Assembly (NCBI GenBank): GCA_003612585.1
Contig: RAZH01000001.1
Span: 372,001-436,000 of the forward strand
Reading direction: 5' to 3'
DNA: 64,000 bases
Source of the DNA: a bacterium 1XD42-54
GTDB taxonomy: Bacteria; Bacillota; Clostridia; Lachnospirales; Lachnospiraceae
Shown: positions 1-64,000 of the stretch, in pieces
How positions within the stretch are numbered: position 1 is the stretch's first letter
How the letters are laid out: each line of letters starts with the position of its first letter
The notes under the pieces: model-generated
Seen by the model: only the letters and a program-made list of their open reading frames with translations
Told to the model about the DNA's origin: nothing
The model's database searches: none
Translations under genes and position numbers: made by a program

Positions 1-1272
1 CCTCGTCGGTTCATCCAGAATCAGAATTCTGCTGCCGTTTGCCAGCCACTTTCCAAGCGCAACCTTCTGCTGATTTCCGCCGCTCAGATCACGGACAGAC
101 TGCTCCTGCGAAGCAATTTTGATTCGTATCATATCTCTGTATTTTTCCGTAATCTGTGCTTCCTCTTTTTTATTTACAACCGTCAGTTTCGAAATCTTTT
201 TCAAAATGGGAAGTACGATGTTGTCCCTCACGGAAAGATCAACCAGAACTCCCTGGAGCTTCCGGTCTTCCGGGACAAGCCCGATCCCGGCCGCCACAGC
301 GTCTTTGGGCGAGGCAATGCGGACTTCCCTGCCATGTATCAGGACTCTCCCCCCGCTTTTCCGGTCAGCCCCGAAAATAGCCCGCACCAGCTCGGTACGA
401 GAAGAGCCCATCAGCCCTGCAATGCCGAGGATTTCCCCTTTTCTGACAGAGAAGGAAACATCGTGCACCCTGCTGTTTGTGATATGCTCTGCCTGCAGCA
501 CAATCTCACCGATTTTCCCGCTGCTCTCCAGAAACGTCTCCGAGAGCGTCCGTCCGACCATGTGGCGAATCAGCTCGTCACGCGTCAGATCTGCCGTCTC
601 CTTTGTCACGATCAGGCATCCGTCCCGCATCACGGACACACGGTCCGTTATTTCAAACACTTCGTTCATACGGTGTGAGATATAGACAATCGTAACTCCG
701 TTTTCCTTCAGATTTCGAATCAGGCGAAACAGAATTTCAATTTCGCCAACCGAAAGCGCCGCCGTCGGCTCGTCCATAATGATGACCCTGCTGTCCTGTG
801 CAATCGCCTTTGCAATCTCAACGAGCTGCTTCTGTGCCACAGTCAGCGTCTCAACGATTGCATCCGGCCTGATTTCAATCCCGAGCTTCTTTAAAAGCGC
901 CTCTGTTTTTTCATAAATCTCACGGTACTGTACCAGCAGGCCCTGCCTCTGCAAATCTTCCAGATAAATATTTTCTGCGACTGAGAGCGGAAGGATCAGA
1001 TTCAGTTCCTGATAAATGAGCTGGATTCCCTGTTCCTTAGCCTCCTTCGGCGTAATGCTGCTGTATTCTTTTCCGTCAATCACAAACGTACCGCTCTCCG
1101 GGTGCACGGCACCGGCAAACATCTTCACTAAGGTTGATTTTCCGGCGCCGTTTTCTCCCATAAGCGCATGCACTTCGCCTTTTTCAAAGTCCAGAGAAAC
1201 CTGATCGACCGCAAGAATTCCACCGTATATCTTGGTTAAACCGACAGCAGATAAAACAGTCGTTTTTTTCAT
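1..1272 (-). CDS. sugar ABC transporter ATP-binding protein (RbsA/MglA-like), C-terminus missing
   Basis: This is the ATPase of a ribose/galactose-type (CUT2) ABC importer. The visible 424 codons start at the ATG at 1272 (MKKTTVLSAVGLTKIYGG) and run off the window edge. The first ATPase domain has the Walker A GENGAGKSTL and Walker B VIIMDEPTAAL. The second starts near residue 260, carries the LSGGNQQKV signature, and the window ends inside its Walker B (ILILDEPTR). Two fused ATPase domains are typical of CUT2 ATPases of about 500 residues, so roughly 70-80 residues are missing. The binding-protein gene ends 14 bases upstream in the same direction. The permease is expected just outside the window. 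The substrate cannot be read from the sequence. Confidence 0.93.
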   Translation of the reverse strand, partial: MKKTTVLSAVGLTKIYGGILAVDQVSLDFEKGEVHALMGENGAGKSTLVKMFAGAVHPESGTFVIDGKEYSSITPKEAKEQGIQLIYQELNLILPLSVAENIYLEDLQRQGLLVQYREIYEKTEALLKKLGIEIRPDAIVETLTVAQKQLVEIAKAIAQDSRVIIMDEPTAALSVGEIEILFRLIRNLKENGVTIVYISHRMNEVFEITDRVSVMRDGCLIVTKETADLTRDELIRHMVGRTLSETFLESSGKIGEIVLQAEHITNSRVHDVSFSVRKGEILGIAGLMGSSRTELVRAIFGADRKSGGRVLIHGREVRIASPKDAVAAGIGLVPEDRKLQGVLVDLSVRDNIVLPILKKISKLTVVNKKEEAQITEKYRDMIRIKIASQEQSVRDLSGGNQQKVALGKWLANGSRILILDEPTR

Positions 1273-1286
1273 ACAGGATCCCTCTT

Positions 1287-2270
1287 CTATTCTTCTGCCT
1301 TGTAATAATCATCAATATTAGAAGTCGTAATTTTCTCCATTACAAAGTAATTATACTTTTCTCTTCCTTCTACCTCAATATCATTTACATAGTCCAGCAT
1401 ATACTCTGCCATATCCGTTCCGATCTTCTCGCTGTCAATAAAGACCGTTCCCTTATAAACGCTGCCCTTTGCGATCTGCTCCAGCGCTTCCGGTATCGCG
1501 TCAGCTCCAAAACATCCTGTCACTGCCGGATCCTTGCCTGCAGCCTTGAAGGTTTCTGCTCCTCCCATTGTGTACGAATCGCACACTCCAACCAGCACAT
1601 TCATATCCGGATACGTCTGCATCCAGTTTTCAGTCATATTCATCGCTTCACTCGTATTGGAGGGCTGCTCTGCGCGCACAACCTCTGCTTCCGGACATAC
1701 GTTGGTAAGCCCCTCCACAATTGCCTCTGTACGTGAAACGAAGTCCGGCGTATTGCGGTATTCAAAATTTCCGGCAATTGGCTTGATTCCTGCAGGGATC
1801 AGCACTTCGTTCGCCCACTCGCCTGCCATCTCACCGATCATGTAGCCAAGTCCGTACTGATCTGCCAGGAAGCAGTACTGGATCTTCGGAATCTGCTCGT
1901 AATCGCTGTCATACTCCACAATGACCATTCCCTTGTCAAGCGCTTCCTTCAGCGTGTCAACACCTGCCTCCAGATTCATATTGTTCTGAAGGATGATACC
2001 GTCACAGCCGCTGCTGACTGCATTCTCAATCATGCTCATCATCGTCTCAATATTGCTCTCATAATAAAGTGCCGTAAACTCTGCGCCCGCCTCCGTAAAC
2101 ACCTTTTCTGCTGCCTTGTTCAGCGTGATCGCACTTGTATTCGTGGAATTATACGTAATTGAAACAAAACGTTTTCCTTCGCCTCTTTTATCTTCCGTTT
2201 CCGCTGATACCACCATTCCGGATGCCATTGCTGCAACCATAGCCAGTGCTAAAATCTGTCTCTTTCTCAC
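1287..2270 (-). CDS. sugar ABC transporter substrate-binding protein (ribose-binding type)
   Basis: Extracellular binding protein of the adjacent CUT2 importer, 327 residues. It has a signal peptide with a basic N-terminus and hydrophobic ALAMVAAMASGMVVSA, and a likely cleavage after VSA. The mature part is a Peripla_BP_4-type fold (VSITYNSTNTSAITL, then GCDGIILQNN and VIVEYDSD). No lipobox cysteine is visible, although Gram-positive binding proteins are usually lipoproteins; either this one is released, or anchoring works differently. The start is GTG with GGGAGG eight bases upstream. A TATAAT -10 lies near 2325 but its -35 is weak. A sugar ligand is inferred from the family only. Confidence 0.9.
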   Translation of the reverse strand: MRKRQILALAMVAAMASGMVVSAETEDKRGEGKRFVSITYNSTNTSAITLNKAAEKVFTEAGAEFTALYYESNIETMMSMIENAVSSGCDGIILQNNMNLEAGVDTLKEALDKGMVIVEYDSDYEQIPKIQYCFLADQYGLGYMIGEMAGEWANEVLIPAGIKPIAGNFEYRNTPDFVSRTEAIVEGLTNVCPEAEVVRAEQPSNTSEAMNMTENWMQTYPDMNVLVGVCDSYTMGGAETFKAAGKDPAVTGCFGADAIPEALEQIAKGSVYKGTVFIDSEKIGTDMAEYMLDYVNDIEVEGREKYNYFVMEKITTSNIDDYYKAEE

Positions 2271-2549
2271 TTATTTATCCTCCCTTTCGTCAAAATATAT
2301 GTTTTTGCTCTGTCAACAATATCATTATACTGGCACTTTCGACAAAACCAAACATGGTGATTTATAGAAAATGTGTCTTATTTCAATATTGCTTCCTTGG
2401 GCACATGCATAATGTAAAATAACATCTCCAAATGATTTGCATTTCTGAAATAATAAAAAAGACAGGCAGGACAGCTCATATTTTGCTCTCCCACCTGTCT
2501 TTTCTTTATTTCCATTTACTCTTTTTTAAAAACCTTCTTCTGAAATCTA
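2271..2549. other. intergenic region between binding protein and SNF transporter
   Basis: It holds the transporter's terminator (2457-2503) and, towards 2300-2400, an AT-rich probable promoter region for the sugar importer. On the minus strand there is a TATAAT near 2325 without a good -35 box. No gene is seen here. Confidence 0.6.
2457..2503 (-). terminator. rho-independent terminator of the SNF transporter gene
   Basis: AAAAGACAGG (2457-2466) pairs perfectly with CCTGTCTTTT (2494-2503). On the minus strand the stem ends in a T-rich run. It lies 47 bases after the transporter stop codon. Confidence 0.85.
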
Positions 2550-4049
2550 TTACCGTTCCTCTCTTTTATCCCTTTTCCCGCCGAATGCAAACCATCCGAC
2601 CAAAGCAAGGAACGCCACAGCCACAAGCATCCAACCCACAAGCAGCATCGGATTATTTTCTGCTTTCGCGCGCGGCGCAAACATATCCCAGTAACCTTTC
2701 AGATATACAATGACCACAAGCACCGGAATCCCATATGTAATATAGCCGCGGACAAACGCCGGGAACTTCATACCGGTTCCTGCATTCGCTTCTTTGATGA
2801 AATGCTTCCAGCCCCAACCGTTTTTCTGTGTACAGAACATCAGATACACAAGGGAACCAAGCGGAAGCAGGTTGCTGGAAACGAGGAAATCCTCGAGATC
2901 CATGATTCCTGTCCCGGTGCCAAGCGGCTGAATTCCAGAAAGGACATTAAAGCCGAGCACTGCCGGCATTGACAGAAGAATAATCAACACAATATTGATC
3001 GCAACTGCCTTTTTCCTCGAAACGCCAAACAAATCCATTGCAAACGAAATGATATTCTCAAATACGGCAATGACCGTTGACAGAGCTGCAAACGACAGGA
3101 ACAGGAAGAACAGACTTCCCCAGATCCTTCCGCCTGCCATCTGATTAAAAATCTGCGGCAGTGTAATAAAAATGAGGGACGGCCCTGCATCCGGCTCCAC
3201 GCCAAACGAGAAACAAGCCGGAATAATAATCAGCCCTGCCATCAAGGCTACAAATGTATCAAGAATCCCGATGCTCATCGCCTCTCCTGTCAGAGAACGG
3301 TTTTTGTCCAGATAACTGCCGAAAATCGCCATTGCTCCGATTCCAAGGCTTAAGGTAAAGAATGCCTGGGACATCGCTCCAAACACAATATCACCGATTC
3401 CTATCTCTTTCATTTTCTGGAAATCCGGAACAAGATAGAACTTCACGCCTTCCATTGCTCCCGGCAGGCGCACAGAATGTACAGCCAGCACGATAATGAG
3501 CCCCAGAAGTGCAATCATCATCACCTTCGTAATCCGCTCCACACCCTTTTGCACACCAAGCGCACAGATACCGAACGAAATCACCACGGCAAGCACCATC
3601 CACAGCGTCAGCGTTCCCGGAGACGAAAGCATCTCATTGAATTTTGCTCCCGATGCCTGCGCATCCAAAATAGAACCGGAAAAATCTCCCCTGACGCAGC
3701 GGAAACAATAATACATCATCCATCCTGCCACCATGGTATAAAACATCATCAGCAGATAATTTCCTGCCATGCCGAACCAGCCGTAATGATGCCACTTTGT
3801 CCCCTTCGGCTCAAGTACGCGAAAAGAAGTAGCACAGCTCTTCTGGCTGCCTCTTCCGACCGAAAACTCACAGACCATAATCGGCCATCCCATCAGTACA
3901 AGAAAAGCCAGATAGATCAGAATGAACGCCGCTCCTCCGTACTTTCCTGTCATGTACGGAAACTTCCATACATTTCCAATTCCTACCGCGCAGCCGGCCG
4001 AAACTAAAATAAAACCAAGGCGGCTGCCAAATTTTTCTCTTTCCTTCAT
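2550..4049 (-). CDS. sodium-dependent transporter, SNF/NSS family
   Basis: LeuT/SNF-type Na+-coupled symporter, 499 residues. The family signature is near the N-terminus: SAGCAVGIGNVWKFPYMTG, which forms the unwound TM1 with Na+ and substrate contacts. About eleven or twelve hydrophobic segments follow. Known substrates of bacterial members are amino acids such as leucine, tryptophan and tyrosine; this one's substrate cannot be told. The gene is a single unit with its own promoter (4214-4242), a leader of about 160 bases with competing hairpins, and its own terminator, so dedicated regulation is likely. The start ATG has AGGAGAG upstream. Confidence 0.93.
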   Translation of the reverse strand: MKEREKFGSRLGFILVSAGCAVGIGNVWKFPYMTGKYGGAAFILIYLAFLVLMGWPIMVCEFSVGRGSQKSCATSFRVLEPKGTKWHHYGWFGMAGNYLLMMFYTMVAGWMMYYCFRCVRGDFSGSILDAQASGAKFNEMLSSPGTLTLWMVLAVVISFGICALGVQKGVERITKVMMIALLGLIIVLAVHSVRLPGAMEGVKFYLVPDFQKMKEIGIGDIVFGAMSQAFFTLSLGIGAMAIFGSYLDKNRSLTGEAMSIGILDTFVALMAGLIIIPACFSFGVEPDAGPSLIFITLPQIFNQMAGGRIWGSLFFLFLSFAALSTVIAVFENIISFAMDLFGVSRKKAVAINIVLIILLSMPAVLGFNVLSGIQPLGTGTGIMDLEDFLVSSNLLPLGSLVYLMFCTQKNGWGWKHFIKEANAGTGMKFPAFVRGYITYGIPVLVVIVYLKGYWDMFAPRAKAENNPMLLVGWMLVAVAFLALVGWFAFGGKRDKREER

Positions 4050-4123
4050 TTTTTCTCTCCTTGCAATTTACTGACCTTCCAGATAATTGTAAAACACCGA
4101 AGTAAACTGGTACCAAAAGCCAA

Positions 4124-4172
4124 ATAAACCCAGAGAAAAGTCACCCTCTATTTTGTGGCTTTTCCCCGGGTT
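4124..4172 (-). promoter_or_regulatory. leader with two mutually exclusive hairpins upstream of the SNF transporter
   Basis: On the minus strand AACCCGGGGAAAAG (4159-4172) pairs with CTTTTCTCTGGGTT (4127-4140), with two G-U pairs. The AAAAGCCA inside this region can instead pair with TGGCTTTT (about 4115-4122). Both pairings use the same AAAAG bases, so they exclude each other. The first stem is followed by only a weak T run. An attenuator or protein-binding switch is possible; no known riboswitch class was recognised. Confidence 0.5.
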
Positions 4173-4200
4173 CTGACTTTACAACAAATTCACAATTAAC

Positions 4201-4219
4201 TATACTGTTATTCAGTATA
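4201..4219 (-). promoter_or_regulatory. palindrome overlapping the -10 of the SNF transporter promoter
   Basis: TATACTG-TTATT-CAGTATA is a perfect 7-bp inverted repeat covering the -10 box and the likely transcription start. That position suits a repressor operator. The cognate regulator is not evident nearby. Confidence 0.45.
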
Positions 4220-4242
4220 ACTGATCGTCAAAGTTCTGTCAA
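4214..4242 (-). promoter_or_regulatory. sigma-70-type promoter of the SNF transporter
   Basis: On the minus strand TTGACA (4237-4242), a 17-base spacer and TATACT (4214-4219). Both boxes are close to consensus. Confidence 0.8.
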
Positions 4243-4276
4243 TTTCAGAAACCAGATTTTATCACATAAGAATTCT

Positions 4277-4894
4277 TTAGTCCTCCCACGGACGAATGCG
4301 ATAGCGCGCGCCTACCTCTTCACAGATTTTCCGGCACTCTTCCTCTTCCTGCTTCGTCAGCGTCGTATCAACAGTAGTCATCACAACCTCGGACACATAT
4401 TTTTTACATTCTTTTGCAAAAGAAAGCATCGCTTCAAATGACTGTTCTCCAAACTTCGGGCGCACCAGCTCATAATATTTTCCAGCATCCGGTGTGTTCA
4501 AACTGATCGACACAGTATCAATCAATCCCTCAAACAACGGCGCAATATTTTTCCCATTCACCAGATTCCCCAGACCATTCGTATTGATTCGTATCTTCTT
4601 TCCATATCGTTCTTTCACAAACCGTGCCGTTCCCAGCAATACCTCCAGCGCCTCTGTCGGCTCTCCGAATCCGCAAAATACCACTTCCCCATATTTTCCC
4701 ATATCAAATTTGTCAAATTCCGCCTTTACTTCCTCTACCGAAGGCGTATGCTCCAGCCAGAGCACCCCCGACTCTTCCATGGACTCTCTTGTCTGCCGCA
4801 AACAGAACGTACAGGCACACGGACACTTGTTTGTCAGATTTACATACAGATTCCCATGTACCTCATATAAAATCGTCATCGCTTTCTCTTTCAT
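4277..4894 (-). CDS. radical SAM protein, TatD-associated type (TIGR04038-like)
   Basis: Short radical SAM enzyme of 205 residues. The cluster motif is near the N-terminus in LTNKCPCACTFCLRQ: it satisfies CX3CX2C and has one extra cysteine inside. A GFGEPTE motif follows (GGE-like SAM contact), then IRINTNGL and SISLNTPDAGKYYE. The family often sits beside TatD-type nucleases, but no tatD gene is in this window. The function of the family is unknown to me. The start was set at Met 9 of the longest frame because AAGGAG lies upstream of it; the outer ATG (4918) has no ribosome binding site. Confidence 0.8.
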   Translation of the reverse strand: MKEKAMTILYEVHGNLYVNLTNKCPCACTFCLRQTRESMEESGVLWLEHTPSVEEVKAEFDKFDMGKYGEVVFCGFGEPTEALEVLLGTARFVKERYGKKIRINTNGLGNLVNGKNIAPLFEGLIDTVSISLNTPDAGKYYELVRPKFGEQSFEAMLSFAKECKKYVSEVVMTTVDTTLTKQEEEECRKICEEVGARYRIRPWED

Positions 4895-4965
4895 AACATC
4901 CATTCTCCTTTTTCTCATCCAATTTAATTATCTCAGAACGCGAACGGTCTTTCATAGACAGCTCC

Positions 4966-5802
4966 CTATCGCAGCGTATGGAGCACCTCTTCAAAGCATA
5001 CTCCGTCCGTCACCGGAATCCCCAGTTCTATTGATTTCTCAATACAACGTTTGATAAAACGTGACGCTTTTTTTACGGACTCCTGAAACTCCACGCCATT
5101 TACCGCGTCTGCCGCAACAATCGCCGCAAAAATATCGCCTGTTCCGGACCGCTGTGTTCCCACCTTATGCGTTCTTCGGATTTTTCCTTCTCTGCCTCTT
5201 TCATAACAGAAATTTGCAATAAAATCCCCCTGCACAATTCCCGTAATTACAACCTTCTCCGGCCCCATACTGCTCAGCTTTTCTGCCAGAGAAGCGATTT
5301 CCTTCATCCTCCATCGTTCCTCATGGTACGGCGTATCCGTCAAAATACATGCCTCCGTCAGATTTGGCGTGAGAATATCTGCATAAGAAACAAGCCGCTT
5401 CATCTCCTCGCACATTTCCGGCGTATACGTCGCATACGTCTTTCCATAATCCCCCATCACCGGATCTACAACAATCACATTGTCCTTTGTGCCAAATTCC
5501 TCAAGAAAACGAATTACAATCTGAATCTGTTCCCTGGAACCAAGAAATCCGGTGCTAATACCCGAAAACTGAAGCTCCAGCTTTTTCCATTCATCAATAT
5601 AAGCCTGCATTCGGTCTGTATAATCTTCAAAATAGAAGCTCGGAAAACCGGTGTGGTTTGAAAAAATCGAAGTCGGCACCGGACAGCACTGAATTTTCAT
5701 TGAAGAAATAACCGGCAGGGCAACTGCAATCGAGCAGCGCCCAAAGCCGGAAAAATCATTGATCACAGCTATCTTTTTCTGGTGATTATGATCCTGTTTC
5801 AT
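4966..5802 (-). CDS. pyridoxamine/pyridoxal kinase
   Basis: Ribokinase-fold kinase of 278 residues that phosphorylates B6 vitamers to feed pyridoxal 5'-phosphate. Features: INDFSGFGRCS at the N-terminus; the VDPVMGDYGK segment; the anion-hole/catalytic motif GTQRSGTGDIFAAI near residue 220, with the catalytic Asp in GTGD. It overlaps the upstream ECF S-component gene by four bases, which shows translational coupling and suggests that the pair takes up and traps a B6 vitamer. The E. coli counterparts PdxK and PdxY have similar length; I do not assign either symbol. Confidence 0.88.
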   Translation of the reverse strand: MKQDHNHQKKIAVINDFSGFGRCSIAVALPVISSMKIQCCPVPTSIFSNHTGFPSFYFEDYTDRMQAYIDEWKKLELQFSGISTGFLGSREQIQIVIRFLEEFGTKDNVIVVDPVMGDYGKTYATYTPEMCEEMKRLVSYADILTPNLTEACILTDTPYHEERWRMKEIASLAEKLSSMGPEKVVITGIVQGDFIANFCYERGREGKIRRTHKVGTQRSGTGDIFAAIVAADAVNGVEFQESVKKASRFIKRCIEKSIELGIPVTDGVCFEEVLHTLR

Positions 5803-6332
5803 CCTATCCTCCCCAAAAGTCTGATTACATGTGCCTTTTCCAGCACAAAACCAAGTGCATAAAAGGCCGCCAGTCCGATTACGCCTTCCAGCGTCAACCC
5901 CGGAACCTGCAAAAGCCCCGTATAAAAGCTTCCATTCAAAACAGCTCCCGCTGCCGTGTATCCAAATACCATCACAGCAACACCCGCCACGCCTGCAAGA
6001 AGCGTTCGCGGCGAAGCCATATGCAGCTTCTTTTCACTTCCCCATGCAAGAAGGCCAATCACCAGGCCCATCACACTTTTAATCAACAGAGTAGGCAGTA
6101 CCCACTGGGTATAGCCAGTCAGTAAATCTGCCATCGCTGAACCAATGCCGCCCGCCAGAAGACCTGTTCCCGGACCAAACATTGCCGCAGTCAGAAGAAT
6201 ACACGTATTACCAAGATGCATGTACCCAAGAGGGATCGGAATCTGAATCACCATTGTACTGATGCACACAAGCGCAATGGAAAGCGCGTTAATTGTGACA
6301 TATTTTGCTGCATGTTCTTTCATCTTATTCAT
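5799..6332 (-). CDS. ECF transporter S component, probably for vitamin B6
   Basis: Integral membrane substrate-binding subunit of an energy-coupling factor transporter, about 177 residues with five or six hydrophobic segments. Typical S-component features are the first helix followed by IQIPIPLGYMHLGNT and the MADLLTGY segment. The shared ATPase and T subunits are not in the window. Coupling to the kinase gene argues for a pyridoxine/pyridoxamine-type substrate, by inference only. The longest frame starts at 6371, but AAGGGG is correctly placed only for the ATG at 6332. Confidence 0.82.
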   Translation of the reverse strand: MNKMKEHAAKYVTINALSIALVCISTMVIQIPIPLGYMHLGNTCILLTAAMFGPGTGLLAGGIGSAMADLLTGYTQWVLPTLLIKSVMGLVIGLLAWGSEKKLHMASPRTLLAGVAGVAVMVFGYTAAGAVLNGSFYTGLLQVPGLTLEGVIGLAAFYALGFVLEKAHVIRLLGRIG

Positions 6333-6416
6333 TTTCATCGCCCCTTCGCCGCCGGTTCTCCCCACCTCCATTCAGATATCGCGTCAGTGGAAAATCCTGC
6401 ATTTTTTATTTCTACC

Positions 6417-6482
6417 ATCATATCGAAGGATTGGCACTTTTAAAATAACCAGTTTTTGTTTTTTTAATAAGTCCAGTTTTTT
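6417..6482 (-). promoter_or_regulatory. repeat-containing promoter region of the vitamin B6 pair (candidate PdxR/MocR site)
   Basis: On the minus strand there is a TATGAT -10 (6417-6422) without a good -35 box. Upstream lie two direct copies of AAAAACTGG (start to start 24 bases), each followed by an AT-rich stretch, then AAAAGTGCC. A weak -35 with upstream direct repeats is usual for MocR-type activators such as PdxR, whose described sites contain AAAGTGG-like cores. No mocR gene is in the window. Confidence 0.45.
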
Positions 6483-6502
6483 AATACGAAATTCCAGGAC
6501 AT

Positions 6503-6560
6503 AAAAAAGCGGTCGCGCCATTTCTGTTTTCAAAAGTTCTGAAATGCGCGACAGCCTTTT
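6503..6560 (-). terminator. terminator of the Big_2 protein gene
   Basis: On the minus strand GTCGCGCATTTC pairs with GAAATGGCGCGAC (one bulge) and is followed by GCTTTTTTATG. It ends transcription just after the stop codon at 6572. Confidence 0.85.
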
Positions 6561-6571
6561 ATTTTTTATCG

Positions 6572-7621
6572 TCAGATTGAAAATGATGTAAACCCAAGAT
6601 CTTTCATACTAATGCCGACCTTCGTCCGCAGTAGATACCCCTCCCAGCCGACAAATGCCATCTGTAAAGACGCATTGGACAGCTGATTCACTTGTGCGGA
6701 AGAAATACCTCCACTCGTATCTTTAATCGTAAACGCTACATTAGATTTTCCATTATATTTCGCCGGTACAATTTGAGCTTCTGACATGAATGCTCCCAGC
6801 CCATCACCGATTACGACAAGGCAATTCGGTCTTACATACTGTAAATCTGCGGCATTTACATACATGGAGATCGCAAAGTCACCGTAATAATATTCTGTAC
6901 TCATAATAAAATGATACTGCTTCTTTTTCGAATCATATTCGATTCCCCATGTAATATCCATACCTTCTACATAATCAGAAGCGCTGATAAATTTATTTCC
7001 ATTTGCATTCAGACTGCCATACTTTGTGATATACTGGTTCAGCTTCTGATACCCGCTTGCAAACGCCGGCTTCTTCACTACCGTAACTTTACAGGTATAT
7101 TTCTTTCCGCCCACCTTTGCCGTGATCGTAGCTGTTCCCGCTTTTTTCGCAGTTACTTTTCCCTTAGCATTTACGGAAGCAACACTGCTTTTGCTTGATG
7201 ACCACTTTACACTTTTCTTTGTCCCCGTCATTTTCAGCGTATAAGTGTCTTTCACCGTAAGTTTCAGCGTCTTTTTTGAGATTGCCGGTGTCGTGACTGT
7301 AATCTTACATCTATATTTCTTTCCGTCTACTTTTGCGGTAATCGTAGCTGTTCCGGCCTTTTTTGCCGTCACCTTACCTTTTGAATTTACGGTCGCAATC
7401 TTACTGCTTGAAGTACTCCACTGCACTTTTTTCTTTGTCCCGGATATCTTCAGCTGAAGTGTGCTGCCCTTTTCCAGACTTGCCTTTGTCTTACTGATCT
7501 TGACCTTTGATGCAGCCTGCACCGTTGACACCAGATTCAGCTGCGGAATATCAATCGAAACCGTGGCTGCCAGGCAAAAAACAAGAAAAAGGCATGCTGC
7601 AAATTTTTTTGTGCTTTTCAT
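6572..7621 (-). CDS. secreted protein with two bacterial Ig-like (Big_2) domains
   Basis: Exported protein of 349 residues. The signal peptide is MKSTKKFAACLFLVFCLAAT with a hydrophobic core, probably cleaved after VQAAS or nearby. Two Big_2 repeats follow (about residues 38-110 and 112-185), each ending in the same block, VTAKKAGTATITAK, a nearly exact internal duplication. The C-terminal 160 residues have no recognised domain. A surface or matrix role is likely, but no enzyme motif is seen. The start was chosen at 7621, where a GGAG lies three bases upstream and the signal peptide begins directly. It is a single-gene unit with its own promoter and terminator. Confidence 0.85.
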   Translation of the reverse strand: MKSTKKFAACLFLVFCLAATVSIDIPQLNLVSTVQAASKVKISKTKASLEKGSTLQLKISGTKKKVQWSTSSSKIATVNSKGKVTAKKAGTATITAKVDGKKYRCKITVTTPAISKKTLKLTVKDTYTLKMTGTKKSVKWSSSKSSVASVNAKGKVTAKKAGTATITAKVGGKKYTCKVTVVKKPAFASGYQKLNQYITKYGSLNANGNKFISASDYVEGMDITWGIEYDSKKKQYHFIMSTEYYYGDFAISMYVNAADLQYVRPNCLVVIGDGLGAFMSEAQIVPAKYNGKSNVAFTIKDTSGGISSAQVNQLSNASLQMAFVGWEGYLLRTKVGISMKDLGFTSFSI

Positions 7622-7690
7622 AAACTCCATTCCTCCCTTAAAAAAATAGTTCCGCCAGGGCACTTCGTTCAGATAACCCTGTATGTTTTA

Positions 7691-7718
7691 TTGTACCATA
7701 TCTTTCCTGAAAGTAAAT
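7691..7718 (-). promoter_or_regulatory. promoter of the Big_2 protein gene
   Basis: Minus strand TTTACT (7713-7718), 16-base spacer, TACAAT (7691-7696). Confidence 0.65.
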
Positions 7719-7785
7719 GCGTTTTTCTCCTTTTTGCACAATTAATGCAGCAGACCCAGTTCTTCTGATTTCCTTCTATTTGTAT

Positions 7786-8616
7786 TTATCCCTTGACACC
7801 GGACAGTGCAATTCCTTCAATAAATTGCTTTTGGGCCAGCAAAAATGCCAGCATTACGGGCAACACAGAAAGCACTGCTCCTGCCATCAGCAAATTATAC
7901 TGCACACCGTACAGGCTCTGGAAAGAGGCCAGACCAATCGGCAGCGTTTTGAGTTTCGCTGACTGAAGTGTAATGAGCGGCCACAGGAAGTCATTCCAGG
8001 AGCCCATAAAGCTGAATACAAACAGAGTGGACACAATTGCCTTGGTCAGCGGCATATATACACGGATAAAAATCTGCGGCTGGCTTGCACCGTCTATGAT
8101 TGCTGCTTCCTTTAACTGTCCCGGCAGCGTCATATAGAACTGCCGCATTAAAAACACCCCAAACGCGTTTCCAAATATAAACGGAAGAATCACAGATACA
8201 TGTTTATCCACCCAACCCAGTTCCCGCATAATGACATAGCGCGGGATCAGCAAAATCATACCCGGAACCATCATCGTAGACAGATAAATTTTAAACAGCA
8301 GTTCCCTGCCTCTGAAATCCAGTTTCGCGAACGCATATCCGGCCAGCGAGCAAAAGAAAACCTGCCCTACCGTCGTCACGAGCGCAATATAGATGGAATT
8401 TCCAAACATCCGGAAAATATTAATTTTTTTAATTACATCTGTATAATTCTTGAAAATCGGCTTTTCCGGAAAAAAAGTCGGCGGCCATGTCAGAATTTCA
8501 TTCGGGGCTTTCAGAGACGTAATCACGGTCCAGAAAAACGGCATAATAAAAATAAATGCCAAAATACACATGCCCACAAATTCCGCAATCTTAACCGCAT
8601 TTAATTTTTTCTTCAT
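7786..8616 (-). CDS. carbohydrate ABC transporter permease (MalG/CUT1 type)
   Basis: Second permease subunit of the sugar importer, 276 residues with six membrane segments. The EAA loop that docks the ATPase is seen as EAAIIDGASQPQIFIRVYMP, near residue 175. The C-terminus SGVKG is usual for MalG-like proteins. The start at 8616 has GGGGAGG upstream (ten-base spacing) and leaves 19 bases to the upstream permease; the outer ATG at 8664 has none. No ATPase gene is present in this operon, so a shared MsmK-type ATPase encoded elsewhere is expected. Confidence 0.93.
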   Translation of the reverse strand: MKKKLNAVKIAEFVGMCILAFIFIMPFFWTVITSLKAPNEILTWPPTFFPEKPIFKNYTDVIKKINIFRMFGNSIYIALVTTVGQVFFCSLAGYAFAKLDFRGRELLFKIYLSTMMVPGMILLIPRYVIMRELGWVDKHVSVILPFIFGNAFGVFLMRQFYMTLPGQLKEAAIIDGASQPQIFIRVYMPLTKAIVSTLFVFSFMGSWNDFLWPLITLQSAKLKTLPIGLASFQSLYGVQYNLLMAGAVLSVLPVMLAFLLAQKQFIEGIALSGVKG

Positions 8617-8635
8617 CACCTTCACCTCCCCGGGT

Positions 8636-9535
8636 TTAATCATAGCTCTGATTCCTGCCGCCAAATTTCATCTGCAGCATTGTGAATACAAAAATAATGA
8701 TAAATACGATCCAGGACAACGCCGACGCATAGCCCATATCGAAGAATTTAAATGCATTCTGATAGATCCAGTAGTACACAACTCTCGTCGCGTCCCCGGG
8801 GCCTCCCTGCGTTGTCATATATACCACGTCAAATACCTGGAACGAGTTGATAATTGACATTACGGTGACAAAAAAGATAGACGGCGCGCTGAGCGGCAGC
8901 GCAACATTTTTAAATTTCTGAAAACCGTTCGCTCCATCCAGAGCCGCCGCCTCATACAGTGATTTTGGCACGTCCTTGAATGCCGCGATTAAAATGACAA
9001 CATTGAATCCGAGGCTTTTCCAGATACCGATCAGGATCACAGACATCATCGCGTACCGTTCGTCTCCGAGCCAGCTGATCCCGTCAATCCCGAAAAAGCT
9101 CAGGAAGTAATTTACAACGCCGTAGTCACCGTTCAGCAGCCATTTCCAGATCATGGATACCGATATCATTGACAAGGTAACAGGAATAAAAATAATGCTT
9201 CGAAAAACAGTCGTTCCCCTCAGATCCCCTGACAATACGTACGCTACGAGAATCGCAGCCACAACGCCAAGCGGAATGCTTATAAAAGAATAAACCGCAG
9301 TATTTTTCAGGGCGATAAAAAACTGCTCGTCGCGCATCATTTTTTCTGTAAAATTCGCAAGCCCCACGAATTCCGGAGGATTAATCATATCCCACTTCAT
9401 AAACGACATATACAACGAAAAAAGTATCGGAATCAGGACGAATATGGCTGTCGCTATGAGATTGGGGGCTATGAATACATAGCCCCAGAAATTTTCCCCT
9501 TTTTTGATTGGATTTACTTTTTGCCTTGTTTTCAT
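8636..9535 (-). CDS. sugar ABC transporter permease (MalF/CUT1 type)
   Basis: First permease subunit, 299 residues. Six hydrophobic segments and an EAA motif, YEAAALDGANGFQKFKNVALP, near residue 210. The start at 9535 follows AAAAAAGGAG by about nine bases. It lies between the binding-protein gene (39-base gap) and the second permease, the standard CUT1 order of binding protein, MalF-like, MalG-like. Confidence 0.93.
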   Translation of the reverse strand: MKTRQKVNPIKKGENFWGYVFIAPNLIATAIFVLIPILFSLYMSFMKWDMINPPEFVGLANFTEKMMRDEQFFIALKNTAVYSFISIPLGVVAAILVAYVLSGDLRGTTVFRSIIFIPVTLSMISVSMIWKWLLNGDYGVVNYFLSFFGIDGISWLGDERYAMMSVILIGIWKSLGFNVVILIAAFKDVPKSLYEAAALDGANGFQKFKNVALPLSAPSIFFVTVMSIINSFQVFDVVYMTTQGGPGDATRVVYYWIYQNAFKFFDMGYASALSWIVFIIIFVFTMLQMKFGGRNQSYD

Positions 9536-9574
9536 GGTAATTTCCACTCCTTTTTTAACAGGGGGATGCAAGCA

Positions 9575-10882
9575 CTATCTTCCAACCTCTTCCAGATAAG
9601 CGTTTGCTTCCTCAGCAGCATTTTCCAAAGCTTCAAGCGCTGTCGTTTTTCCTCTGGCTGCCTCTGTCATATTTCTCGCAAAAATATCATCCATCAGCTT
9701 CATCCACTCCGGATGGAACGGATGATCCTTCGTGTTATTAAACTGTTTCAGAATCACGTCAAGCTGCTCCTGTGTCTCGCCTTCCAGCATCCACACCCCG
9801 GATTCTGTCACACTCTTCATAACCGGCATTCCCATACCTGTCGCAGAGTTAATTTCCTGTCCCGTTTTTCCGCAGTAGAATTTGATAAATTCCCATGCAG
9901 CCTCTTTGTTATTGCTGTCTTTTGCCATACCAAGCGCTACAAAGTTGAGCGGCGCCACCTCACTCTTTTCAATCGGGAATGTTGTAAATCCATAATTTCC
10001 GTCAAAGTCTTTCAGGAAATACGTCATAAATCTGCCGCCGATTACCATGGAAGCCAGACCTGACTTAAATGCATCGATCTCTCCGCCGCCCATACTTGTC
10101 ATATCGTCTGGATTTGTCGCACAATGCTCCACGTTTGCAAGATCAAAGTAGAACTGCAGCGCTTCTGCCGTGTTCGGATCAACAACCATTCTCTTTCCTT
10201 CTTCATCAAGAATCTTTCCGCCGTTCTTGTAAGCAATGTTAAACCATGCCGGCCATCCGTTTTCCGGAGCAATACCGTATCTGGTCACTTTTCCATTATC
10301 ATCCGTCTGCGTCATGGCTATACAGGTTTCCTTAAATTTCTCAAAATCCCATGAGCTGTCCGGATACGCCACTCCCGCTTCGTCAAACATATCTTTGTTG
10401 TAATAAATCATGTACGGCGTACAGTCTTTTGCAAACGCCCACAGATGTCCGTCATGATAACCCGCCGGACTTAATACACCGTCCCAGTAATCGGACAGAT
10501 CAAGGCTGTCCTGCTCCGCATACGGAAGAAGGTCTTCCACAACGCCCTTGTCCGCATAAATCGGAACCATGACCTCTCCCATGTAAAAGACATCCGGAGC
10601 CGTCCCACCGCTGATCCTTGTCAAAATCGTCGTATTAAAATCTGCCGCGCCTGAAACATGGTCGAGGTTTACTTTAATATTCGGGTACTCTTTATTAAAC
10701 TCTTCTGTGATCGCTTCCTGTACTGCAACCTCCTCTGGAATTCCCCAGAAAGAGAACGTGATTTCGCCGCTCATATTTTTCTTATCTTCTGCGCTTTCAC
10801 CCGCTATTACGGTTACAGTTCCTATTGTAGTCATAAGCATTGCCATTGAACAAATCCCTGCTGTTAATTTTTTTCTCATCAT
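9575..10882 (-). CDS. extracellular solute-binding protein, family 1 (CUT1)
   Basis: Sugar-binding protein of 435 residues for the permeases downstream. A signal peptide (MMRKKLTAGICSMAMLMTTI and on) is followed by GEITFSFWGIPEEV, then NTTILTRISGGTAPDVFYMGE and the aromatic-rich AFAKDCTPYMIYYNKDMFDEAG, all usual for oligosaccharide-binding members. As with the protein at 1287-2270, no proper lipobox is visible (the only cysteine is within AGICSM). The start ATG has AAAGGAG seven bases upstream. Regulation is clear: a strong promoter at 11061-11089 and a LacI-type operator at 11034-11047. The shared operator suggests an oligosaccharide that the GH172 and DUF6259-like enzymes cleave. Confidence 0.93.
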   Translation of the reverse strand: MMRKKLTAGICSMAMLMTTIGTVTVIAGESAEDKKNMSGEITFSFWGIPEEVAVQEAITEEFNKEYPNIKVNLDHVSGAADFNTTILTRISGGTAPDVFYMGEVMVPIYADKGVVEDLLPYAEQDSLDLSDYWDGVLSPAGYHDGHLWAFAKDCTPYMIYYNKDMFDEAGVAYPDSSWDFEKFKETCIAMTQTDDNGKVTRYGIAPENGWPAWFNIAYKNGGKILDEEGKRMVVDPNTAEALQFYFDLANVEHCATNPDDMTSMGGGEIDAFKSGLASMVIGGRFMTYFLKDFDGNYGFTTFPIEKSEVAPLNFVALGMAKDSNNKEAAWEFIKFYCGKTGQEINSATGMGMPVMKSVTESGVWMLEGETQEQLDVILKQFNNTKDHPFHPEWMKLMDDIFARNMTEAARGKTTALEALENAAEEANAYLEEVGR

Positions 10883-11033
10883 ACGTTTACTCCTTTCAAA
10901 ATAGCATCGGTCTCATGTTTTTTTGAATAAGATATGTGAAATGATATTCCTTGTATTTTACGCTTTTTTTCATTTTCAGATATCTGCAAACAAATATTTT
11001 TTTTAAAAAAGGGAATATTTCCCGGCGAAAATA

Positions 11034-11047
11034 TGGTTTCGATGTCA
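11034..11047 (-). promoter_or_regulatory. LacI-type operator of the sugar importer operon
   Basis: TGGTTTCGATGTCA fits the LacI-family pattern of an imperfect palindrome around a central CG. It lies just downstream of the -10 box, about +7 to +20, where a bound repressor blocks initiation. Its 20-base surrounding differs at one base from the site at 12607-12620. Confidence 0.85.
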
Positions 11048-11060
11048 TATATTTGCCAGA

Positions 11061-11089
11061 AGTATACCATGGCTTTGTCATGTAGTCAA
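11061..11089 (-). promoter_or_regulatory. promoter of the CUT1 importer operon
   Basis: Minus strand TTGACT (11084-11089), 17-base spacer, TATACT (11061-11066). Confidence 0.8.
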
Positions 11090-11210
11090 GTTATTTGTTA
11101 TTTTTTCCATCTATGCAAGCTTTTTATTACTTATAATTATACAAAATATCCAATTCTTAATATTTTTCTCAAGGCTGCCTACTGTTATAACAAAATATCT
11201 CTGTACCCTC

Positions 11211-11350
11211 GTGCAAGGAACAAAAGTGTGCTTCGCACACCTTGCGAGTCAATAAATTTCAGAGCACAGCTTTTGTTCCGCGCGCAAAGCTGCACATCCT
11301 GCCGGAGGCTTTTATCGTATGGGAGACGAAGTTTCCTATACGATAAACCA
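11211..11350. repeat. REP-like element with nested inverted repeats
   Basis: GGAACAAAAG (about 11217-11226) pairs with CTTTTGTTCC (about 11270-11279), with a small GTGTGCTTCGCACAC hairpin inside. A second hairpin (TTTATCGTAT... against ...ATACGATAAA, about 11311-11347) follows. The segment ATCCTGCCGGAGGCTTTT recurs in altered form at 59720-59740. It is probably a dispersed non-coding repeat. Confidence 0.5.
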
Positions 11351-11376
11351 AAAAGCGGCGGAGCTCCCGCTCCGCC
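11350..11376 (-). terminator. terminator of lacI-family regulator gene
   Basis: GGCGGAGC (11357-11364) and GCTCCGCC (11369-11376) form a perfect stem with a four-base loop, followed by GCTTTTT on the minus strand. It starts directly after the stop codon. Confidence 0.9.
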
Positions 11377-11379
11377 ACG

Positions 11380-12399
11380 TTAATGTGTATTTTTAAAACT
11401 TATGACTGAATCACGTTCTACAATTCTCGGCTCCAGTACTGTGATCTTTTTATAATTCCGTCCGTCCTTAATCCGCTCCATGATCATAGTAGCCGCATTC
11501 TGTCCGATTTGCTCCTGCATCATATCCACGGAAGTCAGTTTCGGATACGCACATGTACAGTAATCCGTATTATCCAGCGTAATAATGGACACATCCTCAG
11601 GCACACGCAAACCATGCTCACGCAATGCATCCATACAGCCAATCCCCATCAAATCATTACACGCTACAATGGCTGAAGGCGCCTCTGATTTCCGCAGAAA
11701 TTCCTGCATTTTCTGCTTGCCACCCTCTTTTGTGTAATCCGCCTCAATAACCATCCCCGGTTCAAACGGTATCTTCGCATGGTCCAAGGCCTTGCGGTAC
11801 CCAAGCAGCCTTTCCTTACCTGTCTGTTCCTGCGTATTTCCGACTAGAAATGCAATTCTGCGGTGCCCTTTTCTCATACAGTATGTGGTTGCTATGTAGA
11901 TCGCTTTCGTATGGTCTACATAAACGCAGTCAAAGTTTTCCTCATACGCATAACTTTCATATAGATTAGTCAAAATAACCGGCATTTCTGATTCTCGAAT
12001 TGCATCCATGATTTTCTCATTAAAATCAAAAGAAACAATAATCATCCCGTCAGTAATCCGTTCTCTCAAGCTTGCAATCGCCTGCAATTCTTTCTCAGGT
12101 TTGCGGTTCGTATAAGACAAAATCGTGTAATATCCATACCGTTCCAGTACCTGATTAATTCCGTCAATCATTTTAAAATAATACGGATTGCAGATATCCG
12201 GAATACAAATCATAATCTTGTTTGTTATCTTGCTTTTCAAAGTCTTCGCCGCGGCCACTGGTGAATAATGCAGTTCCTTCGCCGCGGCCAGAACAATCTC
12301 CCGCGATTTCCGGCTGCAATAGCCGTTCCCACTTAAGGCCCGCGCCACGGTTGACGGCGACAGCCCTGTTTTTTCTGCAATCTGATATATATTACTCAT
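11380..12399 (-). CDS. LacI-family transcriptional regulator
   Basis: Regulator of 339 residues. The N-terminal helix-turn-helix is MSNIYQIAEKTGLSPSTVAR, followed by a hinge-helix region (SPVAAAKTLKSK). The rest is a periplasmic-binding-protein-like effector domain (MICIPDICNPYYFKMIDGIN; ACNDLMGIGCMDALREHG; DVSIITLDNTDYC). It sits between the importer operon and the divergent enzyme operon. The two LacI-type operators in the window lie on exactly those two promoters, so it is the obvious candidate repressor, relieved by the imported sugar. Its own promoter (12435-12464) lacks such a site. Confidence 0.93.
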   Translation of the reverse strand: MSNIYQIAEKTGLSPSTVARALSGNGYCSRKSREIVLAAAKELHYSPVAAAKTLKSKITNKIMICIPDICNPYYFKMIDGINQVLERYGYYTILSYTNRKPEKELQAIASLRERITDGMIIVSFDFNEKIMDAIRESEMPVILTNLYESYAYEENFDCVYVDHTKAIYIATTYCMRKGHRRIAFLVGNTQEQTGKERLLGYRKALDHAKIPFEPGMVIEADYTKEGGKQKMQEFLRKSEAPSAIVACNDLMGIGCMDALREHGLRVPEDVSIITLDNTDYCTCAYPKLTSVDMMQEQIGQNAATMIMERIKDGRNYKKITVLEPRIVERDSVISFKNTH

Positions 12400-12434
12400 A
12401 CTTTTTTGCCACCACTCTCATATTTAATGTCACA

Positions 12435-12464
12435 ATACTACCACATTTATTTTTGTAACGTCAA
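12435..12464 (-). promoter_or_regulatory. promoter of the lacI-family gene
   Basis: Minus strand TTGACG (12459-12464), 18-base spacer, TAGTAT (12435-12440). Confidence 0.65.
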
Positions 12465-12572
12465 TCCAGTTTATGAAATATATTATTTTCCCCATAATTC
12501 TGCACAGGAATTCCACATATTTTCTGCTTATATGCACAAATTATACAATGGATATTTAGTGTTTTTCCATAA

Positions 12573-12601
12573 TTGACACCCTCTCAGGCCAATGATATGA
12601 T
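12573..12601 (+). promoter_or_regulatory. promoter of the DUF6259-like/GH172 operon
   Basis: TTGACA (12573-12578), 17-base spacer, TATGAT (12596-12601). Confidence 0.85.
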
Positions 12602-12606
12602 AATTA

Positions 12607-12620
12607 TGGTATCGATGTCA
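12607..12620 (+). promoter_or_regulatory. LacI-type operator of the glycosidase operon
   Basis: TGGTATCGATGTCA, pattern TGNNATCGATNNCA, covers the predicted transcription start about six bases after the -10. ATGGTWTCGATGTCATATAT is shared with the importer operator. Confidence 0.87.
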
Positions 12621-12682
12621 TATATATCATAATTAAAATCCAATACATTGTGCTGCCAGATTTGCACAGAATGGAGGAATGG

Positions 12683-14902
12683 ATGCTGCAACTGCAAAAT
12701 GAAACTATTTTAATTTCTTTTTCTGAAACAAACGGGGCGCTTCTGCAACTGAAAGATCTCCGTCGAAACATGGATTATATCTGCACAAAGGATGCTGTAC
12801 CTTTTGAGCTGGATTACGGAACCGGATTTGTTCATTCGTTTCACAAATTTTCTTATACAGCTTCTTATGGATCAGCCAGCCAGTCTCTTACGTTTTCGTG
12901 GGAACTGTACGATGGCAGTACGCTCCGGGCATACGTCAGCCTGACGAACAAAACGCTGTCCTTTACCTCGGCCTTAACGGGCGAAACATCTGGGCAGACA
13001 CCAGATCTGATTAAGTATCCCCTGCTACAGGGCATCCAAGTACTCAGATCAAAATCACCCGACTATCTCTTCCATTCTTATGCAACTGGTGCACTTGTGC
13101 AAAAACCATATGAGGTCTTTACAGATAACCAGAACGGTTTTTCTAAAATGCCTTATCCGGAATGTTATTCCGGCTGTTCCATGCAGTTTTTATCCTATTA
13201 CTGCGCAGAGAAAGGTGGTATTTATCTAGCCGCGCTGGACGGAGAGTGCAACGTAAAATGGCTCAATTTTTACAAAGAAAACGAAACCTTTACATTTTCC
13301 CATATATACGGCTATACAAATCAGGCTTCGTACCCGGTCATTCTTGAATTTGTCTCAGGAAAAAATGGATGGTACGAAGCTGCTGACAAATACCGTGAAT
13401 GGGCAATCCGCCAAGAGTGGTGCCGCAAAGGAAGATTGGCTGACCTGGAGGAATCACAGAAACCGGTCTGGCTACTGGAAAAAACAGGTGTAACCACCTT
13501 CGGCATAAATGCCATGCACGATCGTTCCCTGTGGCTCAACACTTATAAAAACTGGCTGAAAACCCCTGTCTTCCACGTAACCGGCCCTGACTGGCCAAAG
13601 GAAACACAGGATTACCACAACCATCTCTGCGGCGGTTATGAGGATTGGTTCCCCACAAGATTTCATCCGAAAAATCTCAAAGCATTCCGAGACAACGGCG
13701 ACTTTTTTGCTCCGTTTGAATTTGACTTTTTTGCGAATCTGGAAGGAGCTGATTCTGAAAACCTCAAAAAATCACAGATGGTTAATCCGCAGCAAAAATA
13801 TAGCCTCGATTCCTATCCGTTCACAATCTTGTGCCCAACGCTTCCGTATACGCACGACCTGCACCGGGAACGTGACCTGCGCGTACAGCAGGAATCGGGA
13901 TGCGATGCGCTGTATTACGATATTTCAGCCAACAACCTGTTACACCTTTGTGTCAATCCAGAACATCAGGAGTATCACACACATGGTGGTAACCGTGAAG
14001 TGACGCTTGGTTTTCGCAGTATATTCCAGGAAACTAAAGATGCAATCAGCATACAGGCAGGCAAATACGTGCCAGTAGGTACTGAATTGATGAATGAGGT
14101 CTTTCTCGCTGAACTTGATTTTTATCAGGCCCGTGCCTGGTCACAGCCCTGCGGCTGCCTTGAAACGCTCTATTTTCGCGACTGGATCAAATCCGGCTCC
14201 CTGAAAATCGTTCCGGCGTTTACCTATGTTTATCATGAATATGGTGGAATCCGTATGGATGGTTGGGGCAAATTGGTAGAAGAAACCGGCGACCTTTTTT
14301 ATCACACTGTTGCTAAAACGTATCTGTGGGGCGCCTTATATGAACTTAATTACGAGTGGTCCCCCATGGAAGCAATACAGGGTTGCGTCAACTCACCCAA
14401 AGAGCATTACTTTTCCTTTACGCCAAGAAGCTGTGTATTTTCGGCCAAAAAAGCAGAGTACCTTGCCCAGTATGCGGCACTGCGCACCGGACCCGCGAAT
14501 AAATTTCTGGCTTACGGGAAAATGCAAAAACCGCTTCCGTTCACTGAAAACAAAACCAGATTTTCTTATTACCATTACAATGCGCCGCAGGACGGACCGG
14601 AATATGAAGACAGCGGACAGATTGAGGAAGATACCATTCTGCACAGCATATGGGAATACACGGACTCACACACAAGCAGTGTCGGTCTGTTCTTTGCCAA
14701 TACTTCTGAGCAAGATTTCTCTCTTTTGCTGGAATTGCCGCAACAATACCGGCATTATAAAAACCGGATTTTGTTTTTTGATTTCACACCGGAACACGAA
14801 TGCGCACACACTGCACTGGCGGCAGATACGGACACATATACGTTAAATTTAAAAGGCCGCCGTGTTTACTTTCTGCAATTATCACAATCTATGGAGGATT
14901 AA
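12683..14902 (+). CDS. putative glycoside hydrolase-like protein (DUF6259-like)
   Basis: Protein of 739 residues without signal peptide, hence cytoplasmic. The first 270 residues look like a beta-sandwich (ISFSETNGALLQLKDL). A probable TIM barrel follows. It contains the block YEAADKYREWAIRQEW usual for DUF6259 proteins, and acidic residues on likely barrel strands (CDALYYDISAN and VGTELMNE) that would suit catalysis. A C-terminal beta domain ends it. The family assignment is by eye and moderate. It is probably co-transcribed with the GH172 gene three bases downstream, so it likely attacks the same imported oligosaccharide. The start at 12683 has GGAGG five bases upstream; the longer frame from 12650 lacks a site. 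Confidence 0.7.
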   Translation: MLQLQNETILISFSETNGALLQLKDLRRNMDYICTKDAVPFELDYGTGFVHSFHKFSYTASYGSASQSLTFSWELYDGSTLRAYVSLTNKTLSFTSALTGETSGQTPDLIKYPLLQGIQVLRSKSPDYLFHSYATGALVQKPYEVFTDNQNGFSKMPYPECYSGCSMQFLSYYCAEKGGIYLAALDGECNVKWLNFYKENETFTFSHIYGYTNQASYPVILEFVSGKNGWYEAADKYREWAIRQEWCRKGRLADLEESQKPVWLLEKTGVTTFGINAMHDRSLWLNTYKNWLKTPVFHVTGPDWPKETQDYHNHLCGGYEDWFPTRFHPKNLKAFRDNGDFFAPFEFDFFANLEGADSENLKKSQMVNPQQKYSLDSYPFTILCPTLPYTHDLHRERDLRVQQESGCDALYYDISANNLLHLCVNPEHQEYHTHGGNREVTLGFRSIFQETKDAISIQAGKYVPVGTELMNEVFLAELDFYQARAWSQPCGCLETLYFRDWIKSGSLKIVPAFTYVYHEYGGIRMDGWGKLVEETGDLFYHTVAKTYLWGALYELNYEWSPMEAIQGCVNSPKEHYFSFTPRSCVFSAKKAEYLAQYAALRTGPANKFLAYGKMQKPLPFTENKTRFSYYHYNAPQDGPEYEDSGQIEEDTILHSIWEYTDSHTSSVGLFFANTSEQDFSLLLELPQQYRHYKNRILFFDFTPEHECAHTALAADTDTYTLNLKGRRVYFLQLSQSMED

Positions 14903-14905
14903 AAT

Positions 14906-15991
14906 ATGAATCATGGTTTAAGCAACGGTATGTCTGATCTGATCTATTTATCCAACGCAAAAACCCGTTCGATCTGTCCCGAAAACGAAACGGGAGAACC
15001 CGGAAAAGGGGGTATGTGCGAACTGGAAAATGGCAATGCCAGACTGGCTGCGCGGGACCTCGGCAAGGGATGGAAAGTAAATCCTTACATCCACATCCCG
15101 GCAGGAACTACTTACGAGATTGCCAACATCGAGGGGCCCGGCGTTATTCAGCATATCTGGATGACGCCAACCGGACGCTGGCGCAATGTTATTTTACGTT
15201 TTTACTGGGATGGCCAGGAGAATCCGTCCATCGAATGTCCAGTCGGTGATTTTTTCGCATCCGGCTGGAATGAGTATGCACAGCTCTCTTCACTTGCTGT
15301 CTGTGTGAACCCAGGCAGTGCATTTAACTGTTACTGGCAGATGCCGTTTCGCAAAAACTGCCGTATTACACTCGAAAACATTGGTGAAGATCAGGTAACT
15401 TATTATTATCAAATTGATTATACGTTGACAGAAGTACCGGAAAACTGCGCCTATTTTCACGCACAGTTCCGCAGAGTCAACCCGCTTCCATACAAGGAGG
15501 TATACACAATTGTGGACGGCATCGAGGGCAACGGCCATTATGTCGGTACATACTTAGCCTGGGGACTGAACAACTGCGGCTGGTGGGGAGAAGGTGAAAT
15601 CAAATTCTTTATTGATGACGACGATGAATTTCCGACCATCTGCGGAACAGGCACCGAAGACTATTTCTGCGGTTCCTATAATTTTGAAGATCCACATACC
15701 CATGACCGTTACGTACCGTTTACCACACCGTACTCCGGCCTTCACCAGGTTATCACACCGGATAAGCTGTATTCCAGCCAATTCCGCTTCGGTATGTATC
15801 GCTTTCATATTATGGACCCAATCCGTTTTCAGAAAAAACTGAAAGTTACAATCCAGGCGCTCGGATGGCGAGAAGGCGGTCGTTATCTGCCGTTGCAGGA
15901 CGATATCGCGTCCGTGGCTTACTGGTATCAGACACTTCCACACCAGAAATTCCCGAAGCTTTCGGAGAAAGATTATCTTGAAGTAATCTAA
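14906..15991 (+). CDS. GH172-family protein (DUF2961), predicted fructofuranosidase/arabinofuranosidase
   Basis: 361-residue DUF2961 protein. Recognised landmarks are the N-terminal GLSNGMSDLIYLSNAKTRSI, the IANIEGPGVIQHIWMT strand, GDFFASGWNEY and the C-terminal GEGEIKFFID...GTGTEDYFCGSYNF. DUF2961 is now family GH172, whose described members act on difructose anhydride (alpha-D-fructofuranosidase) or on D-arabinofuranosides. The glutamates in GEGE and GTGTED have about the spacing of the two catalytic glutamates of the founding enzyme. There is no signal peptide, so the substrate is probably imported by the CUT1 transporter. GGAGG lies eight bases before the start. Confidence 0.85.
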   Translation: MNHGLSNGMSDLIYLSNAKTRSICPENETGEPGKGGMCELENGNARLAARDLGKGWKVNPYIHIPAGTTYEIANIEGPGVIQHIWMTPTGRWRNVILRFYWDGQENPSIECPVGDFFASGWNEYAQLSSLAVCVNPGSAFNCYWQMPFRKNCRITLENIGEDQVTYYYQIDYTLTEVPENCAYFHAQFRRVNPLPYKEVYTIVDGIEGNGHYVGTYLAWGLNNCGWWGEGEIKFFIDDDDEFPTICGTGTEDYFCGSYNFEDPHTHDRYVPFTTPYSGLHQVITPDKLYSSQFRFGMYRFHIMDPIRFQKKLKVTIQALGWREGGRYLPLQDDIASVAYWYQTLPHQKFPKLSEKDYLEVI

Positions 15992-16010
15992 AAGTAATTT
16001 CAATGACCGA

Positions 16011-16059
16011 ACAAAAATCCCCACCGGATCGTCCAAAAAGGCGAACTCCGATGGGGATT
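16011..16059 (-). terminator. terminator of the prfA operon, possibly bidirectional
   Basis: AATCCCCACCGGA pairs with TCCGATGGGGATT (one mismatch). On the minus strand the stem is followed by TTTTTG, so it best serves prfA; it could also stop the convergent GH172 transcript. Confidence 0.8.
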
Positions 16060-16108
16060 CTCATTCAAATTCTGTCTTCTGACCTTCGCGGCCTGTATGT
16101 TTATCGTT

Positions 16109-17179
16109 CTACTCGTTCATCTTCGCCAGCTTAGCCGCCTGGTCCGCTGCGACACAGCTGTCGATAATCTCCTGAATATCTCCGTCCATAATCTTATCCA
16201 ATTTATACAAGGTCAGATTAATCCGATGATCCGTCACACGGCCCTGCGGGAAATTGTAGGTACGGATCTTCTCAGAACGGTCGCCGGTACCGATCTGACT
16301 GCGCCGCATCTCTGCCTCCGCGTCATGCGCTTTCTGCTGCTCGATGTCGTACAGCTTGGCACGCAGAAGCGCAAATGCCTTCGCTTTGTTCTGAAGCTGT
16401 GACTTTTCTGTCTGGCTGTATACCACAATACCAGTCGGATAGTGCGTCAGACGCACCGCGGAATCGGTCGTATTGACACACTGGCCGCCGTTGCCGGATG
16501 CACGCATGACATCGATTCGGATATCTTTGTCGTCGATCACAACGTCGACCTCCTCAGCCTCCGGCATTACTGCAACCGTAATCGTAGAGGTATGAATCCG
16601 GCCGCCCGACTCTGTCTCCGGAACACGCTGTACGCGGTGTACGCCGGACTCATATTTCAGCATCGAATAGGCTCCCTGGCCTGTAATCATGAAATTCACG
16701 TATTTCATACCGCCGATTCCGATTTCCTCAAAATCCATGGTCTCTACACGCCAGCGGCGGCTCTCCGCATAATGTACATACATACGGTAGATCTCCGCGG
16801 CAAACAGAGCCGCCTCATCACCGCCCGCACCTGCGCGGATTTCCACGATAACATTTTTATCATCATTCGGGTCTTTTGGAAGCAAAAGAATCTTCAGCTC
16901 ACGTTCGAGCTCCTCAATCCGTTTCTTCGCCTCTGAAAGTTCCTCCTTCAGCATTTCCCGCATTTCATCATCCGACTCCTCGTCAAGCATGGCAAGGCTG
17001 TCGTCCACGATCTCTTTACAATTTTTATATTCTTTATATGCGTCCACGAGAGGCTGCAGGTTGCCCTGCTCCTTCATCAGTTTCTGAAAACGCTGCTGGT
17101 CGGCAATCACAGCCGGATCGTTCAGCATGTTCAGAATCTCTTCGAAACGCATCACCAGATCTTCCAATTTATCAAACAT
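16109..17179 (-). CDS. prfA: peptide chain release factor 1
   Basis: RF1 of 356 residues, which ends translation at UAA and UAG. The peptidyl-tRNA hydrolysis motif GGQ is in [18 protein letters not shown]. The stop-codon-reading tripeptide region reads [15 protein letters not shown], where the P-x-T tripeptide (PET here) marks RF1 and excludes RF2. The start at 17179 follows AGGAGG. The prmC gene, whose product methylates the GGQ glutamine, lies directly upstream in the same operon. Confidence 0.98.
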
Positions 17180-17228
17180 GATTTCCTCCTGAATTTCCCT
17201 TTTCCATATCAATACGCACTGCTACTAA

Positions 17229-18074
17229 TCACAAGGCACATTTTCCCAGTACTACCCGATCAAGTCCCGCCAGATCCTGCTTCACGCGTATTTCCGAAAA
17301 TCCTCCCTCGGACATCAGCGCTTTTACCGATTCTCCCTGATCGTATCCGATCTCGAATAAAAGCCATCCACCTGGACATAGGTGTTCCCGGCTCTCCTGA
17401 ATAATGCTCCGATAAAAATGCAGTCCGTCCTCCCGGCCGTCCAGCGCCTGATGCGGCTCATGCAGCCGCACTTCCTCAGCCAGCGTATCAATCACATGAC
17501 TGCGTATATACGGCGGATTTGATACAATCACGTCGTACTGTCCCGGAATATCAGAAAACAGATCACTGTGCAATAGCCTTACAGCAGCCCCCAGACAGGC
17601 CGCATTCTCTGCTGCAACAGCAAGCGCCTGTTCTGAAATATCCGCGGCATCTATCAGCAGTTCTGCGCCAAATTTTGCCAGACTAATGGCAATACAGCCG
17701 GAACCAGTACACAAATCCAGCACCCGCATACCCGGCCGCAGCCGCGCAAGTGTCTCTTCGACCAAGATTTCTGTATCCTGACGCGGTATCAAAACATGTT
17801 CATTCACCCGAAACAACAGCCCCATAAATTCCTGCTGCCCGGTCAGATGCTGGAGCGGAATATGACTGCCCCTGGACAAAATAAGCTCCTCATAGCGCGC
17901 GTGCTGCTCCGGCATCATGGGCGCTCCTCCCTCCGCCAGAAAATACGTTCTCGTAATCCCTGTCACATAAGTGAGGAGCAGCCAGGCATCCACCGAAGCA
18001 TCCTCAATGCCACACGCGGTCAAGTACTGCGCACCGTCCCGGTATGCTTCCCGCAGTGTTTTATGACGGATCAT
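17229..18074 (-). CDS. prmC: peptide chain release factor N(5)-glutamine methyltransferase
   Basis: SAM-dependent methyltransferase of 281 residues for the GGQ glutamine of release factors. SAM motif I is VLDLCTGSGCIAISLAK near residue 112. The diagnostic NPPY is in DVIVSNPPYIRSHVI near 175. The start at 18074 has GAGG six bases upstream and overlaps the end of the DUF1385 gene by 14 bases, implying translational coupling. Confidence 0.96.
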   Translation of the reverse strand: MIRHKTLREAYRDGAQYLTACGIEDASVDAWLLLTYVTGITRTYFLAEGGAPMMPEQHARYEELILSRGSHIPLQHLTGQQEFMGLLFRVNEHVLIPRQDTEILVEETLARLRPGMRVLDLCTGSGCIAISLAKFGAELLIDAADISEQALAVAAENAACLGAAVRLLHSDLFSDIPGQYDVIVSNPPYIRSHVIDTLAEEVRLHEPHQALDGREDGLHFYRSIIQESREHLCPGGWLLFEIGYDQGESVKALMSEGGFSEIRVKQDLAGLDRVVLGKCAL

Positions 18075-19170
18075 CGGACGCCTCATCTAACTTATACTGT
18101 GCCCCAAACTGTTCATTTTCAAACTTCTTCCAGTCAAATACTGCTTCTACTGACGCAATCGCCACTTCAATCATCGCGTCATCCGGCTCTTTTGTCGTCA
18201 GACGCTGCATAGCCATACCCGGCTTGCTGAGAAAATTCACCAGTTTGCTCTCTGACATACCTGCCAGACGAATAAATTCATAAGATACTCCTGCGATCAC
18301 CGGAAGCAAAGCCAGACGCAGCACAATACGCCAGAACGCCGTATTCACATGAATCAGCGCGAACAGCGGAATACTAACTACCATAATAAACACTATGCTG
18401 ACAAACATGACTATAAACAGAAAGCTCGTGCCGCAACGCTTATGCTCCCGGGAGCTTTTCCGGACGTTTTCCACATTCAGCTCCAGGCCATGTTCGATAC
18501 AGTTGATACATTTATGTTCCGCACCGTGATACATAAAAGTCCTCTGAATATCCTTCATTCTGGAAATCAATGCCAGGTATCCCATAAAGATCATCAGCTT
18601 GACAATGCCCTCAATCACAAGAATCGCCATCTCAGACGTGATTGCCTGCCGGAGCAGTCTGGAAAGAAAATACGGCACCATCATAAAGAGCACAATTGAA
18701 AATGCAAGAGAGAAAATAACGGTTATAGTCATTATCGTATCATTCTCTTCCTTTTTCTCGCCGCCACTTACCTCCCCGGCTTCTTTTTTCAGCTTTTCCT
18801 CGCATTTTGCAAGAACCTGCTCAGCCTCGGCTTCCTTTCCCTGTCTTTTCAGCTTCTCTGCTTTTGCCTCTGCCTTTTTCCTCGCCTTACTTTCTCTTTG
18901 GGTACGCTCCTCCTCAGACTCTTCCGCAAACAGCGATGCAGAGTACATCAGAGCTTTCATCCCCAGGATCATAGAATCAAAGAAATTGACAACGCCTCGA
19001 ATAATCGGCAGCTTAACAATTTTATTATCCTGGAAACGGCTGCTGCTGCAATTCTGTACATCCACGACGATCTCGTTGTCCGGCGTCCGCACTGCCACCG
19101 CATACTTTCCGCCATTGCGCATCATAACGCCCTCAATGACCGCCTGTCCCCCTATACCGGATGGTTTCAT
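18061..19170 (-). CDS. DUF1385 family membrane protein
   Basis: 369 residues. The conserved N-terminus GIGGQAVIEGVMMRNGGKYA is diagnostic of DUF1385. A highly charged helical insert lies at about residues 95-150 (lysine/glutamate-rich, coiled-coil-like), followed by several membrane segments and HGAEHKCINCIEHG, with conserved His/Cys/Glu. The biochemical function is unknown. Its place between rpmE and prmC-prfA recurs in clostridia. The start was set at Met 6 of the longest frame because GGAGG lies eight bases upstream. Confidence 0.9.
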   Translation of the reverse strand: MKPSGIGGQAVIEGVMMRNGGKYAVAVRTPDNEIVVDVQNCSSSRFQDNKIVKLPIIRGVVNFFDSMILGMKALMYSASLFAEESEEERTQRESKARKKAEAKAEKLKRQGKEAEAEQVLAKCEEKLKKEAGEVSGGEKKEENDTIMTITVIFSLAFSIVLFMMVPYFLSRLLRQAITSEMAILVIEGIVKLMIFMGYLALISRMKDIQRTFMYHGAEHKCINCIEHGLELNVENVRKSSREHKRCGTSFLFIVMFVSIVFIMVVSIPLFALIHVNTAFWRIVLRLALLPVIAGVSYEFIRLAGMSESKLVNFLSKPGMAMQRLTTKEPDDAMIEVAIASVEAVFDWKKFENEQFGAQYKLDEASDDPS

Positions 19171-19190
19171 ATAAATTTCCTCCATTATTT

Positions 19191-19221
19191 AAAAACAGGT
19201 TGAGATTTTTCAATCTCAACC
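19191..19221 (-). terminator. terminator or attenuator between rpmE and DUF1385
   Basis: GGTTGAGATT and AATCTCAACC form a perfect 10-bp stem; the minus strand continues TGTTTTTAAA. Partial read-through would supply the DUF1385-prmC-prfA genes. Confidence 0.85.
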
Positions 19222-19236
19222 TTATCTCTTCTCACA

Positions 19237-19443
19237 CTATTTAGACTCAATACCGTATTTTCTGTTGAATCTCTCAATACGTCCGCGGGCTGCTGCTGCC
19301 TTCTGCTGACCTGTGTAGAATGAATGGCACTTTGAACAGATTTCTACATGGATATCCTTCTTTGTAGAACCTGTAACATAAGTATTTCCACAGTTGCATG
19401 TAACCGTTGCCTGATAATAATTCGGATGGATTCCTTCCTTCAT
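19237..19443 (-). CDS. rpmE: 50S ribosomal protein L31
   Basis: L31 of 68 residues ([20 protein letters not shown]...). It has the zinc-ribbon cysteines CNC and CSKC, so it is the zinc-containing type. The start at 19443 follows GAGGTGAAAATC; the longer frame to 19533 is just leader. Its promoter is at 19607-19635, which leaves a leader of about 160 bases. Confidence 0.97.
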
Positions 19444-19776
19444 GATTTTCACCTCTTCTTCGTATTTTGTGAACTGCTGAATCCGGCTTCCACGCCGTCT
19501 CATTTCTGGCCAATGCTGCTCAAATGTTACCACAACAAGCTATCCCAGACTACCCCTGCAAGTCCCTGCAGTTACGTTGCAAATCAAATTATATCACAAC
19601 GTAAAAATGATAGCACAAATTTCGGCACAATGCAACTATTTTATAGAGGTTTTTACGCGTCCTTTATCCTCCCCACGAAACGCGGCGCCTCAAAAAATAT
19701 CTGCCATTTTTATATATTTATTTTATCTGTTTCCGGGAATACTATCTTTAATACACCCTGAAAGGAGATTCTGCAA
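19444..19776. other. intergenic region between rpmE and a small plus-strand gene
   Basis: It contains the rpmE leader and promoter on the minus strand. GTTGCAAATCAAATTAT and nearby bases show a short inverted repeat (TTGCAAATCAAATTATA against the minus-strand equivalent), but no clear regulatory RNA. On the plus strand an AT-rich stretch (19700-19760) may hold the promoter of the small gene; no clear boxes were found. Confidence 0.5.
19607..19635 (-). promoter_or_regulatory. promoter of rpmE
   Basis: Minus strand TTGCAT (19630-19635), 17-base spacer, TATCAT (19607-19612). Confidence 0.75.
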
Positions 19777-19974
19777 ATGTCAACTAAAATTCATTCTACT
19801 GTGACAGAACTTCCCGCTTCCTGCAAGGCTTCCGCTGAACGCATGGCAAGGGAACTGGCAAAAGAAGATTTCGCAGAAATTACCGAAAGCTGCCGTAAAC
19901 AGATTACAGAGCTCGAGCATACGCTCTCAAAGGAACTCGGAGAGAACATTGCTCTTGTTGCGTTTCGGGTTTAA
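19777..19974 (+). CDS. small hypothetical protein, 65 residues
   Basis: I do not recognise this protein. It has a good ribosome binding site (GAAAGGAGATTCTGCAA before ATG), a compact alpha-helical, charged sequence (ERMARELAKEDFAEITESCRKQ) and ends in ENIALVAFRV. Directly after it stands a strong terminator. These points favour a real gene over a chance frame. It is the only plus-strand gene between the prfA and rho units and has no signal or membrane segment. Confidence 0.65.
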   Translation: MSTKIHSTVTELPASCKASAERMARELAKEDFAEITESCRKQITELEHTLSKELGENIALVAFRV

Positions 19975-20001
19975 CAAAAAGCGGGGCATCTGATGCACAT
20001 A

Positions 20002-20049
20002 AAAGGCCTTCTATGACATTGTCTCTTCACAATGTCATAGAAGGCCTTT
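20002..20049. terminator. bidirectional terminator between the small gene and rho
   Basis: Perfect 21-bp arms (AAAGGCCTTCTATGACATTGT and its complement) with a six-base loop. The T-run on both strands (AAAGGCCTTT ends) fits convergent genes. Confidence 0.88.
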
Positions 20050-20058
20050 ACACATTGC

Positions 20059-21612
20059 TTAAACAAACTTCTGTCTGCGTACCTTCTGAACAAGCTCCCG
20101 GTTGTCTTTTGTATGAACAAACATATTCAAAATATTTTCCACTGCCTCATCTGACTTCATTCCGTTTAACGCGCGGCGCATGATATAAACTGCCTCCTGC
20201 TCTTCACGGTCAAGCAGAAGATCTTCACGGCGGGTACCGGATTTCGGAATATCAATTGCCGGAAAAACACGCTTCTCGGAAAGCTTACGGTCAAGTACCA
20301 GCTCCATATTTCCGGTTCCCTTAAATTCCTCGTATACTACGTCGTCCATCTTGCTTCCCGTATCTACAAGCGCTGTGGCTAGAATCGTCAGGCTGCCGCC
20401 CTCCCGCATCTTTCTCGCCGCACCGAAAAACCGTTTCGGCATATGCAGCGCTGCCGGGTCCAGACCACCCGAAAGCGTACGGCCGCTGGGCGGTACGGTG
20501 AGGTTATACGCACGGGCAAGGCGCGTGATACTGTCGAGCAAAATCGTCACATTTTCTTTTTGTTCCACAAGACGTTTTGCACGCTCAATTACCATCTCCG
20601 AAACCCTTTTATGGTGCTCCGGCAGTTCGTCAAATGTAGAATAAATAACCTCTACATTCTCACCGCAAATGGCTTCCTTGATGTCCGTCACTTCCTCCGG
20701 GCGTTCGTCAATCAAAAGAATCAGCAGGCGCATATGCGGATCATTTTGTAGAATAGACCGTGCCACATCTTTCAGCAGCGTAGTCTTTCCTGCTTTCGGA
20801 GGCGACACAATCATGCCTCTTTGTCCCTTTCCGATTGGTGAAAACAAATCAACAATCCGCATCGCAGTCGCACGTGAACCGCGCTCCATGCGCATCCGCT
20901 CATTTGGGAAGACCGGTGTCATGTCCTCAAAGTTACACCGCTTCATTGCCTCAAAGGGCGGCTTTCCATTTATTGTCTTCAAATAAAGCAATGCTCCAAA
21001 TTTTTCCTGCTGCGCCCGGATTCTCATATTACCGGAAATAATATCCCCTGTCTTCAGATTAAAACGGCGAATCTGTGACGGAGACACATACACATCATTA
21101 TCCCCCGGAAGATAATTATCGCTCCGTATAAAACCAAAGCCATCCGGCATGACCTCCAGAATCCCACAGGCCATAATCCCGCTGTCAAGCTGAGAAAGCT
21201 CTGTCGGAGGCCTGTCCGTCCGTTCCGAAGCCGGTCCCTCCTGCTCAAACCGCTCCTGGTTGCGATACTCTGGGCTGCTTTCTTCGTTGCGCGGTTCACG
21301 CCGACTGCGTTCTCCCTCCCGCGATGTCCCGGGATAACGTCGTTCCGACATGCCCTGGCGCTTTCCTTCTGCCGGATTCGCGGTCCCCGGCTGGGGCATC
21401 ACTTTTTCTACATGAGTCGCTTCCAGCTGTTCCGTCGCTTCGGAATGGGTTGGTTCCTCCCCCTGCTGTTTTTCTGCCTTATCTTTTTCATCTTGCAGGA
21501 GCATTGTATCAATCAATTCACCTTTTTTCATTGTCGAGATGCCTCTCATCCCTCTGGCCTTTGCTAATTCTTTCAGCACAGCCAAAGACAGCGATTCATA
21601 TTTTTCTTTCAT
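20059..21612 (-). CDS. rho: transcription termination factor Rho
   Basis: Hexameric RNA helicase of 517 residues. It has an N-terminal Rho_N domain ([16 protein letters not shown]) and then a long charged, low-complexity insert (about residues 45-130, rich in Glu, Arg, Ser, Pro). Next are the cold-shock-like RNA-binding domain ([20 protein letters not shown]), the Walker [14 protein letters not shown] and Walker [14 protein letters not shown]. The Arg-rich Rho C-terminus [10 protein letters not shown] is intact. The start at 21612 has GAGG five bases upstream. Inserts of this kind occur in several clostridial and actinobacterial Rho proteins. Confidence 0.96.
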
Positions 21613-21762
21613 ATTCACCTCATAATTTATTTCTGTTTTATTTTCTTTTGCAACTTTTATTCTTCTTTTACTAAGCGGGATATATTTGTCTGAAATGACT
21701 GATGCGAACCTATATCTGATCAGATCGCCGTATAAGCAGCTTTGTAACAGCATTTTTGTTTC

Positions 21763-21792
21763 ATTGTATCATACAGTACCCTCGCTTGACAA
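21763..21792 (-). promoter_or_regulatory. promoter of rho
   Basis: Minus strand TTGTCA (21787-21792), 18-base spacer, TACAAT (21763-21768). Confidence 0.7.
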
Positions 21793-21805
21793 GGGCACAT
21801 ATATT

Positions 21806-21865
21806 GAAAAGAAAAACAGAAATTAATCTGGCTGCGGCATTGCTATCCATCCTCACAGCCAGATT
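21806..21865 (-). terminator. terminator of the TIGR04086 gene
   Basis: AATCTGGCTG (21825-21834) pairs with CAGCCAGATT (21856-21865); the minus strand continues AATTTCTGTTTTTC. Confidence 0.8.
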
Positions 21866-21952
21866 CTCTCAGAACATCATTATTCCTTGCCTAGAACCAT
21901 TTTAGAAATGCACATTATAACAGGTCTCCTGTCACGTTTGGCGAAAAATGCA

Positions 21953-22327
21953 CTATTTTGCAAGCATTCCACCCAGCATTCCGCCGCACGCGCACAAGAC
22001 AAAGGCCGTTATTCCCTGCAAGAGACCACACTGCAAAGAATGATCTCCCATCCCCGATATCAGAAGAAGCAGAGCAAAATACACGCAGCCAAGCAGCAGC
22101 CCCCAGAGAAATTTTTTGCTTCCCGCCTTATGCCCGCAATACATACCGCCCAATAGACATGCAAACACATACGTAAACAAAATACAAATCTCCATTTTTT
22201 CTGCAAGTGGCTGAAACTTCAGCATTATAAAGGCCAGCAAAAACAATACCACCGCAGTCACAACACCGGACAGCACAAGGCCCTTCAAAAGCTGCAAAGC
22301 TTTCCCTCTTCCACGAAGTACTTCCAC
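21953..22327 (-). CDS. TIGR04086-family membrane protein
   Basis: Small membrane protein of 124 residues with four hydrophobic segments (GLVLSGVVTAVVLFLLAFI; ICILFTYVFACLLGGMYCG; FLWGLLLGCVYFALLLL; LLQGITAFVLCACGGMLGG). This matches the four-helix TIGR04086 family of Firmicutes, of unknown function. I place the start at the GTG at 22327: AAAGGGGG lies seven bases upstream and VEVLRGRGKALQLL directly precedes the first helix. The outer ATG at 22390 has no site. It is divergent from the CNNM/CBS gene, whose start lies 97 bases away. Confidence 0.8.
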   Translation of the reverse strand: MEVLRGRGKALQLLKGLVLSGVVTAVVLFLLAFIMLKFQPLAEKMEICILFTYVFACLLGGMYCGHKAGSKKFLWGLLLGCVYFALLLLISGMGDHSLQCGLLQGITAFVLCACGGMLGGMLAK

Positions 22328-22423
22328 ACAAATTCCCCCTTTTTGCTGTTGCTTTTTATCTGAAACTATTGTATGATTCAAGATAAACATTTTATGTTCG
22401 AATTTAAAAAAGGAGATGATTTT

Positions 22424-23722
22424 TTGACTTCAGAAGATGCCATACAACTGTTGGCTCTATTGTTCCTCGTAATGCTTTCTGCATTCTTTTCCTCTGCCGA
22501 AACGGCTCTTACCACGGTAAACCGTATCCGGCTTCAAGCGCTTTGTGCCGAAGGGGATAAGCGTGCTGCCGTTGTTCTAAAGGTGGTTGAGAATTCCTCT
22601 AAAATGCTCAGTTCCATCCTGATCGGCAACAACCTCGTGAACAATTTTTCAGCTGCCCTGGCAACTGCTCTGGCCATCAAAATGTTTGGAAATGGCGCAG
22701 TCGGAATTGTTACCGGTATTCTGACAATCGCGATTCTCATTTTTGGCGAGATTACACCCAAAACATTTGCGACGGCAAATGCGGAAAGACTTTCTCTGGC
22801 ATATGCCTCCGTAATACTTCTTCTGATGAAGATCCTGACGCCCGTTATTGTCATCATCAACACGATTTGCCGCTATTTGCTGAAGCTTTTGCATGTTGAT
22901 ACGGATCGTTCTTTGAACACTATGACAGAAATGGAACTCCGTACTATCGTGGAAGTCAGCCATAAGGACGGCGTTATTGAAAAAGAAGAACGCGAGATGA
23001 TTTACAACGTAGTAGATTTCGGTGATTCCCAGGCTAAAGACGTCATGGTTCCCCGTGCGGACGTTGTGTCAGTCAGCGATACCTCTTCCTACAGTGAAAT
23101 ACGCGAAGTATTCCGCACGGAAAAATATACACGCCTTCCGGTATATCAGGGTGATCGCGATAATATCATCGGTATTCTCAACATTAAGGATTTCTTCTTC
23201 TGTAACGATACCGAAGATTTCAAGGTGTCTGATATCATGTACGAACCGTACTTTACGTATGAGTACAAAAAAACATCCGAACTTTTAATGGAAATGCAAA
23301 AATCCTCTGTCAGCATTGCGGTCGTTCTTGATGAATATGGCGCTGCGGTCGGAATGGTTTCTCTTGAAGACCTTCTGGAGGAGATTGTCGGAGAAATTCG
23401 CGACGAGTACGATGAGGATGAAAAAGATCTGATTCAGAAAGTATCTGACTGTGAATATATCATTGAAGGTTCTGTAAAACTGGACGATGTGAACGATACG
23501 TTACAGCTGGCTCTCTCTTCTGATGAATACGATTCCATCGGCGGACTGATCATTGAAAAGCTTGACCACCTCCCGACCGAACATGAATCTGTAATAACAG
23601 AAGAAGGGATCAGTCTGACTGTCATGCAGATGGATAAAAACCGGATCGAATCTGTCCGTCTTGTGCTCCCGCAGCCTCAGGAGGAGTCGGGAGAAACGTC
23701 TGAAACAGACGGATCTCTATAA
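22424..23722 (+). CDS. hemolysin/CorC-type transporter (CNNM-CBS-CorC_HlyC)
   Basis: 432-residue membrane protein. An N-terminal CNNM domain has four hydrophobic segments (LLALLFLVMLSAFFSSAETAL, with the conserved SSAET). A CBS pair follows at about residues 200-325 (DVMVPRADVVSVSD; VSIAVVLDEYGAAVGMVS), then the C-terminal CorC_HlyC domain (EGSVKLDDVND). The family is linked to Mg2+ or Co2+ efflux and homeostasis; the substrate here is uncertain. The start was set at TTG 22424, with AAAGGAG eight bases upstream; the ATG at 22373 has no site. Confidence 0.9.
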   Translation: MTSEDAIQLLALLFLVMLSAFFSSAETALTTVNRIRLQALCAEGDKRAAVVLKVVENSSKMLSSILIGNNLVNNFSAALATALAIKMFGNGAVGIVTGILTIAILIFGEITPKTFATANAERLSLAYASVILLLMKILTPVIVIINTICRYLLKLLHVDTDRSLNTMTEMELRTIVEVSHKDGVIEKEEREMIYNVVDFGDSQAKDVMVPRADVVSVSDTSSYSEIREVFRTEKYTRLPVYQGDRDNIIGILNIKDFFFCNDTEDFKVSDIMYEPYFTYEYKKTSELLMEMQKSSVSIAVVLDEYGAAVGMVSLEDLLEEIVGEIRDEYDEDEKDLIQKVSDCEYIIEGSVKLDDVNDTLQLALSSDEYDSIGGLIIEKLDHLPTEHESVITEEGISLTVMQMDKNRIESVRLVLPQPQEESGETSETDGSL

Positions 23723-23768
23723 ACAGTACCTTATAAACCAAAGATTCAAAACACAAAATAAACCTGCG

Positions 23769-23803
23769 AAAAGGCATCCTCACAATTCCGGAGGATGCCT
23801 TTT
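23769..23803. terminator. bidirectional terminator between the CNNM/CBS gene and the NlpC/P60 gene
   Basis: AAAAGGCATCCTC (23769-23781) pairs perfectly with GAGGATGCCTTTT (23791-23803). Both strands end in T-rich runs; the flanking genes converge. Confidence 0.9.
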
Positions 23804-23871
23804 GATTTTGATCTGTAAATTTTCAGTTTATGTATCATTATCCTGTGAATACTCTTGCTGTATTCGTTCAA

Positions 23872-25500
23872 TTAATCCGTAATTACTCTTGTTGCCCAAA
23901 CTGCATCGTCTGCAATTCCGGATGTGATAATCCCGGCCCGGCTGTTTGCTGCCTGAACCACCTGTCCATCTCCTATGTACATACTGACATGATAAACGTA
24001 TCCGTTTCTTGCATAGAAAATCAAATCGCCCGGCTCCGCCGAGTCAATCGGAATCTGCAGCCCGTATCCGGCCTGATCCTCTGCAACACGCGGAATGGAA
24101 TAGTCAAAGTTTGCATAAATGCTCTGTACAAAGCCGGAGCAATCTGCCCCGTCTGTCAGGCTTGTTCCACCCCATACATATCGGTTTCCTACAAACTGCA
24201 AGGCAAATTTCACCATTGCTTCCCGGGTCTTTGCAGCCTGCGACGCCTCTTTTACAGAAGTCAGGGTATAGTAACAAGCCTTATTATCCTTCGGCTCCAC
24301 CAGCATCTGAGCAAGCGTCATATTTTTTTCCCCTCTTTCAGAAACCTTGGCACGCGCCTTATTTCCTGTAATCAGGGAATGCTTCTCCACGAAGCCTCTC
24401 GCATCTCCGGATTCCACAAACACCCAGTCCTTGTCAGAATCCGCCAATATATAACACAAAGCCTGATCAGAAAGAATGCCTGTAACGGTAGAAGAAGACT
24501 TTCTTTGCTCATACATCTTTACTTCACCAGAAGCAAGTGCATACACCTTATCTACAACTACATCCTGCACCGTCGTATGTGTATACTCAAAAGCAGAATT
24601 TTCAGTCCGGGCCACAAGAAGACGTGCCACAGGAAGCAAATCTACCCCTTTTATCCCGGCAATGCGCTCCGCAACCTCGTCTATAACTACCTCTTCTGCC
24701 TTCAAAAATCCACGGACATTTCCTGATTCTATGTAATACCATCCATCTCCCTGGTCTTCCAGGATATAACAAAGTCCATAATAGTCCAGTTCTCCTACTA
24801 CTGTGGATTCGCCAGACTTCTCCTCATAAACCTTTGCGCCCGTATCATTTTTCACAATCGCGAACCTTTTGTCCACCTTTGCAAAACGGAATTCCAGCTC
24901 AATATCCGGCGGAATAACAATTTTCTGGTTCGCAATCAGTTCTTTGTTTGATTTATATTTTGATTTCTTTTTTTTGGTCTTTGACTTTTTCGGCTTTTCC
25001 GTCTCTGACTCAGATTCAGACTCAGATTCCGTCGGCATAGTCTCTGTCGAATTTGTTTCTGTCGGCGGCTGTGTCTCAGAAGGAAGCTCTGTTTCCGGTG
25101 TCGTCACCGGCTCAGTGTCCGGCTCCGAAGGTCCCGTTACAGGCTCTGTAGACCCCTGCGTTTCTGTATTCTGAGTTTCTGTATCCTGCGTCTCCGTATT
25201 CTGAGTTCCCGTATCCTGCGTCTCTGTTTGCGGAGGCTGTGTCTCCGGACTTTGCGTCTCTGTCTCCGGAGGCAGTGGCGGCTCCGTTTCCGGTGCCTGC
25301 GTCTGCGGAGGCTGTGTTTCCGGCGCCTTGGTCTCCGGTGTTTCCGTCACCGGCAAAGACGGCGCTCCATCTTCTGAGGCAAACACAATTCCCCCTGCGA
25401 TTTCTATCTGCCATATCGTATTGTCATCTCCGCTGACTGCACATGATGCCAAAAGTAATACAGTACAAAGTGCAGCCGTGAGTAACTTCTTTTTTCGCAT
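23872..25500 (-). CDS. SH3/NlpC-P60 cell-wall hydrolase lipoprotein
   Basis: Peptidoglycan endopeptidase of 542 residues. The lipobox LLASC places the lipidated cysteine at residue 20. A long Thr/Glu/Pro linker (about 48-165) with ETQDT/ETQNT repeats and a Lys-rich patch follows. Then come two SH3_3 domains (about 213-275 and 310-375) and the NlpC/P60 domain (about 430-542). The catalytic Cys is in GADCSGFVQ and the His in GYVYHVSMYIG. The linker probably spans the wall. Promoter at 25616-25644; the leader contains a 12-bp hairpin. D-glutamyl-L-diamino acid bonds are the usual targets of the family. Confidence 0.93.
   Translation of the reverse strand: MRKKKLLTAALCTVLLLASCAVSGDDNTIWQIEIAGGIVFASEDGAPSLPVTETPETKAPETQPPQTQAPETEPPLPPETETQSPETQPPQTETQDTGTQNTETQDTETQNTETQGSTEPVTGPSEPDTEPVTTPETELPSETQPPTETNSTETMPTESESESESETEKPKKSKTKKKKSKYKSNKELIANQKIVIPPDIELEFRFAKVDKRFAIVKNDTGAKVYEEKSGESTVVGELDYYGLCYILEDQGDGWYYIESGNVRGFLKAEEVVIDEVAERIAGIKGVDLLPVARLLVARTENSAFEYTHTTVQDVVVDKVYALASGEVKMYEQRKSSSTVTGILSDQALCYILADSDKDWVFVESGDARGFVEKHSLITGNKARAKVSERGEKNMTLAQMLVEPKDNKACYYTLTSVKEASQAAKTREAMVKFALQFVGNRYVWGGTSLTDGADCSGFVQSIYANFDYSIPRVAEDQAGYGLQIPIDSAEPGDLIFYARNGYVYHVSMYIGDGQVVQAANSRAGIITSGIADDAVWATRVITD
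25155..25230 (-). repeat. in-frame 15-bp repeats coding the Thr/Glu/Gln linker
   Basis: Units coding ETQDT and ETQNT alternate, so there is a 30-bp higher-order period. Such a tract can vary in copy number. Confidence 0.75.
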
Positions 25501-25554
25501 TGCTTTTCTCCCCTGAAGTAACTTTTCATTCCTGATTCACGGAACTTTTGCTCG

Positions 25555-25591
25555 AATTTCAGCCAGTCAACTCCCCTGCCTGGCTGAAATT
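25555..25591 (-). repeat. perfect inverted repeat in the leader of the NlpC/P60 gene
   Basis: AATTTCAGCCAG and CTGGCTGAAATT (12-bp arms, 13-base loop). There is no T-run, so it is not a usual terminator for trkH; a leader hairpin is more likely. Confidence 0.55.
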
Positions 25592-25615
25592 TGCTTATAA
25601 AATGCACCTTTTTTT

Positions 25616-25644
25616 ATTTTAACACAGTCATTCAAAATTGTAAA
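25616..25644 (-). promoter_or_regulatory. promoter of the NlpC/P60 gene
   Basis: Minus strand TTTACA (25639-25644), 17-base spacer, TAAAAT (25616-25621). Confidence 0.65.
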
Positions 25645-25688
25645 GATCTTGAGCGCCCCCATAAATCAAGGATTTTTCAATAGCTGTC

Positions 25689-27125
25689 CTATTTTGACCA
25701 TGTTCTTCTTGAGAACAAAATCAAAAGAGGAAATAATTCCAGTCTGCCTACCAGCATGTCAAATGTCAGCACGATTTTTGAAAAATCTGAAAAACTGCCA
25801 AAATTCTGCGTCGGCCCTACCACTGCAAGTCCCGGGCCAATATTATTGATCGTAGCGGCAACCGCAGTAAAATTTGTTGTAAAATCAAAATTATCAAGCG
25901 ATATCAGCAGAACAGAACCTGCAAAAATAAACAAATAAGAAATCAGAAAAACATTCACGGACCGAATCACTGCATGTTCCACAACCCGTCCATCCATTTT
26001 CAGCTTTCGAATGTTTCTCGGATGCACAATAAAATCAAGCTCTTTGAGCACAGATTTAAACAAAATCACAATACGTGACACCTTGATACCGCCACCCGTG
26101 CTCCCCGCACACGCTCCTACAAACATCAGCAGTACAAGAATTGTTTTCGAAAACGATGGCCACACATCAAAATCTGTGGTCGCAAAGCCCGTAGTCGTAA
26201 TGATTGATCCAACCTGAAACGCGGCATGGTGAAGCGCATCAAACACGCTGGAAAACATGCCTGAAATATTGATGGTAATCAAAATTACAGACGCCAGAAT
26301 TATGATAAAATAAGTCCTCACCTCTGCCGATTTTGAGGCCTCAGAAAACCGCCGTTTCAACAACAGATAATAAATGTTAAAATTGACGCCAAACAGAATC
26401 ATGAATACTGTCACCACGCCCTGAAGATACACGGAATAACCGCCGATGCTGTCATTCTTGATCCCAAAGCCTCCGGTACCGGCTGTTCCAAACATGGTTG
26501 TCAGAGAATCAAACAGTGGCATACCGCCAAGCAACAAAAATATAAGCTGAAGGACAGAAAGCCCCAGATACATTTTGTAGAGCAGCATTGCCGTGCTTTT
26601 TACCTTCGGAACCAGCTTTCCAACGGAAGGCCCCGGACTCTCTGCCTTCATCAGATACATCGAACTTCCGCCGGTCAGCGGAAGAATCGCCATCACAAAA
26701 ACAAGGACACCCATACCGCCAATCCAGTGCGTAAAGCTACGCCAGAACAGCAGACAGCGCGGCAGCGGCTCCACCTCTGCCAGAATACTGGAACCTGTTG
26801 TCGTAAATCCGGATACCACCTCAAACAGCGCGTCAATATAAGACGGAATGCTGCCTGAAATCACAAACGGAAGCGCACCAAACACACTCAGCACAATCCA
26901 GCACAGCGCCACTGCGACAAAACCTTCTCTGGCGTACATCGCCTTATTTTTAATCCCGCCTTTTATCAGCAATACGCCGCACAGCAGACAGAGCGCCATC
27001 GTAATCAGAAGAGAAACGCCTGCACGCTCCCGGTAAATCAGCGCAACTACTGCTGCCGGAGCCATAAATACTGCCTCAAAATTCAGTACCCATCCAATAA
27101 TATAGGTAATGATCCTATAATTCAT
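25689..27125 (-). CDS. trkH: K+ uptake channel subunit TrkH/KtrB
   Basis: Membrane-embedded potassium translocating subunit, 478 residues, with four M1-P-M2 repeats. The four selectivity-filter regions are seen as VSGFTTTGSSIL, GTAGTGGFGI, ITTTGFATTD and TINNIGPGL. It lies nine bases downstream of trkA in the same operon; TrkA is its cytoplasmic gating ring. TrkH and KtrB are hard to tell apart by eye. The start has only a weak GGAG, so coupling to trkA translation is likely. Confidence 0.93.
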   Translation of the reverse strand: MNYRIITYIIGWVLNFEAVFMAPAAVVALIYRERAGVSLLITMALCLLCGVLLIKGGIKNKAMYAREGFVAVALCWIVLSVFGALPFVISGSIPSYIDALFEVVSGFTTTGSSILAEVEPLPRCLLFWRSFTHWIGGMGVLVFVMAILPLTGGSSMYLMKAESPGPSVGKLVPKVKSTAMLLYKMYLGLSVLQLIFLLLGGMPLFDSLTTMFGTAGTGGFGIKNDSIGGYSVYLQGVVTVFMILFGVNFNIYYLLLKRRFSEASKSAEVRTYFIIILASVILITINISGMFSSVFDALHHAAFQVGSIITTTGFATTDFDVWPSFSKTILVLLMFVGACAGSTGGGIKVSRIVILFKSVLKELDFIVHPRNIRKLKMDGRVVEHAVIRSVNVFLISYLFIFAGSVLLISLDNFDFTTNFTAVAATINNIGPGLAVVGPTQNFGSFSDFSKIVLTFDMLVGRLELFPLLILFSRRTWSK

Positions 27126-27134
27126 CTCCGTATC

Positions 27135-28493
27135 CTACTTCGCTAAAATATCTTCGATATCATTCAGCCCTTTTTCTTGTGTCGTGATAATCACACTGTC
27201 TCCCGTCAATATCTTATCAGAACCGCGCGGAATAATGACTTTTCCGTTTCGGCCAATGCATACAACCAGAATTCCCTTTTTTATTTTCAAATCCTGCAAC
27301 GGTACATCCGTAACCCTGGACCGGCTGCGGATCATAAATTCAAGCGCCTCTGCTCTGCCGCCGATAATCTTATGCAGCGTTTCCACGTTGCTGCCCAGAG
27401 AATTTTTCATAGAGCGGACATACTGCAAAATCTGCTCTGCCGTGACATTTTTAGGATGGATTACCGTATCCAGATCCAGCTCCTTAATGACCTCATCAAA
27501 GGCGATCCGGTTGATCTTTGTAATCAGCTTTTTATCCCCCGTCTTTCTCGCATACAGAGACAACAGTATATTTTCCTCATCTATATTCGTAAGCGCCGCA
27601 AATCCTTCGTATCTTGCTATTCCTTCTTCCAGAAGCAGTTCCTTGTCTGTACCGTCGCCACACACCACCGTTGCCTTCGGCAACAGCTCGCAAAGCTCCT
27701 CACAGCGCTTTCTGTTCTTCTCAACCAGCTTTACTTTCGTCCCAGAAGCCTGGAGCATTCTCGCCAGATAATAGGCAATCGGGCTTCCGCCCACAATCAT
27801 AAGACTCTTGATCTGATTTGTCACAATTCCAACCTGGCGGAAAAATGCATTGGCATCGTTTATCCCGCCCGCCACGGACACAAGATCTCTGGCCTTCAAA
27901 ATACAGTTTCCATCCGGAATAATCAGCTCGTCTCCGCGTTCCACAGTACAAATCAGAATATTTCCCAGCATTTTTGCTGAAAGATCTGAAATCCGCATAT
28001 TATCGAGAACGGATTTCTCCGGAACACGAAACTTCATCAGATGCACTTTATTTTTGGCAAAAGAATTTACCTCGATTGCTGACGGAAACTGAAGCACTTT
28101 TGCAATCTCACCGGCAGCTGCAAGCTCCGGATTGATTACCATGGCCAGCCCGAGTTCTTCTTTGATAAAGTTAAGCTCCATGCTGTACTCCGGATTACGG
28201 ACTCTGGCAATCGTATGGCAGTTGCCTGCTTTCTTCGCAATCAGACAACACAGAAGATTCAACTCATCCGAACCGGTCACTGCAATCAGCAGGTCGGCAG
28301 ATTCTATGCCTGCCTCAATCTGCGTCGACCAGCTCGCTCCATTGCCGACAACCCCCATCACATCACATTGGCTAGATAGGTCATCCACGACGCTTTCCTC
28401 ATCATCTATGACCGTAATATCATTATCCTCTCCACTTAACTCTATCGCCAGTGACGCCCCGACTTTGCCAAGACCCACAATAATTATCTTCAT
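27135..28493 (-). CDS. trkA: Trk system potassium uptake protein TrkA
   Basis: Cytoplasmic regulator of K+ uptake, 452 residues. Two RCK units are seen. The first NAD-binding domain starts MKIIIVGLGKVGASLAIEL, the second SLMIVGGSPIAYYLARML near residue 227. Each is followed by a TrkA_C domain (for example FMIRSRSRVTDVPLQDLKI near 375). Long, duplicated TrkA proteins of this size are typical; KtrA has only one unit. The gene heads the trkAH pair. Confidence 0.95.
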   Translation of the reverse strand: MKIIIVGLGKVGASLAIELSGEDNDITVIDDEESVVDDLSSQCDVMGVVGNGASWSTQIEAGIESADLLIAVTGSDELNLLCCLIAKKAGNCHTIARVRNPEYSMELNFIKEELGLAMVINPELAAAGEIAKVLQFPSAIEVNSFAKNKVHLMKFRVPEKSVLDNMRISDLSAKMLGNILICTVERGDELIIPDGNCILKARDLVSVAGGINDANAFFRQVGIVTNQIKSLMIVGGSPIAYYLARMLQASGTKVKLVEKNRKRCEELCELLPKATVVCGDGTDKELLLEEGIARYEGFAALTNIDEENILLSLYARKTGDKKLITKINRIAFDEVIKELDLDTVIHPKNVTAEQILQYVRSMKNSLGSNVETLHKIIGGRAEALEFMIRSRSRVTDVPLQDLKIKKGILVVCIGRNGKVIIPRGSDKILTGDSVIITTQEKGLNDIEDILAK

Positions 28494-28529
28494 ATTATGT
28501 ACTTTCTCCTGTAAATGTATTTCTGAATC

Positions 28530-29720
28530 TCAGCCCAGGCCAAAGTCTCTGGCCAGCTTCGCAAATTCCGGCAAAGCATTCTGGATTGTCCCATAAGAAA
28601 CGCAGTAAGCAAGGCGCACATATCCCGGACATGCAAACGAAGAACCCGGCACCATCAAAATATGATATTTTTTCCCGGCTTCCACAAACTGTTTTTCATC
28701 CGCCACCGGAGATTTTACCCAGAGATAAAAGGCGCCCCTTGGTTTTACGCAGGTAAACCCTAGTCGCAGCAACCCTTCATACAGACACTTCCGGTTCCGG
28801 TCGTAAAATCCAAGATCAGCACCGGCATTCACACATTTTGCCACTGCCAGCTGAATCAGCGAAGGCGCATTGACGCACCCGCTGATCCGATTAGCGATCG
28901 TCGCTGCCGCAATCGTATTCTCACTGTCCTCCACCTCATCCGGTATGATTATATAACCAATCCGCTCTCCCGGAAGCGACAGCGATTTGCTGTAGGAATA
29001 CACGACCATGGTATTTTCGTAAAATTTTGTCACAAATGGAACTTCTGCCCCATCAAAAGCAAGCTCCCTGTACGGCTCATCGGAAATCAGATAAATGGCA
29101 TGACCGTACTCTTTTTGCTTTTCCTCCAAAATCCGGGCAAGTCCGCAGATATCCTCTTTGGAATATACAACTCCCGTAGGATTGTGCGGATTGTTTATGA
29201 TGACTGCTTTTGTCCTGACACTCAGTTTTTCTGCAAAATCCGAAACATTCAGCCCAAATGACTCTGTATCAGGTGCCACCTGCACCAGCACGCCGTCATA
29301 ATTACGGATATAAGAGCCATATTCCAGAAAATACGGGGCAAAGACAATCACTTCGTCCCCCGGGTCAAGCAGTGTCTTCAGGCAGACGTTCAATCCGCTG
29401 CCTGCGCCTACTGTCATGATCAGATTCTCGTTCGAAAAAGCCGTCCCGAAACGCTCGTTTAAATTGTCTGCAATCGCTTTGCGCACATGCTCAAATCCGG
29501 CATTGCTCATGTAGCCATGTACAAACACCGGATCTTCCTCGTCAAGTATCTCGCGAATTGCTTCCTTCAGCTGCTGCGGCGCCGGAACGTTCGGATTTCC
29601 GAGGCTGAAATCATATACCTTATCTGCTCCGAATTCTGCCGCCATCCGCTTGCCCTCCTCAAACATTGCGCGGATTGCCGAATTATTCTCCAGATACGGT
29701 TTCATCTTTTTCGCTATCAC
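28530..29720 (-). CDS. pyridoxal phosphate-dependent aminotransferase (class I)
   Basis: Fold-type I aminotransferase, 396 residues. DFSLGNPNVPAP lies near the N-terminus, NNPHNPTGVVYS near 175 and the PLP-lysine segment YSYSKSLSLPGERIGY near 240. The relatives are aspartate/aromatic-type enzymes, but the substrate cannot be told from motifs. The start was moved to the GTG at 29720: GGAGG lies upstream and MIAKKMKPYLENNSAI is the usual N-terminus of this group. The gene is followed by trkA after 36 bases. Confidence 0.88.
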   Translation of the reverse strand: MIAKKMKPYLENNSAIRAMFEEGKRMAAEFGADKVYDFSLGNPNVPAPQQLKEAIREILDEEDPVFVHGYMSNAGFEHVRKAIADNLNERFGTAFSNENLIMTVGAGSGLNVCLKTLLDPGDEVIVFAPYFLEYGSYIRNYDGVLVQVAPDTESFGLNVSDFAEKLSVRTKAVIINNPHNPTGVVYSKEDICGLARILEEKQKEYGHAIYLISDEPYRELAFDGAEVPFVTKFYENTMVVYSYSKSLSLPGERIGYIIIPDEVEDSENTIAAATIANRISGCVNAPSLIQLAVAKCVNAGADLGFYDRNRKCLYEGLLRLGFTCVKPRGAFYLWVKSPVADEKQFVEAGKKYHILMVPGSSFACPGYVRLAYCVSYGTIQNALPEFAKLARDFGLG

Positions 29721-29804
29721 TCTCTTATTTCCTCCCTGTATCATCATTCGGCCGGAAACACAGACGCTCCCGGCCCCCAATGATGTCTGAAACAACGGAT
29801 ACGC

Positions 29805-30242
29805 CTAACTGCAGAGTTCTCCTACAACCTGATTAATCACCTTGCCGTCTGCCTTGCCCTTCAGTTCGCCCATCACAGCTTTCATGATCTGACCTTTATT
29901 TTTCGTAGCCAACACTTCTGCAAACTTCTCCTCAAGTATCTGCTTTACTTCCTGCGCACTGAGCAGCTTCGGCGCATACTCTGAAATTACATTATAGCGG
30001 AACTGGTACTCTGCCTTCAGATCCTCTCTGGTAGCCGGACAGGTGTCAATCTGCTCTTTCACGGTTTTCATCTCTTTTAAAATGACACGATCTGTCAACT
30101 CCTGTGAAATATCATCCCGGCAGCCCTCGTCAATCGCAACCTTTTTCACCGCTGAAATCAGCGAAGAAATCGCCTCTTTTCTTGGTTTATCCTTCGCTTT
30201 CATCGCTGCCACCATATCTTTTCTCAATAATTCAATATCCAT
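29805..30242 (-). CDS. GatB/YqeY domain-containing protein
   Basis: Small helical protein of 145 residues resembling the tail domain of the GatB amidotransferase subunit (MDIELLRKDMVAAMKAKDK... and LSAQEVKQILEEKF...MKAVMGELKGKADGKVINQVV). The YqeY family is widespread in Firmicutes. Its function is unclear, possibly tRNA-related. The start at 30242 follows AAAGGAGG by seven bases. Confidence 0.93.
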   Translation of the reverse strand: MDIELLRKDMVAAMKAKDKPRKEAISSLISAVKKVAIDEGCRDDISQELTDRVILKEMKTVKEQIDTCPATREDLKAEYQFRYNVISEYAPKLLSAQEVKQILEEKFAEVLATKNKGQIMKAVMGELKGKADGKVINQVVGELCS

Positions 30243-30341
30243 ATTTCTGCCTCCTTTCATGCAGACGGAGAGTTTCCAGAATTTTCCATCTGCAACCAAA
30301 AATAAAACCGTATCGGCTCACAAATTTCCTATGCTACAAAA

Positions 30342-30388
30342 ACAGCTAAGACATGCGTCCGGTTCTTCCTTTCGCATGTCTTTGCTGT
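30342..30388 (-). terminator. terminator of rpoD
   Basis: AAGACATGCG/CGCATGTCTT stem extended by ACAGC/GCTGT, with one mismatch; the minus strand then has GTTTTTG. Confidence 0.85.
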
Positions 30389-30394
30389 CTGTAT

Positions 30395-31522
30395 TTAGGT
30401 CAAAAAGTCTTTCAGCCGCTTGCTCCTTGACGGATGACGCAGCTTACGCAACGCTTTTGCTTCAATCTGACGGATACGCTCACGCGTAACATTAAATTCT
30501 TTGCCAACCTCTTCAAGAGTCCTTGCACGGCCATCCTCAAGCCCGAACCGCAGCCTTACTACCTGCCGCTCCCGGTCAGTCAGTGATTCCAGCGCAGTAC
30601 TCAGCTCCTCACGCAGCATTGAAAATGCTGCCGAATCCGCCGGTGAAAGCGCCGTATCGTCTTCAATAAAATCTCCAAGATGGGAATCATCTTCCTCACC
30701 AATCGGCGTATCCAGTGATACCGGATCTCTCGAAATCTTCAATACTTCACGCACACGGCTTACCGGGACATTCAACCGTTCCGCTACCTCCTCCGGAGTC
30801 GGTTCCCGGCCAAATTCCTGGAGGAGCGTACGCGTCATACGAAGCGTCTTATTGATCGTCTCCACCATATGTACCGGAACGCGGATGGTCCTGCCCGTAT
30901 CTGCTATCCCGCGCGTAATCGCCTGACGAATCCACCAGGTCGCATACGTACTGAACTTATATCCCTTTGTATAATCAAACTTGTCCACAGCCTTCATCAG
31001 GCCCATGTTGCCCTCCTGAATCAGATCCAGAAACGGCATACCTCTTCCGACATATTTTTTCGCAATGCTGACTACAAGACGCAGGTTTGCTTCGGTCAGA
31101 GCTTTTTTCGCCTCTTCATCGCCTTGCTCCACACGCTTTGCCAGCTCTACCTCTTCATCACCGGAAAGCAACGGAACATTGCCGATCTCTTTTAAATACA
31201 TGCGAACCGGATCCTCTGTACTGACCCCTTCCAATACGTCTACATCATTAATCAGCTCAATCTCCTCGTTGTCCGACAACAAAATGTCTTCCTCGGACTC
31301 CAGGAGAAGATCATCCGTCACATCATCCGGAGATTTGCCCTGAAGAATATCCACATGATTCTTCTCCAGATAGTCCAGAATCATATCCATTTTATCTTCT
31401 GTCAGTTCAATTCCGGTAAAAGCATTCAGAATTTCGTCATATTCCAGCGTATTTTTCTTGGTCTTCGCCAACGCTTTCAGACTTTCCAGTGTCTTTAAAA
31501 ACTGCTCCTGTACTTCATTCAT
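30395..31522 (-). CDS. rpoD: primary RNA polymerase sigma factor (sigma-70, SigA)
   Basis: Housekeeping sigma factor of 375 residues. Region 1.1 is about residues 1-90, with acidic [14 protein letters not shown]. Region 1.2 starts at [11 protein letters not shown], region 2 is [33 protein letters not shown] and [12 protein letters not shown], and region 4 contains [13 protein letters not shown] and [17 protein letters not shown]. The usual upstream neighbour dnaG is absent; upstream is a ClpX paralogue. The promoter at 31556-31584 lies among repeated TTGACA hexamers. Confidence 0.97.
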
Positions 31523-31555
31523 CAGCGCTCTCTCCTCATAACTTTCGTAGATTCT

Positions 31556-31584
31556 AACATACCATTTTTGTCAAACGCTGTCAA
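31556..31584 (-). promoter_or_regulatory. promoter of rpoD
   Basis: Minus strand TTGACA (31579-31584), 17-base spacer, TATGTT (31556-31561). Three further TTGACA hexamers lie within 45 bases. Confidence 0.65.
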
Positions 31585-31608
31585 CCACGCAGTCGGTGTC
31601 AATTTTTG

Positions 31609-33051
31609 TCAACTGCATGAAATCTGCGGCGGTATATTCCGCAAAGAAATTACGGGACCTCCGGTATGTTCGATATATTCCCGCGTAATTTTTACGCTTC
31701 CAATATTTTCATCCTTTGGTATCTCATACATAATATCCAACATAAATTCTTCGATAATCGCCCGCAACGCACGTGCGCCTGTTTTCTTCTCCAGCGCTTT
31801 TTCAGCAATTGCTTCCAGCGCGCCGTCGTCCATCGTCAGCTCCACCTCATCGAGTGCCAGCAGCTTCTGATACTGTTTAATAATCGCATTGCGCGGTTCC
31901 TTGAGGATCCGCACCAGCATATCCCTTGTCAGGGCACTCAGGGAAAAGATAATCGGAAGCCTGCCGATAAATTCCGGTATCATACCGAAGCTGCGCAGAT
32001 CCTCGACCGTTACTTTTTCAAGAATATCCGGATCGGCGTCGTATTTGTCCCGCAGGTCGCCCAGAAATCCAATCGAAGCCTGACGGTTCAGACGTTCCCG
32101 TATAATCTCCTCAAGTCCGGGAAATGCCCCTCCGCAGATAAAAAGGATATTCTTTGTATTCACTGTTGTCATCGGCACCATGGCATTTTTGCTCGCAGCG
32201 CCCACCGGAACCTCCACCTCGCTTCCCTCGAGAAGCTTCAGCATACCCTGTTGTACGGCTTCCCCGCTTACATCCCTCTGATGCGCATTTTTCTTCTTCG
32301 CAATTTTGTCAATCTCATCAATGAACACAATACCCTGTTCTGCGCGGTCCACATCATTATCGGCAGCCGCAAGCAGCCTTGAGATTACACTCTCGATATC
32401 GTCACCTATGTATCCTGCCTCTGTCAGCGAAGTAGCATCTGCGATTGCAAGCGGTACATCCAGCAGCCTTGCCAGTGTTTTGACGAGATACGTTTTTCCG
32501 CAGCCCGTCGGTCCTAGCATCAGCATATTGGATTTTTCTATTTCAATATCATCCAGCGCTCCGGTTCCAATCCGCTTATAATGATTGTATACAGCCACAG
32601 AAATTACTTTTTTTGCATATTCCTGTCCGACTACATACTCATCCAGGCTCGCCTTGATCTTATGCGGCGCCGGAATCGCCTTGATATCAAAAACTTTTTC
32701 TTCGTGCTGTTCTTTTGTCTTTTTCTTTTTTACCTGCTGGCGTGGAAGTCCCATGCCCCCGAACAGATCAGAAAGATTAATCATACTGATGCTCGGGATT
32801 TTGGAACCTTTTTTTTCTTTTTCTTCCGTATTCTCCGGCGTCTCTGTACTTTCCTCATCTGCAAGGTTCACAAGCCCGTTATAGGAAAGCCCGGACGCCT
32901 GCATGGAGTCTACTGCACGCTGCATACACTCACAGCAGATACAGATATCGCCGCCCATCTCCACCATCTTTCCGGCTTTGCTCTCCGGCCTTTTGCAGAG
33001 AAAACAGATTTTAGGGTACTCTTCTTTGATTTCATCCTGATTTTTTTCCAT
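31609..33051 (-). CDS. ClpX-like AAA+ ATPase paralogue
   Basis: 480-residue AAA+ unfoldase related to ClpX. An N-terminal zinc-binding region (CFLCKRPESK ... CICCECM) is followed by a charged linker (about 60-115). Walker A is MLGPTGCGKTYLVKTL, Walker B is IVFIDEIDKIAKK, sensor-like GARALRAIIEEFMLDI is near the C-terminus. The pore loop reads GYIGDD rather than GYVGED. SIGF is present where ClpX has its ClpP-binding IGF loop. The RKH substrate loop is not recognisable (SKNAMVP stands there). No clpP is near; glmS is three bases upstream and rpoD follows. Confidence 0.88.
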   Translation of the reverse strand: MEKNQDEIKEEYPKICFLCKRPESKAGKMVEMGGDICICCECMQRAVDSMQASGLSYNGLVNLADEESTETPENTEEKEKKGSKIPSISMINLSDLFGGMGLPRQQVKKKKTKEQHEEKVFDIKAIPAPHKIKASLDEYVVGQEYAKKVISVAVYNHYKRIGTGALDDIEIEKSNMLMLGPTGCGKTYLVKTLARLLDVPLAIADATSLTEAGYIGDDIESVISRLLAAADNDVDRAEQGIVFIDEIDKIAKKKNAHQRDVSGEAVQQGMLKLLEGSEVEVPVGAASKNAMVPMTTVNTKNILFICGGAFPGLEEIIRERLNRQASIGFLGDLRDKYDADPDILEKVTVEDLRSFGMIPEFIGRLPIIFSLSALTRDMLVRILKEPRNAIIKQYQKLLALDEVELTMDDGALEAIAEKALEKKTGARALRAIIEEFMLDIMYEIPKDENIGSVKITREYIEHTGGPVISLRNIPPQISCS

Positions 33052-33054
33052 AAT

Positions 33055-34881
33055 TTACTCCACCGTTACTGATTTTGCAAGGTTTCTCGGTTTATCCACA
33101 TCGCAGCCCTTGCCAAGCGCCACATAATAGCCAAACAACTGCAACGGAATGACTGCAAGAGAATTTGTAAAATATTTATTTGTTTTCGGAATGTAGATCA
33201 CATAATCCGCTGCTTTCTCTACCTCGGTATTGCCCGCATTCGTCACTGCAAGCAGGAATGCTCCTCGCGTTTTTACCTCAACCACATTACTCAGCATTTT
33301 TTTATACAGATCTTCCTGCGTCAGCACCGCTGCCACAAGCGTTCCTTCTTCAATCAAAGAAATCGTACCATGCTTTAATTCCCCTGCCGCATATGCCTCT
33401 GAATGAATATAAGAAATCTCTTTTAGTTTTAAGGAGCCTTCCAGAGAAATCGCATAATCAATGCCTCTGCCGATAAAGAAAATATCCTTTGCCGCCACAT
33501 AACGATTGGCAAACCGCTGAAGCTTCTCTTTATGGTCAAGCAGCATACCGATGTGCACCGGAAGCTCCTTGAGGTCGCAGATCATCTCGTCTATTTCTTC
33601 CTGCGATACCGTCCCCCTTACCTGTGCAAATTTCATTGCAAGCAGATATTCTGCAATCAGCTGGGTGCTGTAGGCCTTCGTCGTCGCTACCGCAATCTCA
33701 GGTCCTGCCCATGTATACATGACATTGTCGGCCTCTCTTGCGATCGAACTGCCCACTACATTTACTATACCAAGCGTGTGCACACCGCGCAGCTTCGCTT
33801 CACGCAGCGCTGCCAGCGTGTCGGCTGTCTCTCCCGACTGGCTGACCACAATCAGCAGTGTTTCCTCGTCCAGAATCGGATTGCGATAGCGGAACTCAGA
33901 AGCCAGATCCACCTCAACCGGAATCCGCGCCAGTCCTTCAAACACATACTTTGCAGTGACTCCCGTGTGATATGCAGAGCCGCACGCCACGATAAAAATC
34001 TTGCGGATGGAACGAATCTCCTCGTCCGTCATGCCAAGCTCTTCGATTTCAATCTTTCCATCCCTGATTCTCGGGTTTAATGTATCAAGAACAGCTTTTG
34101 GCTGCTCATAAATTTCCTTGAGCATAAAATGCTCATAACCTGCCTTTTCTGCCGCGGAAACATCCCACTGAATCGTTACAGACTCCTTTTCAATCGGATC
34201 GCCGTCCACATTAAAGAAATTCAGGCATTCTTCCTCAAGGCACACAATCTCTTCATTCTGAATAAAAAATACATCTCTCGTATATTTGAGAACTGCCGGA
34301 ACATCAGAAGCAATCAGGCTTCCCTGCTGCGCTCTCCCTACGATCAACGGACTGTTCTTGCGGACTGCATACAGCTTTCCCGGATGCTCCTTAAACATAA
34401 TACCAAGCGCATAAGAACCCTCGACACGGTGCATCATGCGCGTAATCGCCTCAAGCGGATTTCCTTTATAATAGTAGTCCAGCAGATGGGCCACAACTTC
34501 CGTATCGGTCTCTGACACAAACTCATAACCCTTTTCCTGAAGCTGCTTTTTAATCTTAAGATAATTTTCAATAATACCATTATGCACGACCGCAATGGAC
34601 TCTGTTCCATTAAAATGCGGATGTGCATTCGTATCGGATGGAATTCCGTGCGTCGCCCACCGTGTATGCCCGATCCCACATGGTCCTGGAAGCATTTCAC
34701 CACCGTGCGTCATTTCGCGCAGTACCTTCAGGCGCCCTCTCGCCTTTGCAATCTGAATCTTTTCTCCGTCAAACACCGCAATCCCCGCAGAATCATATCC
34801 GCGGTATTCCAGCTTGTCAAGACCATCCAGCAAAATCGGAGCTGCCTGCTCTTTCCCTATATATCCAACTATTCCGCACAT
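33055..34881 (-). CDS. glmS: glutamine-fructose-6-phosphate aminotransferase (isomerizing)
   Basis: Makes glucosamine 6-phosphate for peptidoglycan and surface polysaccharides, 608 residues. The N-terminal glutaminase domain starts with the catalytic cysteine: MCGIVGYIGK. It has RGYDSAG and HTRWATHG. Two SIS domains follow (ACGSAYHTG and FIGRGIDYA). The C-terminus NLAKSVTVE is usual. The start at 34881 follows GGAGG. The 5-base gap to the upstream glycosyltransferase leaves no room for a glmS ribozyme. It is embedded in the polysaccharide operon. Confidence 0.97.
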   Translation of the reverse strand: MCGIVGYIGKEQAAPILLDGLDKLEYRGYDSAGIAVFDGEKIQIAKARGRLKVLREMTHGGEMLPGPCGIGHTRWATHGIPSDTNAHPHFNGTESIAVVHNGIIENYLKIKKQLQEKGYEFVSETDTEVVAHLLDYYYKGNPLEAITRMMHRVEGSYALGIMFKEHPGKLYAVRKNSPLIVGRAQQGSLIASDVPAVLKYTRDVFFIQNEEIVCLEEECLNFFNVDGDPIEKESVTIQWDVSAAEKAGYEHFMLKEIYEQPKAVLDTLNPRIRDGKIEIEELGMTDEEIRSIRKIFIVACGSAYHTGVTAKYVFEGLARIPVEVDLASEFRYRNPILDEETLLIVVSQSGETADTLAALREAKLRGVHTLGIVNVVGSSIAREADNVMYTWAGPEIAVATTKAYSTQLIAEYLLAMKFAQVRGTVSQEEIDEMICDLKELPVHIGMLLDHKEKLQRFANRYVAAKDIFFIGRGIDYAISLEGSLKLKEISYIHSEAYAAGELKHGTISLIEEGTLVAAVLTQEDLYKKMLSNVVEVKTRGAFLLAVTNAGNTEVEKAADYVIYIPKTNKYFTNSLAVIPLQLFGYYVALGKGCDVDKPRNLAKSVTVE

Positions 34882-34886
34882 ACTGT

Positions 34887-35804
34887 TTACCTCCAATAGT
34901 CCCTGTTCATCGTGCATCGCCTGATCAGCCATGCCGGAAGCCGTCTAAAATTCTTCCCCAGCCGATAGCCAACCAGCTTGCAGCCGCTTTGCCAGACCAG
35001 CTTCGGAAGAAGGTACGCTTTATTATTTTTTATCAGATAAACGGCCGTCTGCTTTACCATACGAACACCCTCATTTTCTGACCGGACACATGCAAAAATT
35101 TCCGGATGCTCTGCCTGCGACACGCCGAGATCAAAGTTCCGCCGAAGCTGCTGCACTCCGCTGTAGTTATGCGAATGAATCACCCTTGCCTGTGCACAAT
35201 ACGCAACCGCTCTTCCATTTTGGATCAGCTTCCCTGCAAAAATCATATCCTCATTAAAAATCGTATGCCGTACAAAGCCGCCCAATTCCTCATATGCGCT
35301 TCTCCGATACATGGCGCACACATCTGAACAGAAAAATGTCTTAATACCAAGCTTCGGCAAGTCTGCCGCTGTCTGAATCCGGCTTTCCTCTCCATAATTA
35401 AACCCGCGTATATAGCGCTCAATCACACCGCAGTCCTGCGCAGGAAGCTGGCGCGCATATGCCGCACACACAAGCTCAGATGCAAACGCGCGATACAGCT
35501 CCTCGATCAGCCTGTCATTCTCCGGCTGTGCATCCTGTGTCAGAAACAGAAGAAATTCTCCCTTAAGCTGCGCCGCCGCCATATGCCGCGTCCCCCCATG
35601 GTCGAACTCGCTCTTCCGAATGTGGATGACCTCAACATTCGAATATCCAGCAATACAGCCCTCATCAAAGAACTGCCGCTCCGTATTCACCAGCAGGATT
35701 CTGGAAGGCCTTACGGTCTGGCTCTCCAGTCGCTCCAGCAACTGCCGAAGCCCAATCCCCGGCCGATAGACCGGAATCACCACGTCAATCTCAGCTCCTG
35801 CCAT
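34887..35804 (-). CDS. family 2 glycosyltransferase (rhamnosyltransferase-like)
   Basis: GT-A fold enzyme of 305 residues. It starts EIDVVIPVYRPGIGLRQLLERL. It has the family's FDHGGTRHMAA motif near residue 65 and FLTQDAQPEND, where the acidic pair binds metal-nucleotide. HDHGGTR/FDHGGTR-type motifs are usual for rhamnosyltransferases, which fits the rfb genes of this cluster. The start at 35804 has GGAGG five bases upstream. Confidence 0.87.
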   Translation of the reverse strand: MAGAEIDVVIPVYRPGIGLRQLLERLESQTVRPSRILLVNTERQFFDEGCIAGYSNVEVIHIRKSEFDHGGTRHMAAAQLKGEFLLFLTQDAQPENDRLIEELYRAFASELVCAAYARQLPAQDCGVIERYIRGFNYGEESRIQTAADLPKLGIKTFFCSDVCAMYRRSAYEELGGFVRHTIFNEDMIFAGKLIQNGRAVAYCAQARVIHSHNYSGVQQLRRNFDLGVSQAEHPEIFACVRSENEGVRMVKQTAVYLIKNNKAYLLPKLVWQSGCKLVGYRLGKNFRRLPAWLIRRCTMNRDYWR

Positions 35805-35865
35805 TCTTTCCTCCATCGTCCATCCCTGAACATTCAAAAACTGTTCTTCAAAGTCAGCCATTCTG

Positions 35866-37041
35866 TCACTGAATTCCGGTGTCCGAAATTATCTTATTGC
35901 TGATCTCCTGCACGGTCTGGGACGGCGTATAATTTTCCTCCCCAAACAGCCATGCATGAAGCTGTGTTACATTGGCTGCCAGATCGACCGGTATCACACA
36001 GTCGCCTGCTGCAATATCCGCCGTTGTCTGATTGAACGGAAATCCCGTTGAATCTGCAATCTTGTATTTTGCAATGCCGGTCGCCAGTGTAATCAGCTCC
36101 GTATTGCTCAGACTGGTTGAAATATAGTCGAGCATCGTATTGACAAGCGGAAGCAAACCTGTCACACCTTTTGCCTGTGCCGCTTCAAAAATCTTTCCGA
36201 GAACCGTTCTCTGACGCTCAGTCCGTTTGTAATCCCATCCTTCTGTATAGCGAATCCGGCAGTAAGCCATGGCCTGAAGACCGTTTACTTTCTGATAGCC
36301 CGCGGACTGAATCTCTTCATATTCCGTAATCCCCGCAACCTGTGATGTCTCCACGAGATAACCGTTCAGCCATCCGCGCTCTTCTTCTGTGATGTCAAGC
36401 TCGATTCCGCCCAGAAGATCAACTGCTTCAATGATTGCATTGAAATCAACGGTCACAAAATCAGAAATATCCAAATCCAGATTTTTGTTCAGCATATTCA
36501 CTGCACGCTCCGCTCCGCCGCCTGCAAAACACTCGGTAGCCTTACGGTATTCTCCGTTTGTATTGTCCAGATACGTATCGCGGTAAACCGAGACAAGCTT
36601 TACATCTCCGGTGCGCTCATTAATACTCGCCACCATAATCGTATCGCTGTTTGTCCCGCTCTCAAGCTGTCCTTCCCTGGAGTCCACACCAAACAATGCA
36701 ATATTACGGTACCCGGATTTTCCGATTCCTGTATTAATCAGAATATCCTTCAGCTTCACACGGTCCATGCGGCCAAGCTGTGCCACTACAAAAAGTCCAA
36801 GCGCTAACACAAGAAGTACAATCACCTCAATCGCAAATATCAGTTTTCTGTGTTTTTTCTTCTTTTTCCCATTACCTGCGTTTCCATCCGGCCCATAATA
36901 ACCGCCCGGCCCGCCATACCCTGGCTGTCCATAATAGCCATTCGGCTGTCCATAATAACCGTTTGGGTCATGATAGCCGCCCTGTCCGTAATAACCGTTC
37001 GAATCGTTATAATTTCCCGTTTTGTCCTTTCTTTTCTTCAT
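35866..37041 (-). CDS. LytR-CpsA-Psr (LCP) family ligase
   Basis: Membrane-anchored phosphotransferase that attaches polyprenyl-linked glycopolymers to peptidoglycan, 391 residues. The cytoplasmic N-terminus (about 1-55) is Gly/Tyr-rich with repeated NGYYGQ. A membrane helix (IFAIEVIVLLVLALGLFVVA) follows, then the LCP domain: FGVDSREGQ, VASINERTGDVKLVSVYRDT and YCRIRYTEGWDYKRTERQRT, with the arginines and aspartates of the active site. In this cluster it is the obvious final attachment enzyme. The start at 37041 follows AGAAGGG. Confidence 0.94.
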   Translation of the reverse strand: MKKRKDKTGNYNDSNGYYGQGGYHDPNGYYGQPNGYYGQPGYGGPGGYYGPDGNAGNGKKKKKHRKLIFAIEVIVLLVLALGLFVVAQLGRMDRVKLKDILINTGIGKSGYRNIALFGVDSREGQLESGTNSDTIMVASINERTGDVKLVSVYRDTYLDNTNGEYRKATECFAGGGAERAVNMLNKNLDLDISDFVTVDFNAIIEAVDLLGGIELDITEEERGWLNGYLVETSQVAGITEYEEIQSAGYQKVNGLQAMAYCRIRYTEGWDYKRTERQRTVLGKIFEAAQAKGVTGLLPLVNTMLDYISTSLSNTELITLATGIAKYKIADSTGFPFNQTTADIAAGDCVIPVDLAANVTQLHAWLFGEENYTPSQTVQEISNKIISDTGIQ

Positions 37042-37075
37042 GAATTTCCCTTCTTTCATTGTTCTGTGGAACGCT

Positions 37076-38476
37076 TCAATATGCATTCTTATTTACAAAC
37101 CCTTTAAACACCGTCAGAAACAGGATTTTGATATCCAGCCCGACTGTCCAGTTTTCAATATAATACAAATCATAGTCAATTCTCTTTTTAATTGAAGTAT
37201 TTCCCCTGTAACCATTCACCTGGGCCCAGCCAGTCATCCCCGGTCTCACCTGGTGTTTTATCATATACCGCGGAATTTCTTCGCGGAACTTTTCCACAAA
37301 CTGGGGCCGCTCAGGCCTCGGTCCCACCAGGCTCATGTCTCCTTTCAGTACATTAAAGAGCTGCGGCAACTCGTCGATGCTTGTCTTGCGGATAATCTTT
37401 CCGATCCTGGTTACTCTCGGATCATTCTTTACCGTCCAGCCCTTGCTTTCCTCTTTCTTCGTCTGTACTTCCATCGAGCGGAATTTATACATCTGAAACG
37501 GCCTGTTGTGCAACCCTACTCGTTCCTGTTTAAAGATCAGCGGTCCCTTGGAAGTCGCCTTGATCAGAATCGCAGTCAGGATCATCAGCGGTGAAAACAG
37601 CACGATACAGCAGATGGAGCCTACAATATCCATCACCCGCTTCACCATCATATGGAAGGTATTAGACAGCGGCACGTGACGGATGTTTACGACCGGAAGT
37701 CCCAGAAGGTCCTCTGTATACGGCTTGGTCGGTATGATTTTACTGTAATCCGGAATAAACTTTGTATGCACGCCTGACTTTTCACACATTGCAACAATGC
37801 GCTCCAGCTTGTCATATTCGTTCAGTCCGAGCGTAATTGCAATCTCGTCCGGGTGATTCCCTTCCAAGATGCTTCCCAGACTGCCGGTAAAGCTCAGTAC
37901 CTCAATGCCACGGTAAACAGTGCCTGGCGGCACGTTATCATCAAGGATTCCCATAACCTTGTAGCCCCACTGCGGATTCTGCACAATGCGGTCAATATAC
38001 TGTTCCGCTGCCCGGCTGTACCCTACCAGAATCACATGCTTCAGATTCAATCCAATCCGCCTGACATTCATCAGCACCATGCGCACGGCGTTTCGCTCCA
38101 GGAAGGTGAGCGTCACATTCAGAATAAGAAATAAAGCGACAAGGCGTCTCGAAACGTCTCCCTGACGAAGCAAATACAGCATTGCCATGAAGGTCAGTCC
38201 GCCGAGCACGTTCGCTTTGACAATGTTGCTGCCTTCTAGCCGGCGGCCCTGCACGCGCTTGGGCGTATACAGGCTGCACGCATAGTACAGCACAAGGAAA
38301 AACGGCGTAACAAACACAAGCGCCATCATATAAAATTCCGGCGGCAGAACACCTACTTCTCTTTCACTTACCCTTACCATCATGACGTACCATGCAATCA
38401 GATACGACACAACGATGACCATCCCGTCCAGAATTACCTGAAGCCGGTTAAAATATTTCTGGTTATCCTTAATCAA
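37076..38476 (-). CDS. polyprenyl-phosphate sugar phosphotransferase (WbaP/WcaJ-like)
   Basis: Initiating enzyme that puts a sugar-1-phosphate on undecaprenyl phosphate, 466 residues. Four or five N-terminal membrane segments are followed by a CoA-binding-like middle (VGYSRAAEQYIDRIVQN) and the C-terminal sugar transferase domain: KRVMDIVGSICCIVLFSP, FKQERVGLHNRPFQMYKFRS, DELPQLFNVLKGDMSLVGPR and PGMTGWAQVNG. The start is TTG at 38476 with AGGG eight bases upstream. It starts the lipid-linked chain that the other enzymes extend. Confidence 0.95.
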   Translation of the reverse strand: MIKDNQKYFNRLQVILDGMVIVVSYLIAWYVMMVRVSEREVGVLPPEFYMMALVFVTPFFLVLYYACSLYTPKRVQGRRLEGSNIVKANVLGGLTFMAMLYLLRQGDVSRRLVALFLILNVTLTFLERNAVRMVLMNVRRIGLNLKHVILVGYSRAAEQYIDRIVQNPQWGYKVMGILDDNVPPGTVYRGIEVLSFTGSLGSILEGNHPDEIAITLGLNEYDKLERIVAMCEKSGVHTKFIPDYSKIIPTKPYTEDLLGLPVVNIRHVPLSNTFHMMVKRVMDIVGSICCIVLFSPLMILTAILIKATSKGPLIFKQERVGLHNRPFQMYKFRSMEVQTKKEESKGWTVKNDPRVTRIGKIIRKTSIDELPQLFNVLKGDMSLVGPRPERPQFVEKFREEIPRYMIKHQVRPGMTGWAQVNGYRGNTSIKKRIDYDLYYIENWTVGLDIKILFLTVFKGFVNKNAY

Positions 38477-38501
38477 AACATTTTCCCTCTTGCCCTGATC
38501 C

Positions 38502-39458
38502 TTATCTCCTGCCTAATCTTGCCAGATTACCCCAGAGCTCACACTGTATTCTCAGATAATGTCCAAGATTTTTCTTTTGGAACTTTACCTTTTTGCTTCT
38601 GTCACACAACCGAATCCCCTTCCATAACCCTGTAATGTACTCTCTGCCATAGCCTTTTTTCAAAAAGAAAATCATCTTAATTGCAAAACCTGCCAGAAGA
38701 AACGGCAGATTCAGCAAAAGCTGAAGGCACGGCATATTTTTATAAACTAGATAAACGCTGTTCCTGGAAGAGTATTTTGTTTTAAATTCATTATACACAG
38801 AGCCGCTGGTCGCGCTCCCCACATGGCGAACCACTGCCTCCGGTATGTAATAGTTTCGGTACCCTGCAATTCTTGCACGATAAGCAACATCCACATCTTC
38901 CAGATATGCAAAATGTACCTCGTCAAAAAGACCAATCTCATCAAAAACATCCCTACGGTAAATCGCAGCCCCCGCACACGCAGAAAAAATTTTCCGTCTG
39001 CGGCAGTAATCACCAGCCGGTCTGTTTTTCCCCCACGCAAATGCCCAGCCAAGGGCACAGTAATAATCGCCGCCATTGTCCATCCGGCCGGGGTCCTGCA
39101 TCTGTATCATTTTGGAGGCGCAGGAGAAGCTGTCCGGATACTTTTTGATTGCTTCTGTGAGCGCCTCCACAAAGGTCGGCTCACAGACAGTATCATTATT
39201 CAGCAGGATCACATACGGCGTCTTTGTCATCTGAATCCCGATATTCACTGCCCTGCAAAAGCCATAATTTTCCTCAAGAACCCTGAGCGTCACTTCGGGA
39301 TATTCGTCCCGGATAATGGAAACGCTCTCATCTTCAGAACCATTGTCCACCACAATCACCGGCAGCGAATCAATGGTCTGCCTGCGCAGGCTTTCCAGGC
39401 ATGGACGCAGATACGCTGCGCCATTTAGATTCGGTATTACTACAGTAACTTCCTGCAT
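38502..39458 (-). CDS. family 2 glycosyltransferase
   Basis: 318-residue GT2: VTVVIPNLNGAAYLRPCLESL, VDNGSEDESV, LLNNDTVCEPTF (DxD-like NDT) and DEVHFAYLEDVDVAYRARIAGY (ED motif, likely catalytic base). The C-terminal part is basic with one amphipathic/hydrophobic segment (LLLNLPFLLAGFAIKMIFF). It resembles rhamnosyl/galactofuranosyl-type GT2 enzymes; the acceptor is unknown. AGGAG lies nine bases before the ATG. Confidence 0.92.
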   Translation of the reverse strand: MQEVTVVIPNLNGAAYLRPCLESLRRQTIDSLPVIVVDNGSEDESVSIIRDEYPEVTLRVLEENYGFCRAVNIGIQMTKTPYVILLNNDTVCEPTFVEALTEAIKKYPDSFSCASKMIQMQDPGRMDNGGDYYCALGWAFAWGKNRPAGDYCRRRKIFSACAGAAIYRRDVFDEIGLFDEVHFAYLEDVDVAYRARIAGYRNYYIPEAVVRHVGSATSGSVYNEFKTKYSSRNSVYLVYKNMPCLQLLLNLPFLLAGFAIKMIFFLKKGYGREYITGLWKGIRLCDRSKKVKFQKKNLGHYLRIQCELWGNLARLGRR

Positions 39459-39501
39459 CGTATTTTTCTCCTGTCTGCATTTTGCAAGCTACGCTTCTGC
39501 C

Positions 39502-41397
39502 CTATATGCGCAGTGAAAAGTTGTGCTTGCTTAAAGTCAGATTTTTATTATAGCACGGATCTCCGTCTTTTAGGAAGTCTTTCCATTTTTCCTGTGCATA
39601 TTGCACTTCTTTTTTATGGCGCTCCTTCTTTTCATCGTCTACACCGCGCGAACGCGATTCATAATGATACAGTTCCACAAACGGATCGTACACAATCCGA
39701 TAACCGGACGTAACAATCTTCAGACAGAGATCCACGTCGTTGAAAGCTACGCTCAGCTTTTCTTCCAAGCCGCCCATCTCTTCATACACACTGCGCTTTA
39801 CCATGGCGCAGGCTGCCGTTACGCCGCTTAAATTCATCTGAACTGATGCCCGGTGCATATACCCGGCCCGTTTTCGCGACATATTAACAAACGCATGGTC
39901 GGCCAGTCCGCCAAGACCGATGATAACGCCTGCATGCTGAATCGTATGATCCGGAAAATAAAGTTTTGCGCCTACCATTGCCACCTCATCCCGCATACAG
40001 TTGGAAAGCATCTCCTTCATCCAACCCTTTGTGATGACCTCCGTGTCATTGTTCAGCAAAAGCAGATATTCGCCTTTTGCCTGACGCGCAGCATAATTGT
40101 TGATGGCCGAATAATTAAATTCTCTATCCCAGTATAACACACGAACATGGTTTTTGCCGTCTATTTCTTTGTAATAGGAAAAAGTTTCCTGTTTTGTACT
40201 GTTATTTTCAACGATCAGAATCTCATAATTCTCATATTCTGTCTTTTCCCACACCGATTCCAGGCATTTCTGAAGAGATTCCTTTTCATCCCTGTTTGGA
40301 ATGATAATGGATACCATCGGAGTTCCTTTGAGCGCATACCGCACCCGGTAATAGCCCAGATCGTCTGTCTCTTCTACAGAAGCTTCCACGCCTTTCCGTG
40401 CCAGGTGGGCCTCCACTGCCCGTTTCCCTGCGTCAAACGCATAGAGCTTGCTGTCAGGGTTGTCGGAGGTAGAAGCGCTGTGCGTGCGCCAGTGGTACAG
40501 CACGCGGTGGACATGCGCAATGCGCCGGGCTTCTTCGGTACACCGGAAAATAAAATCATAATCCTGCGCCCCGTCAAATTCCCGTCGAAAACCACCCACT
40601 TTCTCTGCAATACTTCTCCGTACCACAAAAAAGTGACAGATATAATTATTCGAGCGAAGCAAATCGAGGTTGAAATCTGGCTTCATATTCGGAATCAGAT
40701 GCTTCGTCGCCCTTTTATTTACCTTATCTTCATCTGTATAAACAATGTCTGTACTCTCATCTTCGGCAATCTTTGCCATAATCTCATACAGCGCATCCGG
40801 TTCCAGCAAGTCATCATGATCCAGAAGACCGATAAAATCACCCTCTGCCATTTTGATCGCCTCATTTGTATTCCCGGAAATCCCAAAATTCTCTTTCAGT
40901 ATGCGGTAGCGGATGCGCGAATCTTTCTCCTGATATTCCCGTACAATACGGGTCAGTTCTGTTTCACGCTGATCCTCTGCCATTTTTTCCTGCCCGCCGG
41001 CTGATGCGCCGTCTTTGCTTTTCCTGTTATCTCCACCGACCTGCGGACTTGCATCCACAATGCACAGCTCCCAGTTTCCATACGTCTGAGCGCAGACAGA
41101 TTCAATCATCTCCCGCAAAAAGCGCTCCGGTGTCCGATAAACCGGGACAACAATGCTGAACCGAACGGGACGCTCAAACACTGCGTTTCTCTGCCGTTCC
41201 AGCTCCTTCTGCGTCACCTGGTTCAGACTGTACCACGTTTCATAGTCAATGTCCTGCGTCTGATACCGTTCAATCAGCCGGATCAGAAACTGTTTCAGAC
41301 CGTGACGCTGCAGATAACGCCATCCTTTTTTGATATGCTCTGCTGAAAGCGCACCCAGCAGTTTTCCCCACTGAACGCCGTATTCCTTATCTCCCAT
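39502..41397 (-). CDS. double-domain family 2 glycosyltransferase
   Basis: 631 residues with two GT2 domains. The first runs from about residue 78 (RFSIVVPVYRTPERFLREMI, LLDHDDLLEPDALY, DEDKVNKR, GGFRREFDGAQDYDF). The second starts near 358 (PMVSIIIPNRDEKESLQKCL, LLLNNDTEVITKGW, AFNDVDLCLKIVTSGYRI). Both domains keep DxD-like motifs, so both may be active, adding two sugars or building a disaccharide unit. The C-terminus (DPCYNKNLTLSKHNFSLRI) is shared with the enzymes at 44085 and 45652. GGAGG precedes the start. Confidence 0.92.
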   Translation of the reverse strand: MGDKEYGVQWGKLLGALSAEHIKKGWRYLQRHGLKQFLIRLIERYQTQDIDYETWYSLNQVTQKELERQRNAVFERPVRFSIVVPVYRTPERFLREMIESVCAQTYGNWELCIVDASPQVGGDNRKSKDGASAGGQEKMAEDQRETELTRIVREYQEKDSRIRYRILKENFGISGNTNEAIKMAEGDFIGLLDHDDLLEPDALYEIMAKIAEDESTDIVYTDEDKVNKRATKHLIPNMKPDFNLDLLRSNNYICHFFVVRRSIAEKVGGFRREFDGAQDYDFIFRCTEEARRIAHVHRVLYHWRTHSASTSDNPDSKLYAFDAGKRAVEAHLARKGVEASVEETDDLGYYRVRYALKGTPMVSIIIPNRDEKESLQKCLESVWEKTEYENYEILIVENNSTKQETFSYYKEIDGKNHVRVLYWDREFNYSAINNYAARQAKGEYLLLLNNDTEVITKGWMKEMLSNCMRDEVAMVGAKLYFPDHTIQHAGVIIGLGGLADHAFVNMSRKRAGYMHRASVQMNLSGVTAACAMVKRSVYEEMGGLEEKLSVAFNDVDLCLKIVTSGYRIVYDPFVELYHYESRSRGVDDEKKERHKKEVQYAQEKWKDFLKDGDPCYNKNLTLSKHNFSLRI

Positions 41398-41417
41398 AAG
41401 GCCTCCTCAAATCCGGT

Positions 41418-42548
41418 CTAAAAATTCTCATATTTCAGGATTGTATCTGTAATATACCGCGCCTGTTCCAATTCCAGATTATAAAACAGCGGCAGCCGTA
41501 CCAGGCGCTCACTCTCCTTTGTTGTATAAACATCCTCGCCGTGAAAACGCCCGAACCGCTGGCCCGCCTTTGCCGAGTGAAGCGGAACATAGTGGAACAC
41601 GGCATGGATTCCGTTTTCTTTCAGATACCCGATAAACGCAGTCCGCACGCTGATATCCTTCAGCTTCAGGTAAAACATATGTGCATTGTGCACCGCATAA
41701 TCCGGAACTGTCGGAAGCTCAATCGCTCCCTGCGCAGCCAGCGGCGTCAAAGCCTCCCGGTAATGGTCATAGATTGCCATTCGTTTGTCGTTAATCTCTT
41801 CTGCCAGCTCCAGCTGTGCATATAAATATGCCGCATTCATATCGCTCGGCAGATAGGAGGACCCGTAATCTACCCATGTATACTTGTCCACCTGACCGCG
41901 GAAAAATTTGCTGCGGTCCGTCCCCTTTTCCCGGAGGATTTCCGCTCGCTCCTGATATCTGTCGTCCTGAAACAGAACAGCGCCTCCCTCGCCCATCGTA
42001 TAATTTTTCGTCTCATGAAAGCTGTAGCAGCCAAAATCCCCGATTGTTCCAAGCGCACGTCCTTTGTACCAGGCATTCACCCCCTGCGCCGCATCCTCGA
42101 CGACCACCAGATTATATTTTTTCGCAATTGCCAGAATTTCATCCATTGCACAGGCCACTCCTGCGTAATGCACCACGGCTATCGCCTTTGTTTTCTCTGT
42201 AATTGCTGCCTCGATCAGATTCTCGTCAATGTTCATCGTATCCGGCCGGATATCGACAAAAACAATCTTTGCCCCGCGCAGCACAAAAGCATCCGCTGTA
42301 GATACAAACGTATAGGAAGGCATAATCACCTCATCTCCCGGCTGGATATCCGAAAGATACGCTGCCATTTCCAGCGCATGCGTACAGGAAGTCGTCAACA
42401 GGCAGTGCTTTGCCTGAAAATTAGTACACATCCACTCAGAACATTTTTTCGTAAACGGCCCATCCCCGCAGAGCTTTCCGTTTTGCATGGCCTGCTGCAT
42501 ATATGCAAGCTCCCTGCCCGTACACGGCGCCATATTAAAATCTATCAT
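41418..42548 (-). CDS. rffA: dTDP-4-amino-4,6-dideoxygalactose transaminase (RffA/WecE)
   Basis: PLP-dependent sugar aminotransferase of 376 residues that converts dTDP-4-keto-6-deoxy-D-glucose to the 4-amino sugar. It starts IDFNMAPCTGRELAYMQQAM. TTSCTHALEMAA and VEDAAQGVNAWYKGRALG are usual, and SFHETKNYTMGEGGA contains the PLP lysine. Its substrate is the product of RfbB encoded in the same cluster, so the finished polymer may carry an amino-dideoxy sugar besides rhamnose. The start at 42548 follows AAAGGAAGG. Confidence 0.9.
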   Translation of the reverse strand: MIDFNMAPCTGRELAYMQQAMQNGKLCGDGPFTKKCSEWMCTNFQAKHCLLTTSCTHALEMAAYLSDIQPGDEVIMPSYTFVSTADAFVLRGAKIVFVDIRPDTMNIDENLIEAAITEKTKAIAVVHYAGVACAMDEILAIAKKYNLVVVEDAAQGVNAWYKGRALGTIGDFGCYSFHETKNYTMGEGGAVLFQDDRYQERAEILREKGTDRSKFFRGQVDKYTWVDYGSSYLPSDMNAAYLYAQLELAEEINDKRMAIYDHYREALTPLAAQGAIELPTVPDYAVHNAHMFYLKLKDISVRTAFIGYLKENGIHAVFHYVPLHSAKAGQRFGRFHGEDVYTTKESERLVRLPLFYNLELEQARYITDTILKYENF

Positions 42549-42655
42549 CTTTATCCTTCCTTTCGGTATGTAACTGTAAAACTCTGTTTTCAATTGTACA
42601 CTCCCGGATGCTGATACGCCTTCTCCGGCTTCTTTCCGGCCCTTTCACAAGCCTT

Positions 42656-44026
42656 TTAGTAATAATTGGGCAGGAATACCGCGAAATGCGCATACAGGCC
42701 CAAAATTACTGCAAATATTCCCATATGCTGATAAAAAATCCTGCTCCAGTGGTCGCTCTTCACCCATTTTTTTATAATATTCCGATAACCAAGTGTTACA
42801 AAATACAGAAGCGGAAGCAGCATTGGTATGCTGTAGCGCCCCTGAGGCTGATAATCGGAAGCATACGAATAATATACATTCAAAATGTTCGGAATAATCA
42901 GAGCAAGCAGCATACACCAGTTCAGCCAGCCCTGTGCTCTCCAATGCCCTTTTTCGCGCACACCGTACAGCTCCTTCAGACTCAGCAGCGTACCAAGAAG
43001 CCCTGTGATCAGAAACGCCCACCACATTGCATAAATGCCCCAGGGCTGCATAATGGACATAGCGCCAAACGTACCGATAAAGCTGCGCAGCACAAGATCA
43101 ATCCACATATATCCAAGCGGCGCCTTGTTGAACAGCATGGTAAACGGCGTAAGTCCCCAGTCTTTTGGTACAGATGCCTGCGAAGGCTTATATCCGTCTT
43201 TAGCATACAGCTCCGCGCACTGATGCATGGCCTCTCTTCCAAGAAAATCCCCGTCATAAATCATATAATTGCGGATAAACCACCATCCTGCCAGTACGAG
43301 CACGATTGCAGAGATAAAAATCCCTTTCTGAAGCAGCTCCTTCACATCCCACGTTTTCTTTTCGCCGAACAGAATTGTGAGCACAAAAAGCAAGATACTG
43401 CACAGGATAAATCCATAAGCATTATAATAGGAGAGTGTACAGATTGCAATACCAACCGCCAGCAATGTACAATTTCCCCAGGTCCAGCCACCTTTCACTG
43501 CCCGAATCCACGCATACAGAATCATAGCCCCCGAAAACAGCGCCAAAGAATCATTATTTACATAGGAAGACAGAAATGCCATGTTCGGAAAAAAGGCTGC
43601 CACCAGCACGAACATCCAGGTTTCTCTTCTCGAAAAAAGCTGTTTGGCAATCCGGATTGCAAAAAATACAGTCCCTACGCCGAAAAATACGCTGACCATA
43701 CGCGCTGCCATCAAAAGCGCATAAGCGTGATCATTGAAAAAGCTCATCAGCTTCATGGAAACCGCACACAGCATGTACGCGAGAATCGGATTAAAAGCAT
43801 AAGAAATTCCCCATGTTTTATTCAGAATTTCCGGCGCATCGCCCCGCGGCAGTGTTCCGTATTCATAAATATACTGTGCAACCTGATAGCGCATCGTCTC
43901 ATCCGGCGACACGCCAAGCGGCTGTACTCTGGCCCACATTGTGTAATACACTGCAATGGCCAGCAGGAACAGAATTTCTATTTTGTATTCTTTTTTCATT
44001 CCTCTGATGCTTTGAATCGGGTTCAT
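42656..44026 (-). CDS. DUF2142-like polytopic membrane protein (putative GT-C glycosyltransferase)
   Basis: 456 residues with about ten or eleven hydrophobic segments. The first extracellular loop has PLGVSPDETMRYQVAQYI; the acidic pair DE after the first helix is usual for GT-C enzymes that use polyprenyl-phosphate sugars. The C-terminal SDYQPQGRYSIPMLLPLLY matches DUF2142 proteins. It could add a side-chain sugar outside the membrane; no donor-synthesis gene for it was found next to it. AGGAG precedes the start at 44026. Confidence 0.75.
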   Translation of the reverse strand: MNPIQSIRGMKKEYKIEILFLLAIAVYYTMWARVQPLGVSPDETMRYQVAQYIYEYGTLPRGDAPEILNKTWGISYAFNPILAYMLCAVSMKLMSFFNDHAYALLMAARMVSVFFGVGTVFFAIRIAKQLFSRRETWMFVLVAAFFPNMAFLSSYVNNDSLALFSGAMILYAWIRAVKGGWTWGNCTLLAVGIAICTLSYYNAYGFILCSILLFVLTILFGEKKTWDVKELLQKGIFISAIVLVLAGWWFIRNYMIYDGDFLGREAMHQCAELYAKDGYKPSQASVPKDWGLTPFTMLFNKAPLGYMWIDLVLRSFIGTFGAMSIMQPWGIYAMWWAFLITGLLGTLLSLKELYGVREKGHWRAQGWLNWCMLLALIIPNILNVYYSYASDYQPQGRYSIPMLLPLLYFVTLGYRNIIKKWVKSDHWSRIFYQHMGIFAVILGLYAHFAVFLPNYY

Positions 44027-44084
44027 GGTTGGACTCCTCATTTATGGATTTCACTTATTGGGTGTTGATGTTTGATTGGGCTGT

Positions 44085-45629
44085 TTATGGTTTCAGAGAA
44101 TAGTCTGCTTTCTCCAAGGTCAAATTCGGATTATAAAATGGGTCGCCTTGGGCGAGCAGATCTCCCCAACGGCTGCGAAAAAGTGCGCTCTCGCGGCGGA
44201 TTCGCTCAGCCTTTTCATCGGTTAATTCCAGGCCTCTGGTCTGGGATTCGTAATGATAAAGCTGTGCGTACGGGGTATAGATGATCTGCTTTCCCAATTT
44301 GCCGATACGCAGGCAGAGATCAATGTCATTGTATGCTACACCAAAAGCCTCATCAAAACCGCCGGCCTGTTCAAATACGCTGCGTCGCACCATCATGCAC
44401 GCTGCGGTTACGGCGCTGCAGCACCTTGGGCAGATGATCTCGTCGTGAGCGCTTGTCTTTTGGCGTTCCAGCCCCTCAAACGCATGTCCGGCCAGGCCGC
44501 CATAGCCCAGAACCACTCCTGCGTGCTGAATCGTATCATCTCCATAAAACATCTGCGCGCCGACTGCTCCCACTTCCGGAAGTAAGGCGTAATTCATTAG
44601 TTCCCGGATACAATCCGGTTTTAACATTTCTGTATCATTGTTCAAAAACAGCAGATACGCTCCTTTCGCCTGGGCCACGCCCTGATTGTTCACGCTCGAG
44701 TAATTAAAGGCTCCCCCGCACAAAATCACCCGGATATCCGGTTCTTTTTGCAACTCTTCATAATAGGAACGTATCTCCTGTGTGCTGCTGTTATTTTCCA
44801 GGATCAGAATCTCGTACGGCTCGTAACCGCTGAACTGACGAATGCTGTTGATGCATTTCTCAAGATCCTCCCGATGATCCTTATTCGGGATCAGAATCGA
44901 AACAAGCGGGGACTGCTCCGGCAAGACATACGTAATCTTTCTGGTCCACGACTGAATACCTGCCGTTACTTCTGCAGAAATTCCATTTTGAAAAAAATAG
45001 TCCCGAAGAGCCTCTTCTTCCTTTTTCCATCGCGTTTCGGTCTGTTCCCGCACTCCCTCATGACAGAGAATTTCCGGTACATGGACAATCTCGTTTGCTT
45101 TCCCCGCACAGGCAAGCACATAAGCAAACAAATTTTGCGGCATCCCAAGTTCCTGCACAAGACGCCCTGATACCAGAAATCCACTCCCGATATAATTTGT
45201 GCTCTGCAAATAAAACGGATCAAAATCTGGCTTGCATCTTGGTCGGACAGAACACAAATGATCGCTGCTGTATACGAAATCATCGCTGTCACAGTAAAAC
45301 AGCTCAGCCCCCGGATGGGCAAGCACTGCATCTGCATACGTTTCTCTTGCATCTGCCTCCAGAATATCTCCCTCTTCTATAAAAAGATAATAATCCTGCG
45401 CCTCCACCTGCCCTGTAAACGTACCGCAAACAATCACATGAATGGAATCTGCATCTGTTCCCGAAAGGCGGTTAGTCCGCCGCTTTCGATGATTCTCCAG
45501 CCATTTTTCATAATCCACATCGCGGCTTAAAACAATTTTCCGGCCAAGGCGCCTTGCCGCAGCGCGAACACCATTCTTTTTCAGATATGCAATTCCCTTA
45601 TCCACCATCTTTTTCGTTTTTTTCATCAT
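44085..45629 (-). CDS. family 2 glycosyltransferase with degenerate N-terminal domain
   Basis: 514 residues. The C-terminal GT2 domain (from about 245) looks intact: PLVSILIPNKDHREDLEKCI, LILENNSSTQEI, LLFLNNDTEMLKPD and VAYNDIDLCLRIGKLGKQI. The N-terminal 230 residues align in order with the first GT2 domain of the neighbouring double enzymes (VDYEKWLENH; FYCDSDDFVYSS; RPRCKPDFDPFYLQSTNYI), but the nucleotide-binding half (VPVYxT, SILxQTY) is absent. The first domain is therefore probably inactive, perhaps structural. The start has only a weak AAGGAC. Confidence 0.88.
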   Translation of the reverse strand: MMKKTKKMVDKGIAYLKKNGVRAAARRLGRKIVLSRDVDYEKWLENHRKRRTNRLSGTDADSIHVIVCGTFTGQVEAQDYYLFIEEGDILEADARETYADAVLAHPGAELFYCDSDDFVYSSDHLCSVRPRCKPDFDPFYLQSTNYIGSGFLVSGRLVQELGMPQNLFAYVLACAGKANEIVHVPEILCHEGVREQTETRWKKEEEALRDYFFQNGISAEVTAGIQSWTRKITYVLPEQSPLVSILIPNKDHREDLEKCINSIRQFSGYEPYEILILENNSSTQEIRSYYEELQKEPDIRVILCGGAFNYSSVNNQGVAQAKGAYLLFLNNDTEMLKPDCIRELMNYALLPEVGAVGAQMFYGDDTIQHAGVVLGYGGLAGHAFEGLERQKTSAHDEIICPRCCSAVTAACMMVRRSVFEQAGGFDEAFGVAYNDIDLCLRIGKLGKQIIYTPYAQLYHYESQTRGLELTDEKAERIRRESALFRSRWGDLLAQGDPFYNPNLTLEKADYSLKP

Positions 45630-45651
45630 ACTGGAAAGGCCGTCCTTCCTG

Positions 45652-48642
45652 TCACCTGGGTATCCGGAATGAGCACTGCCCGCTCACCCGTGACAGATTG
45701 ATATTGTAATAGGGATCTCCTTCTTTGATCTGTTCTCCCCACTTCTGCTCAAATAAACGCTGCTCCTGCGCAAAACGCTCTCTTTTTTCTGGACTGTCCT
45801 CCAATCCTCTTGTAACGGATTCATTGTGGTAAAGCTGTGCATACGGGGTATAAACCACCAGCCTTCCTGTCTGTACGACCTTCATGCAGTAGTCCACATC
45901 ATTCAATGCCACTGTCAGCTTTTCATCCAGACCGCCTACTTCCTCGAAAACACTGCGTTTTGTCATCATACACGCCGCAGTCACAGCACTGAGGTTCTGC
46001 GTCGTATTGGCCCGCGCAACGTAACCGCACTGATTTCCATCCATGCCTGCAAACACATGCCCGGCAACCCCTCCAAGTCCCAGAATCACTCCGGCATGCT
46101 GAATCGTTCCGTCCGGATAAAACAGCTTCGCCCCGACAGCGCCAACCTCTTTTTGCTGGCAGATACCCAGCATTTCTTCTATCCAGTGCGGCTCAATCAC
46201 TTCCGTATCGTTATTCAGCAGCAACAGATATTCGCCATCCGCCTCCTGCGCCGCGAAATTATTGATTTTAGAATAATGAAACGCGTTCTCCCACGTAATC
46301 ACACGCACGCACGGAAACTCCTCCTGCAACTTTTTGTAACACGCGAAAGTCTTCGGTTCTTCGCTGTTATTTTCCACAATCAGGATCTCATAATTCTGAT
46401 ACGAAGATTTCTGGCAAAGGGATCTGACGCACGTTGTAAGGTCTTCGCTGTGATCTTTGTTTGGAATCAGAATCGAAACAAGCGGCATTCCCTGGATCTT
46501 CCATCTGGTCCGGTAACGTCCAAACAGTTCCGCAAGCGTCACATCCGCATCAACTCCGATACGATGATAATGCTCCGCGAGTGCCCGTCTCCCTGCCTCC
46601 CAGGCGTACAACTTGCTCTCCGGATTGGACGCAGTAGAGGCCTCGTGCGTCCGCCAGTGATACAAAATTTTCGGAATATGATAAATCCCTTCTGCCCGCT
46701 CACAGCACCGCAAAATGAAATCATAATCCTGCGCACCGTCATATTCCCTGCGAAAACCGCCAACGTCCTCTGCAATGTGACGTTTCACCACAAAAATATG
46801 GCAGATATAATTGGACGTCCGCAGCATGTACAAATTAAAATCCGGCTTAAAATGCGGTTCAAAATAATGCTGTCCCTGCGCATCCACCTTATCCTCATCT
46901 GTATAAATCACATCAGCATCAGAATGTTCATTGATCACCTTCACGATCTCATACAGCGCATGATCTTCCAGTAAATCATCGTGATCGCCAAGCATCACAT
47001 ACTCGCCGTGTGCCATGGCCAGCGCTTCATTTGTATTTTCAGAAATCCCGCCATTTTGTTTCAGTTTTTTATACTGAATACGCGCTTCTGTTCCGTATTC
47101 CTTACGCACCTGTGCGCCCACACTGTCATCTTCCCCGCTTCCGTCTGCCAGACAGATCTCAAAATTGCCGTATGTCTGCGACAGTATCGAATCCAGCATT
47201 GCCCTCAGATATTGCGGCGGTGTCTGATAGAGCGGAATAACGATACTGATAAGCGGATTTTTGTCGAACCGGTGCTCTCGCTGTGCTTTCCGCTCCGTTT
47301 CCGTCAACTGCATTGCCAACCGCCAACCGCCGAAACGCTGATCTTCCTTCCGTAGTTTTCTGCTTTCTCCAAAAAGTCCCATCTCATAAGGGGAAAAATA
47401 TTTCGGCCCGCCTGCCTGCTCTTTGGATTTCAGTTTCACCAGCTTCTGCCCGATTTTTCCGTTTTTAAACGCAAGCCTACTTACATCCACCACGTACGTC
47501 GCCTGCTGCTCCCCTGCCTGCACACAAAGCACATACCGTTCTCCCCAGCGCTTTGCCGCTTTCTCCGGCAGATGGATAATCAGATCAAAACCGGCTGTAT
47601 AAGGAGAATCCTCCATGCCAAACAGCGCATTCACGTCTCTGCGCATGAAAAACTCCAGCCTTTTCAGCTCACGCTTTCCTCCTGCTGCATCTGTAACCGA
47701 AAACTGCGGACATATCAGTTTTTCGTTAAATGACCAGCCCCTGATCTCCAGCTCATCCTCCGTCCGTTCAATCGAGTCCACACACAACTGTAACCCTGCT
47801 GCTTCCTGTTTTTGGGAACGCGCTTCCCTGCAAAGCTCTGCAATGCTTTGCTGCTTTTTTTCATCCCTGAAATCAATACAGCCCGGCGTCATCTCCGGGT
47901 AAAGAAAGCGCAGCGGAAGATGCCCTCCCAGCACATACTGCTGAAAATGCTCTTCCATCCGCTCATATTGACGCACCTCTTCCCCGTCAAGCCCCGCCCG
48001 GCCATATAAATTTTTTGTATAAAGCACTGTCCTTGCAGTACTTCCGTATATATAAAAATGAAGAATACGGAAAATAACATAATTGACAGGAATCGGAAAA
48101 TCAAAGGACCATTCATAATCCATCATCATCCATCCGTCACCTGTCACAAAAGCATTTGCCGCAATCATATCCAAATCCGTCACCGGCGCACAAAACAACC
48201 CGTCCGGCAAATCCGCATCTCCAAACACCTTCCGGAATTCTTCTGTCACCCCAAACGCTTCCCGCGTCCCCGCACGGCGCACCACGTCCACAAAATCAAG
48301 CAATCGCGCAATTGCTGCGTCCACATCACCGCTGCCAAGCATCTTATCCAGCTGCTCTTCCAGCGTCTGTCCCGTCACGTACTCAAACTCCACGCTTCCA
48401 TATGCACCACGGTCCTGTTTCCGGTCAGATACCGGACGGTTCATCGAAATCCCGCTTCGCCGGTATAATTCCTCCAGCCTCTCATACCAGAACCGCATCC
48501 GTTCCACATGCGCACGGCCTTCCGGATAGCAGGCGCTTTTTCTTACAATCCTGGAGCCATCCTCACTCTGGCAGATATCTGTCCGGATGCAAAACGCTCT
48601 GGCCCGCTCATTTGAATATTTTGTAAATATAATTTTCTCCAT
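45652..48642 (-). CDS. kinase-like domain fused to two family 2 glycosyltransferase domains
   Basis: 996 residues. Residues 1-250 resemble eukaryotic-like/aminoglycoside-type kinases: a lysine strand (RIVRKSAC, Lys 35), a hinge-like VEFEYVTGQTLEEQL, a catalytic loop LDMIAAN (Asp 158-x4-Asn 163) and a metal site MMMDYEW (Asp 175). The usual HxD histidine is replaced by Asp 156. A beta-rich linker (about 285-390) follows with EIRGWSFNEK. GT2 domain one starts near 463 (PLISIVIPLYQTPPQYLRAM; LGDHDDLLEDHALY), domain two near 718 (PLVSILIPNKDHSEDLTTCV; LLLNNDTEVIEPHW). The methyltransferase gene lies 77 bases upstream. ATG 48642 has AAGGG seven bases upstream. Confidence 0.85.
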   Translation of the reverse strand: MEKIIFTKYSNERARAFCIRTDICQSEDGSRIVRKSACYPEGRAHVERMRFWYERLEELYRRSGISMNRPVSDRKQDRGAYGSVEFEYVTGQTLEEQLDKMLGSGDVDAAIARLLDFVDVVRRAGTREAFGVTEEFRKVFGDADLPDGLFCAPVTDLDMIAANAFVTGDGWMMMDYEWSFDFPIPVNYVIFRILHFYIYGSTARTVLYTKNLYGRAGLDGEEVRQYERMEEHFQQYVLGGHLPLRFLYPEMTPGCIDFRDEKKQQSIAELCREARSQKQEAAGLQLCVDSIERTEDELEIRGWSFNEKLICPQFSVTDAAGGKRELKRLEFFMRRDVNALFGMEDSPYTAGFDLIIHLPEKAAKRWGERYVLCVQAGEQQATYVVDVSRLAFKNGKIGQKLVKLKSKEQAGGPKYFSPYEMGLFGESRKLRKEDQRFGGWRLAMQLTETERKAQREHRFDKNPLISIVIPLYQTPPQYLRAMLDSILSQTYGNFEICLADGSGEDDSVGAQVRKEYGTEARIQYKKLKQNGGISENTNEALAMAHGEYVMLGDHDDLLEDHALYEIVKVINEHSDADVIYTDEDKVDAQGQHYFEPHFKPDFNLYMLRTSNYICHIFVVKRHIAEDVGGFRREYDGAQDYDFILRCCERAEGIYHIPKILYHWRTHEASTASNPESKLYAWEAGRRALAEHYHRIGVDADVTLAELFGRYRTRWKIQGMPLVSILIPNKDHSEDLTTCVRSLCQKSSYQNYEILIVENNSEEPKTFACYKKLQEEFPCVRVITWENAFHYSKINNFAAQEADGEYLLLLNNDTEVIEPHWIEEMLGICQQKEVGAVGAKLFYPDGTIQHAGVILGLGGVAGHVFAGMDGNQCGYVARANTTQNLSAVTAACMMTKRSVFEEVGGLDEKLTVALNDVDYCMKVVQTGRLVVYTPYAQLYHNESVTRGLEDSPEKRERFAQEQRLFEQKWGEQIKEGDPYYNINLSRVSGQCSFRIPR

Positions 48643-48719
48643 ACGATTTCCCTTATGATCCAGCCTTACACACGACAATCAAAATCCCCCGCGCGGGCCG
48701 CATTCTTTCAAACTTCCAC

Positions 48720-49661
48720 TTATTGACCCGCCTGACGCGCAATCACTAGAAATGCGTTTGCAAACACCGGAAACAGTCCGTCTTCCAAAATGCGGTCAAA
48801 CGCCCGCGCCTCGTCAAACAGTATGTAGCGCTCCCGATCGAAGTTTTTACGGTTATCCCGCAGCTCCCCTGTCTTTGGCAAATACGCATCAGAATAAACC
48901 GACATCGGCAAAATGCGGTCCGGATATGGATAATAAAACTCCAGATCCCCAAAACCAGCGTTCCGGCAGATCTTTTCCAGCTCCGGCCTCGAAAATGACC
49001 GCGCCTCCTGTTCCTTCGTCCAGCCCTCTATTCCCTCAAAATACCGCCCGCCGCCCTCTGGCGCACATCCGGCAAAATATTTCAGTCCCAGGCGATTATC
49101 TGCTGCAAATACAATCCGGCCATTTTTTTTGAGAAAACCGCCAAGCTGCCGTAAGAGTGCTGGATACGGCTCTCTCTCCTGTGCCTCTTCCCCGCACGCC
49201 ACAGCGCCTGCCAGTCCTTCTGTCAGCACAATCCAGTCATACTGCGCGTTATACTCACTCAATTTTTCCACAGTCTTTTGAAATTCCCAGTTCCAGATTT
49301 CAATCTGTTCCCGCTTCTGATTTCTCGTTGCATTAATCAGGCTCCGCTTCCCCGATACTTCCAGACACCGAACACTTTTCGCCTTATCAGCAAGCACACC
49401 TGTAAACACTCCACAGCCTGCGTCAACCTCCAGCACCGTCTCTTCCTTTGTAATTGGCAGCCATTCCACAAGGTTCTGCCGCACATGCGATAAATGGTAC
49501 AGCAAACTCCACTTCTTCCGCTCACCAATCACCCTGGCGTACGCTTCCTCCGGTTCAGACGAAACCACCTCCAAAATCTCATCCTCCGCCTCATCCGTAT
49601 GCAAATCCCACCCCGGATAAAATGTATCATCCAGCAAAACTTTCCCTATATACCGCACCAT
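48720..49661 (-). CDS. class I SAM-dependent methyltransferase
   Basis: 313 residues. SAM motif I is ETVLEVDAGCGVFTGVLADK near residue 76. An acidic strand end (RCLEVSGKRS), motif IV-like YDWIVLTEGLAGA and FLKKNGRIVFAADNRLGLKYF follow. The N-terminal 70 residues are a family-specific extension. The C-terminus GLFPVFANAFLVIARQ is usual for methyltransferases that lie beside kinase-like glycosyltransferases in Lachnospiraceae surface clusters, as I recall. Substrate unknown; by context a sugar or sugar phosphate at a glycan end. The ribosome binding site is poor (AGAGG 14 bases before ATG). Confidence 0.85.
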   Translation of the reverse strand: MVRYIGKVLLDDTFYPGWDLHTDEAEDEILEVVSSEPEEAYARVIGERKKWSLLYHLSHVRQNLVEWLPITKEETVLEVDAGCGVFTGVLADKAKSVRCLEVSGKRSLINATRNQKREQIEIWNWEFQKTVEKLSEYNAQYDWIVLTEGLAGAVACGEEAQEREPYPALLRQLGGFLKKNGRIVFAADNRLGLKYFAGCAPEGGGRYFEGIEGWTKEQEARSFSRPELEKICRNAGFGDLEFYYPYPDRILPMSVYSDAYLPKTGELRDNRKNFDRERYILFDEARAFDRILEDGLFPVFANAFLVIARQAGQ

Positions 49662-49754
49662 GAAGCGCCCACGTTCCTCTCTTAATCTATAGCAGTCAAT
49701 TCTAAAACTTCTTAATCAAAATCAGATCCCGTAAAAAAGATGCAACGCAATTTT

Positions 49755-51014
49755 CTATTCCACTGTAATCCTGGAATCCATATCATAATAACCCACCGAG
49801 TTTTTCTCCGCCACAACGGTCAGGCTGCACACGTCATACAGACGGTGAAATACGACAAACTCGCCGCTTTTATACCCTGTACAGCCAAGTGACAGCAGAT
49901 ACTCGCCACCTTGCAGGTTCATTTTCTGGGTAAACGTAATGGTCTGGGTATTCCCTTTTTTCTGCGGCTCTACCGGAATCCGTTCGAACATCGTATTGGT
50001 GCCGGTAATCTCCGTTCCACGAATATCCTTAAAACTGAACGCATAAATCACCTCAGAAATATCCTCATGAAAATGTACCTTCATTTTCACTGTAAAGTCT
50101 TCCATTTTATGAATCGTATTGCTGGCCAGACCACGTGCATCCTCTATTGTGAAATCCACGATCTCCGCCTCACCATTCCCATATTCAAGCGTCGCCGGAT
50201 TCCGGTCAAAGGGCCGGTCAAACGGCGTTCCGTACACACAGTTTTCCTGTTTGCGGATCAATACCTTCTGTTCCTTCTTTTCCTCCTGATTGACCAGAAT
50301 CTGCTTGTACAGATCCACAATCCGTTTCGGCTCTCCTTCTTCGATGAGTGTTCCCTTGTTCAGCAGAATCACCCGGTCGCAGTACTGACTGATATTATTC
50401 AGGTCATGGCTCACGATCACAATCGTCTTGCCCTGCTTCTTAAACTCTTCAAATTTGTGATAACACTTTGCCTGAAAAAAAACATCCCCCACAGAGAGGG
50501 CCTCATCCACAATCAGAATATCCGGATCAATGTTAATCGCAACGGCAAAAGCCAGCCGCACAAACATACCGCTGGAATAAGATTTTACCGGCTGATATAC
50601 AAAATCGCCGATATCCGCAAAGCTCAGAATTTCATCCAGCCTGCTGTCTATTTCTTCTTTTGAAAAACCAATCATGGTCCCGTTCAGATAAACATTTTCA
50701 ATGCCGGTATATTCCATATTGAATCCGGCTCCGAGTTCCAGCAGCGCTGAAATCCTTCCATCCACCTTGACCTGACCACTGGTCGGACTTACTACCCCGG
50801 TAATGATTTTCAATACCGTGGACTTTCCAGAACCGTTCGTCCCGATAATGCCGACCGTCTCACCGCGCTTCACGGAAAAATCCACGTCCTTCAGTGCATA
50901 GTGTTCCCGCACCTGCACACGCATTCCGAGCGCCTCGCGCAGGCGGTCAGACAGTCTATTGTACAGCTTGTACATTTTACTTACATGTTCTACCTGTATT
51001 GCATTCTCATTCAT
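49755..51014 (-). CDS. polysaccharide ABC exporter ATPase with Wzt-like C-terminal domain
   Basis: 419 residues. The ATPase part (about 1-245) has Walker A GIIGTNGSGKSTVLKI, signature YSSGMFVRLAFA and Walker B DILIVDEALSVGD, closest to Wzt/TagH exporters. The extra C-terminal domain (about 270-419; EAEIVDFTIEDARG ... GTEITGTNTMF ... GGEYLLSLGCTG) looks like the Wzt_C beta-sandwich, which in O-antigen exporters binds the modified chain end. TagH and many Gram-positive relatives lack it. The start lies in a 30-bp imperfect duplication; GGTAGAACAT precedes ATG. The permease gene is directly upstream. Confidence 0.9.
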   Translation of the reverse strand: MNENAIQVEHVSKMYKLYNRLSDRLREALGMRVQVREHYALKDVDFSVKRGETVGIIGTNGSGKSTVLKIITGVVSPTSGQVKVDGRISALLELGAGFNMEYTGIENVYLNGTMIGFSKEEIDSRLDEILSFADIGDFVYQPVKSYSSGMFVRLAFAVAINIDPDILIVDEALSVGDVFFQAKCYHKFEEFKKQGKTIVIVSHDLNNISQYCDRVILLNKGTLIEEGEPKRIVDLYKQILVNQEEKKEQKVLIRKQENCVYGTPFDRPFDRNPATLEYGNGEAEIVDFTIEDARGLASNTIHKMEDFTVKMKVHFHEDISEVIYAFSFKDIRGTEITGTNTMFERIPVEPQKKGNTQTITFTQKMNLQGGEYLLSLGCTGYKSGEFVVFHRLYDVCSLTVVAEKNSVGYYDMDSRITVE

Positions 51015-51056
51015 ATGTTCTACCTGTATCGTACTCTCTATTCTATCTGCCTTCCG

Positions 51057-51869
51057 TCACAGTACATCCGCAAAATGCACCTTCAGTTTCCGGAAGAGCC
51101 TTGCACCAAATACAAAAAGAACAACCGTCACCAGCCAAAAATATGCTGTCTGCCACGGATGCTCCCAAAACCACTGTTTATCAATCAATGCATTCCGATA
51201 CCCTGCCACAATATAATACATGGGATTAATTTTGAGAAGCCTTGCGATACGCGAATATGGGTTGATATTCATATCTACAAAGTCCCACATAATCGGTGTC
51301 ATCCAGATCCCCACCTGCAATCCGATTGCAATAATCTGCTTCAAATCCCGGAAAAAAACAGTAACCGCACACGTCGTATACGACAGCGCCAGCGTCAACA
51401 TAAACACACAAATGCTGTAGTACAAAAGCTGCAGGGCATAAATATCCGGAAAATATCCATAACAGCAGAACAAAAACAATGTAAATGCCGCAAAAAACAG
51501 ATGTACAAACAGAGAAGATATGATTTTAATCACCGGAAGGACGTTGATATTAAACACAATTTTTTTCACGAGATAACTGTATTCCATCAGACATCCCGTC
51601 CCCTGCGTCAACGCCTCCTGAAAAAAGAACCACGGCACCAGGCCCGTGATCAGCCACAGAACAAACGGTACCGCCTTCGGACTTCCCTGCCGAACCACGC
51701 CAAATACGAACCAGTAAACCAGCACAGTTACCACTGGCTGAATAAAAGCCCAGACAATGCCAAGATAGGAGCCCGCATACTTTGTCTTAAAGTCATTTTT
51801 TGCCAGGCTCCAGATCAGTTTTTTATTATGATACAGCTCCCCGGGGAGCTTCAGCCATTTTCCCATCAA
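51057..51869 (-). CDS. polysaccharide ABC exporter permease (Wzm/TagG type)
   Basis: ABC-2 type permease of 270 residues with six membrane segments (WAFIQPVVTVLVYWFVFGVV; FVLWLITGLVPWFFFQEAL; LLYYSICVFMLTLALSYTTC). The N-terminal amphipathic LAKNDFKTKYAGSYLGIVWA is usual for this family. It pairs with the ATPase downstream and moves the lipid-linked polymer across the membrane. The start is TTG 51869 or the next ATG; GGAG lies eight bases before the TTG. Confidence 0.93.
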   Translation of the reverse strand: MMGKWLKLPGELYHNKKLIWSLAKNDFKTKYAGSYLGIVWAFIQPVVTVLVYWFVFGVVRQGSPKAVPFVLWLITGLVPWFFFQEALTQGTGCLMEYSYLVKKIVFNINVLPVIKIISSLFVHLFFAAFTLFLFCCYGYFPDIYALQLLYYSICVFMLTLALSYTTCAVTVFFRDLKQIIAIGLQVGIWMTPIMWDFVDMNINPYSRIARLLKINPMYYIVAGYRNALIDKQWFWEHPWQTAYFWLVTVVLFVFGARLFRKLKVHFADVL

Positions 51870-51882
51870 ATTTAAAACTCCA

Positions 51883-52431
51883 TTATACCAGGGCTTTCAA
51901 GCCGCCCCATTTCTGGTCCTTCTCTGAAATTGTGAGTTCCATTCCATCTGGAATCGGCCATTTCACACCGATATCCGGATCATTCCAGGCAAGGCCGCCC
52001 TCATCATTCGGATGATAGAAGTCTGTACATTTATAGGCAAATTCTGCGTAGTCTGAAAGCACGAGAAACCCGTGCGCAAAATTTTTCGGGATAAAAAACT
52101 GTTTTTTATTTTCTGCTGACAAAAGCACGCCGTGCCACTTACCGTATGTCGGAGACCCCTTCCGCAAATCAACCGCCACGTCGTAAACCTCGCCGGCCAC
52201 TACACGCACCAGCTTGTCCTGCGGGTAATTGATCTGAAAATGAAGCCCTCTCAGTACTCCTTTCTTGGAAGACGACTGATTGTCCTGCACGAACTCCATA
52301 TCAATCCCGACTGCTTTATAATCATTATAATTGTAGGTCTCCATAAAATATCCCCGTTCATCTCCGAACACAGCCGGGGTAATCTCCATAAGTCCTTCAA
52401 TCTCACAAGTCTCTACTGTTATCTTTCCCAT
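51883..52431 (-). CDS. rfbC: dTDP-4-dehydrorhamnose 3,5-epimerase
   Basis: 182-residue RmlC cupin. Recognised motifs: GDERGYFMETYNYNDYKAVG, FVQDNQSSSKKGVLRGLHFQ (catalytic His in RGLHFQ), KLVRVVAGEVYDVAVDLRKG, FIPKNFAHGFLVLS and FAYKCTDFYHPNDEGGLAWN. It makes dTDP-4-keto-L-rhamnose. The reductase RfbD that would finish dTDP-L-rhamnose is not in the window. Confidence 0.97.
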   Translation of the reverse strand: MGKITVETCEIEGLMEITPAVFGDERGYFMETYNYNDYKAVGIDMEFVQDNQSSSKKGVLRGLHFQINYPQDKLVRVVAGEVYDVAVDLRKGSPTYGKWHGVLLSAENKKQFFIPKNFAHGFLVLSDYAEFAYKCTDFYHPNDEGGLAWNDPDIGVKWPIPDGMELTISEKDQKWGGLKALV

Positions 52432-52488
52432 ATCCTCACCCTGTATTTGAACTTAATTACACCATTCTTTCAATCCTGACCAAAGCCA

Positions 52489-53358
52489 TTACAGTCCTTC
52501 TGCTACCTCGATCAGATATTGGCCATACGCAGTCTTCAGCAGCGGCTGAGCCAGCTCCACCAGCTGCTCCTTCGTGATAAAGCCTTTCTTGTAAGCAATT
52601 TCCTCAATGCAGGAAATATAAAGCCCCTGCCGCTTCTGGAACGCTGCCACAAAGTCAGCTGCATCAAGCAATGCATCATGATTTCCGGTATCCAGCCATG
52701 CAAAGCCACGGCCGAGCGTCTCTACCTGGAGCTGTCCTCTTTGCAGGTATTCATTGTTGACACTCGTAATTTCAATTTCACCACGCGCGGATGGCTTTAC
52801 GTTTTTGGCGATTTCCACCACGTCATTATCATAAAAATAAAGGCCCGGCACTGCATAGTTGCTCTTTGGATGCTCCGGCTTTTCTTCAATAGAAAGCGCC
52901 CTGCGCTGCGCATCGAACTCTACCACGCCGTATTCCCGCGGATCACGCACATAATAACCGAAAATCGTAGCGCCCTTTTCCTGCTGCGCCGCGCGCTGCA
53001 ACACACTGGAAAAGCTCTGTCCGTAGAAAATATTATCTCCCAGCACAAGCGCCACACGATCATCCCCAATAAACTCCTCGCCAATAATAAAGGCATCGGC
53101 CAGTCCGCGCGGTTCTTCCTGGACTGCGTATGACATCGTAAGGCCAAGCTGCTCTCCAGTACCAAACAGTTCTTCAAACACCGGCAGGTCGCGTCTCGTC
53201 GAGATAATCAGGATTTCCCGAATCCCGGCGAGCATCAATGTGGAAAGCGGATAATAAATCATCGGCTTATCGTACACCGGCATAATCTGCTTCGAAATTG
53301 CCTTCGTTAACGGATACAGACGTGTACCGGCACCGCCGGCCAGAATAATTCCTTTCAT
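52489..53358 (-). CDS. rfbA: glucose-1-phosphate thymidylyltransferase
   Basis: 289-residue Rml[21 protein letters not shown] (nucleotide loop), [29 protein letters not shown] and [17 protein letters not shown]. It makes dTDP-glucose from dTTP and glucose 1-phosphate, feeding RfbB. GGGGG lies seven bases before ATG. Confidence 0.98.
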
Positions 53359-53378
53359 AATACTACCCCCTCTATGGA

Positions 53379-54461
53379 TTACTTCGCCTCGTACATCTCC
53401 TCGTAATACTTCTGGTAATCTCCGCTTGTCACATGCTTCATCCAGTCTTCATGCTCAAAGAACCATTTTATTGTCTTGCGGATTCCCTCCTCAAACATGG
53501 TTTCCGGTTCCCAGCCAACCTCTGCACGAATCTTATCCGGCGCAATCGCATAACGACGGTCATGCCCCTTCCGGTCCGTCACATACGTAATCAGTTCTTC
53601 GCTGACAAGCGCTTTTCTGGGATCATCTGCCGGAAGCATTTCCTGGAGCGTGTCCAGAATAATATGGATAATCTGAATATTTTGTTTCTCATTGTGTCCG
53701 CCAATGTTATAAGTTTCAAACAACCGGCCTTTTTCCTGTACCATGTCAATTCCCTTCGCATGGTCCTCTACGTAAAGCCAGTCACGAACATTTTTTCCGT
53801 CGCCATATACGGGAAGCTTCTTCCCCTGCAATGCATTGTTGATAATCAACGGAATCAGCTTCTCCGGAAACTGATACGGGCCGTAGTTGTTGCTGCAATT
53901 TGTAATATTTGCCGGAAAATGATACGTATCCATGTAGGATTTCACGAGCATATCTGAAGAAGCCTTACTTGCCGAATACGGACTGTGCGGATCATACGGG
54001 GTCGTCTCATAAAAATACTCGCCCTCTTCCTCCAGCGAACCATAAACCTCATCCGTCGACACATGCAGAAACTTCTTGTCCGGCTTGAAGGTACCGTCGG
54101 GCAGCTCCCACGCCGCTTTTGCCGCGTTGAGCATCACCAGCGTTCCAAGCACATTTGTTTTCACAAATACCTCCGGGTTACGAATACTCCGGTCTACATG
54201 GCTCTCTGCTGCAAAATGTACCACCCGGTCAATATCATTTTCGTCAAAAATGCGGTGAATCACCTCAGAATCACAGATATCCGCCCGGATAAACTGATAG
54301 TTTTCCCTGTTCTCCACTTCCTTCAGATTCTCAAGATTTCCGGCATACGTAAGCTTGTCAACATTGATGATACGGATTGCATCACCATACTTGCGGAACA
54401 TATAATGAATATAATTTGCCCCGATAAATCCGGCTCCTCCTGTAACAAGATATGTCCTCAT
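53379..54461 (-). CDS. rfbB: dTDP-glucose 4,6-dehydratase
   Basis: 360-residue RmlB, extended short-chain dehydrogenase. NAD motif [15 protein letters not shown]; active site [17 protein letters not shown] (YxxxK) and [11 protein letters not shown]. The product dTDP-4-keto-6-deoxyglucose is used by RfbC and by the RffA aminotransferase downstream. The start at 54461 follows GGAGGG; the longer frame to 54530 crosses the leader. First gene of the long polysaccharide operon (promoter at 54543-54571). Confidence 0.97.
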
Positions 54462-54542
54462 AAATAACCCTCCGTATATTTTTTTGTTTTTTCTCATCAT
54501 CAATTTTCCATAAACTGATGATTTTACCAAAGTCTGTTGTTC

Positions 54543-54571
54543 AGTATAACATCATTCTTCCCGGAATTCAA
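54543..54571 (-). promoter_or_regulatory. promoter of the rfbBAC/polysaccharide operon
   Basis: Minus strand TTGAAT (54566-54571), 17-base spacer, TATACT (54543-54548). It is followed by about 20 kb of closely spaced genes in the same direction. Confidence 0.75.
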
Positions 54572-54622
54572 CCTTCAGAACATCCTCCGGCTTTTCTGAA
54601 AATCAGGAGCGAAAGCAGCATC

Positions 54623-56092
54623 CTACATTTCCGGTACCGGCGTTGGCCTTGCATTATCCCAGACGCTGCTTACATCAAACAGATCACTCAGCATCTCCGG
54701 ATTGTAGTACATCCGGTACCCGTCGAGATTCCGACGACCCTGGCGCATATAATTGTCTCCGAACTGCACCCAGTTTTTAGAAGAATCCACATTGCAGTAA
54801 ATATTGAATCCCTTTTCTTTGAGATAAGAAAAATAGGGATTGTCACTTGTATACGGCTGCCAGCCTCCGATGTCCGCACCAAATGCAAAAATAATGACAT
54901 CCGTATCGCCTACCACTGCCGCCACATTATTCAGCCACCGTTCCGTATCCTTCATCACACCGTCAATTCCAGTTGCCTGCGGAGAAATATGCCCCCAGGT
55001 ATGGCTTGCAAATTCCCATCCGTTCGCTTTCATCGCCTCCGCTACCTTTTGTGCCTCAGACACCTCGTTCTGCCAGGCTGCCTCATCAAAATCCGGATGC
55101 TCGTTCAGGAACTTCTGCTGATATTCCGTCACACGTCCTGCTTCTTTCGTGCGGTACACCTCATCCGTCCGATAACCCAGCACGCCTTCGTAGCCCGTCA
55201 GTGCAATGATTCCCTTATGGCCATGATAAGAAAAATCCGGATGTTCCTTTACGAAAGTATCAATCCAGGGAACCATATCATAATCCCCGACTGAGATACT
55301 GCCATCGTCCTCAATATACGTATTTTTCACGTCGCCATTTTCATCGACAATCAACTTCTGTGCAAAGCCGTCTCCATCCATATAATGGTAATAGCTCACA
55401 TCGTCCTGTGACAGTACAAACGGCGTCTTTCCCGGAGGCAGACGGATTTCACCTCTCGTCACCGTGCCGTCACTGTTCACGGTACACATATCATGCAGGC
55501 TCACCATCACATACCCTTTCTCATACATGGACTGCATGATTCCGGCAAACTCGCTCATAGTCGTCATAACCTGGTTATATCCGCCTTCTTTGCTGTCACC
55601 GTCAAAGGCTTTGCTGTTATCCCTGATCATTGTATGAAAAAATACATGTGTAATCTGATCCAGCGGATACGAGCTGCAACTCGACTTTGTATTCTCATAG
55701 CCTGCCACCGCATTCTGCAAATTCTGACTTGCCGTATAGCCTTCTACGGATTTTAAATAGGAAATAGCACCGTCGTAGTCATACTGCATCGCCATACGAT
55801 CCGCCTTTGCAATCAGTTCTGCCTCCGTCCCGACAGCAGCCGGAACATTTCCTGCGGTCCCATCGCTCACCTGACCGCCCGCAGACATACTGCTGCCCTG
55901 CAACTGTTCCAGATAATTCCGAGGTTCTTTTTTATTCTTTCCTGTCAGCTGCGGAACCGCCACATCTTTAATCAGAATCACCACCAGCACAACCACAATC
56001 AGCACAAGCAAGGAAATAATACATTTAACAATCAGTTCATTTCGCCGCCTCTGCTGCCTACGCTGATGCAGTTTCAAATCCCTCTCTTCCAT
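54623..56092 (-). CDS. membrane-anchored polysaccharide deacetylase (paralogue 1)
   Basis: 489 residues. A basic N-terminus (LHQRRQQRRRNELI) and one membrane helix (IISLLVLIVVVLVVILI) anchor it, followed by a short linker and a helical AKADRMAMQYDYDGAISYLK repeat-like segment. The NodB-type deacetylase domain follows: first motif VLSQDDVSYYHYM (SQDD instead of TFDD) and second motif FASHTWGHISPQ (SHTWGH, the metal histidines). The C-terminus YNPEMLSDLFDVSSVWDNAR is conserved with the paralogue upstream. It probably removes acetyl groups from wall or surface glycans outside the cell. GGAGGAG precedes ATG. Confidence 0.88.
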   Translation of the reverse strand: MEERDLKLHQRRQQRRRNELIVKCIISLLVLIVVVLVVILIKDVAVPQLTGKNKKEPRNYLEQLQGSSMSAGGQVSDGTAGNVPAAVGTEAELIAKADRMAMQYDYDGAISYLKSVEGYTASQNLQNAVAGYENTKSSCSSYPLDQITHVFFHTMIRDNSKAFDGDSKEGGYNQVMTTMSEFAGIMQSMYEKGYVMVSLHDMCTVNSDGTVTRGEIRLPPGKTPFVLSQDDVSYYHYMDGDGFAQKLIVDENGDVKNTYIEDDGSISVGDYDMVPWIDTFVKEHPDFSYHGHKGIIALTGYEGVLGYRTDEVYRTKEAGRVTEYQQKFLNEHPDFDEAAWQNEVSEAQKVAEAMKANGWEFASHTWGHISPQATGIDGVMKDTERWLNNVAAVVGDTDVIIFAFGADIGGWQPYTSDNPYFSYLKEKGFNIYCNVDSSKNWVQFGDNYMRQGRRNLDGYRMYYNPEMLSDLFDVSSVWDNARPTPVPEM

Positions 56093-56176
56093 AAAATCTC
56101 CTCCAAAACACAGGATATAACCTGAAAGAATATATTTTTATAAAGTATCTCGTTTATACCGGAAAATATACCCTCA

Positions 56177-57967
56177 TTAAATAGGTGGTACGGAAGCCGG
56201 CCGCAGCGGGTCCCAGGCGGTTTCCACATCAAAAAGATCGCTCAGCATCTCAGGATTATAGTACATGCGATAACCGTCAATATTTCGCCTCGACTGACGG
56301 ACATAATCTGTTCCGATCTGCATCCAGTGTTTTGCGGAATCCACACCGCAAAAATAATCAAAGCCACACTGTTTCAAGTAGGAAAATCTGTCTCCCGAAT
56401 AGCTCTCTGCGCCGCGGATATCCCCACCGAACGCATAAATCAGCGTATCCGTCTCTCCGATCAGCGGCTCTACCCACGTCTCCCACCGATCTGTATCGCG
56501 TTTGAAAGCGTCCATACTGATACCGTTCGTCTCATGCATATTCTGATGGCCCCACGTATGGCTTGCAAATTTCCAGCCATTGTTCTTCATGACTTCCGCC
56601 ACCTTTTTTGCGCCTTCACATTCCTTCTCAAAGGCCGCCTCGTCAAAACCACCCGGATAGGAATCAAAAAATGCCTGCTGAAAAGCAGTCACCCGGCCAG
56701 CTTCTTTTGTCTTATATACCTCGTCTGTCCGATAACCCAGAATTCCTTCATAGCCGGTCAGAGCCACATACCCCTTCTGTCCGTGATACGAAAAATCAGG
56801 ATGTTCCTCCACAAAACGGTCAATGAGCGGCACCATATCATAATCTCCTACCGATACAGTCCCGTCTTCCTCAATATATTCGTTTTTTACATCGCCATTT
56901 TCATCAACAATCAGGCGGCTTGCAAAACCATCACCGCTCATATAATGATAATAGCTTACATCGTCCTGCGACAGTACGAACGGTGTCTTATCCGGCGGCA
57001 GCATAATATCCTTTGCAGCAAATGTCTTCCCGCCGTTTCCATCTTCTGTTCCCGGCACCAGCTCATCAATAAACACCATCACATAACCGCGGTCATACAT
57101 TTGCTGAATAATACTGATAAACTCAGTTTCTGTTACCATAAACTGATTATAGCCGCCTTCCCGTTCATCTCCGTCGAAGGCCTTTTTCGCGTCATGTATC
57201 AGCGTATGGAAAAAAATATGCGTCACATCCACTGCACGATACGGCACACAGGCATTTTTCTGCTTTTCAATATCTGCTGCTTCTGCCTGATACTCCTCGT
57301 TTTCCTCATAATCCGGACTGCTCTTCAAAAGTGCCAGCGCACCGTCATAATCATACTGCATTGCCTTGAGCTTCGCAGCCTCCAGCAAATCTCCGGAAGG
57401 AGCCGACGTCGTATGCTCACTAGTTTCGGTGTCTCCGTCCGTAGCTTTGTCTGCATCTTTATTCTCGCCTGTCGGCCCGCCTACAGTCGGCTGATCTGTC
57501 CCGTCACTCGTCATCGAGCCCTTACCGTTTGTTCCTGAACCGTCTTTGGAGTTCATCTCCTGACGCTGTATCTCTTTTTGCTGTGCCATTCGCTCGGCGC
57601 CCGTCTGCTTCGTCCCATGTCCAAGCACAACCTCATAAATGATCGCAGCCACCAAAAGCACAATCAGAACACCCATTGCGATCATCAAAGCCTGCATTTT
57701 CCTGGCGTTTTCCTGCTCGCGCTTTCTTGCTGAACCCGTCACAATGTGCGCCGACCGGCGAATGCCATCTGCTTTCCTTTCGATCCTGCTCCGCAAAGAA
57801 TCCTGCTGCGCAGGCTGCTCTTCCTCCAACTGCTTTTCCTGCTTTTCCTTCTCTTCCTGCACCTGCTTCTGTATCTTTATCTGCCTTCTATGTGCAAGTT
57901 CTCTCTCGTAACCGTCATCCTCGCCGTAAATCCTCGGCTTTCCTGTTTTTTTTCTTCCGTCGTCCAT
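56177..57967 (-). CDS. membrane-anchored polysaccharide deacetylase (paralogue 2)
   Basis: 596 residues, close paralogue of the gene downstream. The charged N-terminal cytoplasmic part (about 1-95, Lys/Glu/Gln-rich, coiled-coil-like QIKIQKQVQEEKEKQEKQLE) is longer. A membrane helix (MIAMGVLIVLLVAAIIYEVV) follows, then a Thr/Gly/Asp-rich linker, the AKLKAMQYDYDGALALLK segment and the deacetylase domain (VLSQDDVSYYHYM; FASHTWGHQNMHE; YNPEMLSDLFDVETAWD). Same SQDD variant. Promoter at 58017-58045; start at 57967 after AAAGGGG. Confidence 0.88.
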   Translation of the reverse strand: MDDGRKKTGKPRIYGEDDGYERELAHRRQIKIQKQVQEEKEKQEKQLEEEQPAQQDSLRSRIERKADGIRRSAHIVTGSARKREQENARKMQALMIAMGVLIVLLVAAIIYEVVLGHGTKQTGAERMAQQKEIQRQEMNSKDGSGTNGKGSMTSDGTDQPTVGGPTGENKDADKATDGDTETSEHTTSAPSGDLLEAAKLKAMQYDYDGALALLKSSPDYEENEEYQAEAADIEKQKNACVPYRAVDVTHIFFHTLIHDAKKAFDGDEREGGYNQFMVTETEFISIIQQMYDRGYVMVFIDELVPGTEDGNGGKTFAAKDIMLPPDKTPFVLSQDDVSYYHYMSGDGFASRLIVDENGDVKNEYIEEDGTVSVGDYDMVPLIDRFVEEHPDFSYHGQKGYVALTGYEGILGYRTDEVYKTKEAGRVTAFQQAFFDSYPGGFDEAAFEKECEGAKKVAEVMKNNGWKFASHTWGHQNMHETNGISMDAFKRDTDRWETWVEPLIGETDTLIYAFGGDIRGAESYSGDRFSYLKQCGFDYFCGVDSAKHWMQIGTDYVRQSRRNIDGYRMYYNPEMLSDLFDVETAWDPLRPASVPPI

Positions 57968-58016
57968 TTCGTTGCACCCCTTTTTTTGTCTAAAACTGAC
58001 AAAATTCACTATAAAT

Positions 58017-58045
58017 AGGATAGTTGATTGACCATCCTTTGTCAA
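58017..58045 (-). promoter_or_regulatory. promoter of deacetylase paralogue 2
   Basis: Minus strand TTGACA (58040-58045), 17-base spacer, TATCCT (58017-58022). Confidence 0.65.
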
Positions 58046-58102
58046 TCAGACTGCACGTCATATTTCCTTAATTTTTTTGATCCTGCCACTTAAAACCCCT
58101 TC

Positions 58103-58131
58103 TTTACGAATCCTCATTCCAATGGTATGAT
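58103..58131 (+). promoter_or_regulatory. promoter of the TIGR01212 radical SAM gene
   Basis: TTTACG (58103-58108), 17-base spacer, TATGAT (58126-58131). Divergent from the deacetylase promoter. Confidence 0.6.
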
Positions 58132-58173
58132 AGAAAAAGATTCTAAAAAAATGATCTAAGGAGAATACTGGTA

Positions 58174-59154
58174 ATGAGCATGACCTGGGAGGGAAAACCT
58201 TATCGTTCGCTTGATTATGAGATGAAAACTCATTTTGGCGAAAAAGTATACCGCCTGGCGCTAAACGGAGGCATGACCTGTCCCAATCGAGACGGTACAA
58301 TCGGTCATGGCGGCTGCATCTTTTGCAGTGGCGAAGGAAGCGGTGAATTTGCCGCTAAAGCCTTTCTTTCCATCCCCGAACAGCTTTCTCTTCAGAAACA
58401 AATCATACGGAAGAAACGCCCTGTTCATAAATTTATCGCCTATTTCCAGGCTTTCACAAATACGTATGCCCCGGTCTCCTATCTGGAACAGATTTTTACA
58501 CAGGCCATGGAAGATCCAGAAGTCGCCATACTGTCTGTCGCCACGCGTCCAGACTGTCTGCCGCCTGATGTGCTTGCGCTTCTTGCACGCCTGAACCGGC
58601 AAAAACCAGTCTGGATAGAACTTGGTCTTCAGACAATTCACGACAAAACCGCAAAGCTGATACGCAGGGGATATCCTCTCACCTGCTTCGAAGAGGCGGT
58701 TCATCATCTGCGTACGAGTGGAATTGATGTGATTGTTCACACAATTCTTGGACTGCCCGGGGAGACGAGAGATCAGATATTGGAAACAATCTCCTATCTG
58801 AATGACTCTGGCATCCAGGGTATCAAACTCCAGCTTCTCCATATTTTAAAGGGTACAGACCTGGCATGCTATTATGAACAGACAAAATTCCCTGTGCTGT
58901 CTATGCAGGATTATATTTCTCTGCTGATTGACTGCATCGAACGGCTTTCTCCGGATATTACCGTTCACCGTCTCACCGGAGACGGACCAAAAGATCTGCT
59001 GATTGAACCACAGTGGAGTACACAAAAGCGAACCGTACTGAACCAGATCCATGCCGCGTTTCGTACCCGTGATACGTGGCAGGGAAAACTTCTACCAATA
59101 TCAACCTATGCTGCGAAGGAGGCGCCCCATGTCAGAACCATTCACACTGTATAA
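58174..59154 (+). CDS. TIGR01212-family radical SAM protein (YhcC/YtqA-like)
   Basis: 326 residues. The cluster cysteines are in TCPNRDGTIGHGGCIFCSGE, with the long spacing between first and second Cys usual for this family. Other landmarks: YFQAFTNTYAPVSYLEQIF, IELGLQTIHDKTA, HTILGLPGETRDQI and KLQLLHILKGTDLA. The molecular function is unsettled. Its end overlaps the DUF4364 gene by 26 bases. Confidence 0.92.
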   Translation: MSMTWEGKPYRSLDYEMKTHFGEKVYRLALNGGMTCPNRDGTIGHGGCIFCSGEGSGEFAAKAFLSIPEQLSLQKQIIRKKRPVHKFIAYFQAFTNTYAPVSYLEQIFTQAMEDPEVAILSVATRPDCLPPDVLALLARLNRQKPVWIELGLQTIHDKTAKLIRRGYPLTCFEEAVHHLRTSGIDVIVHTILGLPGETRDQILETISYLNDSGIQGIKLQLLHILKGTDLACYYEQTKFPVLSMQDYISLLIDCIERLSPDITVHRLTGDGPKDLLIEPQWSTQKRTVLNQIHAAFRTRDTWQGKLLPISTYAAKEAPHVRTIHTV

Positions 59155-59641
59155 ACTTATTATTCTTTATATGTTGCAGAAAGTTGATTTTCCACTGACC
59201 AATTCCCAGATCTCAGAATTTATTCTGGACCGCGGATATACCACCTATTTCACGCTTCAGTCTGTCCTTTCTGAACTGGCTGAAAGCGACATGATACGTC
59301 AGGAAATCATCCTCAATTCCTCCTATTATTCTCTGACAGAGTCAGGAGAAGAGGCACTGTACTATTTCCAGAACCGCATCTCAAAATCCATACGTGACGA
59401 AATAGACACCTATATCAGCGAAAATAAAATGAAGTTGCGCGATGACGTATCTGTTTTAGCAGATTATTATAAAAACACAGCAAACGAGTATTCCGTCCGC
59501 TGTATTGTAAAAGAGAAATATTCCAACCCGATCGAACTGACCATTACAGTCCCGGATGAAGTTCAGGCAAAAATAGTCTGCCGCAACTGGAAAGATCACT
59601 GCCAGCACATTTATGAACATATTATGAAAGAACTTCTATAA
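59129..59641 (+). CDS. DUF4364 family protein
   Basis: 170-residue protein. The N-terminal part (FTLYKLIILYMLQKVDFPLT ... YTTYFTLQSVLSELAESDM ... YYSLTESGEEAL) looks like a winged helix, and a beta-rich C-terminal half follows. DUF4364 proteins are seen in Clostridia; a DNA-binding role is inferred. The start at 59129 has AAGGAGG six bases upstream and lies within the end of the radical SAM gene, implying coupling. Confidence 0.85.
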   Translation: MSEPFTLYKLIILYMLQKVDFPLTNSQISEFILDRGYTTYFTLQSVLSELAESDMIRQEIILNSSYYSLTESGEEALYYFQNRISKSIRDEIDTYISENKMKLRDDVSVLADYYKNTANEYSVRCIVKEKYSNPIELTITVPDEVQAKIVCRNWKDHCQHIYEHIMKELL

Positions 59642-59791
59642 AAAAATGCGCAAATCACATTTGTCACGCGCGAGCGGTGCGGCATACAGCTCATTTCTTC
59701 TCCGACAGTTACGCATCCTACCTGAAGGCTTTTGTCATATAGTTATATTTTCATATGTTATTTTTTTAAGAAACAAAATTTTCCATACCAC
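59642..59791. other. intergenic region with an altered copy of the 11.2-kb repeat element
   Basis: ACGCATCCTACCTGAAGG followed by CTTTTGTCATAT (about 59710-59742) resembles the segment at 11290-11322 at roughly three quarters of the bases. Nothing else recognised. Confidence 0.4.
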
Positions 59792-59821
59792 AAAAAAGAG
59801 GAGCAGCGCGCTCCTCTTTTT
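59792..59821. terminator. bidirectional terminator between DUF4364 and the SleB-like gene
   Basis: AAAAAGAGGAGC and GCTCCTCTTTTT flank a five-base loop. It serves the convergent flanking genes. Confidence 0.9.
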
Positions 59822-59845
59822 CATCTGTAGTCTGTAAATGGAATC

Positions 59846-61363
59846 TTAATAGAACTGGTGATCTCCTATCTTCATACCTTTTCCGGATCCTGTATTGAAG
59901 TAAAGGGCTCCTCCTACAGGATTCTCTCCTCCGATGGCTGCTACAGCCGCATCGTAACAGGCGCTGGGGACGCCATTCGCAAGTGCACTGGAAAGTGAAC
60001 CGCTGGATGCCGGTGTAAACTGACCACCCTGATAAATAACTTCACTGATTGAGTTCGGGAAAGAAGAACTGTAAACACGGTTCATAACTACCGCACCTAC
60101 TGCAACCATTCCCTCATAGCTCTGATTTCCTGCCTCACAGTAGATCAGTGCTGCCAGAAGCGCTGTGTCATCTGAACTTCCTGTAGACGGCGCATCGGTC
60201 TGAGGCGCATCCGTCTCTGGAGCTTCCGTCTGCGGTGCATCGGTCTCCGGTGTTTCCGTCTGAGGCGCGTCAGTCTGGGGAGGTGTCGCAGTTGCCTCAT
60301 TTACCGGATTCCACCATGCATCGTAAAGGATGCCTGTGCCCGAATCATAAAACAGACCTGTGGAAGCATCATAGTATATACCCGTCTCCGGGTCATAATA
60401 ACTCTCCGCCGGAAGTCCCTGTGTACCGGTCTCCTGGGAAGAATCACCACCATTTACCATTGTATCGTTATCTGCATCATAATAGGAATTATCATCTGAA
60501 TCATCTACGTATGTGTCATCTGATGAATCACTGTCATCCGGTGTATACGTATCATCCGGTGTGTAAGTGTCGTCCGGTGTATACGTATCATCTGGTGTGT
60601 AAGTGTCATCTGGTGTATACGTATCATCCGGCGCGTAAGTGTCATCTGATGTATAAGTATCGCCCGATGTATCGTTTCCTTCCGTATATGTGGAATCCGG
60701 CGTCGTCTCACCAGCATAATTCCCTTCTGTATTTGTCTCACCTGTACCAGCTTGTACACCTGAACCTGAAGGTCCCTGATATACTGCGTCAGTAGCAACA
60801 GCTGTATCCATAAGCAGTACGCGCGAAACATCCTCCGAAGATACGTACGCCACGCTGTCTGCGCCGTTTTGTACCTGAATCCATTTTTCACCGGCTTCTG
60901 TCAGGATAAATGAGTCGCCATACTCCAAGGAATCCAGTACCTGAGAGCTGCCATCCATATCAGCATACAGCTTTACATCATCCCAGGTAGTCGCAACCCC
61001 TTCTATACCATGCGTCCGCGCCATTCCTTCCGCATCTGCTCCATAAACAAGATATTCACTTTTTACAAAACCAGTCAGACCACCGGAATAAATCTCTGTC
61101 CACTCTTCTCCCCGGTTCAGCACCCACGCTGCCCCTCCGTGATACAGATATCCGATCACCTTGCTGTTTTCATTTGCTGAGCTTCGGATATTAATACCGG
61201 TACTCACCACATCGTCATTCGTAACCGCAATCTGAGACCAGGCGTCTTCCTGCTGATACGGAATCACAATCGTATCTTCCCCGGCCATCGCCGTGGCGCT
61301 CATCAACACAGATGCCGCCATAACCGCTGCCGTGCAGACCGCAAACCCTTTCGTCCTCTTCAT
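59846..61363 (-). CDS. secreted SH3 and SleB/CwlJ-type cell-wall hydrolase
   Basis: 505 residues. The signal peptide (MKRTKGFAVCTAAVMAASVL...) is probably cleaved after AMA. Two SH3-like domains (about 40-110 and 115-180) bind the wall. An acidic linker contains TYTPDD repeats (about 230-280), then a region YYDPETGIYYDASTGLFYDS and a second ETDAPQ-type linker. The C-terminal Hydrolase_2 domain (about 395-505) starts ALLAALIYCEAGNQSYEGMV, with the catalytic Glu in CEAG. The family includes spore cortex-lytic SleB and CwlJ, but linker and SH3 domains suggest a vegetative wall enzyme. Start at 61363 after GGAGGAG. Confidence 0.92.
   Translation of the reverse strand: MKRTKGFAVCTAAVMAASVLMSATAMAGEDTIVIPYQQEDAWSQIAVTNDDVVSTGINIRSSANENSKVIGYLYHGGAAWVLNRGEEWTEIYSGGLTGFVKSEYLVYGADAEGMARTHGIEGVATTWDDVKLYADMDGSSQVLDSLEYGDSFILTEAGEKWIQVQNGADSVAYVSSEDVSRVLLMDTAVATDAVYQGPSGSGVQAGTGETNTEGNYAGETTPDSTYTEGNDTSGDTYTSDDTYAPDDTYTPDDTYTPDDTYTPDDTYTPDDTYTPDDSDSSDDTYVDDSDDNSYYDADNDTMVNGGDSSQETGTQGLPAESYYDPETGIYYDASTGLFYDSGTGILYDAWWNPVNEATATPPQTDAPQTETPETDAPQTEAPETDAPQTDAPSTGSSDDTALLAALIYCEAGNQSYEGMVAVGAVVMNRVYSSSFPNSISEVIYQGGQFTPASSGSLSSALANGVPSACYDAAVAAIGGENPVGGALYFNTGSGKGMKIGDHQFY
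60533..60660 (-). repeat. in-frame minisatellite coding TYTPDD repeats
   Basis: About seven 18-bp units. Alternating variants (GTATACGTATCA and GTGTAAGTGTC types) give a 36-bp higher-order period, which indicates duplication of two-unit blocks. Confidence 0.85.
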
Positions 61364-61443
61364 ACTTATATCTCCTCCTCGAAGTGCATTCAATACATTT
61401 CTATTAAATTTATTACGTAATTGTTAACTTATGTTACAGGTGT

Positions 61444-61472
61444 ATTGTAATATGTTTAATCATTTTTGTCAA
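61444..61472 (-). promoter_or_regulatory. promoter of the SleB-like gene
   Basis: Minus strand TTGACA (61467-61472), 17-base spacer, TACAAT (61444-61449). Confidence 0.85.
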
Positions 61473-61600
61473 CTATTATTTTTACAAGAATTAAAAGGAA
61501 CGATTCTGCTCCTCCATATCCCCTTTGCTATGCGCAAATTCCCTTAACATTCCTTATGTATTACTTCCTTATTCCACATTTTTCCTGTACATTCTACAAA

Positions 61601-61652
61601 TATAAAAACCACCCGGAAAGATATTTCTGCTGCCGCAAAACCTTTCCGGGTG
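61601..61652 (-). terminator. terminator of the dnaE-pfkA-RNA methyltransferase genes
   Basis: CACCCGGAAAG (61610-61620) pairs with CTTTCCGGGTG (61642-61652); the minus strand continues GTTTTTATATTT. Confidence 0.88.
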
Positions 61653-61701
61653 ATTTCATCTTTTTCCATTATTTGTAATATTATCGTAATATTTATATTT
61701 A

Positions 61702-62556
61702 TTATAATCTACGCTGCCGATTTACCTCATACATCAGCACCGATGATGCCACCGCCGCATTCAGCGACTCCACCTGACCGCACATCGGAATTTTAATATA
61801 CGTATCTGCCATATTCGCCGTCTCATCTGAAAGTCCCCTGCTTTCATTTCCGATTAAAAAAGCTGATGGACCGCGATAATCCATTCCATCATAAAAGGCC
61901 TTCCCCTTCAGATGCGCCGCATATACCGATACCCCCGCCTTTTTCAGGGATACAATGTCATTTTCCCACTCTTTTGTATAATAGAAAGGCATGCGGTAAA
62001 TCGCCCCCATCGTCGAGCGAATCACCTTTGGATTGTAAATATCCACACATCCCGGACTCATCAGAATGCCTGTAACCCCCGCGCCTTCCGCAGTGCGCAA
62101 AATAGTACCGAGATTTCCGGGGTCCTGAATATTTTCCAAAATCATGACAAACGGCCGTTCTCCCAGAAGATCACGCAAACTGTAATGATACTGCCGCACC
62201 AGGCACAATACGCCCTGCGGGGTTTTCGTATCGGAAATACTTTCAAAAACATGATCCGAAAGCAACATAAGCGGCGCTCCCTGCTGCGTCCCGGCAGGCC
62301 CAACCTTTCTGCCATCTCTGTACTTACCGTCTCCGTCCTTCTCAAAACCCTCTTTATCCGCAAACAATTTCGTGTGCTTGCGGAAAAAGCTCTCGGAAAC
62401 ATACGTCTGTACCAGGCGCTCACGCGGAACCTCCTGATACATCTTGATTCCTTCTACAATAAATACGTCCTTTTGTGTACGCTCCCGCGCTTTTTTCTGA
62501 AGCTGCGCAAGCTGCCTCACCTGAGCGTTTGATGTGCTGGTAATCATTTCTTTCAT
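61702..62556 (-). CDS. TrmH/SpoU-family RNA 2'-O-methyltransferase
   Basis: 284 residues. An N-terminal RNA-binding part (SNAQVRQLAQLQKKARERTQ, FIVEGIKMYQEV) is followed by the SPOUT knot domain: LENIQDPGNLGTILRTAEGAG, SPGCVDIYNPKVIRSTMGAI, LIGNESRGLSDE and IPMCGQVESLNAAVASSVLM. All three SpoU motifs are intact. The target (rRNA or tRNA) is not clear; RlmB-like. It lies four bases after pfkA and has little ribosome binding site of its own, which suggests coupling. Confidence 0.93.
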   Translation of the reverse strand: MKEMITSTSNAQVRQLAQLQKKARERTQKDVFIVEGIKMYQEVPRERLVQTYVSESFFRKHTKLFADKEGFEKDGDGKYRDGRKVGPAGTQQGAPLMLLSDHVFESISDTKTPQGVLCLVRQYHYSLRDLLGERPFVMILENIQDPGNLGTILRTAEGAGVTGILMSPGCVDIYNPKVIRSTMGAIYRMPFYYTKEWENDIVSLKKAGVSVYAAHLKGKAFYDGMDYRGPSAFLIGNESRGLSDETANMADTYIKIPMCGQVESLNAAVASSVLMYEVNRQRRL

Positions 62557-62560
62557 GTTA

Positions 62561-63535
62561 TTAAATCGCCATCGCCTTCGCTACACGCACTACATACTCC
62601 GGCAAATCCTTCTGCATAGCCAGTGCCTCATTAATATCAATATCCGTATAATTTCCGTCTTTAAATGCCACCACGCGATTCGACTTCCCTTCTGCAAGAA
62701 GATCTGCCGCATAAGCCCCCATGACAGAAGCATACACACGATCCCGGCAGGTCGGGCTGCCGCCTCTTTGCATATGTCCGAGAATCGTGGCCCTTGTCTC
62801 CACACCGGTGGCCGCCTCAATCCTTCTCGCCATACTGGTGGAATGCCCGATTCCCTCCGCGTTGATGATAATATGATGCTTTTTCCCACGCTTCCTGTTG
62901 TGAATAATATTATTAATAAGCACCTGCTCATCATAATCATAGCGCTCCGGAAGAAGAATATCCTCCGCACCATTCGCAATGCCGCACCACAGCGCAATAT
63001 ACCCGGCATTTCTGCCCATTACTTCAATAATACTGCATCGCTCGTGGGACGTGGAAGTATCACGTACCTTGTCAATGGCTTCCATCGCCGTATTTACTGC
63101 CGTATCGAACCCAATCGTATAATCGGTACAGGCGATATCCAAGTCAATCGTCCCCGGCACGCCGATCGTATTAATGCCACGGGCTGCCAGCTGCTGCGCT
63201 CCCTTAAAAGAGCCGTCTCCTCCGATCACCACAAGCCCGTCAATCCCATGCTTTTTGCAGATCTGGGCGCCCAGATCCTGGCCTTCTGCTGTACGGAACT
63301 CAGAACAGCGCGCCGTATATAAAATGGTACCGCCCTTTGAAATCGTATCCGAAACAGAACGTGCATCCATATCTACAATCTCTTCATTTAAAAGACCCTT
63401 GTAACCCTGTGAGATTCCCTTTACCTTAAGCCCCCTTGCCAGAGCCTTGCGAACCACTGCCCGAATCGCCGCATTCATCCCCGGAGCATCGCCACCGCTG
63501 GTCAGTACGCCAATCGTCTCAATCTTTTTTTCCAT
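62561..63535 (-). CDS. pfkA: ATP-dependent 6-phosphofructokinase
   Basis: 324 residues. IGVLTSGGDAPGMNAAIRA at the N-terminus; VVIGGDGSFKGAQQL (GGDG marks ATP use, not pyrophosphate); catalytic PGTIDLDIACTDYTIGFDTA, where most PFKs have TIDND, so Leu replaces Asn between the two aspartates; EVMGRNAGYIAL; MQRGGSPTCRDRVYAS. The start at 63535 follows AGGAGG by six bases. Downstream of dnaE, the usual order in Firmicutes. Confidence 0.97.
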   Translation of the reverse strand: MEKKIETIGVLTSGGDAPGMNAAIRAVVRKALARGLKVKGISQGYKGLLNEEIVDMDARSVSDTISKGGTILYTARCSEFRTAEGQDLGAQICKKHGIDGLVVIGGDGSFKGAQQLAARGINTIGVPGTIDLDIACTDYTIGFDTAVNTAMEAIDKVRDTSTSHERCSIIEVMGRNAGYIALWCGIANGAEDILLPERYDYDEQVLINNIIHNRKRGKKHHIIINAEGIGHSTSMARRIEAATGVETRATILGHMQRGGSPTCRDRVYASVMGAYAADLLAEGKSNRVVAFKDGNYTDIDINEALAMQKDLPEYVVRVAKAMAI

Positions 63536-63692
63536 ATCGCACCTCCTGCTTTTCCATAAGTCACAATTCTGACCGATCAAATCCTGCGCCGCGATGCGCT
63601 GCAAGCACCCTGTTATCTGTCAGATGACGGTATTCATTCTAATTCATTTTCTTCTATTTGTAAAGGCAACACTGCGCTTTTCCCTGTATCGT

Positions 63693-64000
63693 TTATCCTT
63701 TTCCCTGCACCACTTTGATATTCTCTTTCCCGAAAATGCCATAAAGTTCTTCCAGCAGCTCATCATTTGCATTTACGGTCCAGTTCTCACCAAGTCTTCT
63801 TACCGCCCGTTCACTTCGCACAAAAATCACAACGCGGTCCTTCCCCTCACAGTGACGCAGAACTCCGAACAAATCCTGTTCGCGCATTTCATAATCTTTC
63901 TTATCTGAAAACTGCACCCAAAGCTCCTGTGGAATTTCCTCAAATGTCCATATCTTTTCACAGATCAACTTACTTGGCCGGTCGTCCTCACAGCTCACGC
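63693..64000 (-). CDS. dnaE: DNA polymerase III subunit alpha, C-terminal fragment (cut by window edge)
   Basis: Only the last 101 codons are visible (ICEKIWTFEEIPQELWVQFS ... EGKDRVVIFVRSERAVRRLG ... NANDELLEELYGIFGKENIK). This matches the C-terminal tail of Gram-positive DnaE-type alpha subunits, and dnaE before pfkA is a conserved arrangement. The catalytic part is outside the window, so the assignment leans on context. Confidence 0.75.
   Translation of the reverse strand, partial: VSCEDDRPSKLICEKIWTFEEIPQELWVQFSDKKDYEMREQDLFGVLRHCEGKDRVVIFVRSERAVRRLGENWTVNANDELLEELYGIFGKENIKVVQGKG

Follow-up and report, generated by a model that had tools for sequence, protein, structure and literature searches.

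A DUF6259 protein encoded next to a putative GH172 exo-alpha-D-arabinofuranosidase in a predicted LacI-controlled locus of a Lachnospiraceae bacterium

Within the window (the whole 64 kb stretch of DNA analysed here), the gene for a DUF6259 protein directly precedes that of a GH172 (DUF2961) protein, likely to be an exo-alpha-D-arabinofuranosidase, in the neighbourhood of a CUT1 sugar importer and a LacI-family regulator. These genes, the catalytic residues of GH172, an operator-like site common to the pair and the importer, and a GH183 gene beside a relative from the same DUF6259 subfamily can be read directly from the sequences. On balance, we favour the interpretation that the locus is a LacI-controlled regulon for the use of short D-arabinofuranose-containing oligosaccharides, in which DUF6259 would cut what GH172 cannot. 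D-Arabinofuranose is a sugar of mycobacterial cell walls, and D-arabinan-degrading enzymes, sought as tools for analysing these walls, are recent finds, described between 2021 and 2023 in GH172, GH183 and a subfamily of GH116. DUF6259 is a candidate further D-arabinan-active family: its gene adjoins that of GH172 in one lineage, and the gene of a relative with 36-38% identity adjoins that of GH183 in a distant one.

Results

The first-pass annotation had described two genes three bases apart whose products lack signal peptides, and both points were borne out. The DUF6259 gene (12683..14902, plus strand) starts with ATG and encodes 739 residues that match PF19773 at 71.7 bits (curated cut-off 28.7 bits), while the GH172 gene (14906..15991, plus strand) encodes 361 residues that match PF11175 at 328.1 bits (curated cut-off 27 bits); the intergenic gap is 3 bases. 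A GGAGGA at 12673 lies ahead of the ATG, and the GGAGG of the GH172 gene, at 14893, falls within the 3′ end of the DUF6259 gene. The list of open reading frames gives an upstream GTG at 12650 as the start of the DUF6259 frame. Read by eye, both proteins are free of a hydrophobic N-terminal leader. Recent acquisition, judged by base composition, was rejected, since the genes concerned have a GC content (0.44-0.48) close to the average of the window (0.47).

The GH172 protein shares 189 of 345 aligned residues (55%) with the exo-alpha-D-arabinofuranosidase ExoMA1, and among its PDB matches ExoMA1 (8ic8) reaches 420 bits as compared to 145 bits for the difructose-type alphaFFase1 (7v1v). ExoMA1 residues E223, E245 and N253 are conserved as E229, E251 and N259, the two glutamates forming the catalytic pair; in alphaFFase1 of Bifidobacterium dentium, which belongs to the same family and has the same pair, E270 is the acid/base and E291 the nucleophile (PMC8605356). 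N259, as in a D-arabinofuranosidase-type enzyme, stands where alphaFFase1 has Gly299, and in ExoMA1 N253 is reported to block fructofuranose (PMC10509167). Similarly, K147 of alphaFFase1, described as mattering for inulobiose and not for pNP-alpha-D-Araf (PMC8605356), is aligned to Asn both in the window protein (Asn135) and in ExoMA1. Overall similarity alone does not fix the specificity, because alphaFFase1 acts on pNP-alpha-D-Araf as well (PMC8605356) and because the solved structure of Dysgonomonas DG02479 (8ah3), probably DgGH172c, a proven D-arabinofuranosidase, scores 134 bits against the window protein, not above the 145 bits of alphaFFase1. Given the 55% identity to ExoMA1 and the retention of both catalytic glutamates and N259, the protein is a putative exo-alpha-D-arabinofuranosidase, of the D-arabinofuranosidase rather than the difructose kind, and is less likely to act on difructose anhydride. 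A furanoside substrate, as expected in general terms, is likely, and of the two activities proposed at first, on difructose anhydride or D-arabinofuranosides, the second is favoured.

Upstream of the pair, on the minus strand, lie genes for a LacI-family regulator of 339 residues (11380..12399; PF00356, PF13377 and PF00532 above cut-off) and for a CUT1 importer. The latter comprises a solute-binding protein of 435 residues (9575..10882; PF01547 and PF13416 above cut-off), which is of the SBP_bac_8 type as in the Microbacterium importer, and two permeases with a PF00528 match each (8636..9571 and 7786..8664), 119 of 296 and 106 of 264 residues of which are identical to permeases of locus L063, described below. 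No importer ATPase was found among the open reading frames of at least 150 residues between 7786 and 15991. Pfam therefore confirms the CUT1 importer beside the pair that had been proposed; the description of a transporter-linked operon, however, stands only as far as the link, through an operator-like site common to both, because the importer genes are on the opposite strand and form a divergent unit.

This site is an 18 bp palindrome with a central CpG, present in two near-identical copies, TATGGTATCGATGTCATA (12605..12622), 5′ of the DUF6259 gene, and TATGGTTTCGATGTCATA (11032..11049), 5′ of the solute-binding protein gene, one of which differs from a perfect palindrome by one base. A pattern derived from these two sites themselves, which were found first as a repeat, matched twice in the 64 kb with up to 3 mismatches (expected 0.14; two matches in 0 of 100 shuffles), and a degenerate form matched twice in 3 of 100 shuffles. 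In both units the palindrome follows a predicted promoter: at 12573..12601 (plus strand) for the DUF6259-GH172 unit, with TTGACA, 17 nt and TATGAT (11/12 consensus), and at 11061..11089 (minus strand) for the unit of solute-binding protein and permeases, with TTGACT, 17 nt and TATACT (10/12 consensus), each with TG before the -10 element. These promoters come solely from a pattern scan, which gave 12 sites in the region as against 6.5 in shuffles. The near-identical palindrome behind both predicted promoters suggests that the two units form one regulon, with the LacI-family protein as the putative ligand of both sites. No copy of the palindrome was found at the catabolic genes (C11:316 kb).

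The window DUF6259 protein is a true but divergent member of PF19773, its 71.7 bits comparing with 83 for a relative (P0002) and 355.5 for a canonical member (L084). D413 and E468 are invariant in all 22 aligned DUF6259 proteins, and likewise in 23 of 23 in a second, largely overlapping set; the protein is a putative cytoplasmic retaining glycosidase, with D413 as candidate nucleophile and E468 as candidate acid/base. A DUF6259 profile matched the GH129 enzyme NagBb (5wzn; PMC8106489) with an E value of 6.4e-5 over about 140 residues, aligning D413 with the Asp of its YLD (YxD) motif and also aligning the downstream Cys...His, a likeness at the profile level alone that stops short of the acid/base residue and is reached solely by broader DUF6259 profiles. 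Searched against the PDB, the window protein by itself gave one chance-level match (glucan phosphorylase, E 0.59), and a profile of it and its two close relatives gave none. TIM-barrel glycosidases were weakly matched by DUF6259 profiles, and alpha-galactosidase entries appeared at chance level. These profile searches put DUF6259 close to GH129, and the protein is a candidate retaining TIM-barrel glycosidase. An AF2 model, from an alignment of the window, L063 and L064 sequences, had a mean pLDDT of 33. The GH116 families PF12215 and PF04685 were not detected in the protein, PF19773 being its sole listing at E values up to 1. A literature search did not yield the GH129 nucleophile, and neither 'DUF6259' nor 'PF19773' occurs in the main text of a paper in open-licence PMC, in agreement with the earlier statement that the family has no established activity.

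A survey of 398 genomes of the phylum did not bear out the repeated co-location of the two families that had been envisaged. DUF6259 was matched in 33 genomes (26 above cut-off), DUF2961 in 26, and both in 13, yet the two genes are adjacent in just one of these 13, the window's own; in the other twelve they are about 66 kb apart (G695), more than 1 Mb apart (G703) or on separate contigs (ten genomes); for G464, G552 and G712, in which the contigs with GH172 are 5.9, 3.2 and 5.5 kb long, adjacency is not fully excludable. Recurrent pairing was therefore rejected.

Close full-length relatives of the window DUF6259 were found in two loci (L063 and L078; 36-38% identity to the window protein), one from an Anaerolineae MAG and one from a genome of its class. 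Both have the order solute-binding protein, permease, permease, DUF6259, followed after 20 and 32 bases by a lipoprotein-type reading frame. In L078, the one of the two where the contig continues, this frame encodes a GH183 endo-D-arabinanase (DUF4185, 328 bits) whose best PDB match is EndoMA1 (8hhv, 229 bits), with D33, D51 and E243 aligned. This links the window-type DUF6259 subfamily independently to D-arabinan. The link counts once, because the two DUF6259 proteins are 87% identical to each other and GH183 was read in one locus. In 8 of the 9 wider neighbourhoods read, the window's included, CUT1 genes are found no further than about 6 kb from DUF6259, so that the importer is little guide to the substrate; DUF6259 genes of other subfamilies likewise have CUT1 genes nearby, with no GH172 in the stretches read. 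CUT1 similarity was rejected as a demonstration that the importer serves D-arabinan, since the permeases encoded by other DUF6259 genes are as similar to the window's (up to 42%). Scans for DUF6259 revealed a single relative in genome contigs and one distant member, L064 (L086 is the same contig), in viral contigs.

Elsewhere in the window's genome, fucose-isomerase-like and xylulokinase-like genes are present outside the locus. GH116 was not found there, nor was GH183, in a search that gave no signal in any control genome either; hence the importer has no known endo-D-arabinanase to supply it. The two genomes with the related DUF6259 proteins (G790 and G819) carry GH116 too, so that DUF6259 is no simple GH116 replacement in these.

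Discussion

According to a published model, arabino-oligosaccharides are cleaved after import by a GH172 and a GH116 enzyme, both lacking signal sequences (PMC10509167); in the pathway we propose, DUF6259 would take the place of GH116. The CUT1 importer would take up a D-Araf oligosaccharide, from which GH172 would remove alpha-D-Araf residues in the cytoplasm by a retaining mechanism with E251 as nucleophile and E229 as acid/base. DUF6259, with D413 as presumed nucleophile and E468 as acid/base, may cut a residue or linkage beyond the reach of GH172; our guess, by analogy, is non-reducing-end beta-D-Araf, the target of GH116 ExoMA2 in Microbacterium. The freed D-arabinose could then be converted by an isomerase of the fucose-isomerase type and a kinase of the FGGY family, both encoded elsewhere in the genome. 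A bolder and rather doubtful extension is that the DUF6259 proteins of the window and the two Anaerolineae-class genomes constitute a new GH family whose members are exo-beta-D-arabinofuranosidases, equivalent to GH116 ExoMA2 but not homologous with it, letting the bacterium strip short D-arabino-oligosaccharides set free from mycobacterial-type cell walls by other microbes.

Alternatively, the substrate of the pair might be an alpha-fructofuranoside (difructose dianhydride I or inulobiose, for instance), of the sort that the GH172 member alphaFFase1 breaks down (PMC8605356); Blautia gut bacteria, moreover, use another anhydride via GH91 (PMC11538131). We consider this improbable, given Asn259 in place of Gly299 (PMC10509167), the Asn at the place of K147, the far greater closeness of the window GH172 to ExoMA1 than to alphaFFase1, and the GH183 gene adjoining a DUF6259 relative in L078. 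Improbable as well, in our estimation, are mere chance neighbours that serve separate substrates through one broad CUT1 system: adjacency occurs once in 398 genomes, and other DUF6259 subfamilies have CUT1 nearby with GH172 absent from the stretches read, but the 3-base gap, the position of the GH172 ribosome-binding site within the 3′ end of the DUF6259 gene, the operator-like site common to pair and importer, and the separate D-arabinan link of the window-type subfamily argue otherwise.

It is possible, if somewhat unlikely, that GH172 acts on D-Araf and DUF6259 strips some other decorating sugar (for example an alpha-linked hexose, a hexosamine or a mannose cap), baring the D-Araf chain. 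DUF6259 does have its best profile match in an alpha-N-acetylgalactosaminidase (GH129), with alpha-galactosidases at chance level; mannose caps are described on LAM (PMC10509167); and in G790 and G819, GH116 could already serve beta-D-Araf. Such distant profile matches do not fix the sugar, however, and a decoration on the substrate is conjectural.

Our preferred reading, successive cleavage of D-Araf oligosaccharides, has its closest precedent in the D-arabinan locus of Microbacterium arabinogalactanolyticum, described as encoding ExoMA1 (GH172), ExoMA2 (GH116), EndoMA1/2 (GH183) and an ABC importer (PMC10509167). Like that locus, the window has an ABC sugar importer with an SBP_bac_8-type solute-binding protein, a leaderless GH172 and another glycosidase that has no leader; candidates for the isomerase and the kinase are present in the genome as well, though here they lie outside the locus. 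Unlike it, the second enzyme is DUF6259 and not GH116, and neither GH183 nor GH116 was found in the window's genome. PUL42 of Dysgonomonas gadei (PMC10115798), with GH172 a-c and GH183, is a Bacteroidota PUL for whole D-arabinan, for which the portion of the paper used here describes neither a CUT1 importer nor DUF6259; its GH172 enzymes are exo-D-arabinofuranosidases, as predicted here. Fucose isomerase was reported as most abundant in D. gadei on D-arabinan (PMC10115798), and a fucose-isomerase-like gene is present in the window's genome.

Divergent gene units and operator-like palindromes

The first-pass annotation had described two open reading frames separated by three bases, and their coordinates and gap were confirmed. 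The first (12683-14902, plus strand) matches PF19773 (DUF6259; 71.7 bits), and the second (14906-15991, plus strand) matches PF11175 (DUF2961/GH172; 328.1 bits). The accompanying description of a transporter-linked operon holds only in part. Genes for a LacI regulator (11380-12399), a CUT1 solute-binding protein (SBP; 9575-10882) and two permeases (8636-9571 and 7786-8664) do adjoin the pair, but since these lie on the minus strand and the enzyme genes on the plus strand, the arrangement is one of divergent units rather than a single operon. The genes 3′ of the GH172 gene, on the opposite strand, are presumably housekeeping genes. Separately, a minus-strand gene at 6572-7663, located 122 bases 3′ of the last permease gene, encodes a protein with two group-2 bacterial Ig-like domains and a leader-like start.

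A 24-base repeat occurs in two copies that are 92% identical (11029-11052 and 12602-12625). The 18 bp at the core of the repeat, TATGGTWTCGATGTCATA, form a near-palindrome around a central CG. Allowing up to three mismatches, this pattern was found at two sites in the 64 kb against 0.14 expected, and none of 100 shuffled sequences contained two; because the pattern was derived from the same two sites, the statistic measures rarity rather than discovery. A looser palindrome pattern with two mismatches recovered the same two sites (0.25 expected), and two or more sites appeared in 3 of 100 shuffles. Both copies sit after a predicted promoter, one for DUF6259-GH172 (12573-12601, plus strand; TTGACA-17-TATGAT) and one for the SBP gene (11089-11061, minus strand; TTGACT-17-TATACT), each with a TG before the -10 element. 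Such a position is usual for operators of LacI-type proteins, and we infer that the LacI protein of the window would bind the two palindromes. The shared site suggests that the importer and enzyme genes belong to a single regulon. No copy with up to three mismatches was present in two other stretches of the same genome that were scanned.

Likely substrate of the GH172 protein

The best solved relative of the GH172 protein is ExoMA1 (8ic8, 420 bits), a D-arabinan enzyme from Microbacterium arabinogalactanolyticum, with 189 of 345 aligned residues identical. Other structures scored far lower: 145 bits for the difructose-type alphaFFase1 of Bifidobacterium dentium (7v1v), 138 for 4kq7 and 134 for Dysgonomonas DG02479 (8ah3), probably the same protein as the D-arabinofuranosidase DgGH172c, to go by its number. 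Given that this probable D-arabinofuranosidase scores no higher than alphaFFase1, whole-sequence scores in GH172 do not separate the members by substrate, and the argument for a probable substrate rests on closeness to ExoMA1 together with individual residues.

Residues E229, E251 and N259 of the window protein correspond to E223, E245 and N253 of ExoMA1. According to PMC8605356, the alphaFFase1 counterparts of the glutamate pair are E270 (acid/base) and E291 (nucleophile), and a K147A variant retained 4.8% activity on inulobiose and 94.1% on pNP-alpha-D-Araf. The K147 position is occupied by Asn in both the window protein and ExoMA1. PMC10509167 describes N253 of ExoMA1 as blocking fructofuranose, the same place being Gly299 in alphaFFase1. 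Among 11 GH172 loci from other genomes with at least 60% identity, residue 259 is Asn in 10; the exception, with Gly, is L065, which holds the same gene as L080. One departure from ExoMA1 is its W252, which is Tyr in the window protein. The high similarity to ExoMA1, together with the residues at the K147 and N253 places, makes alpha-D-arabinofuranosidase the most likely activity.

The genome encodes one DUF6259 and two GH172 proteins. The second GH172 (381 aa) belongs to locus L081 (G000:C31:66000-80000; 3885-9243), a row that also includes a CUT1 SBP, two permeases and a D-psicose 3-epimerase (NF051856, 474 bits); its identity to the GH172 proteins near GH183 in loci L101 and L102 is 60% and 57%, respectively. 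About 68 kb upstream on the window's contig, fucose-isomerase-C-type and xylulokinase-type genes lie together, and a route from D-arabinose through D-ribulose to D-xylulose is possible. GH116 was not found in this genome by a search that matched 3 of 14 control genomes, nor was GH183, for which no control genome matched and whose family model does recognise the protein P0001. If an endo-D-arabinanase is indeed absent, the bacterium would be a scavenger of oligosaccharides that other organisms have produced.

DUF6259 as a candidate glycosidase

In 22 DUF6259 proteins picked out of 40 extracted, D413 and E468 are invariant, as they are in all 23 members of a second, largely overlapping set; W304, C384, C423, H428 and R601 are invariant along with them. 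The best match to a profile of the 23 proteins was the GH129 enzyme NagBb, at E 6.4e-5 and 1.5e-4 for two variants, and D413 aligns with the Asp of NagBb's YLD motif, which we take to be the nucleophile D435. The next matches were at chance level (E 0.09-0.28): a BolA-like protein, four alpha-galactosidase/galactosaminidase sequences (presumably GH36) and an alpha-L-fucosidase. In a 12-protein set, weak matches were obtained to GH66 (4/12), GHL15 (3/12), GHL6 (2/12) and GHL10 (1/12), and the window protein itself matched none of these four families. An AF2 model was unusable. The invariant D413 and E468 and the GH129 profile match suggest that DUF6259 is likely a putative retaining TIM-barrel glycosidase. 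No paper mentioning 'DUF6259' or 'PF19773' was found in the main texts of the open-licence PMC literature.

Close relatives of the window protein are rare. Used as a query, it matched 2 of 397 genomes of the same family (itself and a partial match at 30%) and nothing besides itself in 398 genomes of the phylum. A scan of the contig collection returned a single relative, in locus L063 of the Anaerolineae bacterium HOT.MB2.62 MAG (G790; class in Chloroflexota), with 38% identity over query residues 1-689. Within 249 genomes of that class, 8 had matches, full length in G790 and in a second genome, G819; these two proteins are 87% identical to each other and 36-38% to that of the window. Both genomes have the order SBP-permease-permease-DUF6259; after a gap of 32 bases in G819 and of 20 in G790 comes a reading frame whose leader is of the lipoprotein type (leader and start judged by eye). 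In G819 (locus L078) this gene is complete and encodes a DUF4185/GH183 protein (328 bits), closest in the PDB to the Microbacterium GH183 enzyme EndoMA1 (229 bits). Residues D33, D51 and E243 of EndoMA1, shown to be essential in PMC10509167, align with D, D and E. In G790 the frame is broken by the contig end and its leader is similar, so that the DUF6259-GH183 link is counted in one genome, G819. The GH183 neighbour there and the GH172 neighbour in the window tie this DUF6259 subfamily to D-arabinan.

The closest parallel is the Microbacterium system, for which PMC10509167 presents an ABC-type import model with arabino-oligosaccharides cut by GH172 and GH116 enzymes without signal sequences; in the window, DUF6259 takes the place of GH116. 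We regard a D-arabinofuranoside regulon as somewhat the better bet for the window. The equivalence with GH116 would make DUF6259 an exo-beta-D-arabinofuranosidase, a tentative and rather unlikely assignment. G790 and G819 carry GH116 alongside DUF6259, in copies 94% identical, that of G790 being closest to the Microbacterium GH116 enzyme ExoMA2 (8ic6, 568 bits) and adjoining a GH172 whose residue 259 is Gly; DUF6259 may therefore remove another residue or decoration instead.

Co-location across the phylum

Repeated co-location of DUF6259 and GH172 was not supported by a genome survey. Among 398 genomes of the phylum, a DUF6259 match was present in 33, above the cut-off in 26, a DUF2961 match in 26 and both in 13; the two were adjacent in 1 of these 13. 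GH172 neighbourhoods were extracted from 19 of the 25 further genomes carrying DUF2961, one per genome (up to 10 kb on each side, less at contig ends). In BLAST searches at E up to 1e-6, four DUF6259 queries matched in 0/19 and a single GH183 query in two, L101 and L102. Pfam searches of selected proteins placed a fucose-isomerase-type gene in at least three (L092, L102 and L104). GH172 was paired with a directly adjacent GH4-type gene in four genomes of one family, its identity to the window protein being 61-63%; the GH4-type call was by Pfam in L091 and by the similar start of a neighbouring 440-aa protein in L094, L095 and L096.

In 8 of the 9 wider neighbourhoods, counting that of the window, CUT1-type permease genes occur no more than about 6 kb from DUF6259 (those of L085 are distant, at 69-79 bits; none were found in L116). 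This proximity is a general DUF6259 trait and not evidence for D-arabinan.

Several individual genes were also recorded. In L101, with the row GH183-GH172-LacI-SBP-permease-permease, the gene at 6982-9321 (plus strand) encodes a 779-aa protein with GH183 at its C-terminal end, preceded by a weak GH43_C2 match. In L093, whose GH172 resembles that of the window most closely (69% identity), the gene directly 5′ of it (2574-4886, minus strand) encodes a 770-aa protein; its start looks by eye like a signal leader, and no Pfam family matched it at E up to 1e-5. Finally, a DUF6259 gene (L064, 1802-3943, plus strand) on a viral-filed contig lies less than 1 kb from genes that look phage-tail-like by eye, and is perhaps prophage edge or cargo.
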